A model generated the notes under the pieces. The model made no database searches. It was not told the origin of the DNA and was given only the letters and a program-made list of their open reading frames with translations. Shown piece after piece: positions 1-56,475 of a DNA stretch of 56,475 nucleotides; position 1 is the first letter of the stretch, and every line of letters starts with the position of its first letter. This stretch comes from Thermoplasmata archaeon. GTDB taxonomy: Archaea; Thermoplasmatota; Thermoplasmata; Thermoplasmatales; Thermoplasmataceae. The translations under genes were made by a program, and so were the position numbers. The stretch lies in contig JAJZZE010000046.1 in the NCBI GenBank assembly GCA_021797735.1, positions 1-56,475 on the forward strand, written 5' to 3'.

Positions 1-121
1 GAGGGAAAAAGATGGATGTAAATGTAGGAAAGGTAAATCTGAGAAAGTACGGCAAGGGATTGAAAATTAACTTCAAATTCCTCCCACTCCTGAAGAATGG
101 GAAAGTCCTGGGGGTGACCAG
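1..121 (+). mobile_element. IS200/IS605-like right-end relic abutting nadK
   Basis: The first ~66 nt match, with a single mismatch, the reverse complement of 15379-15444, and the two copies stay alignable down to the start codon of the next gene. The distal part can form a small hairpin (CCCA at about 92-95 with TGGG at about 108-111), like the subterminal hairpins of IS200/IS605 ends. The last bases (GGGGGTGA at about 110-117) act as a Shine-Dalgarno-like sequence for nadK. A short ORF (12-125) overlaps the nadK ATG, but its reading frame is not kept in the second copy, so it is probably not a gene. The left part of the element lies outside the window. The family assignment is inferred from hairpins seen in the second copy. 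Confidence 0.5.
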
Positions 122-937
122 ATGAAATTGGCAATAATTACGAGGATAAACTGTCCATCATGTATCAAGATAGCAAAGAGGGTTTTAGAATTAATACCAG
201 ATTCCTGGGAAATCATATATGAAACAAAACTTGCAAAAATCCTGAATAAAAAGGGTGTAAATTTTAGTCAGATAGATGCGGATATAATAGTGGTAATAGG
301 CGGGGACGGTACCATTTTAAAAACCGCACAGCTATCAAGGGGAAAAATACTGGGTATAAATGTAGGTGGCCTTGGATTCCTGTCAGAGGTCGAAATTGGA
401 AATATAGAGGAATCTATACATAATATGGTAAATGGCAATTACCTAACATATGACGTTATGAAACTTGAGGTTTATATAAATGATATTTTATTCGGAAAGG
501 GTATCAATGATGTGGTAGTACATACTGCAAGAATTTCAAAAATACGGAAATTCAGTGTTTATATAAATGAGAATTTTATGGAAAACACCAGTGCCGATGG
601 CGTAATCATTGCAACTCCTATAGGTTCTACATCATATTCCTACAGTGCAGGAGGACCTATACTCATACCATCACTGAAGGCCATGGTAATCTCATACATA
701 GCACCGTTTGGATCAAGGCTGAGGCCCATTGTATGCCCTGAAGACAGCAAAATAACAATTAAAATAATAGGGAAACACAGTTCACTGGTAATTGTTGATG
801 GACAGAAAAATTTAATGGTAAATAGCAATGATAAAATTGATATCAGGGTATCCAAGGAGAAATTAACGTTTATAGAGTTGAGGGATTCATTTTATGAGCG
901 CTTAAGGGGGAAACTGATAAAAGATGTGGTCAATTAG
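122..937 (+). CDS. nadK: NAD kinase
   Basis: Phosphorylates NAD to NADP in the cytoplasm, using ATP or polyphosphate. The 271-residue length is normal for archaeal NAD kinase. The diagnostic GGDG motif is at residues 60-63, followed by the glycine-rich LGINVGGLGFL stretch, and the second conserved block (TSADGVIIATPIGSTSYSYS, about 155-175) forms the NAD-binding face. The ATG at 122 gives the normal N-terminus. It is preceded by the end of an IS-like relic that supplies a purine-rich ribosome binding sequence. The stop codon overlaps the next gene by 14 bp, suggesting co-transcription with the JAMM protease. Confidence 0.95.
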   Translation: MKLAIITRINCPSCIKIAKRVLELIPDSWEIIYETKLAKILNKKGVNFSQIDADIIVVIGGDGTILKTAQLSRGKILGINVGGLGFLSEVEIGNIEESIHNMVNGNYLTYDVMKLEVYINDILFGKGINDVVVHTARISKIRKFSVYINENFMENTSADGVIIATPIGSTSYSYSAGGPILIPSLKAMVISYIAPFGSRLRPIVCPEDSKITIKIIGKHSSLVIVDGQKNLMVNSNDKIDIRVSKEKLTFIELRDSFYERLRGKLIKDVVN

Positions 938-1286
938 GAGGAATACATTAAAACTTATAATGGAAGCATCAAAGGATTCCTATCCAAAAGAATTCGGTGC
1001 ATTTCTAAGGGCAGAAAATAATATAATATACGAAATAGCCCTACTGCCGGGAACAATAAGTGGGAATGCACATGTAATATTCCAGACATATTCCATGCCG
1101 ATAGATTTCACATATGTTGGATCTGTTCATTCACACCCATCAGGCAATACGCATCCATCAGATGAGGATTTACATATGTTTTCAAACACCGGTCCGGTAC
1201 ATATGATTGTCGGTTATCCCTACAGGATGAGTGATTATTCTGTCTATAATAGGAATGGAAATCCCATAAAACTTGAAATACTCTAA
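924..1286 (+). CDS. JAMM/MPN+ domain metalloprotease
   Basis: A 120-residue stand-alone JAB1/MPN domain. The zinc signature H-x-H-x7-S-x2-D is intact (H69, H71, S79, D82), and the conserved upstream acidic residue is E23 in EFGAFL. Archaeal members of this family remove ubiquitin-like SAMP modifiers or cleave isopeptide bonds, so a desampylase-type role is plausible but not shown here. The gene overlaps nadK by 14 bp upstream and converges with pelota, overlapping its end by 4 bp. It has no signal peptide and is predicted cytoplasmic. Assignment to the JAMM fold is firm; the substrate is unknown. Confidence 0.85.
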   Translation: MWSIRRNTLKLIMEASKDSYPKEFGAFLRAENNIIYEIALLPGTISGNAHVIFQTYSMPIDFTYVGSVHSHPSGNTHPSDEDLHMFSNTGPVHMIVGYPYRMSDYSVYNRNGNPIKLEIL

Positions 1287-2305
1287 TAATTATATCTCAG
1301 AATAGCACAGTAACCGCCGAAATTCCTTATTATACTGCCAGAATCCGTATAATCACTTATAACGTGTATATCCGTACCGGTTACTGTATTTAATAATTCC
1401 CTTGTTTTCGGATCCTTAAAAACAGCCTCTGATATTATCAGGTCTTCTATCATATTTTCCACTGCATATTTTTTTATTTCATCATAGCCATAAACGCTTA
1501 AATTATTTTTATTTAAATTTGTTAAAAATCTCTCTATGAGTTTTTCATCTCCAGCTATCCTTGATTCTTTCAGTATATTCTCAGATTTCTTATCGTCCAT
1601 GAATATATATATTCCCCTTTTGCCACTGTCCGTTTCCGGGAAATCATATATTTTTATATCCTTAAAATACGGATCCTTATTAATTGCGTTATACAGTTTT
1701 GTATGCTCAAATCCCGGACCCAAAATTATAAATGATGATACATTCTTAATAGTTTTTATTGTTTTTATTATCTCATTGAAATATGTGGCATCTCCGGGTT
1801 TTGATTCGTAATCCTTGCCTGATCTGTTTGAGTTTATTTCACCTATATCCTGCAATCCGTATGACTTCAACAGTGAAATTAAACATTTTTCATCGTCCAG
1901 TGATATAAAAACAATGCTGTTTTTATAATAGTTATTTACTGCCTCCTCTATTAATTTATTTTCCTCACTGTCCATATTTTTTATTACCGTTATTTCATCA
2001 TCCTGCCCTATAAAAACGGACTGGTGGCTACCTATATTTTCCCCACTGATTATCTCTCCTAAAATTTTTAACTTGTCCGTATATGGCTGGAAATCAATTT
2101 TTTCGATCCTTAATTCAACCCTTATCCTTTTCCTTTCCGTTGACTTTGGTCTGTTTAAATCATCATTCTGTTCTACTCTCCTGTAGACTGTTACAGATAT
2201 TTCATCTCCCGGATTTAACACATTTTTTAAATACCACAGGTCATCTATCGTATCCATTTTCAGTATAATTTTTGATTCCTCATTAATCCTTTTTATTATT
2301 TTCAA
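1283..2305 (-). CDS. pelA: mRNA surveillance protein pelota
   Basis: Archaeal Pelota (Dom34), 340 residues, the usual length. It enters the empty A site of stalled ribosomes and, with its partner GTPase and ABCE1, splits them. The N-terminal Sm-like domain (about 1-130) includes the typical stretch around DDLWYLKNVLNPGD and the basic VYRRVEQ segment. The central RNase H-like domain (about 131-265) and the C-terminal eL30-like domain (about 266-340, ending in the conserved ILRYNY) follow. It is the last gene of a minus-strand run with the Mut7-C protein and UbiX; the gap to the Mut7-C gene is about 33 bp. Confidence 0.95.
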   Translation of the reverse strand: MKIIKRINEESKIILKMDTIDDLWYLKNVLNPGDEISVTVYRRVEQNDDLNRPKSTERKRIRVELRIEKIDFQPYTDKLKILGEIISGENIGSHQSVFIGQDDEITVIKNMDSEENKLIEEAVNNYYKNSIVFISLDDEKCLISLLKSYGLQDIGEINSNRSGKDYESKPGDATYFNEIIKTIKTIKNVSSFIILGPGFEHTKLYNAINKDPYFKDIKIYDFPETDSGKRGIYIFMDDKKSENILKESRIAGDEKLIERFLTNLNKNNLSVYGYDEIKKYAVENMIEDLIISEAVFKDPKTRELLNTVTGTDIHVISDYTDSGSIIRNFGGYCAILRYNY

Positions 2306-2338
2306 TAACAGGTATATTGAAAAATAGAATTAAAAAGT

Positions 2339-2788
2339 TTATATATTATCCATAAAGGTATTTATTTCCTTTTCTATCTTTTTATAGTGAGACCCTTTCC
2401 AGAAATACTTATCACATTTTTCACAGTATTTTACCATTTTAAAGTTTGATTTTACCGTATTATAATCACTGCCCATTATTTTTGAATCCACATCCTTCAG
2501 TTCTGAATTACATACTGGGCATCTTGTGAAGAATTTGTTTTTATCCGGCGGGAACATGCTTATAACTTCCCTTACCTGATCCTTATAATCTGTACTGTCA
2601 ATAAATATGGATTTATTATATCTTTTATAAAACTCATAATCCCTTGTCAGCAGTATTAAATCATTTTTTATACAGTATTCCAGTATATCATTATCATCAT
2701 GGCATTCTGGATACGATATATCATAACCCATTAATCTTAACCATTCGCACGATCTTTTTAACATATGGTCTGCCATGAATCTATTCAT
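2339..2788 (-). CDS. Mut7-C (DUF82) PIN-like RNase domain protein
   Basis: 149 residues matching the archaeal Mut7-C RNase family. The N-terminal PIN-like half has conserved acidic residues (FMADHML near the start, DNDILEYC, LLTRDYEF). The C-terminal half has a zinc ribbon with CPVC and CEKC pairs and the family-typical YFWKGSHY. Related proteins are predicted RNases in RNA turnover or quality control, which fits the neighbouring pelota gene. It overlaps the end of ubiX by 8 bp, so the two are probably translationally coupled. Confidence 0.85.
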   Translation of the reverse strand: MNRFMADHMLKRSCEWLRLMGYDISYPECHDDNDILEYCIKNDLILLTRDYEFYKRYNKSIFIDSTDYKDQVREVISMFPPDKNKFFTRCPVCNSELKDVDSKIMGSDYNTVKSNFKMVKYCEKCDKYFWKGSHYKKIEKEINTFMDNI

Positions 2789-3335
2789 GTTTCCATCTCT
2801 CTGATAGATTATTTTCTATGCCAGATAGGTCAAGAACCCTTGCAACAACAAAATTTATCATATCATTTACTGTTTCCGGTTTATTATAATATCCGGGAAC
2901 TGCAGGTGATACTATAACATTATTGTTTGATAGCTTCAGCATATTTTCCAGCATTATTGTACTGAATGGCATTTCCCTTGGAACGATAATAAATTTTCTT
3001 CTCTCCTTTAATGATACCAGTGCCACCCGGGTTATTAGGGTATCTGCTATACCAGAGGCTATTTTTGCCATTGTGGACGTTGAGCACGGTATGATAACAA
3101 ATGAATCAAAAATAAAGCTTCCTGAACTTACTCTGGCTGCAATATCATTATCGTCATAAAAATAATTCGATAAACCCTTTATGTATTTTATATCATAGCC
3201 TGTTTCCAGTGACATGAGCTTCTTTGCACTTTCAGACATAATTAAATGTATTTCATAATTTTTAATGTTTTCCAGGAATTTCACAGCAAGCACTGTCCCG
3301 GATGCCCCGGTTATACCCACAACTATTCTTTTCAT
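2781..3335 (-). CDS. ubiX: UbiX-family flavin prenyltransferase
   Basis: 184-residue flavoprotein of the UbiX/Pad1 family, which prenylates FMN to make the cofactor of UbiD-type decarboxylases. The N-terminus has the family signature VVGITGASGTV. The Ser-rich IIPCSTSTMAKIASGIADTLITR (about 80-102) and the basic VPREMPFSTIMLENM (about 117-131) contact the flavin and prenyl phosphate. The chain is somewhat degenerate in the middle but keeps the signatures. No UbiD gene is visible in this window, so the partner must be elsewhere. First gene of the minus-strand run with Mut7-C. Confidence 0.9.
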   Translation of the reverse strand: MKRIVVGITGASGTVLAVKFLENIKNYEIHLIMSESAKKLMSLETGYDIKYIKGLSNYFYDDNDIAARVSSGSFIFDSFVIIPCSTSTMAKIASGIADTLITRVALVSLKERRKFIIVPREMPFSTIMLENMLKLSNNNVIVSPAVPGYYNKPETVNDMINFVVARVLDLSGIENNLSERWKHE

Positions 3336-3363
3336 ATACAGTTATTATAAATTAATATTTAAT

Positions 3364-3930
3364 TCATTTTTTTCTGTTAAAGATAAAATATAACACTACC
3401 ATGCCTGCTATTATAGCAATTATTATTCCGAAATCCTCATATTCCGATACCAGTGGTTTTACAGCGGGCTTTGAAAATGAAAATCCTGGATATGCGCCTG
3501 TATTAAGTGCCTTTATATTTGTATACTTACCATGGTTTACCAGTGATGATTTATTTTCTATACTTTGAAATGCTACTGTCATATTCTTCACTGTTGGTGA
3601 ACCTGCTGATGATAATGCACTCATAAATTCCGCACCGTAGTAATTTAAACCGCTATAATTCTGGTCAAATATTATTGAATACTGTGTTGTTACATTTGCC
3701 CAGTCATATTTAACGTATTTATGATTGTCAATTACACTGGAAAAGAATGTGTGCCAGTCTGCACTTGTAACATTATATTCTGTGCAGCTGCCTGAGGTTG
3801 TGTTGTAATAGTAATACCTCTCTGTTGGCAGTGTGGATGGTGGGGAAGCCAGTGTGGGTGAAGCCGTTGATATGGCCGGCACCATAATCAAAACTAATGA
3901 TAATATTATCGCTATGAATATTTTTTTCAT
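3364..3930 (-). CDS. Secreted, C-terminally anchored protein of unknown function
   Basis: 188 residues. A typical signal peptide (basic MKK, then a hydrophobic stretch to about residue 25 ending in Ala/Ser) is followed by a Ser/Thr/Tyr/Asn-rich ectodomain with several N-x-S/T sequons. A single C-terminal membrane segment (about 167-185) ends in RKK. The chain should sit outside the cell, anchored by its tail. No family was recognised. It is divergent from the sedolisin gene across a 136-bp spacer holding AT-rich promoter-like sequence, so the two surface proteins could be co-regulated. Confidence 0.7.
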   Translation of the reverse strand: MKKIFIAIILSLVLIMVPAISTASPTLASPPSTLPTERYYYYNTTSGSCTEYNVTSADWHTFFSSVIDNHKYVKYDWANVTTQYSIIFDQNYSGLNYYGAEFMSALSSAGSPTVKNMTVAFQSIENKSSLVNHGKYTNIKALNTGAYPGFSFSKPAVKPLVSEYEDFGIIIAIIAGMVVLYFIFNRKK

Positions 3931-4034
3931 TTAAGGTGTATATAAAACAAGCTTTAAAACTTTTTTCTTATTTAAGGATAGGATACGTTTTATAAAAAAT
4001 TGTAAATAATAATGCCACATGCAAAATACAATTA

Positions 4035-4045
4035 ACTATATAAAG
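4035..4045 (+). promoter_or_regulatory. TATA box of the sedolisin gene
   Basis: ACTATATAAAG is centred about 27 nt upstream of the ATG at 4067. This spacing places transcription initiation at or next to the start codon, so the mRNA is probably leaderless. Confidence 0.55.
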
Positions 4046-4066
4046 AAAGATTAATTTTACTAATAT

Positions 4067-7000
4067 ATGTTCAAAAGATTATTGGTAATAACAATACTGT
4101 TCATGCTTGTGTTATCATCGATTGCTGTTATAGCCAACCACAGTACCAGTAGTAGTGAAAAAATTGTAGGTGATAACAGTACACCAGCTAAAAATAATAC
4201 AAGTACATTAATATCGTATGTACCCGCGGGCTCCCAGAAATATGTAAATTATGAATTAAAATCATATAATATAAAATATAATTATTCCGGCAACCTTCTG
4301 AATGTAAATTATAACAGTAACGATAGAAGTTTTTTAAATTCCTTTTTCCAGAGTTTGAATAATACTTTAGGCATTACGTTTTTTACAACAAACAATTCGG
4401 AGAGTTTCGTTCCATACGGTTTGAATTCCGGACCTGTTTCTAACACCAACGGTGCATATCTGCCATCAAATATTTATAATGCTTATGATATGAATTACAT
4501 TCATAATAGGGGCTACTATGGCAATAATACGACCATAGTAATAGTTGATGCATACGGTGACCCATCAATCAGATACGATGCAAGTGTTTTTGATAATTTA
4601 ACAAATACACCACCAATAAATTTAACAGTGGATTATCCTGGAGGTACTCCCACAAGCACAAATTCTGGCTGGGCTACAGAGACAGCTGTGGATGTTGAGT
4701 GGACACATGCAATTGCGCCTGGAGCAAAAATAAAATTACTGGTTACTCCCGGATCTGGCAGTTCACTGTTAGATGGTGTTTCCTATGCAATATCACATAA
4801 TCTTGGAAATGTTATATCACTGAGCTGGGGGTCACCAGAATCTGGAATATCACATAAGGAATTATCAACACTAAATCAGTTATATAAACAGGCGGCTACA
4901 GAGAATATAACGGTTACTGCAGCCTCCGGTGATCAGGGCGCATATGACGGAACATCGGGTTTAACAACAAATTTTCCGGCAAGTGATCCATACGTTCTTG
5001 GTGTAGGTGGCACCACACTGAATCATGCTAATGGTAAATATACACAGACCGCATGGGGATCCGTAATAAATGGAAAGGAAGAGGGAAGTGGCGGTGGTTT
5101 CTCTTCTTTCTTCTCAAGGCCATATTACCAGAATCCCTATGATTACAACCGTAGTTATTACGGTGTACCCACAGTTGCACTTGATGCCAATCCAAATACA
5201 GGTGTCCTTGTAATACTTTCGGGAAGCACCTATAAATTAGGTGGTACAAGCATAGCCACACCAATGTGGGCAGGTATAATAGCTACAATGGATAATTATT
5301 TCCACAAATCGTTAGGGTTTATTAATCCACTGTTCTACCAGATATCCAGAACAAAATATTACACATCAGCATTTACACAGATAACATCAGGCAGCAATGA
5401 TGGTTACACTGCACGCTCCAACTGGAATCCGGTAACCGGCCTGGGAACGCCTTTAGTAAGCAATTTAATAAATGTAACATCAGCTGTTCTTGATAGTTAT
5501 GGATCGGCATTATTATTTAATGGAACATACTATGCAAATAAAATCTCCGCGGAAATAAATGCTCCCTCCAATAATAGTGAACAGTTTAACGGCACAACCT
5601 ATTATTATATATCATTTTTCAGCAATAAAAACAATTCCATAAAGTTTGGAATAGCTGATAATGCCACCGGTTATTATTATAAATATATAATAGAAGAAAA
5701 CGGAATAAAAACTACTGGTTATAGCAAGGGCACTAATAAGGCATATCTTACCATTAATTTAAACAGTGAAATAAACTTTGAAGTAAACAATAACAGTGCA
5801 TTAAACGGAATGAAAAAAACCGTAAACATGCCGGTGGCATTTGCGGGTAATTACAGAGCAGGTTTAGGTGCCCAGCAGGAGAATAGCCAGATAAACTTTG
5901 TTAATATACCTCAAACATCATACAGCAGCATAAATATATATAATAACTCAACAAAAATAGAAATAAATAATAATTCCATATATGAGGAACATTACAACAG
6001 TATCCAGGGCAATTACAGCAAATTAAACTTCAATTATAATAAAAGCAAGGAAACAGTAACTGCCATGTATTCATCCAATTATACGGATGGATTCATTTAT
6101 AAAACAGGCCAGACGGGAAAAATAGTTTACAGCATCACAAAGTTAACACCTCAGGTTAGTGTACAGTTAAGCCTGAGTAACGGTAGCAAGGCTATATATT
6201 ATGTAAACGGCAAGAAGATCAACAGTGTTTCTACAGGTACGGTTAGTTATACATTTTCTCATGGTGGGTATTATAATATAGCTGCAAACACAAGCGGCAA
6301 AAATATATCGAGGAAAGTCTATATACCGGTTATAAGGGAATATACCCTTAATTTCACCTACGCACCACATAATTATACAGCAGATTTAAATGTAACAGTG
6401 GATAACTATTTTAATTACAATACTAACAGTAAAACATTAAAGGTGTATGAATTAGGAGGCAAAAATTCAGTAAGTGTAAATTCGAAGGGCTATAAAACAT
6501 ATAATAGCCAGATAAGCGGGAATCAAACGGTAAATCTAACGCCAAAAAAGGTTCTTGTGAATATTTTTGTCTTTACTGGAAACGTATCCACAACGGTAAA
6601 TAACAATAAAGCATTAAGAAATGGTGGTTATAATTATTTATATGTAAACCCAGGAGATATTACAGTAAATGTTACAGGAACCGGGTATTCAAATTATAGC
6701 AAAAATATTTCATTAATGCCGGGCAATGATTATAACTCATCCGTACAGTTAAAACCACTTAGCAGGATGAATATTATAAACGGAACAGTGTATAATAGGC
6801 AGTACAGTTATACGTTACAAAATGTTAAGATATTTGATAAAAACAGTACACTGGGATATACCAACAGTACAGGCAATTTCTCCATATATATCGGCAATGG
6901 AACATATAATACCACATTTTCAGAATATTTATACCAGAATTATTCAAAGAACATATCAAAAGCAGATAACCCCTTAGGTGTGTATATGTTACCTAAGAAT

Positions 7001-7405
7001 GTGACGGTTGCAATTATAAACTTTAACATATTACATTACATACCTATTGGATTTTACCTGGTCTATATTTCATGGAATGAGTACACACAGAGCAACTTTG
7101 GCTTATATAAGGTCTATTACTCAACAAGCCAGTTTATGACAAATGCCAGGAGTGTAACAGTATATAACCAGGGAACAACATATGCTATACTCACGGGGCT
7201 GACGCCTGGAAAAACGTACTATGTAACGGTTACTGCATACTCAACCAATGGTTCGTTTATATCAACGCAGGAGATAACTGTATATTATAGTCCAGAATCT
7301 TATGCACTGAATGGAATACTGATTGGTGGTATTATAGCCTATATGGGGATCATGATAAAATTCCTTGTGAGAAGGAGAAAAAAGCATGATGAGTTTAATT
7401 TTTAA
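4067..7405 (+). CDS. Sedolisin (S53, kumamolisin-like) secreted acid protease with surface-anchor tail
   Basis: 1112 residues. A signal peptide (about 1-25) and a short propeptide-like region (to about 130) precede a peptidase S53 catalytic domain (about 135-475). The catalytic Glu205 and Asp209 lie in ATETAVDVEW, the oxyanion Asp289 in AASGDQGAYDG and the nucleophile Ser395 in GGTSIATP. The spacing 4/80/106 resembles kumamolisin. A ~600-residue Asn/Ser/Thr/Tyr-rich region with many N-x-S/T sequons follows, including an FnIII-like module near 1000-1075, then a membrane segment (about 1085-1103) and a basic cytoplasmic tail. It is predicted to be an endopeptidase working outside the cell at low pH, probably for peptide feeding. 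The propeptide looks shorter than in bacterial sedolisins. Confidence 0.93.
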   Translation: MFKRLLVITILFMLVLSSIAVIANHSTSSSEKIVGDNSTPAKNNTSTLISYVPAGSQKYVNYELKSYNIKYNYSGNLLNVNYNSNDRSFLNSFFQSLNNTLGITFFTTNNSESFVPYGLNSGPVSNTNGAYLPSNIYNAYDMNYIHNRGYYGNNTTIVIVDAYGDPSIRYDASVFDNLTNTPPINLTVDYPGGTPTSTNSGWATETAVDVEWTHAIAPGAKIKLLVTPGSGSSLLDGVSYAISHNLGNVISLSWGSPESGISHKELSTLNQLYKQAATENITVTAASGDQGAYDGTSGLTTNFPASDPYVLGVGGTTLNHANGKYTQTAWGSVINGKEEGSGGGFSSFFSRPYYQNPYDYNRSYYGVPTVALDANPNTGVLVILSGSTYKLGGTSIATPMWAGIIATMDNYFHKSLGFINPLFYQISRTKYYTSAFTQITSGSNDGYTARSNWNPVTGLGTPLVSNLINVTSAVLDSYGSALLFNGTYYANKISAEINAPSNNSEQFNGTTYYYISFFSNKNNSIKFGIADNATGYYYKYIIEENGIKTTGYSKGTNKAYLTINLNSEINFEVNNNSALNGMKKTVNMPVAFAGNYRAGLGAQQENSQINFVNIPQTSYSSINIYNNSTKIEINNNSIYEEHYNSIQGNYSKLNFNYNKSKETVTAMYSSNYTDGFIYKTGQTGKIVYSITKLTPQVSVQLSLSNGSKAIYYVNGKKINSVSTGTVSYTFSHGGYYNIAANTSGKNISRKVYIPVIREYTLNFTYAPHNYTADLNVTVDNYFNYNTNSKTLKVYELGGKNSVSVNSKGYKTYNSQISGNQTVNLTPKKVLVNIFVFTGNVSTTVNNNKALRNGGYNYLYVNPGDITVNVTGTGYSNYSKNISLMPGNDYNSSVQLKPLSRMNIINGTVYNRQYSYTLQNVKIFDKNSTLGYTNSTGNFSIYIGNGTYNTTFSEYLYQNYSKNISKADNPLGVYMLPKNVTVAIINFNILHYIPIGFYLVYISWNEYTQSNFGLYKVYYSTSQFMTNARSVTVYNQGTTYAILTGLTPGKTYYVTVTAYSTNGSFISTQEITVYYSPESYALNGILIGGIIAYMGIMIKFLVRRRKKHDEFNF

Positions 7406-7423
7406 AAAAATTTTATATATAAC

Positions 7424-7481
7424 ACAGTAAAATTGCTGATTAGGTAGATAGCCCTATCACAGGGGTTTGAAATTTTACTGT
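7424..7481. terminator. Palindrome between convergent sedolisin and metE genes
   Basis: Perfect 11-bp inverted arms (ACAGTAAAATT at 7424-7434 and AATTTTACTGT at 7471-7481) enclose 36 nt that contains a smaller CCCT/AGGG hairpin. The right arm includes the stop codon of the minus-strand metE gene. A T-rich tract precedes it on the sedolisin side. It is likely a bidirectional 3'-end or mRNA-stability structure. Confidence 0.45.
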
Positions 7482-8512
7482 ATTTCTTTTAATATCTCAT
7501 TTTTCGCTATGTCCATATTTTTTAATTTTTGATAGGATATTTCCCTTGACCTTGTTCTTAATCCACAGTCAGGATTTAACCTTATAAGTTCTGGTGGCAA
7601 TATATTCAGTGTATAATTGATCCTGTCTTTTATTAGCTGTACCGGTTCAACATAGTCTATATGTACATCCGTTACTCCCAGGCCGATAAATTTCTTTTTA
7701 TCATTAAATTCACTGAAGTATTTTAAATCCTGATAACCGGGCCTTTTTGAATCCTCAATGCCGGTTTCCAGTGTATCCCTGTTTGCAAATTCAAGGTTTA
7801 AACCATCAATGTTTATATCATTCATAACGTCATAGAATAATCTATAATCACTGCTATAGCACACATGTATTGAGAATTCACAGTTGTCTATATTTTTTAC
7901 AGATCTGTTTAATGAATCAACAACAATGTTCATCTCATCCGGATGTGTTGTTGTAGCCGGCTCATCCAGCTGGATCTGCAGTTTTTTACCTGGAAATTTT
8001 GCATCCCATAATTTTTTTAAATCATTCATTTCCTTATTTAATAATTCTGCAAAGGCCATTGCTGTTTCATACCTGTCATGATAATGCTCATTGAACGACC
8101 AGTCCATCATTGTATATGGCCCTGTAACAGGTACCTTTATATTTTCGTAATTCTGTGATAGTAAAAACTTTAACTCATCTGAATGATAGGATTCTTTTAT
8201 ATCCATGTCCTCTATAATACTTCCCTTTTTGTAAAACCTGTTATCGAAGGATCTGACAGGTCCATAGAATTTTATGCCATTTATTCTGTTTGCCTGGTGC
8301 TCATACATTTCCCAGCGGAACATTTCACCACCAACACCGATATTATTCAGTCCTGCCCTTTCAAATTCCTTTACTGTTTCTACTGTAGCTTTCTCAGCAA
8401 GTTTATAAAATTCATCTGTACCATAAATTTTATGGAAAACTGAGCTTAATTTCTCTGGCTTTCTGTAACTTCCTATTTCCTGGGATATTAAATAATTATT
8501 CATTTTAATCAC
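7475..8512 (-). CDS. metE: Cobalamin-independent methionine synthase, catalytic (C-terminal-type) protein
   Basis: 345 residues equivalent to the C-terminal barrel of bacterial MetE, which carries the zinc site and transfers a methyl group to homocysteine. Likely zinc ligands are His and Cys in FSIHVCYSS, Glu in LNLEFANR and Cys in LNPDCGLRTRS near the C-terminus. The aspartate in QIQLDEPA belongs to the substrate pocket. Archaeal versions lack the folate-binding N-terminal barrel and may use another methyl donor. The start overlaps the end of the upstream metE N-like gene by 8 bp, so the two are translationally coupled and likely act together. Confidence 0.92.
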   Translation of the reverse strand: MIKMNNYLISQEIGSYRKPEKLSSVFHKIYGTDEFYKLAEKATVETVKEFERAGLNNIGVGGEMFRWEMYEHQANRINGIKFYGPVRSFDNRFYKKGSIIEDMDIKESYHSDELKFLLSQNYENIKVPVTGPYTMMDWSFNEHYHDRYETAMAFAELLNKEMNDLKKLWDAKFPGKKLQIQLDEPATTTHPDEMNIVVDSLNRSVKNIDNCEFSIHVCYSSDYRLFYDVMNDINIDGLNLEFANRDTLETGIEDSKRPGYQDLKYFSEFNDKKKFIGLGVTDVHIDYVEPVQLIKDRINYTLNILPPELIRLNPDCGLRTRSREISYQKLKNMDIAKNEILKEIQ

Positions 8513-9386
8513 CTATTTTAGACATTAAACTTAACTTTTTATCGGCAATAATTCTCGGTAAGAAATCAAAATATTCCCTGTGGCTTACTATTAAATTATC
8601 TACATCTAAATTATTAATAATATTATTTATTTCATTTATGTCTTCCATTTTTGTATTATAACCGTCTATTAATTTTAATCCTGGAACCTCTGATAATTCC
8701 CCTGAAATTTCAAGGTTGCTATTACTATAATCCGAAATTATCGAATATGGTTTTCCCCTTATATTCTCTTTATATAATTTTCCCGTTGTTACAAGCTTCA
8801 CAATGAACTTATCTGTCAGTGGTGTTATATCAATGATATCATTACTATCATAACTTAAGGGGTCATATAATACAACCTCATCTATCTTAAATATATTCAA
8901 AATTTTAGAGTAAATGTTTAAAAGTTTTTTTTCAAAGTCCCTGTATTCCAGTGCTACCTGGGACATTCTGTAAAATGATAATGGCGAGGGCAAAAATGCA
9001 TTAAAATTATCACCCTTTAAATATAATGGCAGTGGTGGTTCTTCATTTAGTGGTGAAAAGCCTGCAGGGTCAATTATAATATCATTTATTTCATTTACAA
9101 TAGGCATTCTATAAAACGTATTTGTTTCCTTAAACCTTGTTAATGATCCTAATTCTATATTATCTATAATAAGAGCAAGTGGCCTGAAAATATCATACCA
9201 GTTAAATAAAGGGTCTGTATGGACAATATTATAATCATTATAAACCTTATATAGGCTATTCTTTTCATCGATTATCATATCATTTAATGAGGAATCCGGT
9301 ATAGTACCCTTTTCCCACCTGTTAATGTGCAATCTGAGCTCATTTGACTTTGGATATAAACCATAAACCAATTTTTCCACATTCAT
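8505..9386 (-). CDS. MetE N-terminal-domain-like protein
   Basis: 293 residues related to the N-terminal barrel of MetE, encoded separately as in many archaea. Supporting stretches are LVYGLYPKSNELRLHINRWEKG at the start, DPLFNWYDIFRPLALI, and the loop near GFSPLNEEPPLPLY. It overlaps the catalytic metE gene by 8 bp. The expected role is to assist methyl-donor binding or methyl transfer to homocysteine, but the exact donor is unknown in archaea. Zinc-ligand residues are absent here and present in the partner, consistent with a split enzyme. Confidence 0.82.
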   Translation of the reverse strand: MNVEKLVYGLYPKSNELRLHINRWEKGTIPDSSLNDMIIDEKNSLYKVYNDYNIVHTDPLFNWYDIFRPLALIIDNIELGSLTRFKETNTFYRMPIVNEINDIIIDPAGFSPLNEEPPLPLYLKGDNFNAFLPSPLSFYRMSQVALEYRDFEKKLLNIYSKILNIFKIDEVVLYDPLSYDSNDIIDITPLTDKFIVKLVTTGKLYKENIRGKPYSIISDYSNSNLEISGELSEVPGLKLIDGYNTKMEDINEINNIINNLDVDNLIVSHREYFDFLPRIIADKKLSLMSKIGD

Positions 9387-9723
9387 ATAACCTAATGCTT
9401 TTTCATTAAAAAAAGGTTTTTGATTATTATATGATTAATAGTAATAGTGCGAATTATGGTTGCTGCAATCTCTCCAAATGGAATGGGGAATAATTATTTC
9501 ATTCTACTATTGATACAGCTGTTGAGTCGACCGGCAACAGACCAGAAATTTCCGGGAAGTTCAAGATCCAGTAAGGGCTCTAAGGTAATACACCGGGCTT
9601 TACTCCATAACTCTCCAGGTATGAAGTAATACATACCAAGAATGTACCCCAATAAATCAACAGAAAAATGCCACTGACCAGTTACAGGAAAACTATTTAT
9701 TCCTATAGTTATTAAAAGTATTC
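9387..9723. other. Gene-poor stretch with a possible transposase scrap
   Basis: No convincing gene. One plus-strand frame (9447-9629, 60 codons) has an opening stretch (IMVAAISPNGMGNNYFI) loosely like the second-Asp region of IS630/Tc1-type transposases, then loses similarity. Its GC content is higher than in the flanking genes. Close to 9724 there are AT-rich promoter-like sequences for the next gene. Confidence 0.3.
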
Positions 9724-10044
9724 ATGGTAACAATGACTGAATCAACAGTATCATCCTCATCAAGTAGCGCTACCTCAAGCATTTCTAACTATATTCCAGT
9801 GCTGCCAGACCAATCTAAACCGGAAGTAAGTATTAATAAAAGAGGGAACAGATTGTATCTGAATTATGGAAGGGGAGCGATAGATTGGCTCTATGTTGAG
9901 TCTGATGTGGAAATTGGTTTATCAACAGATCGTAAGATCTCTTACATTTCAATAGAGCTCAAGTCAAAGATAGCAAAAAAAGATGTAGAATTCCTGAAAG
10001 AAGCGGTTAAAAATGAAGGATCCAACAGTAGTTCTGAAGACTAA
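9724..10044 (+). CDS. Small hypothetical protein with Ser-rich N-terminus
   Basis: 106 residues, no family recognised. The first ~25 residues are almost all Ser/Thr, a low-complexity leader. The rest reads as a compact alpha/beta domain with an amphipathic helix (KDVEFLKEAVKNE) and an acidic Ser tail. There is no signal peptide or membrane segment. A second ATG (9733) could be the true start. It stands alone between the metE pair and a small membrane protein, next to decayed IS sequence, so it may belong to an accessory patch. Confidence 0.5.
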   Translation: MVTMTESTVSSSSSSATSSISNYIPVLPDQSKPEVSINKRGNRLYLNYGRGAIDWLYVESDVEIGLSTDRKISYISIELKSKIAKKDVEFLKEAVKNEGSNSSSED

Positions 10045-10125
10045 AAAACTATGCACTGTAAAGATGCCGGAGTTGGTCTCCGGGTATCAAATACCGTAAA
10101 ATAATCACTACAGTAGACAAAGATA

Positions 10126-10135
10126 AATTTAAATA
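10126..10135 (+). promoter_or_regulatory. TATA-like box
   Basis: AATTTAAATA ends about 20 nt before the ATG at 10156. The spacing fits leaderless transcription of the membrane protein gene. Confidence 0.4.
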
Positions 10136-10155
10136 TGTACAAACGATAAAACAAC

Positions 10156-10671
10156 ATGGGAAAAGCAGGAACAGGGGCAAAGGCAGGCCTGGTTGCAGGG
10201 CTTGTATATGGAATAATAAATGGTATATTCGCATTTATACTTTTAATAGTATTCAAAAGCGATGTAATGAGGGTATTATCATCTACAATCACGGGATCAG
10301 AAAGTAAACTGGGTATTACAGCGGCTTCATTATACTCAATTGAGATAGATTCCTCCATAGCTGGAGGGATAATTGGTGGGCTTATTATAGGCCTTATACT
10401 TGGTGTAATATTTGCATATGTGTATAATAAAATACCCGGTAAAAATACAGTAATTAAAGGTGAGATTTTTGGTGTCATATTATGGTTAATATTCTCTGTA
10501 GTGGTGGGCTTATATAATGCCAGGATTTACGGCCTGACCTATTATATGGTAAGCATTGCACTGGGAATAATACCACTAATTGTATTCGGATATCTGCTTG
10601 GTGTACTTTATAATAAGTGGAATATTAGCACCCAGCCGGTTACAGACACAGAATTTTATAAGAACGAGTGA
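10156..10671 (+). CDS. Four-helix integral membrane protein of unknown function
   Basis: 171 residues with about four hydrophobic segments (about 12-35, 72-97, 112-128 and 137-155). Gly-rich GGIIGGLIIGLILGVIFAYVY forms the second. The N-terminus is short, basic and Gly/Ala-rich (MGKAGTGAKAG), so the chain is probably inserted directly rather than cleaved. The pattern of Gly-zippers and small loops resembles small uncharacterised archaeal membrane proteins; no transporter signature was seen. It has its own promoter, and the next gene downstream is a transposase remnant. Confidence 0.65.
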   Translation: MGKAGTGAKAGLVAGLVYGIINGIFAFILLIVFKSDVMRVLSSTITGSESKLGITAASLYSIEIDSSIAGGIIGGLIIGLILGVIFAYVYNKIPGKNTVIKGEIFGVILWLIFSVVVGLYNARIYGLTYYMVSIALGIIPLIVFGYLLGVLYNKWNISTQPVTDTEFYKNE

Positions 10672-10765
10672 AATCATTTTAACAATATTTTTTAATTTTA
10701 CAAATCTGTCAATGTCGTAATCTTTTTATTCATTTTATCCATAGTTGGTTGTAGAGTGATAATGC

Positions 10766-10918
10766 ATGAAGAAATATATCGTGACTTTGACCATGAAAGA
10801 ACACGAATCCCCCGGCAGGTCTGCCACTAAAGGCAAGCATTCTGCACAGCAGGTTCTTAATGCCCCCGTCCCACTGGGATGCGATGGTGTGAATTATCTA
10901 ATTAAGCAGGCGGGGTAA
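10766..10918 (+). pseudogene. IS630-type transposase N-terminal remnant
   Basis: A 50-codon frame begins MKKYIVTLTMKEHE and continues through GKHSAQQVLNAPVPLGCDG. This matches the helix-turn-helix start of IS630-family transposases (typically K-Y-I-V-T-L-T ... GKHSARK-L-RA-ILL), with several substitutions. It then stops, without DDE domain. The remnant ends 3 nt before the open frame of the menA-like gene, so the junction of the two is probably a recombination scar. The coding function is lost. Confidence 0.6.
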
Positions 10919-10969
10919 TGATCCACGACATGGATAAGTATTCTTAAAGTCAGCAGACCTCCCACCCTT

Positions 10970-11791
10970 ATGGCAACCGTGGTCCCGTTGCTGGTAGGAG
11001 GGGATCTGGCTATCAGATCCGGGCAGTTTTGGTGGTGGGCGTGGTTAGATATCTTACTGATTGCCTTTTTAATGCAAATTGGTGCCAATATGCTCAATGA
11101 ATATTTCGACTACACACGCGGCCTGGATAATGAAGAATCACTGGGTATCGGTGGCATTATCGTCTCTGGTGAAGTCCAGGCCCGCACTGTTTTGTTATGG
11201 GCTCTTATGACATACGCTCTGGCATTTGTGCTGGGCATGATTCTCGTGGCGTTCCGGGGCTGGGTACTGTTAGCTATGGGGTTTTTAGGCCTGATCGCCG
11301 GATTTATTTACGCCGGGACCTCCCATCCTGTATCGTCTACGCCGTTCGGAGAACTCTTAGTTGCCCTGATCATGGGACCCATTGAGATGCTTTCCACCCA
11401 GTTTGCCGCCAGCGGTGTAATGACGTTAAACGGGCTCCTGCTGTCCATCCCTGTAGGGCTTTCCGTTGCCACCATTTTGCTGGCCAACAACCTGCGGGAT
11501 TACGTCAAGGACATGGGGCATGGCAGGCACACACTGCCTATAGTGCTCGGAAGAAAAGGTGGTTATATCACCATGAATATTCTGGTTAGCACCGTGCTCC
11601 TGTGGATCACCGCTATGACACTTTTCAGGATGCTGCCTATCACTGTGCTGATCATCTGGCTCGTTCTTCCTGTAGCTATCAAAAATCTGGCTACCCTGCG
11701 CCATACAGAAATGCTACCGAAAGCAGTGCCCATAGCCGGTAGTATTCATGTGATCATTGGCATTCTACTGACAGTTGGGTTATTATGGTGA
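10970..11791 (+). CDS. menA: UbiA/MenA-type 1,4-dihydroxy-2-naphthoate polyprenyltransferase, bacterial-like
   Basis: 273 residues from the first ATG. Both UbiA-superfamily Asp motifs are present (NMLNEYFDYTRGLDNEE near 43-60 and NNLRDYVKDMGHGRHTLP near 170-187), among about eight membrane segments. MenA attaches a polyprenyl chain to make menaquinone precursors. The frame is open upstream to 10922 and encodes WISILKVSRPPTL, which is the normal MenA N-terminus, but no ATG, GTG or TTG remains there, so the native start appears lost. GC content is clearly higher than in the neighbours, and the protein looks Firmicute-like (inference). Probably transferred from an acidophilic bacterium. It may be translated from the internal ATG, or not be functional. 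Confidence 0.85.
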   Translation: MATVVPLLVGGDLAIRSGQFWWWAWLDILLIAFLMQIGANMLNEYFDYTRGLDNEESLGIGGIIVSGEVQARTVLLWALMTYALAFVLGMILVAFRGWVLLAMGFLGLIAGFIYAGTSHPVSSTPFGELLVALIMGPIEMLSTQFAASGVMTLNGLLLSIPVGLSVATILLANNLRDYVKDMGHGRHTLPIVLGRKGGYITMNILVSTVLLWITAMTLFRMLPITVLIIWLVLPVAIKNLATLRHTEMLPKAVPIAGSIHVIIGILLTVGLLW

Positions 11792-11863
11792 ATAAACCCT
11801 CTGTAGGGGGAGTTTTCCATCAATTTTCACATGAGTGATATACGTAAGAAAATCACAATAGAT

Positions 11864-12796
11864 TCAGTCAACAACATTTTCCATTAATTCCATATATGGC
11901 TCCTCATCGGATATTCTGACCTTTGCATTCAGTGGTATTACCATCTGCTCCTCACCATGGCCGAATGGTGCACCGTACAGTGATGGTTTATTTATCTCAT
12001 TCATAAATTTCTGAACAACATCCTCTATCGATGGCATTGGCTCCTCCTTATCGAATATTGCCTTGAAATCACCAAAAACAAATCCATTGAACTGTTCAAC
12101 TATATCTGCAAGTTTCATGCTGAAAAAGTATCTGTCAATATCACCAGATGTAACATCCGTGTCCTCTATAAAAAATATTTTTCCCCTCGTTTCCGGTATA
12201 TAATGTGTACCCAGCAGTGATGCCACAAGGGATATGTTTGTACCTAACGATAAACCCTCAGCCCTGCCCGGTATGATATATTTCATTAGCCTGTCATCGT
12301 ATGTGTTTATTTTCAGTGATTTCCCGGATAGTATTTCCATAAAATTTTTGAATACGGACTTTGATATTAATTCCTCTTCGGATGACACCATTGGACCGTG
12401 AAATGTTATCAGATTTGAATTCCTGTTTATTGCCAGATGTAATGCAGTGATATCACTGTACCCCATGAATATTTTTGGATGGTCCTTTATCAGGTCGTAA
12501 TCAAGCAGGGATAATATATGTATACTGCCATAGCCACCACGTGCACAGAATATAGCCTTAACATTGTCATCCTTAAATGCCGACATTAACTCATCAGCCC
12601 TATCTTTTGCCGGTGCTGCCAGATCATTTCTCTGATTTAATTTTTTAATGTTTTTGCCCGTTGTTATCTTATAGCCCAGTTTTTTCAGTTTCGATATGCC
12701 CCTTGACAATTTTATCATATCCGGTGCACTTGCAGGCGCTATAATTCTTATTTCATCACCAACATTTAATTTGCATGGTTTTATTCTTTCACTCAT
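11864..12796 (-). CDS. Peptidase S66 family (LD-carboxypeptidase/MccF-like)
   Basis: About 310 residues. S66 hallmarks are FCARGGYGSIHIL (oxyanion region), the nucleophile Ser in FMGYSDITAL, the Glu-containing region AEGLSLGTNISLVASLLGT and the His in GAPFGHGEEQ. Bacterial relatives cleave murein tetrapeptides or detoxify microcin C-type nucleotide-peptides. Archaea without murein keep the family, so a peptide or peptidyl-nucleotide substrate is more likely. The ATG at 12796 (MSERIKP) is chosen over an upstream GTG at 12811; it overlaps the end of the M20 gene by 8 bp. Cytoplasmic. Confidence 0.88.
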   Translation of the reverse strand: MSERIKPCKLNVGDEIRIIAPASAPDMIKLSRGISKLKKLGYKITTGKNIKKLNQRNDLAAPAKDRADELMSAFKDDNVKAIFCARGGYGSIHILSLLDYDLIKDHPKIFMGYSDITALHLAINRNSNLITFHGPMVSSEEELISKSVFKNFMEILSGKSLKINTYDDRLMKYIIPGRAEGLSLGTNISLVASLLGTHYIPETRGKIFFIEDTDVTSGDIDRYFFSMKLADIVEQFNGFVFGDFKAIFDKEEPMPSIEDVVQKFMNEINKPSLYGAPFGHGEEQMVIPLNAKVRISDEEPYMELMENVVD

Positions 12797-13952
12797 AATT
12801 ATCAAACTCACTTTTTATTTTTTTCAGGATATTACCGTTTTCCATTATATACAGTATGGTATTAACAGCAGCCCTTACTGTTATTAATAATCTGCTTACA
12901 TTATTTTCAGGATCTGCAGCATCCCTGAATTCATCAGAATGCCCAGGTAAATTTGTTCCTATTTTCATATCTATATGGCCTACCGGTACTTTTATGCTTA
13001 CATTTGCCTCATCGGTACTGCTTGATGCAATCTCATCATTTTCATCTATGTTTACAGGTTTTATATTAAGTTTTTCTAATTCACTGTATAGTATGCCATC
13101 TATTGTTTTATTAAATTTATATTCCGTATATACCGGCATAAGATCCTTTATATCCAGTGTGGTTCCAAAACCATCCGATACCGATTTAACCAGATTTTTT
13201 ATTTTATCAACAAAGGAAAGCAGGAATTCCGATGATGTAGATCTTATATCAACCTCCAAAACCGTCCTGTCCGGAATAATATTGGATGCCTTTCCGCCTT
13301 CTTTTATTATCATTCCAATTACAGCATGCTTATCATTCTTTACCGAATCCCTCATATTATTTATTGCAACGTATGAGGTTACCAGGGCATCCAGGGCATT
13401 TATTCCATAATCCGGTGATGCTGCCATGTGTGATGCTATTCCCTTAAATGTAAATTCTATTTCTGCATCAGCCAGTGCTTTTGACCCAACTGCCCAGCGA
13501 TCATCAGGATGCATTCCTATTACAAAATCTACATTGTTAAATGCATTATTAGCCGCCATTACTGCCTTGCTGCCGGCATAATCACCGATGCCCTCCTCTG
13601 ATGGTGTGCCGAATACAACAATTTTACCGTTTTTTATTAAATTTTTTAGTATTACTGCCGTACCGTACGACCATGCAGCTATTAAATTATGCCCACATGA
13701 ATGCCCGTTGGGCAATGCATCATATTCTGTTAATAAACCCACCACTGGTGTGCCCACCCCATATTCTGCCCTGAAGGCTGTCTTCATATTCATATACGGG
13801 TTTGTTATGGTAAAACCATTTTCCCTCAGTTTATCCATTATTAGCCCTGATGATCTGTATTCTCTGCTACCGGGTTCTGCAAGGTTGTATATCTCCTTTG
13901 ACAGTTCTATAATTGAGGATTTGTTTTCATTTAATAAGGAATCTATATCCAT
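12789..13952 (-). CDS. M20 family metallopeptidase/amidohydrolase (AbgB/PM20D2-like)
   Basis: 387 residues. Metal-site motifs are GLLTEYDALPNGHSCGHNL (around 73-92), GTPSEEGIGDYAG and GMHPDDRW. The dimerisation domain contains IASHMAASPDYGINALDA. The best match is the p-aminobenzoyl-glutamate hydrolase / M20D2 dipeptidase branch, which hydrolyses N-acyl or dipeptide amide bonds. It is translationally coupled to the S66 peptidase downstream (8-bp overlap), suggesting a peptide-processing pair. No signal peptide; cytoplasmic. Confidence 0.88.
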   Translation of the reverse strand: MDIDSLLNENKSSIIELSKEIYNLAEPGSREYRSSGLIMDKLRENGFTITNPYMNMKTAFRAEYGVGTPVVGLLTEYDALPNGHSCGHNLIAAWSYGTAVILKNLIKNGKIVVFGTPSEEGIGDYAGSKAVMAANNAFNNVDFVIGMHPDDRWAVGSKALADAEIEFTFKGIASHMAASPDYGINALDALVTSYVAINNMRDSVKNDKHAVIGMIIKEGGKASNIIPDRTVLEVDIRSTSSEFLLSFVDKIKNLVKSVSDGFGTTLDIKDLMPVYTEYKFNKTIDGILYSELEKLNIKPVNIDENDEIASSSTDEANVSIKVPVGHIDMKIGTNLPGHSDEFRDAADPENNVSRLLITVRAAVNTILYIMENGNILKKIKSEFDNYE

Positions 13953-13991
13953 AAATCATTATTGGTAATTTATTAATATCTTTATCTAAAA

Positions 13992-15323
13992 TTATGCCGG
14001 CTTTAACTGTGATTTTATAATATTATTCGCCGTTTCAATAAATATTTTCTCCTTACCGGCAGGTATTACACCGCCTGCGGCAATATCATGACCACCGCCG
14101 GATCCACCAGCCTTTTCACAGGCTTCTTTCATAACAACTGACAGGTTTAAACCTCTGGATACAAGTGATTTTGTGCCCCTTGAGGAAATTTTAATATCCT
14201 CGTCTCCTGAATTAAAACCAATTACGGGTTTATCAGGTTTCATTGCATATAATCCTATTGCACCGGATATTGGACCTGCCATTTCTGATTCCGGGGAATA
14301 AAAATATCTTAAATACTTTTCCTCCTTTATTTCAGAATTTGCCCTGTATATGTAATCAATTAATTTTGTTTTATATATTTTTACATTATTTAGCATATCA
14401 TTTTCAACGCTTTCATCGCCCAGAAAATACTGAACGGGCACAGACTGGTTTGCGGTTCTGCTGTTTCCATCTATTATTGAATTTAATTCCTTTGATGAGA
14501 AGCCCAGATCATTGAAATATAAAATATCACTTTCCAGATATTTGATTGCGTCTATTCCAACATTATTTTCAAGCAACTTTAATGACAGGATATTGCCAAG
14601 CAGTTTATTCTCATCCGTTGTAAGTTCCATAACACTTTTATTAGCATCGATATTATTCCTACTGAGAAGGACTCCAACATCATCTGGATAACCTGTTAGA
14701 TTAATAAAAAACGGGTCTATGGAATATGTAATTCCATCCTTTATATTGCCCTCAAAATTTAATACGTGCTTTGTTGAATAAATATTATAATTATCATATA
14801 ATAATTTATTTAAGCCAGATAAACCGCCTATGTCCTGTTTATCTGCCATTACACCTGCCATAAAAAATGGAAACAGATCCCTGTTGCTTTCATCAAGAAC
14901 TAATGAGAAAATAAATGCCATTGTTGCACCGCACGCCTCCCTTGTGCCATTTATCCCGTAATCCCTGGCATTTATGTTTATACCCTTAACATCGGTTTTA
15001 TTATAAAAATGGTGATCCAGAATTATGAATTTTTCATAATCTGAAATTGACTGCGCCTGTGCTGACCCGGCATCAACTATAATGTTTAAAATATCCGGAT
15101 CCTCATCATATAATTCCCGGAATCCCTCATTGTCAAGGTTTTTTACATAACCGGAGTGATATTTGATATTTAATTTCTCCAGTGCTTTTAGTAAAATAAT
15201 TGATGAGCTTACACCATCACCATCGTAATGTGCCAGAACCCTTACGAATTTATTTTCTTTTAGAAGGTCAGAAGCCTCTGTTAAAATATTAAATAAATTT
15301 TCATTTAAAATGTCTTTTATCAT
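13992..15323 (-). CDS. RecJ-like DHH-family single-strand nuclease
   Basis: 443 residues. The DHH domain carries RVLAHYDGDGVSSS (about 28-41), VDAGS and the name motif in LDHHFYNK. DHHA1 has the glycine-rich GGSGGGHDIAAGGVI near 407-421. Archaeal relatives are single-strand exonucleases linked to replication/repair (RecJ/GAN type). In several archaea the gene sits beside rps15, as it does here, although an IS relic now separates them. The ATG at 15323 follows GGAGGT about 8 nt upstream, and that Shine-Dalgarno lies inside the relic's right end. Confidence 0.88.
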   Translation of the reverse strand: MIKDILNENLFNILTEASDLLKENKFVRVLAHYDGDGVSSSIILLKALEKLNIKYHSGYVKNLDNEGFRELYDEDPDILNIIVDAGSAQAQSISDYEKFIILDHHFYNKTDVKGININARDYGINGTREACGATMAFIFSLVLDESNRDLFPFFMAGVMADKQDIGGLSGLNKLLYDNYNIYSTKHVLNFEGNIKDGITYSIDPFFINLTGYPDDVGVLLSRNNIDANKSVMELTTDENKLLGNILSLKLLENNVGIDAIKYLESDILYFNDLGFSSKELNSIIDGNSRTANQSVPVQYFLGDESVENDMLNNVKIYKTKLIDYIYRANSEIKEEKYLRYFYSPESEMAGPISGAIGLYAMKPDKPVIGFNSGDEDIKISSRGTKSLVSRGLNLSVVMKEACEKAGGSGGGHDIAAGGVIPAGKEKIFIETANNIIKSQLKPA

Positions 15324-15770
15324 CAGGATACCTCCAGGGATCCCTATCCCTTCAGGGGTGGGTGGAATTGGATATTAAATTTCAATCCTTTGCCGTACTT
15401 TCTCAGATTTACCTTTCCTACATTTACATCCATCTTTTTCCCTCTTTTTTAACGATCGCCATTGCTGGCATTAAAGATTAGTTTAGCATATTTAAAACGG
15501 AAACCATAAGATCCCGTCCAGTCATGCCTGACTGTAGGTTCACACCGGGGTTGTTAGAGGAGTTTTTTAAACCTAACACACTGAGGATTCTCTCTCAGTT
15601 TAATACTCCATCCTGGAGCGGGTCACAGTTGCCACAGGCCTGTGGAGCACCAGTGGGTGTGTATGTATCTCTCTTTCCTAACCTCTGTTTTTCTTTCATA
15701 TTTTTAAAGCCCCCTAATCAACTCTTTCGTTGCCCTCACGGAACAAGCCCACGGCTTTAGTCGTGGGTAG
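15324..15770 (-). mobile_element. IS200/IS605-like deletion relic between rps15 and recJ
   Basis: On the minus strand the element begins with a hairpin (15748-15767, CCCACG stem with a loop containing ACTAAAG), typical of IS200/IS605 ends. It continues through a decayed frame containing PQACGNCDPLQDG, like the Cys-bearing tail near the C-terminus of archaeal TnpB. It ends with a ~120-nt right end repeated at 1-121 and a second hairpin (CCCT/AGGG near 15346-15358). No transposase is left, so it cannot move by itself. It separates rps15 from recJ: one end reaches into the rps15 stop codon and the other supplies the recJ ribosome binding site. No other gene is visible in this stretch. Confidence 0.6.
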
Positions 15771-16209
15771 TCGACAGAACTCTATTTAGTGACCAGTCAT
15801 TTGATAAACGACCTGTACGCTTATAGTATCTTACCAGTCTCAGGATTTTTGCCATTATTAATTCTTTTCCCCTTTCATTGCTGATATCCTTTTTATTTAA
15901 AAGGAGATGCTTTGATACATTTTTATACCTCTTTATGAGGAACTGCAAATCCTCAGGTACCTCATCCTTTACACCATTTTCTTCCAGTACCTTTGTCATC
16001 TTTTCATGTAATACAGGCCTAACTCCTGGAACTGTATACTGGTCTCTCAGTTTAATACCTATCATTGAGGTTGACATTCCATCCTTCTTTAACTTTACTA
16101 CCTCTTCCTTTATCTCATCATCTGAAAGCTGGATCCATGAAGGTCTCTCAGCCATTGAAATTCTTCTTGATCCGGATTTTCCTCTCTTACGTGTATGCAT
16201 TCGTGCCAT
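15757..16209 (-). CDS. rps15: 30S ribosomal protein S15 with element-derived C-terminus
   Basis: 150 residues, archaeal/eukaryotic uS15 type (S13e). The N-terminus [16 protein letters not shown] is typical, followed by [28 protein letters not shown] and the C-terminal [19 protein letters not shown]. It binds 16S rRNA in the small subunit. The last residues (VLSTTHD) and the TAA stop are encoded by the left-end hairpin of the IS200/IS605-like relic. The native stop was therefore lost or shifted, and translation ends a few codons into the element. The core fold is complete, so the protein should work. Confidence 0.95.
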
Positions 16210-16309
16210 AGAAATCCATAGTGTATTATTATTATAAATTTATCTTTTTTGTTTTTTTGCTCTTTTCATATTTAACCTGTGTGCAGGAAAATAAAAAAAT
16301 GGCATTTCC

Positions 16310-16978
16310 CTAATCCACTACTGACATGAACCTTTCATATTCCGTTATTACTTCCATGCCTGCAGACCATATTGTTAATTCACCATCAAATATGGAATAT
16401 GAGCTGTATTTATCGTACAGATCTGTTATAAAATCGCCCTCGGAGAAGCCTCCTATTACAACGTTGAGGTCTTCATCATTTATAACTTCAGAAACCTTTG
16501 ATCTGGTACCTCCCGGAGACAGCACTATGGTTTTGCCATCAAGTTTCTCAAGAAATGGTATCAGTTTTCCATTGCTCAGGGATAGTAATACATTGCCATT
16601 GTTTTCTATGGTTTTCTTCCTGAATAGATCCTCTATTAACCCTGTAAATCTATTATATGATTTTGGTAAATTGACCTCTGGATTTATGTTTATTATAAAA
16701 TTATTTTTTGTATGGATGTAAATATTCAGTAACTTATTCTTATTCAGTATGGATTCCATTGCCATTTCTAAAAACATATAGATGATATCAGGCCTTCCAA
16801 ATCTATTTGATTTTCCAGGAAAATATTTATCTATTGATGCATGCATATAATTCGAATCCAGTAGCATTTCACCTGCGTGCTTACCGTTTTTTGATGCGAT
16901 TTTTCTTATTGCAGGATCGTGCAGCATTCTTTCAGGTATTAGTTCCAGTTCTGCATCGGCAATAATTAATCTTAACAT
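16310..16978 (-). CDS. nep1: rRNA small subunit pseudouridine methyltransferase Nep1
   Basis: 222 residues, SPOUT superfamily. Nep1/Emg1 N1-methylates a pseudouridine in the small-subunit rRNA during ribosome assembly. Family features are LIIADAELELIPERM, HPAIRK-like DPAIRKIASKNGKH, GRPDIIYMFLEMAMESILNK, YNRFTGLIEDLF and the SAM-binding VIGGFSEGDFIT, which belongs to the trefoil knot. The length fits archaeal Nep1. It lies near rps15 but with a 100-bp gap, and follows the M48 protease gene by 16 bp on the same strand. Confidence 0.93.
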   Translation of the reverse strand: MLRLIIADAELELIPERMLHDPAIRKIASKNGKHAGEMLLDSNYMHASIDKYFPGKSNRFGRPDIIYMFLEMAMESILNKNKLLNIYIHTKNNFIININPEVNLPKSYNRFTGLIEDLFRKKTIENNGNVLLSLSNGKLIPFLEKLDGKTIVLSPGGTRSKVSEVINDEDLNVVIGGFSEGDFITDLYDKYSSYSIFDGELTIWSAGMEVITEYERFMSVVD

Positions 16979-16994
16979 TATTGCATATCATAAC

Positions 16995-17999
16995 CTATGA
17001 TTTACTGTTTTCTATTAATTTTACCCTTTTAGCGGTTGATGGATGGTCTAAACTTAACGACCTCATTACATTATCCGGTATCTTATCTATATTTGATATT
17101 TTTTCCAGTGCATCTATTAAATACTGCCTGTCTACATATTTCACTGCGTTTAGATCTGCCTTTACCTCGTTTCTTCTTTTCATTGCCGGTACACCTAAAA
17201 ATACGAATACTAATAGTAAAAGAAAGAATGCTGGAAATAAAAATATACTGTTTGTAACCGAACCTACTGATACCAGATTTATAAGTATTATATACACTAT
17301 GAAATTTATAAATGATGTTTTACTGTTATGCTTTAATTTTATGTGCGATAATTCATGGGCAAGTACCGCTATAATTTCATTGTAATCAAGTACATTCATT
17401 AAAAAACTCGTGATGAAAATATATGCCTCCTTACTGTTTACCTCAAATGCATTTGCAATTCTATTGTTTGTATTTAATATATAAACAGTAGGGTCTTTTA
17501 TATTCATTTCTGTGGATAGCTGTGATACCTCATTATTTATGAAAATATCACTTAATTTAACAGATTTCCGTATAAGAAAGTGTATTATAGGATTGTTTAG
17601 GGATATTACCCATATAAAAATTATAAAGGCATTCAGGACAACAAGGTATGAGTACTCATGAACTATTTTTACGGTACCTTCCAGTACCAGTGCTATAAAG
17701 AAAAATATTGATATATAGATAACATACCTCCAGCTTAAATCATTTGTCATATAGTTGAACACATCATTTTCTGAGGTGTTATCACCTTTAAGCCTACGTT
17801 TGAAATATATAAATAGCACTGCAATAATTATAATTATTCCGAGCATTACAAGGGCAACATAGATTGAGAACTTTACCCCGGACAGCAAGATATATGCAAT
17901 TAAAATTAAAAATAATGACGTGTGCGATATTATGGCAGAGGTTTTCAGGGTTTCCTTTTCCGTGTTATTTTCATTATCACCGGGAGCTTCCATATACAT
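16995..17999 (-). CDS. M48 family membrane metalloprotease (HtpX-like)
   Basis: 334 residues. Two membrane segments near the N-terminus (about 20-65) and two more (about 93-135) precede the zinc domain. HELSH begins at His215 in AVLAHELSHIKLKH, and the third ligand is likely Glu in RRNEVKADLNAVKY. Two further membrane segments lie between them (about 230-270). HtpX-type enzymes degrade misfolded membrane proteins. It is upstream of nep1 by 16 bp, so both may share a transcript. The start MYMEAPGD or the internal MEAPGD are both possible. Confidence 0.9.
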   Translation of the reverse strand: MYMEAPGDNENNTEKETLKTSAIISHTSLFLILIAYILLSGVKFSIYVALVMLGIIIIIAVLFIYFKRRLKGDNTSENDVFNYMTNDLSWRYVIYISIFFFIALVLEGTVKIVHEYSYLVVLNAFIIFIWVISLNNPIIHFLIRKSVKLSDIFINNEVSQLSTEMNIKDPTVYILNTNNRIANAFEVNSKEAYIFITSFLMNVLDYNEIIAVLAHELSHIKLKHNSKTSFINFIVYIILINLVSVGSVTNSIFLFPAFFLLLLVFVFLGVPAMKRRNEVKADLNAVKYVDRQYLIDALEKISNIDKIPDNVMRSLSLDHPSTAKRVKLIENSKS

Positions 18000-18147
18000 A
18001 TAAATTAAAACGTTTATTTAAGTTATTGTATGATACCAATCACGTCCTGGTGGTGTGTGTTTGATACTGCATAAAAATAACTGCGGGAAAATAATTCCAT
18101 AACAAGTAGTATCATATGGTAGTAATGGTAAAAATATAGGTAAGCAG

Positions 18148-19188
18148 TTACCGCAGGAAATACATATTAAAAGCAAGATAAAGTATTATGCAGACTATTA
18201 TGGGATACCATAATCCATCACCTATACTGAGGCCACCCACAACACCAAAGGTTCTCTGGTGGTGGCCATGTAAGCTATCACTTATCACGGAACCAATTGA
18301 AATTGGCAGGAGAGTGAAGAGGAATGTTTGAAGGTTAATTCCCAGTGAGTGCATATATAAATTTAATACCGCCCAGACTATTAATAATACACTTATAACT
18401 ATGAGATCCCCTTCATAGGAACTCCCAACACCGCCAGGCATTTCCCTGAATATTATTAGATAGCCAGCGATTGAGGCAAGTACCATTATTATTAGAAGAA
18501 TGATGAAATTAATAGAGGCTCCATGCCAGTTGTATTCCACAAAGGGCAAAATAGAGATAAAGAATATTCCAAAAACTCCTAAATTGATGCCGTTATAGGA
18601 ATCTGGATTTAAATCAAAAATGTATACAAATGAAATAATGTAACACAGTGCCAGAATGGTAAGGAACATATATGGTTTCAGGAAGTAATACTCGCTGGAT
18701 TGATATGTAAAAACATCCATAATAATAAGCACCGCATATAAAAGCGACATTCGAATACTTTGCGTTCCAGCTTTACGCCTATTATTGGAATTTTCTGTTT
18801 CCATTATACTGTTTTTAAGAAAAACTGTTCCGGCTGTGTGCCTGCTAACCAGAAAAATTGTTCCAAAAATAGCGGAGAATATTATAGGTATTGATATTAG
18901 GTAAAGTAGAGAGAATCTAATCATTCCAGAAAAGTATGGAATGTCAGGAAGCAGAAGGGATGATATGGATACCCAGTACCATAAGAGGTAATACATTACA
19001 GGGTCAATGTCCTCAATAAAAAATAATGAAATAATAGATATGGCAACATCAAATAAAAGTATGTAAATAAAACCATTCAAATTGAGAAAAGAAACCTTAA
19101 AGAAATATTCTTCAATGCCCAGAAATGAAAAAATTATAAGTGCTAAAATGAAAAACTTCAATCCATAAATATTAACACCGGCACCCAC
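18148..19188 (-). CDS. Polytopic membrane protein of unknown function
   Basis: 346 residues with about nine hydrophobic segments spread over the chain. The only longer hydrophilic loop (about 133-150) follows a VSRHTAGTVFLKN stretch. A conserved-looking part near the C-terminus (SDSLHGHHQRTFGVVGGLSIGDGLWYP, 303-329) is rich in His and Gly and could line a functional site. It is not matched to a transporter family with confidence. Base composition is less AT-rich than in the core genes nearby, and the gene begins an accessory block that ends at tRNA-Cys. Confidence 0.6.
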   Translation of the reverse strand: MGAGVNIYGLKFFILALIIFSFLGIEEYFFKVSFLNLNGFIYILLFDVAISIISLFFIEDIDPVMYYLLWYWVSISSLLLPDIPYFSGMIRFSLLYLISIPIIFSAIFGTIFLVSRHTAGTVFLKNSIMETENSNNRRKAGTQSIRMSLLYAVLIIMDVFTYQSSEYYFLKPYMFLTILALCYIISFVYIFDLNPDSYNGINLGVFGIFFISILPFVEYNWHGASINFIILLIIMVLASIAGYLIIFREMPGGVGSSYEGDLIVISVLLIVWAVLNLYMHSLGINLQTFLFTLLPISIGSVISDSLHGHHQRTFGVVGGLSIGDGLWYPIIVCIILYLAFNMYFLR

Positions 19189-19225
19189 CTGAGTTCACTC
19201 CACAATGATAGTATAGCCAAACTAT

Positions 19226-19801
19226 TTATATACTTATTCCAGATTCAATGAGCTCACACGCTCCTGCATATATGCCAGGGTGATTCCTGATTAGCTTAAG
19301 TACCTCATTTTTAGTGATGACAGGTTCGCCTGTTATTATAGTTGAATTGACTTTAGAGGAGCATTTCAGATCTACGTAGCAACCAACCCTCTTTTTTCCA
19401 GAATATGAAATTCCAGATCTCCTTAGGTACTTCCTCCATTCATCTAATTCCGACTTGAGTATGATAATATGAAATACGCGCAGATAGGGATTTGGTGAAA
19501 TCTTATATCTTCCATTTGTCCACACCTCTACAGCTGTGCTACCTGTCCATGCCTTTTTCCATGGAGCATGTGTAATTATATTTCTAACTCTATCCCATTC
19601 CATTATGCGTGTATCTGGTCTCTCTGACAGTGGCAGTACTCTGTATTTCCCACGATCTACCCTCTCAACAATTCCTCTCATTTTCAGCTCTGATAACAGC
19701 TTTGCAGATCTTGAATTTCCGGTTAGAATTGCAAGTTCCTTTGCTGTAAATTCATTCTCACCGAATCGTGAAATTATAACATCTGAATATGTTAGAGTCA
19801 T
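19226..19801 (-). CDS. AbiEi-like winged-helix antitoxin/regulator
   Basis: 191 residues. The N-terminal ~55 residues form a winged helix (FTAKELAILTGNSRSAKLLSELKMRGIVERVDRGKYRVL). The rest resembles the C-terminal part of AbiEi-type proteins, with the WTGSTAVEVWTNGRY block typical of that group. AbiEi proteins normally repress, and neutralise, an AbiEii nucleotidyltransferase toxin. No nucleotidyltransferase gene is visible next to it, so it is either an orphan antitoxin or a different regulator with the same layout. The stop lies 37 bp from the membrane protein gene on the same strand. Confidence 0.6.
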   Translation of the reverse strand: MTLTYSDVIISRFGENEFTAKELAILTGNSRSAKLLSELKMRGIVERVDRGKYRVLPLSERPDTRIMEWDRVRNIITHAPWKKAWTGSTAVEVWTNGRYKISPNPYLRVFHIIILKSELDEWRKYLRRSGISYSGKKRVGCYVDLKCSSKVNSTIITGEPVITKNEVLKLIRNHPGIYAGACELIESGISI

Positions 19802-19953
19802 ATTCCTATATATTCGGAATTTATATTTAAGTATAGTGCAAACTCCCGCTAATGCCTACCTGCTGACGGTTGCTAAAATTCCTGTTTGCCATAATGTCCT
19901 GCCCTGTTTCATTTTCCTGCTATATCAAGGCATTCTTTCAGTGAAAAGCTAAA

Positions 19954-20454
19954 TTACTTGATTAGGGAACCCATCACATCCTGAAAGAATACTTCAACTC
20001 CTTTTTGCTTCACGCTTTCCCTTCCCACAAAATAGGAGTAATCACCATTGAACTCAAACGAATACTCATAATCCCCCTCAAGGAATTTTCCGGGACCCCT
20101 AAATAGAATCATTTCCTGTGCATTTCTAAGGGCTTTTTTCAGAAAGAAATATACCGAATCCACCTCTTTCTCGTCCAGGTGGTCTGAGACCTTTCCCTGA
20201 TATGACATACACCATACAGGTAAATTCCTGAAGAAAATAAATTCCTTCCCGGGTGGCCATTTTCTCCCAGCATATGAGTCATGGTACTGCCAGTCCCCAT
20301 CAATGAAGACATAATCAACAAATCCCGGAAGTATGGGGTTGCCTGATCTATGGGTCATTGAGATTTCTATGGGTGCAGAGTACGTATTCTGATGAGCCTT
20401 CCAGATGAATTTTAATAATATATCCCGATCTACATTTATTTCCATACACTTCAC
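19954..20454 (-). CDS. DUF5680-domain protein
   Basis: 166 residues, matching the DUF5680 pattern: an N-terminal helix (ILLKFIWKAHQNTYS), a central YHDSYAGRKWPPGKEFIFF with aromatic/Gly residues, and VWCMSYQGKV. In bacteria this domain is often beside transcriptional regulators or enzymes and has no known activity. It may bind a small ligand. There is no signal peptide. The gene lies 11 bp upstream of nothing else on its strand and 11 bp downstream of the alpha/beta hydrolase gene, so those two probably form an operon. Confidence 0.6.
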   Translation of the reverse strand: MKCMEINVDRDILLKFIWKAHQNTYSAPIEISMTHRSGNPILPGFVDYVFIDGDWQYHDSYAGRKWPPGKEFIFFRNLPVWCMSYQGKVSDHLDEKEVDSVYFFLKKALRNAQEMILFRGPGKFLEGDYEYSFEFNGDYSYFVGRESVKQKGVEVFFQDVMGSLIK

Positions 20455-20465
20455 CAGTTTCTATG

Positions 20466-21191
20466 TTATTTTTCTGATAGTTCAATCATGTATTTTACCA
20501 GTTCCTCAGGTTTTGTAACCATGGGCCAGTGGCCTGTCTCAATTGTTTTATAATGGCCTGTAAGCCTGTCAGCATAATTTTTAATTTTCTGATAAATTTC
20601 CTCGGATGTTTTACCTCCCCGGCCCATTATGCAGAATATATATGCCTTTTTAACCGCATCAAATTTATCTGAAATCACTATTGGGTCTGTTCCGAGTCTT
20701 AGTGGCCATGGTGCTCCTTTTTTAAGCATCCAGTCCCTGTCCTTGCCTTTAACATCACTTCCTATTTCTTCAATTATTTTATCTGTCAGTGGAATTCCAA
20801 AAAATCCGGGAGGAATATGACCAAATTCAGATTCAGGGTCCATGGATCCCTGAGGGGTTCTAACGTTTTCAGGTATAACTGCATCAATATACATAATGAG
20901 TTTTATCTTTTCTGGTATTCTATCAGCAACTACTGATACGACTTTCCCCGCAAAACTGTGCCCTACCAGAATAATATCATTCAGATCATTGTATTCTATG
21001 AAGTTAAGGACATCCTGTATGGCGGTTTCCATGTTTATATCCTGTGACGCAAGATGTATCCTCTCTCCCATGCCCGTTAATGTTACCGGGTACACATCAT
21101 AACCATGTTTTTCAAGTAATGGTGTTATTTTTTTCCACACCCATGCACCCAACCATGCGCCAGGAACAAGAACAATGTTTTTAGATTGCAT
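20466..21191 (-). CDS. Alpha/beta hydrolase (methyl-esterase/SABATH-esterase-like fold)
   Basis: 241 residues. The N-terminal oxyanion region is LVPGAWLGAWVW, the nucleophile Ser sits in VGHSFAGKV, the catalytic Asp lies in the C-terminal third and the His in ETGHWPMVTKPEEL. The sequence belongs to the small-ester hydrolase branch that includes plant methyl esterases and bacterial relatives (EstC type). The substrate is unknown; likely a small ester. It is 11 bp upstream of the DUF5680 gene on the same strand. Less AT-rich than the core genes, and close to tRNA-Cys, so possibly acquired. Confidence 0.82.
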   Translation of the reverse strand: MQSKNIVLVPGAWLGAWVWKKITPLLEKHGYDVYPVTLTGMGERIHLASQDINMETAIQDVLNFIEYNDLNDIILVGHSFAGKVVSVVADRIPEKIKLIMYIDAVIPENVRTPQGSMDPESEFGHIPPGFFGIPLTDKIIEEIGSDVKGKDRDWMLKKGAPWPLRLGTDPIVISDKFDAVKKAYIFCIMGRGGKTSEEIYQKIKNYADRLTGHYKTIETGHWPMVTKPEELVKYMIELSEK

Positions 21192-21314
21192 TTGTTAATA
21201 AAATACAACTCTGCTAATAAATATTCTGCTTCAAAGGGAGAAGCGGTGGCTGATACTACAAAAATGGCATATTCATGCAGGGAGGCATAATAACTATCCG
21301 GTTATTTAATTAAG

Positions 21315-21386
21315 AGGATAGGTTGGGATTTGGACCCAAGTAAATGAGATCTGCAGTCTCACGCATCACTGCTCTGCCACCTATCC
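21315..21386 (-). tRNA. tRNA-Cys (GCA)
   Basis: A 72-nt cloverleaf read on the minus strand. The acceptor GGATAGG pairs with CCTATCC, followed by discriminator U73 as expected for Cys. The anticodon stem TGAGA/TCTCA carries the loop CTGCAGA, giving anticodon GCA. The T stem is TTGGG/CCCAA. No CCA is encoded and no intron is present. The accessory genes at 18.1-21.2 kb lie on its 3' side. Confidence 0.93.
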
Positions 21387-21676
21387 GTTGTTTGATATTA
21401 CAAATTTATATTTATCTTTTTATGATTTATGTAACCGACCACTGGAATATGCAGGTATACATAATGTTATATCATTAGAAATTCAGGGATCAGATATCAC
21501 ATAAAACTGTAAAATACGATACGGTGGAAAGAATTTAATGCTTCCCGCTCATACAACACCGACCAGTTACATTAAAAGGAAAAAATTTTATTAATGGTTG
21601 CGTTTTAATATTAATGGGTTTCAGTATAAGTCAAATACACTCAATTTTTATATTAATCTCATAGGTGATAAATAAA

Positions 21677-22114
21677 ATGTATTCAGCCAGTATATACCAA
21701 TATGGTATTAACAATTCCGGAATTACTTATACATTCAATGCATTAAGTAGAGATTTTTCTGATTATTCTCTGTTCTGGCAACAACAAACGGAACGCATAT
21801 TTAATGGATTAACTATAACGTTGTTTTCTGAAGCAGATAATTTATTGAATTCTGAAGAAAAGAATGAACTTTATAAGTTTATATTTTATACATACGCCAA
21901 AAATGATGATTTAAATAAATGTGATATAAGAATATTTAATGATTATGATGATGATTCAACTGATATATACATTGAATACCATATTGATAAAACTATGGAT
22001 AAAATGGATTTAATTAAATATATATCACAATTACAGTATGAATATATAAAGGATGCCAGTGAAAGCATTATTTCAAAATTATACATAATGGTAAAACATA
22101 ATGAAACCATGTGA
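21677..22114 (+). CDS. Hypothetical small acidic protein
   Basis: 145 residues from ATG 21677; a GTG 12 nt upstream is an alternative start. No family was recognised. The middle is acidic and Asp/Tyr-rich (IFNDYDDDSTDIYIEYH) and the C-terminal part is helical (MDLIKYISQLQYEYIKDASESII). There is no signal peptide or membrane segment. A TTTTTATATT box at about 21645-21654 lies some 28 nt upstream, fitting a short-leader transcript. It is upstream of the RuvC-like gene with its own promoter. Confidence 0.55.
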   Translation: MYSASIYQYGINNSGITYTFNALSRDFSDYSLFWQQQTERIFNGLTITLFSEADNLLNSEEKNELYKFIFYTYAKNDDLNKCDIRIFNDYDDDSTDIYIEYHIDKTMDKMDLIKYISQLQYEYIKDASESIISKLYIMVKHNETM

Positions 22115-22168
22115 ATTTTTAAAATAGATAAAATAATGACAGATAATTATCAGATCTAAATAATAAAG

Positions 22169-22178
22169 ATTTATAAAG
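22169..22178 (+). promoter_or_regulatory. TATA box of the RuvC-like gene
   Basis: ATTTATAAAG is centred about 27 nt upstream of the ATG at 22201, as expected for a leaderless archaeal promoter. Confidence 0.55.
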
Positions 22179-22200
22179 AATGAATTAATTATTATATTAG

Positions 22201-22845
22201 ATGACTCGGGTAGGTATATATACTCATGATTTTAAATTTTACCATGATGTGATCAGAGATTTGAAAAGATGGAATCTTCCCTTTTACAGTATAACTGACC
22301 TTTATTCCATACCTAAGGATATTTCAGTGATCTTAAGCTCTAATAAGGATAATATAAAATTGCCGAACCAGATTAAAGCAGATAATTCAGTGTGTGGAAT
22401 AAGAATGTGCCTTTCAATGCTCTTAGACAGGGATAGATTTAATAATATTATTATAGGCATAGATCCAGGCCCTAGACCTGGCATAGCTGTTATGGCAGAT
22501 AACGTTTTAATGGAAGCCTATGAATGCCCGGCAATAAAAAATATTCGTAAAGAAATTTTGAACATAATCCACAGCTACTCATATGCATATGTAATGATAA
22601 AAATAGGCAATGGTGACAGACCGAACAGGGATTCAATAATAATGGAATTAAAAAATATCGCACCGATGGCAATAGTCAATGAGGAAAATACAAGTACACC
22701 GCATAAAATACATGATAATGCACTATCAGCAGCCAGAATTACAATGATTATTGATAAATATGATAGTACAAGGGTACCTGAAAAATTTAGTAGAAAAAAT
22801 ATTTACGATAAGGAATTTACAACGTTACATTCCCTGATCTCATGA
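22201..22845 (+). CDS. RuvC/RNase H-fold protein, putative nuclease
   Basis: 214 residues. The central RNase H-like region has the first-strand motif IIIGIDPGPRPGIAVM (about 83-98), close to the Asp-Pro-Gly signature of RuvC-type and COG2433-like proteins. Further acidic residues (E in LMEAYECPA; N-E-E-N; D-N in HDNALSAAR) may complete a metal site. The N-terminal part (about 1-60) looks like a small alpha/beta domain. A Holliday-junction or structure-specific nuclease is possible but unproven. It is convergent with, and overlaps by 6 bp, the secreted protein gene on the other strand. Confidence 0.6.
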   Translation: MTRVGIYTHDFKFYHDVIRDLKRWNLPFYSITDLYSIPKDISVILSSNKDNIKLPNQIKADNSVCGIRMCLSMLLDRDRFNNIIIGIDPGPRPGIAVMADNVLMEAYECPAIKNIRKEILNIIHSYSYAYVMIKIGNGDRPNRDSIIMELKNIAPMAIVNEENTSTPHKIHDNALSAARITMIIDKYDSTRVPEKFSRKNIYDKEFTTLHSLIS

Positions 22846-23670
22846 TTTTGTTTTCGGTAACTTCTTCTTCCTTCTCTTCCATTTTGGCACTCTTACCGTG
22901 TTTCTTCTTCCCGAAGCCAGTAGAAGGAATATTGCAAATGCCACAGCGACTGCAGCTATATAATAAATCCAGCTATAATTCGGTGGTGTTCCATAGTAGA
23001 AAGTAGTAGATGATTTACCCGATACCGTTATATCAGGATTATTTGTTGATATGAATAATGTATCCTTGCCTCTTGGTATTATAGCTGCCGGTACGGTAAT
23101 ATTAATCTTAGATGTGGAATTTGGCCCTATCCTGTCAATATGTTTTGAACCGACGGAAACACCATTGATGGAATAGCCTACCGTAATATTATATATTGGG
23201 CTGGAGACAGAATTTTTTATTGTAGCATTTAATTTTACTGGATTACTTACATTGAAATTTATGACATTTGAACTTACAACCGTTGAGTTTGTTTGATTTA
23301 ATGCCGTACTCTTTATGTTAACATAGACGGTCTGGCAATTTGATGGAGCCCTTACACCTATAACAAATTTCGAATTGTTATGGGAACTTTCATGATACCC
23401 TGAGGGGGAGAAGTTTGTTAGATTTGTACCACCGAAATATGCACTTACCGAGTAATTGTGATAACCTGATGTTTCATTTACATATATATTAAATTTTTCA
23501 CCCTTATATACAAATGATGGGTAGCTAATTGCCGGAGAAAATGATGATGCTGTACTTGGAGTACTGTTGTTTGCATTATTTACACTGTAATTGTTCTGAA
23601 CCATGGATAAACCGGATAATGAGACCATTATGAACACAACAGATATAATTATTATTAATTTAGTTTTCAT
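22840..23670 (-). CDS. Secreted, C-terminally anchored protein with CARDB-like domain
   Basis: 276 residues. A signal peptide (about 1-22) precedes an ectodomain rich in N-x-S/T sequons. Two Ig-like beta-sandwich regions are suggested (about 40-130; about 140-220, with VKLNATIKNSVSSPIYNITV, like a CARDB or NEW3 domain). A membrane segment (about 239-256) and a strongly basic tail (WKRRKKKLPK) follow. It starts only 5 bp after the stop of the AglB gene on the same strand, so it is probably co-expressed with it. It could be an AglB substrate or a surface partner. Confidence 0.72.
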   Translation of the reverse strand: MKTKLIIIISVVFIMVSLSGLSMVQNNYSVNNANNSTPSTASSFSPAISYPSFVYKGEKFNIYVNETSGYHNYSVSAYFGGTNLTNFSPSGYHESSHNNSKFVIGVRAPSNCQTVYVNIKSTALNQTNSTVVSSNVINFNVSNPVKLNATIKNSVSSPIYNITVGYSINGVSVGSKHIDRIGPNSTSKINITVPAAIIPRGKDTLFISTNNPDITVSGKSSTTFYYGTPPNYSWIYYIAAVAVAFAIFLLLASGRRNTVRVPKWKRRKKKLPKTKS

Positions 23671-23675
23671 TTATC

Positions 23676-26600
23676 TTACCTCTTTCCCCTAGACCTTGCT
23701 GAAGACCCTATTAATCCTATTAATATAGCACCAGCTATTATGCCTATTCCTATGTATATTGTCATTACAGGATTTGCTGTGTAATCATTAACTATACTAG
23801 TGCCGGATGAACCTGTGCCTACCGATGCACTCTGTATTTCCGGTGTTATTGTTACATTATGCTGTGTACCGTTATAATATGAATGGAAGTCTATTAAATC
23901 ACTGCTACTCAATTTAGCCGATGATATATCATACGCATAAACATATACCGTTGCCTTCTGACCGTATGTTAATGTAACATTATTAGCCATTTTTCCATTG
24001 TAAACAGTATATGTACCTATACGGAATACCTTGCTTAATGATGCGTTATTTGTTACATTGAAAGTAACTGTTATGTTTGTATTGCCGGTATTTTCAATTG
24101 TTACCGGAAGCATATTTAATGTACCGTTAGCTATTGCATATTCCTTTATGCTGGTATTGCCAGAATTTACAGTATAATTGTATAATTTACTAACATTAAC
24201 CGTTATATTGCCTATAGTTTTATTTTCTAATGTATTGTTTAATTTTATGGGTACACTGTTATTGCCTGCAGGAGCGTTGGGTACTGTTATATTAACGTAC
24301 ACTGTGGTGTTTTTACCCGGTGTTAAATGGAAGTCTTCCTTATTAAATACCATTTTCCATGCAGAATTGCCCGAAGAAAGATTTAATGTGTTGTTTGTAT
24401 TGCCATTGTTTGTTAATACAAACTTTTTTTCAACTGTCTGGCAAACCTTTGGGTCAACGGATGTTGAATTTATTGTATAGCCGAACACATTAACCTTCTT
24501 AAGGTGTAAATTAATGTATTCAGTACCGCTTATGTATTTTGTTACTGTATTACTGTATGTTATATCCTTATTATATGTAGTGTTATATTTAACCTTGCTT
24601 GATTCAAATTTAAACGTGTTTTCAGGCAGTAATACTTTCTGCATTGATGAGTTTACGATTAATTCAGATGGACCTGTAATTTTAACATTATTGCTTATTG
24701 GTTTATTGTTATAATATACGTAAAGATGTGCATAGTGTGCATTTGTAAGTGTTATATTATCCGTAACGTTTGTGAATGGTTTTAACGTTATATTATTCAT
24801 ATAGGCATATTTATCATCTGTGCTTGTTATATATATGCCATATGTATGGGCGTTTAATGATACGTTATAATAACCCTTGCTGTTTGTTCTTAGCGTTTTT
24901 ATTATAGTTCCATTGCTTATTATATGTACATATGCATAGCTGGCTGGAGAGCCATTCTGTGTTACATAACCACTCATATAATCCTCTACCCTGTGTAGGG
25001 CCAGCGTTACATTTATATTTCTATTGCCGGTCAGGTTTGTTTTGCTTGATCCATAATATTTATAAGCACCGGTTGAGTTTGAATATTTACCCGAAGTTGT
25101 TATGGTTATATTGCTCTTATCCGCAGGTAATACTATGCTTATATTTTTACCTGTGAAATTCAGCGATAAACCATTGTAATCTATAATATATGGTGTTGAT
25201 ACGTTTAATGAATTTGTTATATTTAAATCATAACCTGATTTATAAACCGGTGTGTATGTTGTATTTTTGTTTATATACATTGCTGTAACATTTGCAGTTG
25301 TTCCGTTGTATGAATACACCGTATAGTTGCCAGCAGGTAAATGATTTGGATTATATCTTATACCGTTTTTGAATACGTATGTTGTATAATTCTTACTGTT
25401 TGTTAATGAGAAATTAAGGTATGTATTTTTGTCTATTGTCCTGCTTTTCATTATTGCTGTTGTGCCTGTGATTTCAGGTGTAATATATGCGTCTTTACTG
25501 CTGAATGATGTGTAATATATACCGGGAGCTATACTGTGTGTTACAGTGCCATCGGTAAAGGTGAGATTGTATGTATTGTCAGGACCGATAAGATGTATCG
25601 TTCCATTAAAGTTCAGTAATTTTGAATTGTTATAAAGGTTAAATGTAGTACTGTATGTATTCTGGTATGCCGTGTATGATAATGATGTTGAGTTTGTTAT
25701 TTTTACCATTGTACCGTGGTAAAATACCGACTGAACACTAATATAACTCTTATTTACAGCAGGATAACTTACTATTGCCTGGCTATTTTTTAACTGGGCA
25801 AAGAAGAACGGGAAGCCGTGATAGTATACAGTAGCTATCCCCTCCATTACCTTCTGATTTACATTGTTATTGGATGATGCAAGTACAGTTGTATTATATG
25901 GTATATTTAGATTCATGTTAAGATATCTCGTGGAACTTACATTAAGGTAATTAAATGATGCAAGCCTTGCACCGGTATATTTACCTAAACCTGCTATTGT
26001 ATACTGCCCTTCAGGCAAATATACTGTGTGGCTTTTATCCGTATTATTGAAACTGTACTGCAATCTGATATTATTTGATAATACCTCATAAAATCCTGTG
26101 TAATTATTATGATTTCTTATATATGAACTAATATGTACCGGTATGGCCTTTGAATAGGCAATATTCAGTGAAGTGTTGCCCGTAACATTGATTGTCCTTA
26201 TAAATACGCCTGTACCATTGGTAGAATATACCGTATACATTCCATATGGAAGGCTTGTATTATACATTCCATTAACAGGTGTAACGTTTAATGATTCCGA
26301 ACTGATACCGTTGAAATACAGTGTTACAGTGTTCGTTGCCTTACCATAAAGCCTGGCGGAAAGTTCAGGCTGAATATTTGCCGAAACTGGTGACCCCCAG
26401 CCGGTTACGGTTTCATAACCCTTATTTTCTGTATTGTTTGATTTTACCTTTATGGTATAGTTGCCCGGTATAACACCGAAACTTACAACACCCTTTGAAT
26501 TTGTTATTCCACTTACACTGTAATCAGTGGTGTTCGCAGTAACATGATAACCCGAGAGCGGTTTTCCATTGGTGTTTACATTTACAGTAAGATTGTCCAT

Positions 26601-29600
26601 ACTTATATTAATATTCTTTGTTGTGTTTTTACCAAGGGACGGTGAAACTGTACCCACGTCTGTGTAGTTTAAATTGCCTGATGTTACACTTATCTGGTAT
26701 GTATACGGAGCTATATCTCTTATGGAATAATTACCGTTAATTATTTTTGCTGTATACACTGCATTATGGGTTTTATTATATAGTGTAACATTGCCGTTCT
26801 CTATAGTCCTGCTTGATGTTAAATTTAATAACTTAACATGTCCTGATACCTTATTTTTCTGAACTCTTTCATTTACCGTTACATTATAGTTTGAAGCCCT
26901 GTTTGCCTCGCCACTGGATATTGTGACATTTTTTCTGGCTATAACCTTGCCGGTCATGTTTAATGCGCCTACACTACCGGTACTGAACGTTATGGTATCA
27001 TTTCCCGGTAAGCCGGTAAGATGGTAATAACCGGTTGAGTTTGTTGTTGCGACCTGATGTGAAATACCATACTGGTCTGTAAGTGTTACGTGTGCACCGG
27101 GTATGGCTTTTCCATCGGATGATGTTAACCTTCCTGTTATATTGGCACCTGGATAATACTGTATTATAGGGTCTTCACTCTGAATTACCTGGGAGCTTAA
27201 TGGCAGTAGTATCTCTGTTCCCTTATTCTCCTGCTGATATTTATATGCAGTCTGTATAGGTATAAATTTGAAATACTTTTCAAGGCTTGGGTTCTTTTGT
27301 ATCTGGGTTTGATTGTATGGATTATATAATGAACTGTAATATGATAGTTCAAAGTGGCTCATATTTAATGCCGGCATAGGAGTCATATCTGTCGTGCCGT
27401 AGGATATGCCTGGTATGCCCGTTGTTTGCCCAACATCCTGGGGTGTATAACCAATTACAGACCTGTATATGGTTGTATTGTAAAATGCCGGCGAATATAA
27501 TATTCTGTAGCCGGTTATGGTTGCACTTGCAGGTGTTTGATTTAATGGAAATATGCCGGTACTTGTCTGTGCAAATACATCATAGTAGTTTGTTGGAACC
27601 GTTTCACCGTCGTGGGTGTACGATTTTGTATCGGTTAAATATGCAGGAGCATAAAATATTCCCGGATTTGTACCAGAAAATGGGAATAACCCATGGTCTG
27701 TCTGTATATATGATATCTGTGAACCTGTTGCCTTTTCAAGGGCTGAATATGCATTTGTTATTATGCTCATGGAATATTTTGATGATAACTGTCCCATTAC
27801 CAGTGCATGGTATGCATTTCCTGATGATGTTATGTTTACCTGATGGCTTCCGTATGCGCTTGTGTTTAATAGATGGTCGTAACTGTTATGTAAGGGACTT
27901 TTGTAAATGGTTTCTATTATATTTGTTTCATTTGATCCGAAATATTTATCCATAACCTGTGTAACGCTGGTATTGAAATGGCCATTTGAATAGGCACCGG
28001 GAGTCTGCAATACCCTGGATATGAATAATGTTACTATCTGGCTTTCATTCTGGGCTAACAGAATCTGACCCGCAGTTGTATAACCCTGCTGGAAATCATC
28101 TGCCACTGTTGGATGCTTACCCTGTTGAAGTTCCTGGAATCCATAATCCCACCACGATACATACGCAGGCCTGTGAGATAGGGATTCATTGGTGTTCTGT
28201 GTTGCAAGCCACTGGAATGACTGGGATAATGGCTGTGATTTATTGTCAAGCAGTAGTCCGTAGTTGCCCAGATATGATGATGTTGATGAACTGTTAAGGT
28301 GCAGTGGAGATAAGGTAGAATTTATCTGATTATTATAATATGCTGCATTGTTTTCCGGTACCCCTGCGGATACAGATCCCATACCTGAGGGTATAATCAA
28401 TGCAAGTATAACTATTATGGCGAATACTGCCTGGATCCAGTTTATATTGCCCTTTATTGACCTTTTAATTGTGGAATGGCTTACTCTTTTCTTCACGTCT
28501 TTTGTTTTCAATAAATCTGCAAAGTAAACTATTAATCCACCACCAAGTATTGCATATGCGGGTGCTGCAGTTACATTAAACCTTGCAGCCTCAAAACTCA
28601 TGAATACAGAAAATATAGAAAATATCAGTACAAGTAATAATGCCTCGCTCTTAACCTTCAGGAATCTATATACTATGTACGGTACACCTGCAACACCAAG
28701 AAGGAATAAACCCGGACCGAACCCAGATATATATGATCCAAGTACTGGAGCCGCTGCTTCTGCTATTGTTGAATATAACCTTGATTTAACAAAGTATCCA
28801 TCTCCTGTAATTAATTCCCTCAGTATTGCCGGATTTGTTTTGCTTAATACGAATAGGGAAACGGTACTTACAATAATTAATGCCGGTATAGTCATTATCC
28901 ATGGTTTTCTTGCAATGATATTTATTAATATTCCGAAGCCTATTATTAATAAGCCCATAGCCAGTGGTGGAAAATACCAGGGCATAAGCATTTTTGTTAC
29001 ATAATAATAATAGTAACCGAACGGGAATGAAAATGCTATAAATATCGTTATCAGATAGGTTAAATGACCGGTTGGTTTTCTTGTAAACAGGTTGTACAAT
29101 AACTGTACGGCAACATATATTAATATTATAACCTCTATATACGGGAATCCCTGCCATATAACAATCAGGCCACCCAGGGATACTGCGGCCATTAAGGCGT
29201 AAATTGTTGATATTTTATTTTCCCTGTAGAAGTTAATTATTGAGCTATAATATGATCTATAATCCGTTAATTTCTTTATTATAATGCTTTTATTTGATGT
29301 TATTATAGCCTTTTCAAAGAAATATATGGCAAGAAAAGCGAATATTAACTCAGGTGTATGTGCCCTCCCATCCGATAATATACCGGATGTTAGATTGCCT
29401 GGCATTATTGCATAAAATAATGCGGCTAACATTCCTGCCTTTTTGCCGAATATTTCCTTTGTTATCAGGTATACAGGTATTATTAATAATGCACCGTAAA
29501 ATGCATCTGATTCCATAAATGCATAGTATGCTGCCTGGTGTAAGCCTAATATTGGTGAGAGCAGGTATGAAACAAATACTATGCTCCACTGGTAAAATGG

Positions 29601-29861
29601 TGGCCTTAAGTTACTCGTACCTATAGGATATGCCAGACCATTGGTATATATTAACTGGCTGTGGTGACTCAGTATATACTGAACGATATAATAATTAAAA
29701 TACGGGTCACTACCTCCTGAAACGTTTAGATATGAGTCTTTAAATGCTTCCGACCATACAAAAAAATTGGCAAGGAACATGTATAGTGCCAATAGTATTA
29801 GAATTACTGGGAACTCAGGGTATCTATTTATTTTCTCTTTAATGCTATCTGTAATACTCAT
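23676..29861 (-). CDS. aglB: Oligosaccharyltransferase AglB (STT3) with a very long extracytoplasmic tail
   Basis: 2061 residues; other archaeal AglB proteins are mostly about 700-1000. A GT-C transmembrane domain (about 1-480, ~13 segments) carries the external-loop D52 in GGSDPYFNYY and an acidic pair in DGRAHTPE. The catalytic-domain WWDYG motif is at residues 570-574. From about 915 on, a ~1000-residue region holds repeated carboxypeptidase-regulatory/PEGA-like beta-sandwiches (for example NSTGYYHLTG and NSKGYYNVSL), dense N-x-S/T sequons and a NEW3-like domain. A final membrane segment (about 2030-2050) ends the chain. It transfers lipid-linked glycans onto Asn of secreted proteins. The tail may be self-glycosylated. 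The 276-residue surface protein gene follows by 5 bp. Confidence 0.93.
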   Translation of the reverse strand: MSITDSIKEKINRYPEFPVILILLALYMFLANFFVWSEAFKDSYLNVSGGSDPYFNYYIVQYILSHHSQLIYTNGLAYPIGTSNLRPPFYQWSIVFVSYLLSPILGLHQAAYYAFMESDAFYGALLIIPVYLITKEIFGKKAGMLAALFYAIMPGNLTSGILSDGRAHTPELIFAFLAIYFFEKAIITSNKSIIIKKLTDYRSYYSSIINFYRENKISTIYALMAAVSLGGLIVIWQGFPYIEVIILIYVAVQLLYNLFTRKPTGHLTYLITIFIAFSFPFGYYYYYVTKMLMPWYFPPLAMGLLIIGFGILINIIARKPWIMTIPALIIVSTVSLFVLSKTNPAILRELITGDGYFVKSRLYSTIAEAAAPVLGSYISGFGPGLFLLGVAGVPYIVYRFLKVKSEALLLVLIFSIFSVFMSFEAARFNVTAAPAYAILGGGLIVYFADLLKTKDVKKRVSHSTIKRSIKGNINWIQAVFAIIVILALIIPSGMGSVSAGVPENNAAYYNNQINSTLSPLHLNSSSTSSYLGNYGLLLDNKSQPLSQSFQWLATQNTNESLSHRPAYVSWWDYGFQELQQGKHPTVADDFQQGYTTAGQILLAQNESQIVTLFISRVLQTPGAYSNGHFNTSVTQVMDKYFGSNETNIIETIYKSPLHNSYDHLLNTSAYGSHQVNITSSGNAYHALVMGQLSSKYSMSIITNAYSALEKATGSQISYIQTDHGLFPFSGTNPGIFYAPAYLTDTKSYTHDGETVPTNYYDVFAQTSTGIFPLNQTPASATITGYRILYSPAFYNTTIYRSVIGYTPQDVGQTTGIPGISYGTTDMTPMPALNMSHFELSYYSSLYNPYNQTQIQKNPSLEKYFKFIPIQTAYKYQQENKGTEILLPLSSQVIQSEDPIIQYYPGANITGRLTSSDGKAIPGAHVTLTDQYGISHQVATTNSTGYYHLTGLPGNDTITFSTGSVGALNMTGKVIARKNVTISSGEANRASNYNVTVNERVQKNKVSGHVKLLNLTSSRTIENGNVTLYNKTHNAVYTAKIINGNYSIRDIAPYTYQISVTSGNLNYTDVGTVSPSLGKNTTKNINISMDNLTVNVNTNGKPLSGYHVTANTTDYSVSGITNSKGVVSFGVIPGNYTIKVKSNNTENKGYETVTGWGSPVSANIQPELSARLYGKATNTVTLYFNGISSESLNVTPVNGMYNTSLPYGMYTVYSTNGTGVFIRTINVTGNTSLNIAYSKAIPVHISSYIRNHNNYTGFYEVLSNNIRLQYSFNNTDKSHTVYLPEGQYTIAGLGKYTGARLASFNYLNVSSTRYLNMNLNIPYNTTVLASSNNNVNQKVMEGIATVYYHGFPFFFAQLKNSQAIVSYPAVNKSYISVQSVFYHGTMVKITNSTSLSYTAYQNTYSTTFNLYNNSKLLNFNGTIHLIGPDNTYNLTFTDGTVTHSIAPGIYYTSFSSKDAYITPEITGTTAIMKSRTIDKNTYLNFSLTNSKNYTTYVFKNGIRYNPNHLPAGNYTVYSYNGTTANVTAMYINKNTTYTPVYKSGYDLNITNSLNVSTPYIIDYNGLSLNFTGKNISIVLPADKSNITITTSGKYSNSTGAYKYYGSSKTNLTGNRNINVTLALHRVEDYMSGYVTQNGSPASYAYVHIISNGTIIKTLRTNSKGYYNVSLNAHTYGIYITSTDDKYAYMNNITLKPFTNVTDNITLTNAHYAHLYVYYNNKPISNNVKITGPSELIVNSSMQKVLLPENTFKFESSKVKYNTTYNKDITYSNTVTKYISGTEYINLHLKKVNVFGYTINSTSVDPKVCQTVEKKFVLTNNGNTNNTLNLSSGNSAWKMVFNKEDFHLTPGKNTTVYVNITVPNAPAGNNSVPIKLNNTLENKTIGNITVNVSKLYNYTVNSGNTSIKEYAIANGTLNMLPVTIENTGNTNITVTFNVTNNASLSKVFRIGTYTVYNGKMANNVTLTYGQKATVYVYAYDISSAKLSSSDLIDFHSYYNGTQHNVTITPEIQSASVGTGSSGTSIVNDYTANPVMTIYIGIGIIAGAILIGLIGSSARSRGKR

Positions 29862-29930
29862 AATTAGAGATAGATAATGAAATCTTTATATAAAAATTTA
29901 CGCTATGTTCAGCAGAGCATATTTTTAAAT

Positions 29931-31235
29931 TCATTTATATTCAAATTTTATATTCCTGTAAAATCCGAGTTTATTTCTTTTTACGTATAGAACATAGGAA
30001 ATAACTATTATAACATATATTATTATAAAATAATTTATGGAAATATAGTAACCTGCATTGCTTGTAAATGATAGGACAAAGGCAATAATAAGGAAAACTG
30101 ATGATATAACAGGGATGAAAAATTTATTTTTAGTGTATAATTTTATTAATGATATATTGGAAATTATATGTATTATTATGTAAAGGAAGCTTATTATTCC
30201 TGCTATTATTACAAACGCTATAAAAACCCCTATAAAATAGGTTAATATTACTGATATAAATATTGATGCCAGTAATAGTATTATTATGAGATTTTTCTTT
30301 TCTGGCATGTGTTTTATGTTGAAATCGCTGTAAAATCTTGGTATTAAATTTATAAATGCATTTAAATATGATACACTGAGGTTAAAACCACTCATTATGC
30401 CGAAGAATGCAAAAAATATTAAGAATGGAAGACCCAATCTATGGAATGCAAGCTCTGTTATATAAAATGGATTTGATATATAATTAGATAAACCGGAGTA
30501 GCCAGAAAAAATCAGTAAAGCAAATGCAGATATGCTCATTATTATGCCTGAAATTGTAAATGATATGAGCAATGATTTCGGTGTGTTGTTATGTGAACTC
30601 TGGGTGGTTTCCGATAAGAATATGCTTGAGCCTCCTCCAGAAAAGGCTAAAATGCCGAATATTACACCAAAAAAGAACGGATTTAAACCGAACTTTATTC
30701 CGGAAAATGAAAAATCCGGTGACCTGTGAATTATAAAAACTGCACTCATTATAAGAATGAACATTATTTCAAGAAAACCTGCTATTAGGGTGTATTTGAT
30801 TGAAACCTTTAATCCCGATGAAACAACAAGGTATACCATGCCTATAAAGATGATGATAAAAATATATTCCAGATAGGCATTATAAATTCCAAATAAATTG
30901 AATATTGAGTATAAAAATCCTGATATAAACATTGATATATTCGGCACTGTCAGTACTGAATACATAACATACAACAGGAGTACAAAAATGCCAAAATCCT
31001 TGCCTAAAATATTGCCCACATAGGAGTAATAACCACCGTTTGTTATATATTTTTTTGATAGTGCATATATTGTATATAATGTAAAATACGATAATAAAAA
31101 TGAGAATATGACAACAAAGGGCAGCAAGGAACCTGAATATAATGCAATTACCGAGAATAGGGCTATAAAATCAAGCATCGGACCTATGGAGGTGAATGAC
31201 TGCATCACTGCCTCCTTTAAATTTAGGTATTTCAT
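29931..31235 (-). CDS. APC-superfamily amino acid permease
   Basis: 434 residues with about twelve membrane segments. The first two helices carry the APC signature around LKEAVMQSFTSIGPMLDFIALFSVIAL and the Tyr/Gly-rich ITNGGYYSYVG after helix 2. FGVIFGILAFSGGGSSIFLSETT forms the family-typical broken helix 6. It imports amino acids or related cations using the proton gradient, which fits peptide feeding by the secreted protease. The substrate cannot be told from sequence. It has its own promoter region upstream, facing the 31.4-kb repeat. Confidence 0.85.
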   Translation of the reverse strand: MKYLNLKEAVMQSFTSIGPMLDFIALFSVIALYSGSLLPFVVIFSFLLSYFTLYTIYALSKKYITNGGYYSYVGNILGKDFGIFVLLLYVMYSVLTVPNISMFISGFLYSIFNLFGIYNAYLEYIFIIIFIGMVYLVVSSGLKVSIKYTLIAGFLEIMFILIMSAVFIIHRSPDFSFSGIKFGLNPFFFGVIFGILAFSGGGSSIFLSETTQSSHNNTPKSLLISFTISGIIMSISAFALLIFSGYSGLSNYISNPFYITELAFHRLGLPFLIFFAFFGIMSGFNLSVSYLNAFINLIPRFYSDFNIKHMPEKKNLIIILLLASIFISVILTYFIGVFIAFVIIAGIISFLYIIIHIISNISLIKLYTKNKFFIPVISSVFLIIAFVLSFTSNAGYYISINYFIIIYVIIVISYVLYVKRNKLGFYRNIKFEYK

Positions 31236-31373
31236 GTTACCGTATTAAAATAGAAAATAAAAGCTATTTGGTAACAAAAGGTTATGTGTATAATTTTGTG
31301 TAAATATAAATCCCTGCTACAAATAGAATGAGCTATTACTTTAAATGCAGGGATATTCACTTAGAGGTGTACT

Positions 31374-31403
31374 TTATAAATACACAAAATAATGTACACG
31401 ATC
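31374..31403 (+). promoter_or_regulatory. 30-bp repeat, copy 1: TATA box plus candidate operator
   Basis: This 30-bp block, running from TTATAAATAC to GTACACGATC, is identical to 31829-31858. It starts with a TATA-like box, and its 3' end lies 37 nt before the ATG at 31441. In this copy the end extends into a perfect palindrome CACGATCGTG. Confidence 0.6.
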
Positions 31404-31440
31404 GTGCAAACATTAATAAGTAATATTATGATAAAATGTT

Positions 31441-31701
31441 ATGAGCGAACAGGTATTAGCAGAAGAGTATGCTTATTTCGCAGAGATTAAGACGGATCTT
31501 TTGAAGGAACAGGAGGGGAGATATGCCCTTATTAAAGGCAGTAAATTGATCGGTGTTTTTGATACCGACACTGATGCCTACCAAGTCGGTGTAATGCAGT
31601 TTGGTAATGAAGCGTTTCTCATAGTAAGAATTTCTCAAGAAGACGAATATTATTGGATACCGACACTGGAATTAGAGTTGTTAGATGTCGATATTAAGTA
31701 A
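31441..31701 (+). CDS. DUF5678-like small protein
   Basis: 86 residues, similar in layout to DUF5678 proteins: an N-terminal helix (EYAYFAEIKTDLLKEQEG), YALIKGSKLIGVFDTDTDAYQ with a conserved Gly/Lys pair, then FGNEAFLIVRI. Such genes are common in archaea and some bacteria, often before a retropepsin-like gene; their function is unknown. A second short frame overlaps its end (31685-31786). Transcription probably starts at copy 1 of the 30-bp repeat. No membrane segment. Confidence 0.7.
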   Translation: MSEQVLAEEYAYFAEIKTDLLKEQEGRYALIKGSKLIGVFDTDTDAYQVGVMQFGNEAFLIVRISQEDEYYWIPTLELELLDVDIK

Positions 31702-31786
31702 GATTTATCATGCATCTGGAAAGATCGGTTCAGGGATGAGCATAAATAACAATTGGGGTAAGCCCGCAGCAGAAATGGAATTTTGA
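31685..31786 (+). CDS. Short overlapping ORF downstream of the DUF5678-like gene
   Basis: 33 codons beginning MSILSKIYHASGKIGSG in the +1 frame relative to the previous gene, overlapping its last 17 nt. No family recognised. It may be a true small protein coupled by the overlap, or the frame-shifted remnant of a longer partner gene. Base composition does not decide between the two. Confidence 0.3.
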   Translation: MSILSKIYHASGKIGSGMSINNNWGKPAAEMEF

Positions 31787-31828
31787 ATCCCCTAGAATAA
31801 TGTAGAAATGCTTACTGAAAGATATTCC

Positions 31829-31858
31829 TTATAAATACACAAAATAATGTACACGATC
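31829..31858 (+). promoter_or_regulatory. 30-bp repeat, copy 2: TATA box plus candidate operator
   Basis: Identical over 30 bp to 31374-31403. The 3' end lies 44 nt before the ATG at 31903, almost the spacing seen for copy 1 (37 nt). The terminal palindrome of copy 1 is not kept here. Confidence 0.6.
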
Positions 31859-31902
31859 AACAAAAACAAAAAAAGATAAAATAATGTTCCATATTATGTT
31901 TA

Positions 31903-32892
31903 ATGAATGATTTAAAGAAGCTTCTTTTAAGGGAATTGAATAAAAGGAAGTACTCCGGAATGGCACAGTATGAAATAGAGGCATTATATGCCTTTTCAAG
32001 GTCATATATTTCTGAAACATTAACGTCTCTGGAGAAGAACAATATAATAATAAGAAAAAATAACGGTAAATTAACAAAGAGAATATGGTTAATTGAATAT
32101 TATCCAGATGTAATAGATAATTATATCAGGATTGGCATACTGAAATCAAGCGAATACTCATTGTTTTTATCACTGGTAAATGAAATAAAGGATAATAAGA
32201 TAAAAATTATTCCATATAATAATACAGTAGATTTAATGAATGCAGTCGTTAACAATGCATTAGAATTTGCATTATCGCCTGTATTCTCACAGATAATTTT
32301 CTCACTGACAAACAGCAATATACTGATGCTTGGACCCGTTTCATCCGGAGGGTCCTTTATTATGGAAAATAATATGGATAATAATATATTCTATACCTCA
32401 GAGGTTTCATCAATGATGCTTTTTACAGGGGAATTTTTTAAGAGAAACAGTGATATAACCATAAGGACATACAGTAACCCGTTAAATGGGTCAAAAGAGT
32501 TTGAAAACAATGGAAAATACATAGCCATATGGGAACCATATGCGAGTTCTATACAGGATAGGGGATATAAAATTATAAATGATTATAAAAGCCTGATGGA
32601 TGATGATCCGTGCTGCTTTATAGCCACAAATAAATATTATTATGCAGACAATAAGAAATTTGTAGATGATTTAATATGGAAATATAAAAACTATAATAAA
32701 TTTGATAATTCTATTCTGGCATATATCTCCAAAATTACAAAAATAAAAAAGAGTATAATTGAAAAATCACTGCACAATTATAATTTTAAATTAAAATTTG
32801 ATTTAAATGATATGAAAACATATATTAAAAAATTAGGCATTATAATATCGGATGAGAAATTAAAGGATATGTACATTGATTATAAAAATTAA
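31903..32892 (+). CDS. Winged-helix regulator with a solute-binding-like (NMT1/THI5-like) domain
   Basis: 329 residues. The N-terminal ~70 residues form a MarR-like winged helix (YEIEALYAFSRSYISETLTSLEKNNIIIRKN). Residues ~85-280 resemble the periplasmic-binding fold of nitrate/taurine/thiamine-precursor ABC systems (NNTVDLMNAVVNNALEFALSP; YIAIWEPYASSIQDRGYKII; DPCCFIATNKYY), here without a signal peptide. A cytoplasmic ligand-sensing repressor or activator is the best reading. The 30-bp repeat in front of this gene and the DUF5678-like gene is a natural candidate for its binding site (inference). The gene converges with pheT, with a 4-bp overlap of stop regions. Confidence 0.65.
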   Translation: MNDLKKLLLRELNKRKYSGMAQYEIEALYAFSRSYISETLTSLEKNNIIIRKNNGKLTKRIWLIEYYPDVIDNYIRIGILKSSEYSLFLSLVNEIKDNKIKIIPYNNTVDLMNAVVNNALEFALSPVFSQIIFSLTNSNILMLGPVSSGGSFIMENNMDNNIFYTSEVSSMMLFTGEFFKRNSDITIRTYSNPLNGSKEFENNGKYIAIWEPYASSIQDRGYKIINDYKSLMDDDPCCFIATNKYYYADNKKFVDDLIWKYKNYNKFDNSILAYISKITKIKKSIIEKSLHNYNFKLKFDLNDMKTYIKKLGIIISDEKLKDMYIDYKN

Positions 32893-34502
32893 TTTTTATT
32901 CAGATAGGACAGGAATTTATCAAGGTTGATTTCAAGGAAGGATATGGGAGCCATTATTTCAAAGTTTGATAATATATCTGGACTCATTTCACCCATGAAT
33001 CCCACTGTATCATCACCTATATTTATATTTCCACCCCTGCCTTCTATAATTTCATCGTGTTTTTTCTCCATAACGGTAATTTTTTTATCAATGCTCCTGG
33101 TATTCAGGTAATTTAAAATCTGGTATATATCGGAATAAACTGCCTTTGTATTGTTATATATTATACACAGGTCAGTATGCTGCTTTCCTGATTTTATTAT
33201 ATCTCCAATTTCAAATATTTTTACCGGCAGGCCATTCCTTTTATTTATTTTAATAAAATTTAACATTCCAGGATATAATCTATCCCTTATCATGGAATAA
33301 TCCATACTTTTTGGGTTTTCAAGTGATACCTCTCCTGAATAATTTAATCTGTTATAGAATTCATTTGATGTAAGTACAAATGTTCTTATTTCCTGATAAT
33401 TTACCGATGTTAATATATCCCTTATAACACTTATATTATCATTTTTTTTATCCGGTTTTCCTGCGTTATATATTTTTAATTTTTTTTCATTAATATTATC
33501 ATATCCGTATGCCTTGGCCACATCCTCTATTATGTCAACCGGACCCATTACATCTATCCTGTTGCCGGGAACATTAATTCTGTAGCCATAATCCGATACC
33601 TCACACCTGTATCCCATTTTCCTCAGCAGTGTTACAACATCATCAGGAACTGTGCCCATTAAGCTTTTTATTTCCTTTTCATTTATATATATTTCACGGA
33701 AATCGTAGTTACTTACATTATAATCCTCATTACTGCCGGAATCACATACCGATATTTTATAGCCAGTATAGCTCATCTCGTATGCAAACAGGTAAAATGC
33801 TGATCTTACGGCGTTAAAATCTGTGCCGGTTATATCAAAGAAAAACTTTGAGGTTTTATCAGTTACCTTAGATTTTATTCCATTTATTACAGGTGGCATT
33901 GACATAACATCATTTTCGGAATCAAATATTACAGGAACCTTAGTCACTGATTTTATAAGATCTTTATATTCCCTGCCCTTCTCATGTTTATTCAGTATAT
34001 CATATGCATTTCCTGTATAATTATCATATGTTGTAAATTTTAAAGTTTTTGCCTCAACCATTGTATATCTAAACGGTGGTTTTACATTATCTAAATCGTG
34101 TATGCCTATAGATACCTTTTTCCTGTTTTTACCGATTATATCATGTAATCTTTCCTGATAATCTATAATATGCTGAAGGTTATTTCCTATAGGTTTGCCC
34201 TCGGCAGTAAATGATAATAAATATGGTCTCTCCCTCAAAATAGACCGGTCAGGAATTATTTTTATACTGGAACTGTTCAGTATACCCTTTATTCTATAAT
34301 TATTATCATAAAAGATTTTCATGCTTTCCTTCAATGCAAAGAATGAAAAAAGATCTGGTCTGTCTGGATTAAACTCAATCTTTAACTCATTATCCTCCTC
34401 TACTGAATATCCTATAATTTTTGAGTAATCATATAATTTATTATAATAAGTATTACCTATATTATCTGCTACATTGTTTTTACTATCTTTTATTACAACC
34501 AT
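32889..34502 (-). CDS. pheT: Phenylalanyl-tRNA synthetase beta subunit
   Basis: 537 residues, the archaeal short beta subunit lacking the bacterial C-terminal anticodon-binding extension. It includes the early EFNPDRPDLFSFFALKESM motif, the B3/B4 editing region (about 90-270), the B5 domain (YINEKEIKSLMGTVPDDVVTLLRKMGY), and a catalytic-like domain (NPKSMDYSMIRDRLYPGML). With PheS it charges tRNA-Phe and edits mischarged Tyr-tRNA. The gene stands alone here; pheS is not visible in the window. Confidence 0.95.
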   Translation of the reverse strand: MVVIKDSKNNVADNIGNTYYNKLYDYSKIIGYSVEEDNELKIEFNPDRPDLFSFFALKESMKIFYDNNYRIKGILNSSSIKIIPDRSILRERPYLLSFTAEGKPIGNNLQHIIDYQERLHDIIGKNRKKVSIGIHDLDNVKPPFRYTMVEAKTLKFTTYDNYTGNAYDILNKHEKGREYKDLIKSVTKVPVIFDSENDVMSMPPVINGIKSKVTDKTSKFFFDITGTDFNAVRSAFYLFAYEMSYTGYKISVCDSGSNEDYNVSNYDFREIYINEKEIKSLMGTVPDDVVTLLRKMGYRCEVSDYGYRINVPGNRIDVMGPVDIIEDVAKAYGYDNINEKKLKIYNAGKPDKKNDNISVIRDILTSVNYQEIRTFVLTSNEFYNRLNYSGEVSLENPKSMDYSMIRDRLYPGMLNFIKINKRNGLPVKIFEIGDIIKSGKQHTDLCIIYNNTKAVYSDIYQILNYLNTRSIDKKITVMEKKHDEIIEGRGGNINIGDDTVGFMGEMSPDILSNFEIMAPISFLEINLDKFLSYLNKN

Positions 34503-34532
34503 TAGATAAGGATATCAACAATTTATTTAAAT

Positions 34533-34832
34533 TTAGGTTTTACTATTCCCTGTTTTGTTTCTTGCATACTCCTTTAATATAAATCTAATTAGATCATCTA
34601 CGGATATTGCATTTCCCGTATTTACTTCACTTTCAAGCTCATTATAGATCTTTCTTGGCAATTTCAAATCAACACTGCTTGTATTATTGAGATCATTTTT
34701 GGCTATAAATTCATTCAATGCAAATCTTATTGCCTCTGAAACACTATTATAGTTATATTTATCGACTATTTCCTGAAGTTTTTTAACAAGGTCTTCCGAA
34801 ACTCTAATTGTTATTCTGTAAGGTACTGTCAT
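34533..34832 (-). CDS. Ribbon-helix-helix (CopG/MetJ-type) DNA-binding protein with duplicated motif
   Basis: 99 residues. The N-terminal RHH is YRITIRVSEDLVKKLQEIVDKYNYNSVSEAIRFALNEFI. A second copy-like region follows (SVDLKLPRKIYNELESEVNTGNAISVDDLIRFILKEYA), with strand, helix and helix in the same order. Two RHH units in one chain may fold as a pseudo-dimer. Typically these are autoregulatory antitoxins or repressors. No toxin gene is adjacent on this strand. It starts divergently from the small gene at 34955, across a 122-bp AT-rich spacer. Confidence 0.75.
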   Translation of the reverse strand: MTVPYRITIRVSEDLVKKLQEIVDKYNYNSVSEAIRFALNEFIAKNDLNNTSSVDLKLPRKIYNELESEVNTGNAISVDDLIRFILKEYARNKTGNSKT

Positions 34833-34954
34833 ATGTGTAGATTAAATTAATCAGCGATATAAAGTTTTCCTAATTATAATAATTATTCATGGGCTTGATC
34901 TTTATTATCGATAAAAATGCATTTATAATATCGATATAACATAAATATAACATA

Positions 34955-35161
34955 ATGACTGGAAATAGCAATTATATACAGGAAAGTATGGGGTATAGGC
35001 CTAAGATGATAAATATATCAGTATCAGACAAAGAATTCATGCAGGTTACATTTGGCTCTTCTATTAATGGAAATCATCAGGGAATGCAAATATATAAAGA
35101 GCTATTGCATGCCTTTCTTTCAAAGGCTGAATGGCATGACCGGTGCCGCCTTATGGTATGA
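34955..35161 (+). CDS. Small hypothetical protein
   Basis: 68 residues beginning MTGNSNYIQESMGYRPKM. No family recognised. It has no membrane segment and one central beta-rich stretch (INISVSDKEFMQVTFGS) followed by a helix. The upstream region has TATA-like repeats (about 34935-34953). The gene lies directly before the 75-residue gene with a strong ribosome binding site; the two may form a transcript. It could be a remnant, so the call is weak. Confidence 0.4.
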   Translation: MTGNSNYIQESMGYRPKMINISVSDKEFMQVTFGSSINGNHQGMQIYKELLHAFLSKAEWHDRCRLMV

Positions 35162-35215
35162 ATATACTGCTATTATTAAAAAAAGATGGACCAATTCACG
35201 TAAGGAGGAAGAATA

Positions 35216-35443
35216 ATGGAAATTGATGTGTTAACATATTCTATGCCTGTAAACACCGTGGATATTTCTATGACTATAAGTCTTTTATCTGGCAGGTTTA
35301 CTTCTGATGCAGAAGACCACGAAGACCCGGGTTACTTAGGTGATGAAGAACTGGTTGGGATAGAGATGAGTCTAAAGGATTATTCTGAGAGAAGATTTAA
35401 GCGTGGATCTATAGAAGAACTTCTTAAAGACCTGAAAGATTAA
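35216..35443 (+). CDS. Small antitoxin-like acidic protein
   Basis: 75 residues. The start follows a strong Shine-Dalgarno (AAGGAGGA about 8 nt upstream of the ATG). The acidic, flexible middle (DAEDHEDPGYLGDEEL) and amphipathic C-terminal stretch MSLKDYSERRFKRGSIEELLKDLKD recall the C-terminal parts of RelB/VapB-like antitoxins, in which a helix wraps around the toxin. A 51-codon frame starts 15 nt after its stop and could be its partner or a toxin remnant. Family not proven. Confidence 0.5.
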   Translation: MEIDVLTYSMPVNTVDISMTISLLSGRFTSDAEDHEDPGYLGDEELVGIEMSLKDYSERRFKRGSIEELLKDLKD

Positions 35444-35458
35444 TATTAGGTGTGCTGG

Positions 35459-35614
35459 ATGGGGGATTGGGAATTCAGAATTTTGAGACCACATATAATT
35501 ACATCCACAAATTTCATACAGGTGTTGATTACATCTCTGGACAAAATAGAAAATAAGGGACACTTAGATCAATTCACACAGATTATCTTGATGCCTGCTG
35601 CCTCACTTATTTGA
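35459..35614 (+). CDS. Short ORF after the antitoxin-like gene
   Basis: 51 codons beginning MGDWEFRILRPHIITSTNF, with an AGGTG sequence about 9 nt upstream. It follows the antitoxin-like gene by 15 nt and overlaps the 3' end of the vapC gene on the other strand by 46 bp. The composition looks protein-like (alternating hydrophobic pattern), but no family was recognised. It may be a decayed toxin or simply a chance frame. Confidence 0.28.
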   Translation: MGDWEFRILRPHIITSTNFIQVLITSLDKIENKGHLDQFTQIILMPAASLI

Positions 35615-36060
35615 TCCTGATAAGTTTTGAATTCTCTGTCTCTGGTTACAAATTCTATGGCAGACTTTGATGAAACACCCATGGCATGTGCATATGATAA
35701 ATGCAGAAGATCCAGTGTTTTCATAGGTATTTTTTCTGCCAGCTCAAATGCGTAAGCAACTATACGGCTATATCTGCCAACTGGTGTTTTTATCATGCTA
35801 AATTCAATGGGAAAATACATTAGATCAAATTTTTGAAGTATGTATATTATAACTGCATACGAGCTTGTGATTCGATCTCCAGAGAATTTATCAAGAAGGT
35901 TTATAAAATTGCGGTTCCTGAACATTACAGAATTGAGTTCGCCAATGACAAGTTCTGAAACTACCTTTCCATTCTCCTTAAGGTATTTCAGGGAGGTTGT
36001 GCTTGAAGGGTCTTCCGGGTCAAGTGCCGAAACTATTAAACTTGTATCTATGTATTTCAA
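35569..36060 (-). CDS. vapC: PIN-domain toxin (VapC-like RNase)
   Basis: 163 residues. The opening MKYIDTSLIVSALDPED carries the first catalytic Asp. Further acidic residues typical of PIN fold sites are E in SELVIGELNS, D in TLDLLHLSYA and D in FVTRDREF. VapC toxins cleave RNA (tRNA or rRNA) when released from their antitoxin. The start overlaps the RHH antitoxin gene by 4 bp (ATGA-type), giving a classic VapBC operon. The 3' end is overlapped on the other strand by a short ORF. Confidence 0.88.
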   Translation of the reverse strand: MKYIDTSLIVSALDPEDPSSTTSLKYLKENGKVVSELVIGELNSVMFRNRNFINLLDKFSGDRITSSYAVIIYILQKFDLMYFPIEFSMIKTPVGRYSRIVAYAFELAEKIPMKTLDLLHLSYAHAMGVSSKSAIEFVTRDREFKTYQDQISEAAGIKIICVN

Positions 36061-36320
36061 ATGAACCTGTGCCTCTCCTTAAGCAGATCATTAAGGCTTC
36101 CTGTTAATTCAATGGGTATTTCGCCTGTAGACTTCTCTAATGCTTTCAACCGTGCCACTTTATCCAAAATCTCTGGAAAATTCTCTGATGCTGATATTCC
36201 TAATGATATGATATATCGCAATGCATCACTTTTTGTCATAAAAATACCAGATTTAATTAGTTTATCAACAAATATTGAAGTATCTTTATCTATTCTTATC
36301 TGGACTGTTTCTCTTGCCAT
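36057..36320 (-). CDS. vapB: RHH antitoxin (VapB-like) of the adjacent PIN toxin
   Basis: About 87 residues from ATG 36320 (MARETVQIRIDKDTS); an in-frame ATG lies 27 nt upstream. The N-terminal strand-helix-helix motif (TVQIRIDKDTSIFVDKLIKSGIFMTKSDALRYII) is a ribbon-helix-helix domain. The C-terminal part (IPIELTGSLNDLLKERHRFI) should bind the toxin. It is encoded upstream of vapC with a 4-bp overlap. Antitoxin dimers normally repress their own promoter. Confidence 0.85.
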   Translation of the reverse strand: MARETVQIRIDKDTSIFVDKLIKSGIFMTKSDALRYIISLGISASENFPEILDKVARLKALEKSTGEIPIELTGSLNDLLKERHRFI

Positions 36321-36347
36321 TATAATTACGTAATTGTAATGATACAT

Positions 36348-36790
36348 AATAATTTTTGCATTTTAATTATCAAACGAACTCCTCACTTTTACTATAGTGG
36401 GTTTTTTATTTTTTATAATGTTTCATTGACTATTGAAGCTTTTATTAATTATTTTTTTTGGGTTAACAAAAATCATCATAACCAGGAACTTCAAAAAAAA
36501 TTTGAGCAATTTATTGTATTAAATTTACGGTTTTTTGGTACACCTATAAAAGTTTGAAATCTGATTCGGGTTTATAGTACCTGACATAAATGATATCCTG
36601 TCATGGAACTAAACCCTGATCCTGTGTTTTTCCATCCGCAAGGTTGTATATGGACTGCAGGAACAGTATCTTAACCATGGTTACAGAATTAATGAATTAA
36701 TATTGGAAGGTGGAATAGGTTTTTAGGAGAAGCCATCCATATTGTGCACCAGTTTTATACACATGCGGAAAGTCTGAATTCTAAGGTACA
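36348..36790. other. AT-rich stretch with a decayed frame
   Basis: No intact gene. A plus-strand frame at 36640-36777 has one internal stop and reads VVYGLQEQYLNHGYRINELILEG before it, then EKPSILCTSFIH. It has the look of a worn-out protein gene, perhaps an IS transposase, but no family could be named. Homopolymeric T and A runs near 36440-36500 fit gene ends rather than coding sequence. Confidence 0.3.
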
Positions 36791-36800
36791 TTTAAATATA
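36791..36800 (+). promoter_or_regulatory. TATA box of a candidate small RNA
   Basis: TTTAAATATA lies about 25 nt before a run of stable hairpins beginning near 36822, the spacing of an archaeal promoter. Confidence 0.4.
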
Positions 36801-36821
36801 TGAATGTGATATATAACAGTA

Positions 36822-36890
36822 GCGTTAATGGCCAGTCGGCCACTAGAAACGGTGATGGGGAGGGTTCCCCTCTAGCCGTTTCGATTCAAG
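36822..36890 (+). ncRNA. Candidate structured small RNA
   Basis: Two hairpins follow a TATA box at the correct distance. The first is GGCC-AGTC-GGCC (36830-36841). The second has an outer GAAACGG/CCGTTTC stem (36846-36852 with 36876-36882) and an inner GGGGA/TCCCC stem with loop GGGT (36857-36870), separated by an asymmetric internal loop (TGAT against TCTAG). It is much more GC-rich than its surroundings, and there is no good coding frame. It could be a guide or regulatory RNA. Alternatively, it forms the 3' end structure of the DUF3800 gene on the minus strand, whose stop is about 10 bp away. Confidence 0.4.
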
Positions 36891-36891
36891 T

Positions 36892-37407
36892 TTAAGGGAG
36901 TATTTTGATGCCAGAGCCAATAGAGGTAGTTCCTGCATTTGGTTTATCAAACTTATTATAAATTTGGTTAAAATAACCTTTCCAGGTGGCTTTTTTTATT
37001 GGATTTTGATTCGTCATGTAGTTTCTCCTGACACAGTAAGCTACGCAATCGACTATTTGTGATAGGTTTCGCCATTTTGAATCTGTAAAGAGCGGGTCCT
37101 CTATAAGGTAATCGATATGGTCATACATAGTCCCATTAAAGAGCATATCCCTAACTTTGTTCCGCAACCTCGCATCTTTATTAGGTCCCTCAGTATCTTC
37201 AATAAGTATTCCGTACTGCGGTGGGGACTTTGAAGCAATATATTGATCATTTTTTCTGATTACATATCTATTCATTCTTTCAAACAGCAGCCTGCGCAAT
37301 TCTGGTATTCTCAGCAGGGGTGCATAATGGTACGTAGTGATCAATAGCAGGGTATTTGAACTTATAACATTTTTCTTGGTCACCAGATGTAATATACCTA
37401 AGCCCAT
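36892..37407 (-). pseudogene. Truncated DUF3800-family gene
   Basis: 171 codons. The C-terminal half of DUF3800 is visible: YGILIEDTEGPNKDARLRNKVRDML, then EDPLFTDSKWRNLSQIVDCVAYCVRRNY, with the conserved D-P-L-F-x-D-S. The usual first ~90 residues, with the D-E-S-G motif, are missing. The upstream frame (about 37380-37430) reads MIRSIDDSYLVTHGL, a possible scrap of the lost start in another frame. DUF3800 proteins are RNase H-like and occur near mobile or defence genes. Probably broken by a frameshift or deletion. Confidence 0.6.
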
Positions 37408-37510
37408 GTGTTACCAAATAAGAATCGTCTATACTTCTAATCATTATAAGGTTATATATAGTGCGTTCATAAAATTTTTGTTTATAAATTTTTAATTTAA
37501 TAGTTGGCTA

Positions 37511-37846
37511 TTAATCGTGATTTTTTTCTTTTTCTTTCATATATTTAAAAATTTCACCGCTTGCCGCGTATGTTCCACCCGGTCCTATAGGATCTGCTTT
37601 CCCCAATTCATAAGTATGCTGCACACTCTCACGTATTCTTGGGATTTCAAGCAATAATAATTCAATTGCTTTTGACGTATCTATTTTTTTTATTGCCGCT
37701 TCTGTATTAATAACTTCCAGTAAAATCTCAGGCAACGAAACAGGAAATTCAACATTCCAGGAATTTTCTGCCAATAAATTTTCAAGAGATTTTATTATCG
37801 TTTCAATTGAGTGGTTTTCATCATTTTTTCTATTAACTGCGTCCAT
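37511..37846 (-). CDS. Hypothetical small helical protein
   Basis: 111 residues, no recognised family. Two long helical stretches are predicted (about 14-30 and 43-95; ILLEVINTEAAIKKIDTSKAIELLLLEIPRIRESVQHTYEL). The C-terminus has a Gly/Pro-rich break and a basic end (KYMKEKEKNHD). AT-rich TATA-like sequence precedes the ATG at 37846. It follows the DUF3800 remnant region on the same strand and may belong to the same accessory patch. Confidence 0.45.
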   Translation of the reverse strand: MDAVNRKNDENHSIETIIKSLENLLAENSWNVEFPVSLPEILLEVINTEAAIKKIDTSKAIELLLLEIPRIRESVQHTYELGKADPIGPGGTYAASGEIFKYMKEKEKNHD

Positions 37847-37970
37847 AATATATTAAATAATATAATATACTATTTAAATTTTATACTGCATACAGGCTCT
37901 ACGCATGCCCTACAGAATGGCTTCTGATTATTTTACAAAATTTCCATGCGCCTTCATCTAAAATATCAAT

Positions 37971-37984
37971 ATATATATTTATGA
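37971..37984 (+). promoter_or_regulatory. TATA box of ctaB
   Basis: ATATATATTTATGA is centred about 25 nt before the ATG at 38003, consistent with leaderless transcription. Confidence 0.5.
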
Positions 37985-38002
37985 ACTAAATAATGTGTCA
38001 AA

Positions 38003-38881
38003 ATGCTTGAGAGGTTGAAAATTTATATAGAGTATTCCAAGCCTAAGGTGTGGTGGCTTCTTGTATTCACGGGTCTTACAGGGGCAGTTATTGCCACTAC
38101 GGAATTAACGGAATTTAATATCATTCTTATTCTCATTGCAGTTATATCGGTAACATTAGGTTCAATGGGGGCTGAAGGTCTTACAAATTATATTGATTTA
38201 AATATGGATTCCATAATGTCAAGAACAAAAAAAAGGCCACTGCCAAGGGGATCAATAACTAAAAAAAATGCATTAATTTTTGGTTATTCACTATCATTTT
38301 TTTCTGTTATAATTCTTTTAGCATTCGGTAAATATATTGCATCGGTTTTCATGGCAGCAGGTATTTTTGACAATGTTTTTATTTATAGCTATTTACTGAA
38401 GAAAAGGTCACCATACAGTATCATATATGGTGGATTTTCCGGTGCTTTCCCGGTTTTAATAGGCTGGTATACATTAACCTTAAGGTTTTCATGGCTTCCA
38501 TGGATTTTATTTTTACTGGTAATGTTCTGGATACCCGTTCATGTGTGGAGTTTAGCATATAGATATAGGGATGATTATAAAAATGCTAATGTACCGATGC
38601 TACCAGTAGTTTATTCGGATAAAAAAACTGCAGTAGCAATATCCATAGCATCATTACTTTTAATTGCTGTTTCCGTTATGCCATATTTATTTGGAATATT
38701 TAACATAATTTATCTAATAATGGTAATAATATTATCAGTACCTATTGTAATATTTTCAATAAAGTTTATTAATAAACCCGATGGGAATTCATCATTCAGG
38801 TTATTTGTGTATACTGCACCGTATTTAACATTAATCTTTCTGATTGCAGCTGTAATAAATTTTTTAAAACTGTTTTTCTGA
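38003..38881 (+). CDS. ctaB: Protoheme IX farnesyltransferase (heme o synthase)
   Basis: 292 residues with about nine membrane segments. The Asp-rich motif is NYIDLNMDSIMSRTKKRPLP (about 55-75), and the second is YRYRDDYKNANVPMLPVV (about 186-203). It adds a farnesyl chain to heme b to form heme o, needed for aa3/bo3-type terminal oxidases. The UbiA fold is shared with the MenA-like gene, but the motifs here are CtaB-specific. It begins a plus-strand run that continues with csl4, 57 bp downstream, although these may be separate transcripts. Confidence 0.93.
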   Translation: MLERLKIYIEYSKPKVWWLLVFTGLTGAVIATTELTEFNIILILIAVISVTLGSMGAEGLTNYIDLNMDSIMSRTKKRPLPRGSITKKNALIFGYSLSFFSVIILLAFGKYIASVFMAAGIFDNVFIYSYLLKKRSPYSIIYGGFSGAFPVLIGWYTLTLRFSWLPWILFLLVMFWIPVHVWSLAYRYRDDYKNANVPMLPVVYSDKKTAVAISIASLLLIAVSVMPYLFGIFNIIYLIMVIILSVPIVIFSIKFINKPDGNSSFRLFVYTAPYLTLIFLIAAVINFLKLFF

Positions 38882-38937
38882 TATAAGAACAAACTTAATA
38901 ATGAAAATTGTTATAAAGAATGGAGAGGTAATATAAA

Positions 38938-39510
38938 TTGACTGATGCAGAGAAGATAGTTTTTCCGGGAGATGTAATAGCAAAGGAAGAAGAATACCTG
39001 TCCGGAAGAAATACAGAGGATATAAATGGTTATATAATAGCTACTGCTTTCGGAAAGGTGGAAAAGGACGAAAAAAATCTTACAATTTCAGTAAAGACTC
39101 CGGGTAATGTAATAAAACCAAAAAATGGGGAAATAGTTTATGGTAAAGTTATAAAGGTTATCAGCAAGGATGCCATAGTTTCTATTTATGGAATATACAT
39201 GAATAATAAAATTATGCCCATTAATGTGGAGGGAAGAATAAAACTGCCCGTAGCAAATAAAAATATGTATTCACACATACTTACAATCGGGGATCTTGTA
39301 AGAGCAAAAATTATTAATACCAGACCTTTATATGTAACAATATTCAGCCCGGAACTTGGAGTGATTAAAACAAAATGCCTTATATGCCGCAATGAACTTA
39401 TAATGAAAGATAATAAACTTTACTGCACCAACTGCCAGAGGAATGAAACAAGAAAAATAGCCAGCGACTATGGGGATATAGAAATATATGGTGGTAAAAA
39501 TGAAAGATGA
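38938..39510 (+). CDS. csl4: Exosome complex RNA-binding protein Csl4
   Basis: 190 residues from a TTG start (38938) with GGAGG about 11 nt upstream. The N-terminal domain (FPGDVIAKEEEYLSGRNTE) precedes an S1 RNA-binding domain (about 65-135, KPKNGEIVYGKVIKV) and a C-terminal zinc ribbon (CLIC...CTNC). Csl4 caps the archaeal RNA exosome and feeds RNA to it. The stop overlaps a 51-residue coiled-coil ORF by 11 bp, and the LSm gene follows at once. Confidence 0.93.
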   Translation: MTDAEKIVFPGDVIAKEEEYLSGRNTEDINGYIIATAFGKVEKDEKNLTISVKTPGNVIKPKNGEIVYGKVIKVISKDAIVSIYGIYMNNKIMPINVEGRIKLPVANKNMYSHILTIGDLVRAKIINTRPLYVTIFSPELGVIKTKCLICRNELIMKDNKLYCTNCQRNETRKIASDYGDIEIYGGKNER

Positions 39511-39655
39511 GGAAATAAAAGATGTCCAGAAGCTATCCAGAGAGGTTACGGACATGAGGAAAGAGATAGATGGCTTAAAGGAGGTTTTAAGCGGATTGAT
39601 ACAGGTCATGATGGAACATAATGATCAATTCAATGACGATGAGGAATATAATTAG
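39500..39655 (+). CDS. 51-residue coiled-coil microprotein between csl4 and lsm
   Basis: Starts MKDEEIKDVQKLSREVTDMR and runs as one long acidic amphipathic helix, with heptad-like Leu/Val/Met spacing, to a Asp/Glu-rich tail. It overlaps the csl4 stop by 11 bp. Its TAG is followed directly by the GTG that precedes the LSm start. The overlap on both sides, in an operon of RNA-processing genes, argues that it is real. Prefoldin-like or adaptor roles are possible; no family was recognised. Confidence 0.6.
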   Translation: MKDEEIKDVQKLSREVTDMRKEIDGLKEVLSGLIQVMMEHNDQFNDDEEYN

Positions 39656-39664
39656 GTGAAAAAT

Positions 39665-39880
39665 ATGGCAACATTACCAATGAAAATGCTTGAAGAGAAT
39701 TTAAATAAAAAAGTAGCGTTACTTTTGAAAGATAATAGAATGCTGGAAGGAACATTATCCGGTTATGATGAATATATGAACATGACTTTAGATAATGCAG
39801 AGGAGAATGGCGAAGTCCAGAGAAAACTTGGAAAGGTTGTTATCCGTGGAAGCAATGTTGTGAGAATAACAACAAAATAA
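39665..39880 (+). CDS. Archaeal Sm-like protein (LSm)
   Basis: 71 residues from ATG 39665; a GTG at 39656 would extend it by three residues. Sm1 is KKVALLLKDNRMLEGTLSGYDEYMNMTLDNAEE and Sm2 is GKVVIRGSNVVRITTK, with the usual R-G-x-N-V. LSm proteins form heptamers that bind U-rich RNA and assist RNA processing. It is in line with csl4 and the coiled-coil ORF, so these three are likely one transcript. Confidence 0.93.
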   Translation: MATLPMKMLEENLNKKVALLLKDNRMLEGTLSGYDEYMNMTLDNAEENGEVQRKLGKVVIRGSNVVRITTK

Positions 39881-39893
39881 TTTTTTTAAAAAG

Positions 39894-39903
39894 TATTTAT
39901 AAT
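39894..39903 (+). promoter_or_regulatory. TATA box of arcS
   Basis: TATTTATAAT is centred about 24 nt before the ATG at 39922, giving a leaderless start. Confidence 0.5.
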
Positions 39904-39921
39904 TTATATTAATAACGCAAT

Positions 39922-41484
39922 ATGTCTAAAATTATAGATGATATTTATTATACAATGGGTTTTTCAACATGCGGATATTATAAAAATATAAAATTTCCGT
40001 TTATCATTGATACATTCTCAAATTATTATAAAAATGATGATAAAACCATCGATATTATAGGAAATAAATTCAGTAAAAATATCTATTATCCATCATTCCT
40101 TGATGGTGAAAAGATTATAGAAAACGATGATGTGTTAATTATATTCAATGGAATAGAATTAATCCAGAGACCGAAAAAACTCGTTGACTTTCTTGTTAGG
40201 CTAAGAAATAAGTACGGGTTTAAAAAGTTATTTTATCTTCAGGGTGTATCCGATCCGTATATAATTCCGGTACTGGTCTATCTCGGCATAAACATATTTG
40301 ATGATCTGTATATACGGAAGGAAAGCCAGGAAAAAATAAAATATAATGTTGCAGGCAAATCACATGTTGATTATAACCCGTTAAAGGAGAATATGGAATT
40401 TGCAAATGGTATTATTGAATCACTGTTCGATGCGATAAAGGATAATACACTGAGGGATGTTGTTGAAAAAATTGCAGTATCATCAAAGGCACTTGAACTG
40501 TTAAGGATAGCAGATACGGGTTATTATAAGGATTTTTCTGGCTTCTTTCCATCAAGGACACCGTATATACTGGCAAATTCAATGGAATCATTAAACAGGC
40601 CGGATTTAATAAGATATAGAAATACCATCATAAATTATAGAAAACCTGAAAAGAGGGATATTGCATTAATACTGCCATGCTCAGCAAAAAAACCATACTC
40701 ATTATCAAAAACACATATGAAAATAATTAACGAAATATCAAATTATAGAAGGTACCTGCATGAGTTAATTGTGACGTCCCCGGTGGGGCTTGTACCGAGG
40801 GAACTGGAAAATAGCTATCCTGCAAGCTCCTATGACATACCTGTTATAGGCATATGGTATGATGATGAAAAAAACATGATGAATGAGTTATTAAAAAATT
40901 ATTTAAAAAATAACCATTATGATAAAATAATTGCATACATACCTGATGACCTTGAATTTATAAAAGATGTGCTTCCGGAAGATACTTTATTTATTATGGG
41001 AAGGGTTACAGACAGCGATAATTTAGATGTATTAAAAAGCACATTAAAGAATATAATAAACAGTAATTCATCATATGGAAATAAATTATATGACTATAGG
41101 GCAGTACTATCATTCCAGTTCGGGGAATGGATAGAAAAATATCTCTATGATATAAGAATAATAAATAATTTTCATCAGGATATGATTTTAAAGGATAAAA
41201 AAATATTATTTGTTTACAATAATAAAACCGGTAAATTCACAATAACAAAAGAATCTGCAAAATTTTTCCTTGAAAATAACAAATTTAATGTTGCAATTGA
41301 TGATTTCAAACCCACATCAAATGTCTATTCCGTCGGTGTCAGGGATGCAACGGATGATATCAAACCATTCGATGAGGTAATACTAACATACAATAATGAG
41401 ATACGCGGTGTCGGTACAGCCATGATGCCATACAGAGCCATGATAGATTTGAATAAGGGCATAGCCGTAAAGGTAAGAAGCTAA
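39922..41484 (+). CDS. arcS: Archaeosine synthase ArcS (tRNA-guanine transglycosylase-like)
   Basis: 520 residues. The N-terminal ~230 residues resemble a degenerate TGT barrel (SKIIDDIYYTMGFSTCGYY... GIELIQRPKKLVDFLVRLRN). The middle has the ArcS-specific motif LPCSAKKPYSLSKTHMK (about 252-268). The C-terminal PUA domain (about 420-520, with VGVRDATDDIKPFDEVIL and GVGTAMMP) binds tRNA. The enzyme converts preQ0-modified G15 of tRNA to archaeosine. It lies 41 bp downstream of the LSm gene with its own promoter. Confidence 0.92.
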   Translation: MSKIIDDIYYTMGFSTCGYYKNIKFPFIIDTFSNYYKNDDKTIDIIGNKFSKNIYYPSFLDGEKIIENDDVLIIFNGIELIQRPKKLVDFLVRLRNKYGFKKLFYLQGVSDPYIIPVLVYLGINIFDDLYIRKESQEKIKYNVAGKSHVDYNPLKENMEFANGIIESLFDAIKDNTLRDVVEKIAVSSKALELLRIADTGYYKDFSGFFPSRTPYILANSMESLNRPDLIRYRNTIINYRKPEKRDIALILPCSAKKPYSLSKTHMKIINEISNYRRYLHELIVTSPVGLVPRELENSYPASSYDIPVIGIWYDDEKNMMNELLKNYLKNNHYDKIIAYIPDDLEFIKDVLPEDTLFIMGRVTDSDNLDVLKSTLKNIINSNSSYGNKLYDYRAVLSFQFGEWIEKYLYDIRIINNFHQDMILKDKKILFVYNNKTGKFTITKESAKFFLENNKFNVAIDDFKPTSNVYSVGVRDATDDIKPFDEVILTYNNEIRGVGTAMMPYRAMIDLNKGIAVKVRS

Positions 41485-41514
41485 AAATTATTAATTATAT
41501 ACCGATGATGTTTT

Positions 41515-42762
41515 ATGAGATTATTAATAAAAAATGGCATTATAATAACGGAAAACGATAACAGGGACATAGTTAATGGAAATATTCTAATCGATGGCAA
41601 CATAATAAAATATATCGGGAGGGAGATGCCAGAACACGATGCTGAAATAAATGCAGAGAATAAAATTGTCATGCCCGGTTTTATAAATACACATACACAT
41701 ATTGCAATGAGTGGGTTTAAGGGTATTTTGGATGATATGGTTCTGGATGAATTTTTAAGGAAAACATCTGACCTTGATTCAAGGAGAACGGATAATGGCA
41801 TCTATAATTCATCATTGCTTGGCATGTACGAGATGATAAATTCCGGCACAACCTCATTCTTAGACCTGTATTATTCCGAGGATATCATAGAAAAGGCTGC
41901 TAAGAAAACAGGAATACGCGCATTTCTTGCATGGAACACACTGGATGAGGAATACACAACGCAGAAGGGAAACCCTGTAAAAAATGCTGAAAATTTTATT
42001 GTAAAGGATCATGTGGATACGGTTAAGCCATTAATCGGGGTTCAGGGCGTATACGTTTCATCAGATGAGAATTATTACAGGGCAAAGGAAATATCTGAAA
42101 GGTATAATGTAATGGTACATACACATTTATCTGAAACCAGGAAAGAGGTTTATGATTTTGTAAAAGAGCATGATGAGAGACCTGTTGAACACTTAAACTC
42201 AATAAATTTTCTTTCCAACAGGTTAATAGCAGCCCACTGTGTGTGGGTAACGCTTAATGAGATAAAGATGCTATCAAAAAGCAATGTAAAGGTATCGTGG
42301 AATGCGGTAAGCAATGCTAAACTGGCTTCAGGTGGCATAGCACCGGTACCTGAAATGATAAACAATAATGTGAATATTTCCCTCGGTACGGACAGTTCTG
42401 GTAGCAATAACTCGTTAAATATGTTTGAGGAGATGAAATTTTCACTGCTATCCATAAATAATGACAGGTGGTCTCCGGATACGGTAAAATCCCAGAAAAT
42501 ACTGGATATGGCCACAAGGGATGCGGGAATTGCACTGAATGAGAAAATCGGAATAATTAAGGAAGGATACTATGCAGACCTTATAATAATTGATGGAAAT
42601 AAATTCAATATGATTCCGTATAATAAAGATAATACTGTAAACAACATAGTATTTTCTGCAAATCCCGAAAATGTTGAGTATACAATAGTAAATGGGAGAA
42701 TATTAAAGGATAAATATAAAATTAACAGTGAAATTGATTTCAGGGAACTTGATTATCTGTAA
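41515..42762 (+). CDS. Amidohydrolase, SAH/MTA (5'-deoxyadenosine-type) deaminase
   Basis: 415 residues. Metal ligands are in NTHTHIAMSGFKG (HxH), VMVHTHLSET, AAHCVW and LGTDSSGSNNSLNM (Asp). The fold and motifs match the MtaD/DadD group, which deaminates methylthioadenosine, S-adenosylhomocysteine or 5'-deoxyadenosine. This would salvage the products of SAM-dependent and radical SAM enzymes. The precise substrate is uncertain. It follows arcS by 30 bp on the same strand, so a common transcript is likely. Confidence 0.88.
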   Translation: MRLLIKNGIIITENDNRDIVNGNILIDGNIIKYIGREMPEHDAEINAENKIVMPGFINTHTHIAMSGFKGILDDMVLDEFLRKTSDLDSRRTDNGIYNSSLLGMYEMINSGTTSFLDLYYSEDIIEKAAKKTGIRAFLAWNTLDEEYTTQKGNPVKNAENFIVKDHVDTVKPLIGVQGVYVSSDENYYRAKEISERYNVMVHTHLSETRKEVYDFVKEHDERPVEHLNSINFLSNRLIAAHCVWVTLNEIKMLSKSNVKVSWNAVSNAKLASGGIAPVPEMINNNVNISLGTDSSGSNNSLNMFEEMKFSLLSINNDRWSPDTVKSQKILDMATRDAGIALNEKIGIIKEGYYADLIIIDGNKFNMIPYNKDNTVNNIVFSANPENVEYTIVNGRILKDKYKINSEIDFRELDYL

Positions 42763-42859
42763 TATCCAGACGCCTAATCCCACGTATGCACTGGAAATGT
42801 GTATTATTACCATTTTTATCGGATAAAAATATATTTATCTGCTATGTAAAGGCTTTACC

Positions 42860-43996
42860 TTATTCCCTCTCAAATCTCCTGAATATTATTACCTCAAACA
42901 CAGCAAATATGATTGCCAGAGCAATGAATGCAATGAGATTAGAATACAGTGGTCCAATCGCAGGAGCCATAAGGGATGAAAGGCTCCGGTATGCAGTAAT
43001 CAGGGCAATAAGAAATAGAAATGAGGTAATAAGCCCCCATGATAAATTCTCGTTATTTTCCCGCTGCTTCGTAGCCTTTATATCAAGAAACTTCAGCTGT
43101 GCGTCAATTTTTCTTTTCAGCTTATCAAAATTACTGGTTTCAATCATTTTTTCAAGTATGGCGGAGTAACGGTCAGGAAGTGATGGATCTAATATTTCAT
43201 CTACCCTCAGTATTTCAAAGGTTGTATCCTCACGTAGCCTGTTTATTTCCTGTGACCCGATGGTTGATTTTTTGTCAATGGTTGTGGAAAGGTATTCTGT
43301 CTTTCCGTACAGGCTTAACCATGCATGCTGAAGCCTCTTTTCCAGATAAACATAATCATTAACATAATTATATCTGCCCGCAATCACGATAACACTGGAC
43401 CAGCTTATCAATCCTGTAACTCCGTTCCTGATATCTGAATTGTTGTTTTTAAGCCATTCAGCGCCTATAGGTGTAATCTTTTCTATTTCTTCAGTTTTTT
43501 CATCAAAATTAATGGAATCCTCTATCCCAACCATGGAAGGTTGAAATACTGCTTTGACAAGTTCCGGTTTTACCCACTCCTTATCTGGAAATGCATAGAC
43601 CGTAAAAACGTAGGACGTTGAGATATCGCATTTAATTCCAGATTTTATGGTAGACACAGCCGGATCTGTTCCATCAAGAAACTTTCTGTGCATTTCCCTT
43701 CTTTCAGCCAGTACACTGTATACCTGTTCTTCAGTAGAAAGGTTACTGTCAACTGTATGTTCTCTCGTTACAGTGATGATGCCGACATTTCCATCAAATA
43801 TATCAAGGTCGGCTACGGTATCTGATATTTCAGTTTTGAATGAAAACTTGGTTTCCCCAACAAGCAGGGACTCCTGAGGGCTTCTCTGCCTTACGGTTAA
43901 GTGCCCTTCATCCGCGGTAAAATTGTTAATATTAATATCCCCTACGCATGATAACTGAAAGGGTATCAAGCTTACTGTTTGATATGTTTCAGGCAT
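42860..43996 (-). CDS. Membrane-anchored protein of unknown function, partner of the isochorismatase-fold gene
   Basis: 378 residues. The N-terminal ~300 residues are soluble and charged, with a helix-rich part (about 215-300; KLKRKIDAQLKFLDIKATKQREN). Two closely spaced C-terminal membrane helices (about 315-335 and 345-370) follow, so the architecture recalls RMD1/DUF155 or CorA-like proteins, but without their motifs. The start overlaps the upstream isochorismatase-fold gene by 8 bp, so the two are coupled. Base composition is somewhat less AT-rich than in core genes. Confidence 0.65.
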   Translation of the reverse strand: MPETYQTVSLIPFQLSCVGDININNFTADEGHLTVRQRSPQESLLVGETKFSFKTEISDTVADLDIFDGNVGIITVTREHTVDSNLSTEEQVYSVLAERREMHRKFLDGTDPAVSTIKSGIKCDISTSYVFTVYAFPDKEWVKPELVKAVFQPSMVGIEDSINFDEKTEEIEKITPIGAEWLKNNNSDIRNGVTGLISWSSVIVIAGRYNYVNDYVYLEKRLQHAWLSLYGKTEYLSTTIDKKSTIGSQEINRLREDTTFEILRVDEILDPSLPDRYSAILEKMIETSNFDKLKRKIDAQLKFLDIKATKQRENNENLSWGLITSFLFLIALITAYRSLSSLMAPAIGPLYSNLIAFIALAIIFAVFEVIIFRRFERE

Positions 43997-44543
43997 GCAG
44001 GGTTACTCTCCTGAGAAATTCATCAGCACTATCATAAACATGATCCTTGCCGAGAACCTTTCTTGCAATTCTAAGCCCTGCCTCCTGACCATCTTTCCCA
44101 TATGTACTTCCAACTAATTCGGCAATTATCCAGGAGTTTATACCCCTATCAAAGGCATCCATTGCTGTCTTTATTACAGAGGCATCGGTCTCAACACCGG
44201 TTATAAGAAGTTCATCAACCCTTTTTGACCTGAGTTCCTTCCAGAAAGAGGGCGGCATACCGTATGTTCTCCTTCTGAATACCGGAAACTGTCCATGGTT
44301 AAATGGTGAAATAGCCTGTGTATCTCCCTTATCTGTAAAACCATCCCACCATGGAAGAAATTTTCTGAATTTTGATTTTGGTGTATTGCTGAAGGTTGCT
44401 ATTACCGTACTATTATTAAGTCCGTAATCAGAAATGAAAGACCATATCCTTTCGAAGAGTTTTTCAGTATGGTTATTTATCCATCCCTTCTGGGGGTCTA
44501 TTACTAAAACCGTAAATTTTCGGTTGCTATCCATGGAAAGCAA
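43989..44543 (-). CDS. Isochorismatase-fold protein lacking the catalytic cysteine
   Basis: 184 residues (MDSNRK at 44534 is an alternative start). The fold is recognised by VLVIDPQKGW, FPVFRRRTYGM and LITGVETDASVIKTAMDAFDRG. In nicotinamidase-type hydrolases the triad is Asp, Lys, Cys. Here the Asp remains (D16), the Lys position appears to be Arg and the Cys position is Ala (TDASV). True isochorismatases such as EntB also lack the Cys, so the protein may act on vinyl ethers, or be a regulatory relative. It forms an operon with the membrane protein downstream. Confidence 0.75.
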   Translation of the reverse strand: MLSMDSNRKFTVLVIDPQKGWINNHTEKLFERIWSFISDYGLNNSTVIATFSNTPKSKFRKFLPWWDGFTDKGDTQAISPFNHGQFPVFRRRTYGMPPSFWKELRSKRVDELLITGVETDASVIKTAMDAFDRGINSWIIAELVGSTYGKDGQEAGLRIARKVLGKDHVYDSADEFLRRVTLHA

Positions 44544-44758
44544 TCTAATTAAGATTATTTAAACTTTGCCCCATTCTCTATGGCAATTTCTTCCGTTGTT
44601 ATATATCTCTTTGCTCTAATGGAGATTTCCTTTCTACTCAGATGGAAACTCTAAAGGAAATTTTGTGAATTGCGAATATTTCCACTTAGCAACCACACAC
44701 TTATGACTTAAGCAGGCAACTCAAGTTTATTTCTAACAAAAAAATGATGGGAGATATA

Positions 44759-44905
44759 TTAATCCTTATCTTTCTTATCGCCTTTATACTCGTCATTGTT
44801 TGGATTATCTTGGTCTGAATGGTTGTCCCTATCATATTCTTCCTTGGTTTTTTCAGGGTCGCCGTCTTTGTGCCCTTGTCCACTTTTTTTTGATATAAAA
44901 CTCAC
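44759..44905 (-). CDS. Small, highly hydrophilic ORF
   Basis: 48 codons from GTG 44905, with AGAGGTG overlapping the start region. The product is almost all charged and polar: SKKSGQGHKDGDPEKTKEEY, then alternating Asp, Asn and Lys. It is probably intrinsically disordered. The alternative minus frame in the same place is basic and hydrophobic and looks like a shadow. The ORF may be a real small protein of the disordered class. Confidence 0.4.
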   Translation of the reverse strand: MSFISKKSGQGHKDGDPEKTKEEYDRDNHSDQDNPNNDEYKGDKKDKD

Positions 44906-45220
44906 CTCTAATTTTAATCCTCTTATTATATATTAATTTTGTTATATATTCTATGACTGTAATATACAGTTAGGAAAATAATAATTTTTTATGTTATTTC
45001 TTAATGGTTTGCCTGTCCGGCTAACAATTCCGGCTAACAATTTCATGTAGGATATAGCCTTGCTCCACAATAAATTATAATGGAGACGTTGATATTTTCC
45101 ATACTGGAAATTAAGACTGCTATCAAAATCTAACGAGCAATTGCCGCTATGGCCCATTCTATTGGTGATTATTAAACTTATTTTTTGAATCAAGATTGAA
45201 TTTTATAAATAAAATTGGGA

Positions 45221-45408
45221 TTCCAAAAGAACCTTTCTAAGAGACCACATTATGGCGCAGGAAAAATTATGAGCTATGTGTTACTGAAAAACACTATGTT
45301 TCTAACGTCAGATAATAGTCATAGAAAGGGTACTATAGCGATCATTAACCGTTATTTCTTTTGCGAAAAAATTGATAGAGACCCATAATTTTCCTGATTC
45401 TTTTGGAA
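45221..45408. repeat. Imperfect inverted repeat, possible decayed MITE
   Basis: The left part has TTCCAAAAGAA (45221-45231) followed by CAGGAAAAATTATG (45258-45271). The right part has, reading back, the same two blocks: CATAATTTTCCTG (45384-45396) and TTCTTTTGGAA (45398-45408). The left arm has an extra ~26 nt between the two blocks. A separate pair of direct repeats (CAGATAAT...CATAGA) is at 45309-45325 and 45507-45523. Confidence 0.4.
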
Positions 45409-45565
45409 GAAGTATTATAATGAGATTTACATGACACGCAAATTTGAATTAGAAACCCTGTAGATTTGCTGGTACACAGTGCATATAGACGCCAAATTTC
45501 CAACACCAGATAATCACCATAGACCTAAAGCAAAAAATTAAATATTAATATATAATAGATTGCTT

Positions 45566-45892
45566 ATGACAAATAATATTAATGAATGCCCCCACTGTTC
45601 CTCCCGCATGATTAAAAAACTTGCCCCTTTCTATTACCATGGTACATACATTGGACTATTTGAAGCATATGTCTGCGATTTCTGCAAAAGAAAATACTTC
45701 ACTGAAAAAGCTTATAAGGAGATTATGGCAACCCCAACTTCAATGGATGATTTCCTGCCTTTTATAGAAGTTAACAGCAACATGCCACAGCCGAATAAAA
45801 CACCACATTTCATAGATATTATATCAATATCTGATAGCAATAAGAATATTTTAATCACCAGCAAAGAGAGCCAAAATTCTATTACTTCATAG
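45566..45892 (+). CDS. YgiT/MqsA-type zinc-finger protein, putative antitoxin
   Basis: About 108 residues from ATG 45566. The N-terminal two-CxxC zinc domain (CPHCSSRM...YVCDFCKRKYFTEKAYKEI) is typical of YgiT/MqsA-type proteins, which often pair with small RNase-like toxins. The C-terminal part (about 55-108) has no helix-turn-helix signature that could be recognised. It is first in a three-gene cluster with short spacers (13 and 21 bp), and a promoter-like AATATTAATA sequence lies about 20-25 nt upstream. Confidence 0.6.
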   Translation: MTNNINECPHCSSRMIKKLAPFYYHGTYIGLFEAYVCDFCKRKYFTEKAYKEIMATPTSMDDFLPFIEVNSNMPQPNKTPHFIDIISISDSNKNILITSKESQNSITS

Positions 45893-45905
45893 AAGGAGAT
45901 AATTC

Positions 45906-46391
45906 ATGGCACAAAGTAACATTACACCGGAAAACGCAGAAGACTTGGAATTCAGGATTTCAAAGTTTGATTACAACCAGTATCAGATTGATATCGATGT
46001 GGCTAAAGGGATATTAAGAGTAGCCCCTATACCTTTGAAAATCTTTAAAATAAAGGAAACGTTTAATAATGAGCCTAAATTTATCATGCAGTCTGTAAAC
46101 ATAACTTCATTTGTTAACAAGGGAGGGCATGGCATTCCTAATAATATAACACAGGAGGATATAGAAAACTCACATGGTATTGAAATTACAGATAGTTTAG
46201 ATGTTATATACGAGCCTTATAACATCTATATGACAACTAATATTAAACCTGCTTTTTCTATTAGGGCAAAATCTACTGTGATAAAAGCTGAGATTTTCCA
46301 TGACCGGTTAGATTATTACGGCAACCCATTTTTTAAAATTCAGATTAGCACCGCCATTAGCTATGCACTTGCAAAAGAGCCTTTTAGATAA
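45906..46391 (+). CDS. Hypothetical protein of a zinc-ribbon/DUF4258-like operon
   Basis: 161 residues, with a strong Shine-Dalgarno (AAGGAGATA about 8 nt upstream of the ATG). No family was recognised. The pattern of alternating hydrophobic strands (YQIDIDVAKGILRVAPIPL; KFIMQSVNITSFV; IEITDSLDVIYEPYNIYMTTN; FFKIQISTAISYAL) suggests an all-beta domain, perhaps a chaperone or SecB-like fold. SecB-like chaperones are known helpers in some toxin-antitoxin systems (family knowledge); the match is inference only. Confidence 0.5.
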   Translation: MAQSNITPENAEDLEFRISKFDYNQYQIDIDVAKGILRVAPIPLKIFKIKETFNNEPKFIMQSVNITSFVNKGGHGIPNNITQEDIENSHGIEITDSLDVIYEPYNIYMTTNIKPAFSIRAKSTVIKAEIFHDRLDYYGNPFFKIQISTAISYALAKEPFR

Positions 46392-46412
46392 TATCATTAC
46401 ATTCGGTGAACA

Positions 46413-46661
46413 ATGTCAAATCCATGGAAAGACTGCAAATTGATATTCGATGAGAATGAGGGCCATTTCATAGAAAGAATGAAAGACAGATCTTATTCTG
46501 GTCCAGATTTTAGGGAATTCCTGTTAAATAGTTCAAAAAGGCCAGTATCGAAGAAGAAAGTATGTGGGCAGGATTATGAAGTAGTATACTGTGGTTGGAC
46601 AATAAAATGCAAATTAAGGTGCTGCAATATAGTCATGGGGACATTGTATAGGTCTAGATGA
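46413..46661 (+). CDS. DUF4258-like small protein, putative toxin
   Basis: 82 residues. The N-terminal FDENEGHFIERMKDRSYSGPDFREFLLNS resembles the H-x-x-x-R-M-x-x-R core of DUF4258/RelE-like toxins. A beta-hairpin region follows (DYEVVYCGWTIKCKLRCCNIVMGTLYR). Such proteins commonly pair with YgiT-type zinc-finger antitoxins; the zinc-ribbon gene lies two genes upstream. The start follows GGTGA. It could be an RNase; no catalytic residues can be fixed. Confidence 0.5.
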   Translation: MSNPWKDCKLIFDENEGHFIERMKDRSYSGPDFREFLLNSSKRPVSKKKVCGQDYEVVYCGWTIKCKLRCCNIVMGTLYRSR

Positions 46662-46788
46662 AAGTATAAAAATATCTTATGCCCATAAATTCCACACATT
46701 CTGATTAACTATTAATGATGGGAATGGTTGATAACCTATTAAGTAAGGCTAAAGATACACCTCCATTTATAAATTAAGTGCTACAGAA

Positions 46789-46905
46789 ATGGTTTATTAA
46801 TTAATTGATACCAGTGTATTTTTTGACATAATATATGAAAAAAGATCCAGGCATAAAAATGCAATAAAATTTTATAAAAAATTTAAAAATTATGAATTAA
46901 CTTGA
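46789..46905 (+). pseudogene. PIN-domain (VapC) N-terminal remnant
   Basis: After an in-frame stop, the frame reads LIDTSVFFDIIYEKRSRHKN and then AIKFYKKFKNYELT, ending in a stop. This is the standard start of a PIN toxin (I-D-T-S first-Asp motif), preceded by MVY and a nonsense codon. The rest of the domain is missing. An old toxin gene has decayed here. Confidence 0.55.
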
Positions 46906-46968
46906 CTCCACCACTTTGACGATAAATCTATAAACTCAGATCTATCAAGGCTATGGCTACTGCAATGA

Positions 46969-46978
46969 CTTTATATAT
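46969..46978 (+). promoter_or_regulatory. TATA box of nreA
   Basis: CTTTATATAT is centred about 25 nt before the ATG at 46999, fitting leaderless transcription. Confidence 0.5.
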
Positions 46979-46998
46979 CCAGATACATTATTAATATA

Positions 46999-48231
46999 AT
47001 GACCAGAAAATTAATAAAGATACCACCGGAATTATGCATAAAATGCAGGGGATCAAAGATGCTCTGCGGTTTAACCTACTGCCCTGTAAATATTACAAAT
47101 AATATTAAAAGGGTATATTCATTCCCGGGAAATAATATAAGTGGGTCATCACCACCATCATTATTTGTCGGCAAATACGGTTATCCAAAAATAGGTGTAT
47201 ATCCGGCACTGCCACCATTTAAGGGCGATACATCGTATATGGAGGATGAGAATAAATGGTTATCGATGAACATAAATGACTTCATAGAGGCAAGGTTATC
47301 ATTATTAAGGGGAAAAATCAATGTAAATATTGATGATGCTAAAAATCCTGATTATAAACTGCAGGAGATCCAGTTAACATCATTATCCGGAAAACCCGTT
47401 GATATAGAAATGGTTACTGAAAAATCATTCAATAAGAATATCGTTCTGGATGAGAATATCACACCTATGGGGCCATCATCAGGCATAAAAAATATAAAAT
47501 ATGATAATTATAAAATAGACAATAGAATAGAAAAGGTGTATTATGATGGTGATTTAAAGGCGGATGATGCCATGATAAACCTGTATAGAAAGGGCATGAG
47601 CATAAATAACATATCAAAGGCACTGAGCATAGGTTCAATGGGAATAAAGGGTAACAGGAAAATAGTTCCAACAAGATGGTCTATAACTGCAGCAGATAAA
47701 AACATCTCTGACAATATTGTGGATAAGATTAAGGATTATAGTTCAATAGATGAGTATTATGTATATGTAAGAAGTGTGAATAAAAATTTATTTATAGGAA
47801 TATTAACACCGGGAAACTGGATGTTTGAGTGGGGTGAATCATGGTTTCCAGGAACAACATGGAATTATTTCAGCAATGATTACCATATAGAGCTGGATTA
47901 TGAGGGGTATTATGGAAGAAAAACCTATCCCGATATAGGTGGATGTTACTATTCATCAAGACTTGGTGTTGCCGAGAAATTTGATGAGATGAAAAGGTCA
48001 GGCAGGGCAATACTGTGGCGTGAGATTTATAACGGTTTCAATATACCCTTAGGTGTATGGTATGTCAGGGACAACATAAGAGAATTATTTAAGGCTAAAC
48101 CAGAGAAATTTGATAATATAGATGATGTGATAAAATATGTATCTAAATTTACAAGGGCAGATATAAATGAGTGGGTAAGGAAATCGTATAATATTAAAAA
48201 TATAAAAAGCAACCTGGATGTTTTTCTATGA
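46999..48231 (+). CDS. nreA: Archaeal DNA repair protein NreA
   Basis: 410 residues. A zinc-binding CIKCRGSKMLCGLTYCP opens the chain. The DUF650 region (about 40-200) and DUF651 region (about 200-400, with WGESWFPGTTWNYF and GGCYYSSRLGVAEKFDEMKR) complete the family. NreA proteins act in archaeal DNA damage tolerance and carry a C-terminal PCNA-interaction motif. The last residues here, SNLDVFL, keep its L-x-x-F spacing but lack the leading Gln. The stop overlaps the next gene by 4 bp (ATGA). Confidence 0.92.
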   Translation: MTRKLIKIPPELCIKCRGSKMLCGLTYCPVNITNNIKRVYSFPGNNISGSSPPSLFVGKYGYPKIGVYPALPPFKGDTSYMEDENKWLSMNINDFIEARLSLLRGKINVNIDDAKNPDYKLQEIQLTSLSGKPVDIEMVTEKSFNKNIVLDENITPMGPSSGIKNIKYDNYKIDNRIEKVYYDGDLKADDAMINLYRKGMSINNISKALSIGSMGIKGNRKIVPTRWSITAADKNISDNIVDKIKDYSSIDEYYVYVRSVNKNLFIGILTPGNWMFEWGESWFPGTTWNYFSNDYHIELDYEGYYGRKTYPDIGGCYYSSRLGVAEKFDEMKRSGRAILWREIYNGFNIPLGVWYVRDNIRELFKAKPEKFDNIDDVIKYVSKFTRADINEWVRKSYNIKNIKSNLDVFL

Positions 48232-49046
48232 GAAATTTAATTATAAAGGAGGTAAATGCCAGATACGCACTTGGCAAATCAAGAATGAAGGAATTAAACT
48301 ATGTATTCAATCCATATAGCGGATGTTTACACGGATGTTTATACTGCTATGCAATTGATTATTCAGGCAATGCTATAGCTGATAACTGGGGAAATATCAT
48401 ATATGTTAAGGTAAATATTATAGATTTACTGAAGAGGGAAATAAATAAGAATATAAGGGGAATAGTAGGTATATCAAGCATAACAGATCCATATATAGCT
48501 ATAGAGGCAAGATATAAATTGACCAGAAATGCCATAGAAATACTATATAAAAATGGTTTTTATGTTACAGTACAGACAAAATCACCATTGATTTTAAGGG
48601 ATATGGATATACTGCATCATAATAATATAGATGCGGGAATAACCATAACCACATTAAATAAAAAAATAAGTGATTTAATCGAACCATATGCACCATCACC
48701 TGAATCAAGAATGAATACACTGGTTAAATTAAAAAACAATAATATTAAAACATGGCTATTTTTAGGTCCGGTAATAAGAAATATAAATGATGGCATTGAT
48801 AATATAGAAAAAATAATAAAATCTGCATCGGAATATAATATCAGGATAATATACGATAAATACAATAATTATAACGGTGCATCCAGATATATGAAAAGTG
48901 TAAATTATTTATTAAGTGATAATAAATGGTGGAATAACATTGAAAGTAATATTATAAGGTTATGCGGTGAATATGGCGTTGAATGCACTGATGAGAATAA
49001 TGAAAAGGAATATGAGATGAATAAGATTCAGAAAAAACTATTCTAA
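48228..49046 (+). CDS. Radical SAM protein, SplB/DNA-photolyase-like
   Basis: 272 residues. The radical SAM cluster motif CLHGCLYCYA (C-x3-C-x2-C) is near residues 32-41, preceded by ELNYVFNPYSG. Downstream, GISSITDPYIAIEARYKLTR and TVQTKSPLILRDMDIL match the SplB-related (COG1533) family. That family is suspected to repair DNA lesions. The start overlaps nreA by 4 bp, so the two repair proteins are translationally coupled, a pairing also known from other archaea. The C-terminus carries no extra domain. Confidence 0.88.
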   Translation: MRNLIIKEVNARYALGKSRMKELNYVFNPYSGCLHGCLYCYAIDYSGNAIADNWGNIIYVKVNIIDLLKREINKNIRGIVGISSITDPYIAIEARYKLTRNAIEILYKNGFYVTVQTKSPLILRDMDILHHNNIDAGITITTLNKKISDLIEPYAPSPESRMNTLVKLKNNNIKTWLFLGPVIRNINDGIDNIEKIIKSASEYNIRIIYDKYNNYNGASRYMKSVNYLLSDNKWWNNIESNIIRLCGEYGVECTDENNEKEYEMNKIQKKLF

Positions 49047-49091
49047 CAATTTTGGTCGAAATATTTAATTGGTAGGTGTCTATAATAGTTA

Positions 49092-49580
49092 ATGGAATGC
49101 TTAAACGAAGTAGATGTCACTGAAGTTGGAAAATATTATATCAAATCTGAAATTTCAAAAAACTTAGATTATAACTCCTTAGATTATATAGATACATACA
49201 ACAAAGAAAAAACAAAAGATTGTGTATGTGAACTTTCTAACAAAAGGAATAATGAAGTTTATAAACGTTTATATTGTGAAAAATATGTGTGGAAGAAATG
49301 CAAATTGAATTCAAATGAAATAAAACTTTCCCATGTGAATAGCAAGGTTAATGAATGCTTGGAAAAAGCTGAATTTAAACTTAATTGTTTATCCCAATTA
49401 ATGAAATATAATGAGAATTTAAGAAATGAATTTTGTGATTATGGAAAGGAAATAGTACATAAGACATTAATAGGAATTGTAGAATGTAATGGCAAAGTAA
49501 GAATTATAGACGGAATTCACAGGGCTGTAATTTTATTTAATAGAGGCAAAAGAAAATTTTGCTGCTATATTGGATTCTAA
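49092..49580 (+). CDS. Cys-rich protein with a ParB/Srx-like motif
   Basis: 162 residues with about a dozen cysteines. The C-terminal TLIGIVECNGKVRIIDGIHRAVILFNRG has the D-G-x-H-R core of ParB/sulfiredoxin-like domains. These bind or hydrolyse nucleotides, or act as partition or kinase modules. The Cys-rich middle could bind metal or form disulfides. It lies just before the end of the rml operon on the opposite strand (convergent). No firm family assignment. Confidence 0.5.
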   Translation: MECLNEVDVTEVGKYYIKSEISKNLDYNSLDYIDTYNKEKTKDCVCELSNKRNNEVYKRLYCEKYVWKKCKLNSNEIKLSHVNSKVNECLEKAEFKLNCLSQLMKYNENLRNEFCDYGKEIVHKTLIGIVECNGKVRIIDGIHRAVILFNRGKRKFCCYIGF

Positions 49581-49596
49581 AAAGAAAATCATTTAA

Positions 49597-50568
49597 TCAA
49601 AATTTACTGTATAGATCTACATCATTTAATGAATTATTCCACCATTCCTTATTATTTTTATACCATTCTATAGTTCTCATTAATCCCTCATCTATATTTA
49701 TTTCAGGTTCAAATCCTAATTTATTTATTTTAGAAGAATCAAGAGAATATCTTAAGTCATTTCCAGGCCTATCATTTACATATTCTATTAAATTATAATT
49801 TTTATCCATTAAATCTAATATTTTTTTAACAATTTCTATATTCTCCAGTTCTATTTCAGATCCGATATTGTATATTTCTCCCTTTTTGCCATTATTTATT
49901 ACATTTAATATGCCTTTTACATTATCTTCCACATAAAGCCAGTCCCTTTTATTTTTGCCATTGCCATATACAGGTATTTTCCTATTCAATAGTGAATAAA
50001 TAATTGTTTTAGGAATTAGTTTCTCAGGAAACTGGTAAGGACCATAATTATTGGAGCTCCTTGTAATATTTACATTTAAATCATAGGTTTTATAATAAGA
50101 TAATATCAATAAATCTGCAGATGCTTTGGTAGCACTGTAGGGATTATTTGGATTTAAGCATGAATTCTCATCAAATTTTTTATTTATTGCATTTCCATAA
50201 ACCTCATCCGTTGAAATATGCACAAATTTTTCTATATTTTTGTTTTCTTTTATATAGTTTAAAATATTGTATACACCATAAATATTGGAGTTGAGAAAAT
50301 CATCTGCATTTAATATTGATCTATCTACATGTGATTCTGCTGCAAAATTTACTATTATGTCTATATCTTCCAATGCATTATAGATATCATTTTTATTGTA
50401 TAGGTCACCTTTAATGAATTTGATATTATCGTTTTTTAAATTGTTAATATTGGATGCATATGTTAATTTGTCAAATACTGTTACATTATAATTATCATTT
50501 TTTAATAAATGTTTAACAAAATTTGTTCCTATGAAACCATAGCCACCTGTTACTAAAATATTCTTCAT
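49597..50568 (-). CDS. rmlB: dTDP-glucose 4,6-dehydratase
   Basis: About 323 residues from the internal ATG at 50568 (MKNILVTGGYGFIGTNF); the frame is open upstream. The NAD-binding GGYGFIG and the catalytic YSATKASAD (Tyr-x3-Lys) are present, with STDEVYG and RSSNNYGPYQFPEKLIP. It makes dTDP-4-keto-6-deoxyglucose. Last gene of the rmlA-D-C-B operon. AT-rich relative to the neighbouring genes, as often seen in surface polysaccharide loci. Cytoplasmic. Confidence 0.93.
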   Translation of the reverse strand: MKNILVTGGYGFIGTNFVKHLLKNDNYNVTVFDKLTYASNINNLKNDNIKFIKGDLYNKNDIYNALEDIDIIVNFAAESHVDRSILNADDFLNSNIYGVYNILNYIKENKNIEKFVHISTDEVYGNAINKKFDENSCLNPNNPYSATKASADLLILSYYKTYDLNVNITRSSNNYGPYQFPEKLIPKTIIYSLLNRKIPVYGNGKNKRDWLYVEDNVKGILNVINNGKKGEIYNIGSEIELENIEIVKKILDLMDKNYNLIEYVNDRPGNDLRYSLDSSKINKLGFEPEINIDEGLMRTIEWYKNNKEWWNNSLNDVDLYSKF

Positions 50569-50662
50569 GGTTTGTGATATAAAATATAAATATAAAATTA
50601 TGCCATTCAATTTTTAAAAATGGCTTTTAATTATTATATAAAATTATTATTTATTATTATAA

Positions 50663-51223
50663 TTAAGACCATGTACTTTTTAAATCCTTTTCAATATCTT
50701 TTAGCATTGGTAGTTTTAGATCCTTTTCTGACATAATAGGAGAATCTACAACCCATTTTACGGAAATCTCTTTATCATTCCATACAATGCCGCACTCAGA
50801 ATTTTTATCAAATTCATCAGTAACTTTATAAATTACATGCGAGTCTTCCAGTGCAAGAAATCCATGTGCAAAACCTGGAGGAATCCACAGCATTTTATTA
50901 TTTTTATCTGATAATATTTCATACACATACTGTTTATAATACATTGAATTGGACCTTAAATCCACAGCCACATCCATTATTTTACCACTAATAACAGAAA
51001 CTAATTTCCCCTGTTCGTGTGGACATTTCTGAAAATGTAGACCCCTCAATGTATTTTTAACAGAAAATGAATGGTTATCCTGTACAAAATCCAATTTAAT
51101 CCCTATATCATAAAAACTGCTTTTTTTATAGGTTTCCTGAAAATAACCTCTATTATCATTAAATGACTTAACTTCTATAACTTTTATATCTGGTATTTCC
51201 TTGTTTTGTATTTCAAATGGCAT
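50663..51223 (-). CDS. rmlC: dTDP-4-dehydrorhamnose 3,5-epimerase
   Basis: 186 residues, cupin fold. Signatures include VKSFNDNRGYFQETYKKSSF, FVQDNHSFSVKNTLRGLHFQ, the catalytic His in RGLHFQKCPHEQGKL and the Tyr-containing IPPGFAHGFLALED. It epimerises C3 and C5 of dTDP-4-keto-6-deoxyglucose. Third gene of the operon in transcription order, 11 bp after rmlD. Length is standard for the family. Confidence 0.93.
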   Translation of the reverse strand: MPFEIQNKEIPDIKVIEVKSFNDNRGYFQETYKKSSFYDIGIKLDFVQDNHSFSVKNTLRGLHFQKCPHEQGKLVSVISGKIMDVAVDLRSNSMYYKQYVYEILSDKNNKMLWIPPGFAHGFLALEDSHVIYKVTDEFDKNSECGIVWNDKEISVKWVVDSPIMSEKDLKLPMLKDIEKDLKSTWS

Positions 51224-51234
51224 AAATGTTTATT

Positions 51235-52071
51235 TTATAAATATATATTATTTTTTAGTTTTTCCAGATTGCTTTTTGCTGAATAAAAATCAAAATTTAA
51301 TAGTTTTTTAGCCTTTAATATATTTAAAGAGGAATCAAAGGGCCTTTTTGCCATTAAATTTTCAAAATTATCCACCTCTAATATATCTTTATTTAAATTA
51401 AATGTTTCAGCTATATAATTAGCAAAATCAAATCTTGAAATTCTTTCTCCTGCAATATTTATTATTCCATTATAATTTAAATCTATCAATTTTTTTGCAG
51501 CCATTGCAAGGTTATAAGCATGTATTGGAGAATAAAAACCTTTTAATGCATTTATTCTTTTATTGTTTTTCAAATTATTATAAACAAAAATCGGAAAATT
51601 ATTTGAATAACCATAGACACCAGAAGTCCTAATAACAATGGAGGATTCGTAGGCACTTGCAAAATTATCGCCCATTAATTTTGACAATCCATAAAAATTA
51701 ATTGGATTGGGTATGGAATTTTCAGAATAATTTCCTGTGAGACCATCAAAAATATAATCTGTTGATATATGCAAAAATTTAGACCCTAATTTATTTGCTT
51801 CTCTTGCCATAATTTTAACAGCCTCTGCATTTATTGAATAAGCTACATCATGTTCTTTCTCTGACAGATCAACGCTGTTAAATGCAGCACCGTTTACTAT
51901 TATATCTGGCTTATTTTCACTTATTATTTTTTTTATCGAATCTAAATTGTTTAAATCAATGGATAATTCACCATTTTTTGATGTGTGGTAAACAGGTATT
52001 ATATTCTTTTCAATATTTAAAAATTCCCTTCCAAACTGTCCACCGGCACCGAATAATAAAATACTTTTCAA
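51235..52071 (-). CDS. rmlD: dTDP-4-dehydrorhamnose reductase
   Basis: 278 residues, short-chain dehydrogenase type. N-terminal LLFGAGGQFGREF binds NAD(P)H. The active-site tyrosine is in NPINFYGLSKLMGDNF (Y-x3-K), and ISTDYIFDG precedes it. It reduces the keto sugar to dTDP-L-rhamnose, the last step of the pathway. The start lies directly after the end of rmlA (1-bp gap), indicating one transcript. Confidence 0.93.
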   Translation of the reverse strand: MKSILLFGAGGQFGREFLNIEKNIIPVYHTSKNGELSIDLNNLDSIKKIISENKPDIIVNGAAFNSVDLSEKEHDVAYSINAEAVKIMAREANKLGSKFLHISTDYIFDGLTGNYSENSIPNPINFYGLSKLMGDNFASAYESSIVIRTSGVYGYSNNFPIFVYNNLKNNKRINALKGFYSPIHAYNLAMAAKKLIDLNYNGIINIAGERISRFDFANYIAETFNLNKDILEVDNFENLMAKRPFDSSLNILKAKKLLNFDFYSAKSNLEKLKNNIYL

Positions 52072-52072
52072 T

Positions 52073-53140
52073 TTACCTCATCTCTAACTTTGAATCTCTT
52101 CCCAAAATTAACCTCATCGATTTGGAGTTATTATTTCCTGTTTTAATTTCAACGTTCGAGCCTATTAAGCTTTCTCTTATATAAAATTTATCGCTGAAAT
52201 CAATTATAGTTTTATCCATAACTATTGAATTTTCAATTTCTGCATTTTTTATTATGCAATTTGAGCCAACACTTGTAAATGGACCTATATAAGAATTCTC
52301 TATTTTTGTATTATTTCCTATATAACAGGGACCTAATATCCTTGAATCTTTAGAAATTATTGTATTATCAGAAATATGTGTCTTTCCAGATATATTTTTT
52401 TCCTGTAATTCTTCTGTATCATATTTTAAACTATCCAAAACAAGGCGGTTGCATTCGAGGAAATCATCAACTGTACCTGTATCCTTGAACCATCCTGATA
52501 CTATAGAATAGCCAACATTATATCCTTTATTTATCACTATTTGATACGCTTCGGTAATTTCATATTCGCCTCTATCAGAAGGCTTTAACTTTGAAATTAT
52601 ATCAAATATTAATGGTTTTAAGAAATATACACCAACTATTGCAAGGTCAGATTTAGGCTCCTTTGGCTTTTCTACCAATCTTGTTATTTTTTCTCCATTT
52701 ATTTCTGCAATTCCAAACTGGGACGGGTTTCTGACCTTAACAAGGGCTAACATGCCATCATATTTGGATTTTATATATTTTTCATAAAGGTAATTTATTC
52801 CATTTTGCAGGAAATTATCGCCCAAATATACTATAAAATCATCATTGCCAACAAATTCCTTTGCCAGTAAAATTGCATTGGCTATGCCCAAAGGCTTTTC
52901 TTGGTGTGTGTATGTTATATTTACATTCCATTTCTTTCCATCGCCATAATAATCAATAACCTCGTCAGCACCCACATTTCCAACAACAATATTAATATCC
53001 TTTATGCCAAGAGAGATTAAGTTTTCAAGTGCATATTCACTTATAGGTTTCCCAGCTATTGGCAATAATTGTTTCACATCGGAATATGTAAGTGGCCTCA
53101 ATCTTGTTCCAGAACCACCATGCAATAAAATTCCTTTCAT
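52073..53140 (-). CDS. rmlA: Glucose-1-phosphate thymidylyltransferase (archaeal long type)
   Basis: About 355 residues from ATG 53140 (MKGILLHGGSGTRLRPLT); an upstream ATG would add 22 residues and is less likely. The nucleotidyl transferase signature GGSGTRLRPLTYSDVKQLLP and the Asp-containing VYLGDNFLQNG are intact. A C-terminal left-handed beta-helix (about 250-345, with ILGPCYIGNNTKIENSYIGP) distinguishes it from the short bacterial RmlA. It forms dTDP-glucose. First gene of the rhamnose operon. Confidence 0.92.
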   Translation of the reverse strand: MKGILLHGGSGTRLRPLTYSDVKQLLPIAGKPISEYALENLISLGIKDINIVVGNVGADEVIDYYGDGKKWNVNITYTHQEKPLGIANAILLAKEFVGNDDFIVYLGDNFLQNGINYLYEKYIKSKYDGMLALVKVRNPSQFGIAEINGEKITRLVEKPKEPKSDLAIVGVYFLKPLIFDIISKLKPSDRGEYEITEAYQIVINKGYNVGYSIVSGWFKDTGTVDDFLECNRLVLDSLKYDTEELQEKNISGKTHISDNTIISKDSRILGPCYIGNNTKIENSYIGPFTSVGSNCIIKNAEIENSIVMDKTIIDFSDKFYIRESLIGSNVEIKTGNNNSKSMRLILGRDSKLEMR

Positions 53141-53224
53141 CAAAGTATTAATACGTTTAATGATATAAAGTATTTTATACAGGATTACTATCATTATAAA
53201 GGGCATTATTGCTGCAGGTGAGAA

Positions 53225-53521
53225 ATGGGCATTAAATCAAAATATATTGCATTAAAATTGATACATAGGATACTTGGAGTAGGATATGTTGGGATGGGAT
53301 TTAATTATATTTTTAATGACAAATTAACTGGCATTGCATTAAAAAATGATAAGAAATTAACAATTTCCCTAAATCAAGCTGCTCATCTAGCAGTATTATT
53401 AGAAAACAAATTGGAAATAGTAGACAGAAAAAATGATCTGCTAACCCTCAAAAGTGTGGATAATGTTATTATAAAATGTAGAACAGAAATAGGAAACGAC
53501 CTGGGGTATATATATGTTTAA
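53225..53521 (+). CDS. Small hypothetical protein, possibly an FkbM-like N-terminal fragment
   Basis: 98 residues. The N-terminus is basic and hydrophobic; the C-terminal VDNVIIKCRTEIGNDLGYIYV loosely recalls the part before the SAM-binding domain of FkbM methyltransferases, which would make this a truncated gene. It overlaps the GT2 gene downstream by 8 bp. It starts divergently from rmlA. The family match is weak. Confidence 0.4.
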   Translation: MGIKSKYIALKLIHRILGVGYVGMGFNYIFNDKLTGIALKNDKKLTISLNQAAHLAVLLENKLEIVDRKNDLLTLKSVDNVIIKCRTEIGNDLGYIYV

Positions 53522-54629
53522 TATTATATCACAGCCAAAATCTAGTATCGAAAATCCATATATAAGTGTTGTAGTTATTGCCTATGATAGAAAAGAGTTC
53601 ATTCAGGAGGCGGTTAAATCCGCAATTAATCAAACGTTGGAAAGATCAAAGTATGAGATTATCGTTGTGAAGAACTATCTGGATGATCAAATAGATGAAT
53701 TTCTTAACAGGAATAATGTTATGAATATTTACAGTGATGAGAAAACAGCAGGATCAAAGCTGGCTATCGGAATTCAGAACTCACGTGGTGAGGTGATAAG
53801 TTTTCTTGAGGATGATGATCTCTTTCTTCCCTTAAAATTAAGGGAGGTCTATGAGATTTTCAAAAAGAATAAGGATATAGTTCACTTCAAACATAATTTA
53901 ATTGGAACGAGAAAAGTTGAGGAAGTTAAAAATAGGTTAAACGAAGTTGAAGTGATAACTTCACAAATAAAGGTTTTTCATATATATGAGCTAAATTCAG
54001 CAAAGAAAATATTTCGAGTTAGAGATAAATATGACTTGGGGTATAATAGTTCAATATCTATCAGGAGAAGTTGCTATAAATCATTTATCGAAGACGTAAA
54101 GGGAGTAAATAACTGGTCTGACCTTTTGTTTTTTTTTCTTGCATTCAAGATGCACGAGGAAAGCATAGTATACGTTGATAAAAAGCCTCTTTCCATTTAC
54201 AGGATCCATGATTCATGGTCAAGGTATGATACTAATACTACCTTTGATAATTTCGTTATAAAGAGGGTACGTTTGTGGGAGGAGGAAATAGCAGCGTTTC
54301 AAAACTTCATAAAAATAATATTGTCAACATACAGTGATAAGGATAGTGTCACTGCTTTGATAAGATGGCTGACGATCAACATCAATGTTGTGAACGTTCA
54401 ACTAAACTTAACACGGGGGTCGAGATCTACCTTGGAAGAAATACTATCTTTGATACAGACAGGTATGTACAAGAAGAATGCCAAGATACTATTATCCATA
54501 CCACTGATTATTCTCTCGCCTCTGACTCCAAAATTAGTAAAAAAAATTTTTATGTTAGGTTTAGCATCATCTATGGCAGTGGTAATAGATGATACCTCCA
54601 CTCTTTACACACCCCGTAAGAGTTCATAG
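53514..54629 (+). CDS. GT2 family glycosyltransferase
   Basis: 371 residues. The N-terminal GT-A domain has PYISVVVIAYDRKEFIQEAV and the acidic metal-binding FLEDDDLFLP (about 96-105). The C-terminal ~130 residues form amphipathic and hydrophobic helices (LSIPLIILSPLTP) that may attach to the membrane. It transfers a sugar from a nucleotide donor, plausibly rhamnose from the nearby operon, to a surface glycan; the acceptor is unknown. The start overlaps the small gene at 53225. Confidence 0.85.
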   Translation: MFNIISQPKSSIENPYISVVVIAYDRKEFIQEAVKSAINQTLERSKYEIIVVKNYLDDQIDEFLNRNNVMNIYSDEKTAGSKLAIGIQNSRGEVISFLEDDDLFLPLKLREVYEIFKKNKDIVHFKHNLIGTRKVEEVKNRLNEVEVITSQIKVFHIYELNSAKKIFRVRDKYDLGYNSSISIRRSCYKSFIEDVKGVNNWSDLLFFFLAFKMHEESIVYVDKKPLSIYRIHDSWSRYDTNTTFDNFVIKRVRLWEEEIAAFQNFIKIILSTYSDKDSVTALIRWLTININVVNVQLNLTRGSRSTLEEILSLIQTGMYKKNAKILLSIPLIILSPLTPKLVKKIFMLGLASSMAVVIDDTSTLYTPRKSS

Positions 54630-54861
54630 ATACTGGAGTTTTCCTAAAAACCTCTCTTTGATTCTTTTTGGTCAGATATCCCTTTTATGTTTTTGTATAC
54701 ATGTTTGATCCGTGAATATATGAATTCCTGCCTCTACAGTATGAACCTTCATTCGTGCCATAGTAATCAAATTCCCTGATCACATCAGAAAATGGAGTTA
54801 TTAGGAAACATCATTATTTAAAACTATAATCCCGCAAAAATTTATGTGCGGAACTCAAGTT

Positions 54862-55779
54862 CTAACTATGCCTTATGAAAATGAAAAAGATTTCGCTGCA
54901 CATAAGTTGTATAGCCCTAAAGTTCAGGTGCAAAAGGGCAAGAGTAGATAGTTTAAACAATCTACTTATATTATAAGAGCTTGGATCAGATAAACTGCAT
55001 AGGAGAGTTGCATCAACTATATCATTTCTCAGCAGATCTAGGCATTTTTTGCATTCCTTGAATTGATTTTGAAAATAAATTATTTGTTTCATCTGTAGAC
55101 ACAGTTGTTCAGAGTTGCGGAATGATATTTCGCCTGTATTGTTATGGTGTATCCGATATTTTGTCAATTTTTTTTTCGTTGAAATTATTCTACCTCCGTT
55201 ATTCAGGGCAAAAAGATACATAGCCTTGTCTGTATGTGAATTTATGGACATTAATATATCTAAGTTGATAATTTTCCTTAAAACTGAGATTGATGAAAGA
55301 TTAAAGTCAATAGTTTTCAATTTCAGTCTTCTAATATACCTACCTGCATCATTTATGAGAGAAGAATTATTGTGAACATAAACCGTTTTGTTTTCATGGA
55401 ATAGTTGTAATATCGATTCTATTTTTTCTGGAAGAAAAACATCGTCGTCATCCATAAACACAATAATCTCACCCTCGGAGTTTCTGACACCTTCAAATAA
55501 AAACTGTCCAATGGATCCATCAAGAAGTATGTGTTTTATATTTAGATCAGAGAATTTCTGCAGATCGAGTGAAAAATTAGTTACAAGAACAATTTCAAAA
55601 GTTTTAATTGTCTGTTTCTGAAGAGAATTAAGAGCTTCCAATAGATATTTTGTTCTATTATATGCAGTAATAATAACAGAAACTGTGAACTTACCTTCTC
55701 CTCTAACCGAGAGGTTGCTTTTATATTTATTGTTCAGCAAATATACACTCTCACGGATATGCTGCGTTTTTGGGGGCAA
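54862..55779 (-). CDS. GT2 family glycosyltransferase
   Basis: 305 residues. FTVSVIITAYNRTKYLLEALNSLQKQ opens the GT-A domain, and the metal-binding acidic group is FMDDDDVFLPEK. The layout is close to that of the GT2 at 53514, and both share the H-N-N-S or H-N-L type segment after the acidic motif, so they are paralogs. The first ~28 residues before the GT domain overlap, in another frame, with a glycosyltransferase fragment. The true start could be further downstream. Convergent with the 53514 gene. Confidence 0.83.
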   Translation of the reverse strand: MPPKTQHIRESVYLLNNKYKSNLSVRGEGKFTVSVIITAYNRTKYLLEALNSLQKQTIKTFEIVLVTNFSLDLQKFSDLNIKHILLDGSIGQFLFEGVRNSEGEIIVFMDDDDVFLPEKIESILQLFHENKTVYVHNNSSLINDAGRYIRRLKLKTIDFNLSSISVLRKIINLDILMSINSHTDKAMYLFALNNGGRIISTKKKLTKYRIHHNNTGEISFRNSEQLCLQMKQIIYFQNQFKECKKCLDLLRNDIVDATLLCSLSDPSSYNISRLFKLSTLALLHLNFRAIQLMCSEIFFIFIRHS

Positions 55780-55993
55780 ATTTTATTGTCTGTTTAAAGT
55801 TAAATATAGATTTTATATAATTATCATTTAAATATTTCATTCTATTTCTAATCTCTTTTTTATACAATTTAATATATATTGAAGTATTAAAATAATATAT
55901 ATCACAATTATTTATAACTTTTATCACATTTATAGTATGATTCCGTGCACCACTATTAATAAATGAATTAATCCCACTTATACCTATTATCAT
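55751..55993 (-). pseudogene. Glycosyltransferase N-terminal fragment
   Basis: 80 codons beginning MIIGISGINSFINSGARNHT and continuing through VIKVINNCDIYYFNTSIYIK, as in the first Rossmann-like unit of GT-B enzymes. The frame ends where the GT2 at 54862 begins, in a different frame. It looks like the 5' part of a gene that lost its remainder through recombination with the GT2 gene. Confidence 0.42.
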
Positions 55994-56033
55994 ATTACTG
56001 CATTATTATAATTAAATATAAAATAATTTGTTT

Positions 56034-56285
56034 TCATCTCAGAAATTCTGCATTTTCATTCCTTCTTTTTTGTTTTTCTATCCGCTCTTTTATGAGGACT
56101 TCGTCCTTCACTATTTTAGATCTAAAGTTCCGTTGAAGGAAAAAAAGATCGGGAATGTTAAAACAAATGAGGCAAAATAAAAATGGATGAAGGAAATCAC
56201 TTTGGTATTTTAGAGTTTTTCTAATAACCTCCACAGTATAATAAAAAATAATAATTTCTGCAAATAATCCTTTAACATGCCACAT
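56034..56285 (-). pseudogene. Possible C-terminal scrap of a GT2 glycosyltransferase
   Basis: 83 codons. Its C-terminal part, FLQRNFRSKIVKDEVLIKER, fits the R-x-x-Q-x-x-R-x2-(S/K)-x-D-E-x-I tail of archaeal and bacterial GT2 rhamnosyltransferases, following a HVKGLFAE segment as seen before that tail. The middle (FLHPFLFCLICFNIPD) does not fit. A frameshifted or worn remnant is likely. Confidence 0.3.
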
Positions 56286-56319
56286 TTCACGTATTATTCT
56301 GATAGGCTTTGGGACAATA

Positions 56320-56475
56320 TTATTTCACCGGTATATCCCTGTAATCCATAATCAGATCTGGTTTAGTACGTTTCAGGTAACTGTACTGGCGTAGATTGTG
56401 CACATTTATCTTCAGTGTTTCCTCTGTCTTTTTTCTCTGTGATAGTTTCTTCCTTATCTTTGTGGGCATCTTCCT
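56320..56475 (-). CDS. Partial basic ORF running off the window
   Basis: 52 codons to the stop at 56320-56322; the gene may start beyond the window or at ATG 56469. The visible end is highly basic (MPTKIRKKLSQRKKTEETLK, then HNLRQYSYLKRTKPDLIM). No family recognised. It could be the C-terminus of a transposase or of a nucleic-acid-binding protein. Confidence 0.35.
   Translation of the reverse strand, partial: RKMPTKIRKKLSQRKKTEETLKINVHNLRQYSYLKRTKPDLIMDYRDIPVK

What the first reader, a model, noticed from the sequence alone, without database searches (positions are those of the whole stretch)
1..125. An IS-like right end supplies the leader and ribosome binding site of two unrelated housekeeping genes
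About 66 nt at 1-66 match 15379-15444 (reverse strand) with one mismatch, and each copy then runs straight into a start codon: nadK (ATG 122) and recJ-like (ATG 15323). In both, a GG-rich Shine-Dalgarno (GGGGGTGA; GGAGGT) lies within the element's end, 7-9 nt from the ATG. Insertion of an IS200/IS605-type end may have replaced native leaders twice, or the sequence may be a conserved regulatory leader.
Basis: partly seen in the sequence, partly recalled or inferred. Interest (0 to 1): 0.62.

Follow-up and report, generated by a model that had tools for sequence, protein, structure and literature searches.

The report
IscB transposon ends at start codons
The repeated leader is the tail end of a mobile element carrying IscB, the ancestor of Cas9; the element inserts itself exactly in front of gene start codons and brings its own ribosome-binding site, so the gene it lands on (often an essential one) can probably still be translated.

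Summary
Window 1-121 and 15324-15444(-) are right ends of HEARO/IscB elements (Rfam RF02033; IS200/IS605 superfamily), each ending exactly at an ATGA that is the host start codon. The window begins at a contig break: its first 127 nt are shared exactly with another contig, where they precede nuoB. The one full-length copy in this genome encodes a 456-aa IscB whose TGA stop overlaps the ATG of hisS. A covariance model found 78 element 5' ends in 12 of 77 family genomes. At 39 of 46 evaluable unique sites the right end abuts an RTGA opening an ORF of at least 100 aa (ileS, leuS, hisS, gatE, polB, rpoB-like, rad50). Null rates are 11% (all ATGA) and 25% (tolerated ATGA). SD-like motifs occur in 38/47 right ends, against 10/49 ATG-start genes in the window. 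Empty sites in congeners show precise insertion before ATGA without target duplication, so these are not ancestral leaders. Cyanobacterial, Deinococcus and Polaromonas copies also end at start codons, some with an SD. My mechanism: target/TAM = RTGA, so insertion lands between host promoter or upstream gene and start codon; the host promoter transcribes guide-omegaRNA-iscB, and the right end's SD restores host translation. Insertion geometry is shown; promoter capture and coupling are inferred.

The parts
1..121 (+). right (3') end of a HEARO/IscB element, truncated by the contig edge; abuts the ATGA start of nadK
   Evidence: 93% identical to the recJ copy over 1-95, 84% to the full copy C37:79111-79206; first 127 nt shared exactly with contig C4
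12..125 (+). remnant of the iscB 3' coding end (MDVNVGKVNLRKYGKGLKINFKFLPLLKNGKVLGVTR*); the last codon AGA takes its final A, and the stop TGA comes wholly, from the target ATGA
   Evidence: tblastn to IscB residues 418-451, 74% identity
110..117 (+). Shine-Dalgarno-like GGGGGTGA inside the element end
   Evidence: sequence
122..125 (+). ATGA: target site/TAM, nadK start codon, iscB-remnant stop
   Evidence: empty site in G063 'atcggtgtatgtt|ATGAAATTAGC'
122..937 (+). nadK (NAD kinase)
   Evidence: Pfam PF20143 E 9.9e-34, PF01513
15324..15775 (-). internally deleted HEARO/IscB element (452 nt) inserted between rpsO and recJ
   Evidence: empty site in G063 'aatagagttct|ATGATAAAAGATATTC'
15661..15774 (-). 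omegaRNA (HEARO) 5' end of the element
   Evidence: covariance model R1, 130.8 bits, E 7.9e-26
15330..15335 (-). Shine-Dalgarno-like GGAGGT in the right end, 6 nt before the recJ ATG
15320..15323 (-). ATGA: target/TAM and recJ start codon (rpsO stop/recJ start overlap in the empty site)
13992..15323 (-). recJ-like DHH phosphoesterase
   Evidence: Pfam PF01368 E 2.3e-10
15757..15774 (-). in-frame tail added to ribosomal protein S15 by the element (..NRVL|STTHD, then stop; TAA at 15757-15759)

Best explanation
Both leaders are right ends of HEARO/IscB insertion elements. The element inserts, without target duplication, immediately 5' of an RTGA (nearly always ATGA) on one strand only, so its right end abuts ATGA and iscB has the orientation of the downstream gene. 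The sites found are overwhelmingly host start codons, often ATGA stop/start overlaps within operons. Its 3' end carries a Shine-Dalgarno motif 6-8 nt before the host ATG. In intact copies of the main subgroup iscB borrows its stop TGA from the target, giving a 1-nt stop/start overlap with the host gene. Its 5' end supplies a stop for an interrupted upstream ORF (all of this SHOWN from sequence). INFERRED: the host promoter, left upstream, transcribes guide + omegaRNA + iscB + host gene as one RNA, which the 5'-guided omegaRNA needs; the element's SD, with or without termination-reinitiation coupling, keeps the host gene translated. That would make insertion upstream of essential genes tolerable and self-expressing. 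Decayed copies lacking iscB persist across two species as the gene's leader.
For: HEARO RF02033 118 bits at the 5' end of the full copy; IscB Pfam RRXRR 1.3e-38 and HNH. 78 element 5' ends in 12/77 genomes. 39/46 unique right ends open ORFs of at least 100 aa at RTGA; binomial p 9e-31 vs 11% and 1.6e-17 vs 25%. Downstream genes are real, many with Pfam domains starting near residue 1. Empty sites for recJ, nuoB, hisS, nadK and ileS. SD-like motif of at least 4 nt in 38/47 right ends vs 10/49 window genes. Upstream ORFs of at least 60 codons run into 29 elements; of the 14 in the ATGA-overlap frame, 10 stop after 5 added codons. Cyanobacterial copies end '..CAAGGAGGTAGAAAG|ATGA' at gene starts; Deinococcus parA-[iscB]-|ATGA-parB, Polaromonas, Nostoc and Anabaena likewise. 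NTGA-type TAMs are experimentally established for the related nickase IsrB (PMC9581776).
Against: No expression data: neither the SD's function nor transcription from the host promoter is shown. Some SDs are weak (9/47 lack a 4-nt match), and the Polaromonas copy lacks one. Not universal: several bacterial plasmid copies and the f35-family Thermoplasmatota copies do not sit at gene starts, and other IscBs use NTAAA TAMs (PMC13180657). The 25% null rests on simple ORF calls in one 56-kb window. The exact 16S 3'-end pattern was not found in the genome, so the anti-SD was not verified. Target = TAM was not tested for this IscB.
Confidence: 0.85

Rival explanations
1. Survivorship only: the element inserts at any ATGA, and start-codon copies are simply those that purifying selection and genome compaction leave; the GGAGG is an incidental part of the transposon-end structure, not an adaptation.
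For: Coding insertions are certainly removed; G-rich 3' ends also pair in the terminal DNA hairpins; some copies lack a good SD or a downstream gene.
Against: Counting only tolerated (start or intergenic) ATGA sites, 25% would be starts (20 of 81), but 39/46 are seen; the GG.GG core and ATGA are among the few invariant or nearly invariant columns of 18 archaeal right ends while most of the rest varies; Moorena right ends of different sequence carry AAGGAGGT at a similar spacing.
Confidence: 0.3
2. A native conserved regulatory leader (attenuator or riboswitch) shared by housekeeping genes.
For: Same sequence precedes several housekeeping genes in two species.
Against: Element-free orthologous junctions in congeners; hisS insertion present in G000 but absent in G065; the unit encodes IscB and omegaRNA.
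Confidence: 0.02
3. Assembly artefact at the contig edge: window 1-127 does not really precede nadK.
For: Exactly 127 nt shared with C4, and likewise C40/C22.
Against: Relative G065 has an uninterrupted element before nadK with a 97.5% identical right end; the upstream flank on C40 matches the empty nadK site of G063.
Confidence: 0.03

Closest known systems
HEARO RNA / IscB elements (Rfam RF02033; 'ISC' group of the IS200/IS605 superfamily)
   Same: omegaRNA at the 5' end with guide from the upstream flank, iscB with RRXRR/RuvC and HNH, right end adjacent to ATGA. From memory, unverified here: the original HEARO description (Weinberg 2009) noted ATGA/GTGA at the insertion site.
   Different: The systematic coincidence of this ATGA with host start codons, the SD in the right end, the borrowed iscB stop and the upstream-stop supply were not found described in the papers that could be searched; most subscription papers are not held.
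IsrB (OMEGA nickase)
   Same: NTGA-type TAM measured (PMC9581776)
   Different: IsrB lacks HNH; these proteins have HNH
IS200/IS605 elements with TnpB
   Same: no target duplication, subterminal hairpins, fixed tetranucleotide target on one side, Y1 transposase (here only in trans)
   Different: TnpB guides lie at the 3' end of the omegaRNA and TnpB is a different protein; no TnpA was seen in the full copy

Membership tests
HEARO/IscB element | omegaRNA (HEARO) immediately upstream of iscB | tested here: met
   RF02033 118 bits, gathering score 83, model 1-211 complete, L044 1785-2023
HEARO/IscB element | protein with RuvC-like (RRXRR) and HNH domains | tested here: met
   PF14239 1.3e-38 and PF14279 4.3e-12 in the G000 copy; PF14239 3.3e-66 in G065. 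The window's own two copies hold only remnants
HEARO/IscB element | fixed motif (TAM) adjacent to the right end | tested here: met
   ATGA/GTGA at nearly all right ends
HEARO/IscB element | RNA-guided cleavage activity | not testable with these tools
   G000's copy has RuvC-I GID changed to GIG and a shortened bridge helix; G065's copy keeps GIDPGYKHIGF
IS200/IS605 superfamily | precise insertion without target-site duplication next to a fixed tetranucleotide | tested here: met
   five empty/filled comparisons
IS200/IS605 superfamily | subterminal hairpins | tested here: inconclusive
   left-end hairpin z = -2.1; right-end stems visible but not better than shuffles
IS200/IS605 superfamily | Y1 TnpA transposase | tested here: inconclusive
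   none in the full copy, but one PF01797 gene elsewhere in G000 and nine matches in G065, so mobilisation in trans is possible

The most novel reading that the evidence does not exclude
HEARO/IscB elements are start-codon-targeting transposons: an RTGA target/TAM steers them between a host promoter (or upstream cistron) and a start codon, the host promoter is captured to transcribe the 5'-guided omegaRNA and iscB, and the element's right end is a portable ribosome-binding site (with stop/start coupling) that keeps the host gene alive. Essential-gene leaders are thus a safe harbour, and decayed copies are domesticated as permanent leaders.
Probability: 0.45. Interest if true: 0.8.

Novelty: new variant of a known kind. 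Interest (0 to 1): 0.66.

Why it matters
It offers a reason for the ATGA-type TAM seen in Cas9's ancestors and for how an omegaRNA with a 5' guide gets a promoter, and it shows a transposon that lands at the start codons of aminoacyl-tRNA synthetases, polymerases and a nuo operon while supplying a new translation start signal. It makes a concrete, testable prediction about where IscB elements persist and how TAM choice evolved before PAMs. It also means that gene starts, 5' leaders and short C-terminal tails (for example STTHD on ribosomal protein S15) in these archaea can be transposon-derived.

Tried and rejected
TnpB/IS605 reading of the rpsO-recJ insert (the first impression, from a hairpin that looked like a TnpB end): rejected when the full copy proved to be IscB with the omegaRNA upstream. 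Native regulatory leader: rejected by empty sites. Assembly chimera: rejected by G065 and the C40 flank. DNA folding of right ends gave no significant hairpin. The exact 16S 3'-end pattern was not found in the assembly. The search for related loci on genome contigs reached only 3 loci. The papers most likely to mention ATGA and HEARO (10.1038/nature08586, PMC8929163) are not held.

Full report
OBSERVATION. Window 1-66 and 15379-15444(-) differ at two positions (56, 66) and the similarity runs to 93% over 95 nt. Each copy runs straight into a start codon: nadK ATG 122 and recJ ATG 15323, both confirmed by Pfam. The window begins at a contig end. Its first 127 nt are shared exactly with contig C4, where they run into nuoB, and the left halves of the same two elements lie at the starts of C40 and C22, which also share exactly 127 nt. 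So the assembly broke at two near-identical element copies: C40-[element]-C30(nadK) and C22(nuoA)-[element]-C4(nuoB). The C40 flank matches the empty nadK site of G063, and the C22 flank matches the nuoA-side flank of the G065 copy.

WHAT IT IS. A search with the recJ insert (15324-15800) found a full copy, C37:77785-79226: a 5' end matching Rfam HEARO over the whole model (118 bits, gathering score 83), then a 456-aa ORF with RRXRR/RuvC and HNH domains, i.e. IscB, then the sequence seen in the window. The ORF's TGA is part of the ATGA with which hisS begins. The window copies are the right end before nadK and a 452-nt internally deleted copy before recJ that keeps both ends.

SURVEY. A covariance model (R1) of the element 5' end found 78 copies in 12 of 77 genomes of the family. 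After fetching these loci, a right-end profile was used to pair ends. Of 46 evaluable unique sites, 39 right ends abut an RTGA that opens an ORF of at least 100 aa; rpoK (54 aa, Pfam-confirmed) and one 78-aa ORF raise this to 41. Any ATGA in the window does so in 11% of cases. Among ATGA sites where an insertion would not break a gene, 25% are gene starts (20 of 81). Binomial p is 9e-31 and 1.6e-17. The genes are real: RNA polymerase subunits, polB, Rad50-like, GatE, IleS-, LeuS- and HisS-type synthetases, CCA transferase, GrpE, GlgE, thiolase and others. The right-end profile included ATGA and two hand-picked ends, a mild bias; the ORF test is independent of it.

EMPTY SITES. In congeners without the element the junctions are intact: recJ 'aatagagttct|ATGATAAAAG' (G063) against 'AATAGAGTTCT|GTCGACTACCC...GGAGGTATCCTG|ATGATAAAAG' (G000; G065 likewise); also nuoB, hisS, nadK and ileS. 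Insertion is immediately 5' of ATGA with no target duplication. hisS is filled in G000 but empty in G065, so that insertion is recent or was lost in G065. recJ, nadK, nuoB, ileS, glgE, an HTH gene, a PmbA/TldD-like gene and others are filled in both species, so the ends have persisted through speciation after iscB decayed. At ileS the conserved AT-rich stretch before the gene, probably the native promoter, stays upstream of the element.

TRANSLATION ANATOMY. Among the invariant or nearly invariant right-end columns are the GG.GG core and the terminal GATGA. A 4-nt or longer SD match occurs in 38/47 right ends, against 10/49 ATG-start genes in the window and 8% background, so the element brings an SD to genes that mostly lack one. 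In intact copies of the main subgroup the last codon is AG|A (CG|A in the G000 hisS copy) and the stop TGA lies in the target: iscB has no stop of its own. Where the empty site was an ATGA stop/start overlap, insertion removes the upstream gene's stop; in that frame the element end reads xxG TCA ACT ACC CAC GAC TAA, adding 'STTHD' and a stop. Stops within 6 codons occur in 33/64 ends in that frame against 13 and 12 in the other two; 29 elements have a long upstream ORF running in.

GENERALITY. In two Moorena genomes (cyanobacteria) HEARO right ends of different sequence end '..CAAGGAGGTAGAAAG|ATGA' or '|ATGG' at starts of genes for LptF/G, glutaredoxin, peroxidase, aminotransferase and others. 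On plasmids the junction is at parB (between parA and parB in Deinococcus), a DUF4400 gene (Polaromonas, no SD) and genes in Nostoc and Anabaena; Pontibacillus, Methylobacter, Allochromatium and Oscillatoria copies are not at starts. Thermoplasmatota of another family also mostly lack the association.

MECHANISM. Shown from sequence: element identity, insertion point, orientation, SD, stop overlaps, retention. Inferred: the target doubles as TAM (NTGA is measured for IsrB, PMC9581776; other IscBs use NTAAA, PMC13180657), the host promoter transcribes guide-omegaRNA-iscB, and the SD plus stop/start overlap keeps the host gene translated. Survivorship without adaptation remains the main rival. 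No wet data were available, and the two papers most likely to have commented on the ATGA target could not be read.

Noticed in passing
L044 1861-3231 (G000 C37 full copy): The only full-length IscB of this genome has RuvC-I 'GIGPGYRHMG' instead of GID and a shortened arginine-rich bridge helix, so it is probably nuclease-dead, yet its 456-codon frame is still open to the hisS start.
   Followed up: partly
G065 copies: L136, L138, L144, L095, L096: Several G065 copies are internally deleted, and some keep a long frame open (about 209-219 codons in L136 and L144) up to the host ATGA; whether this reflects selection for translational coupling was not tested.
   Followed up: no
window 15757-15780 (rpsO 3' end); L137 (nuoA): Insertion removed the stop codons of rpsO and nuoA, and the element end appends STTHD plus a stop in frame.
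   Followed up: yes
C4:1-127 (L043) vs L137: The G000 nuoB right end is identical to the nadK copy but only 73% identical to the nuoB copy of G065, suggesting gene conversion or re-insertion at the same site.
   Followed up: partly
L191 vs L161/L201: What looks like the same gene (MKDEMDILWD/MKDKMELLWD) carries an element at its start in G000/G065 and, with a different right-end subtype, in G062: possibly two independent insertions at one start codon.
   Followed up: no
G000 C15:18268-18618: Single Y1 (IS200-type) transposase gene in the genome, a candidate for mobilising the IscB elements in trans.
   Followed up: no
window 23676-29861 (-): A 2061-aa ORF, unusually long for this window; not examined.
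   Followed up: no
L091 / G065: Genome G065 appears to be the public MAG Thermoplasmata archaeon TL1-4.bin55: G065 C23 has the length of its contig JAJZXU010000022.1 (120423 nt), and the HEARO coordinates match.
   Followed up: partly
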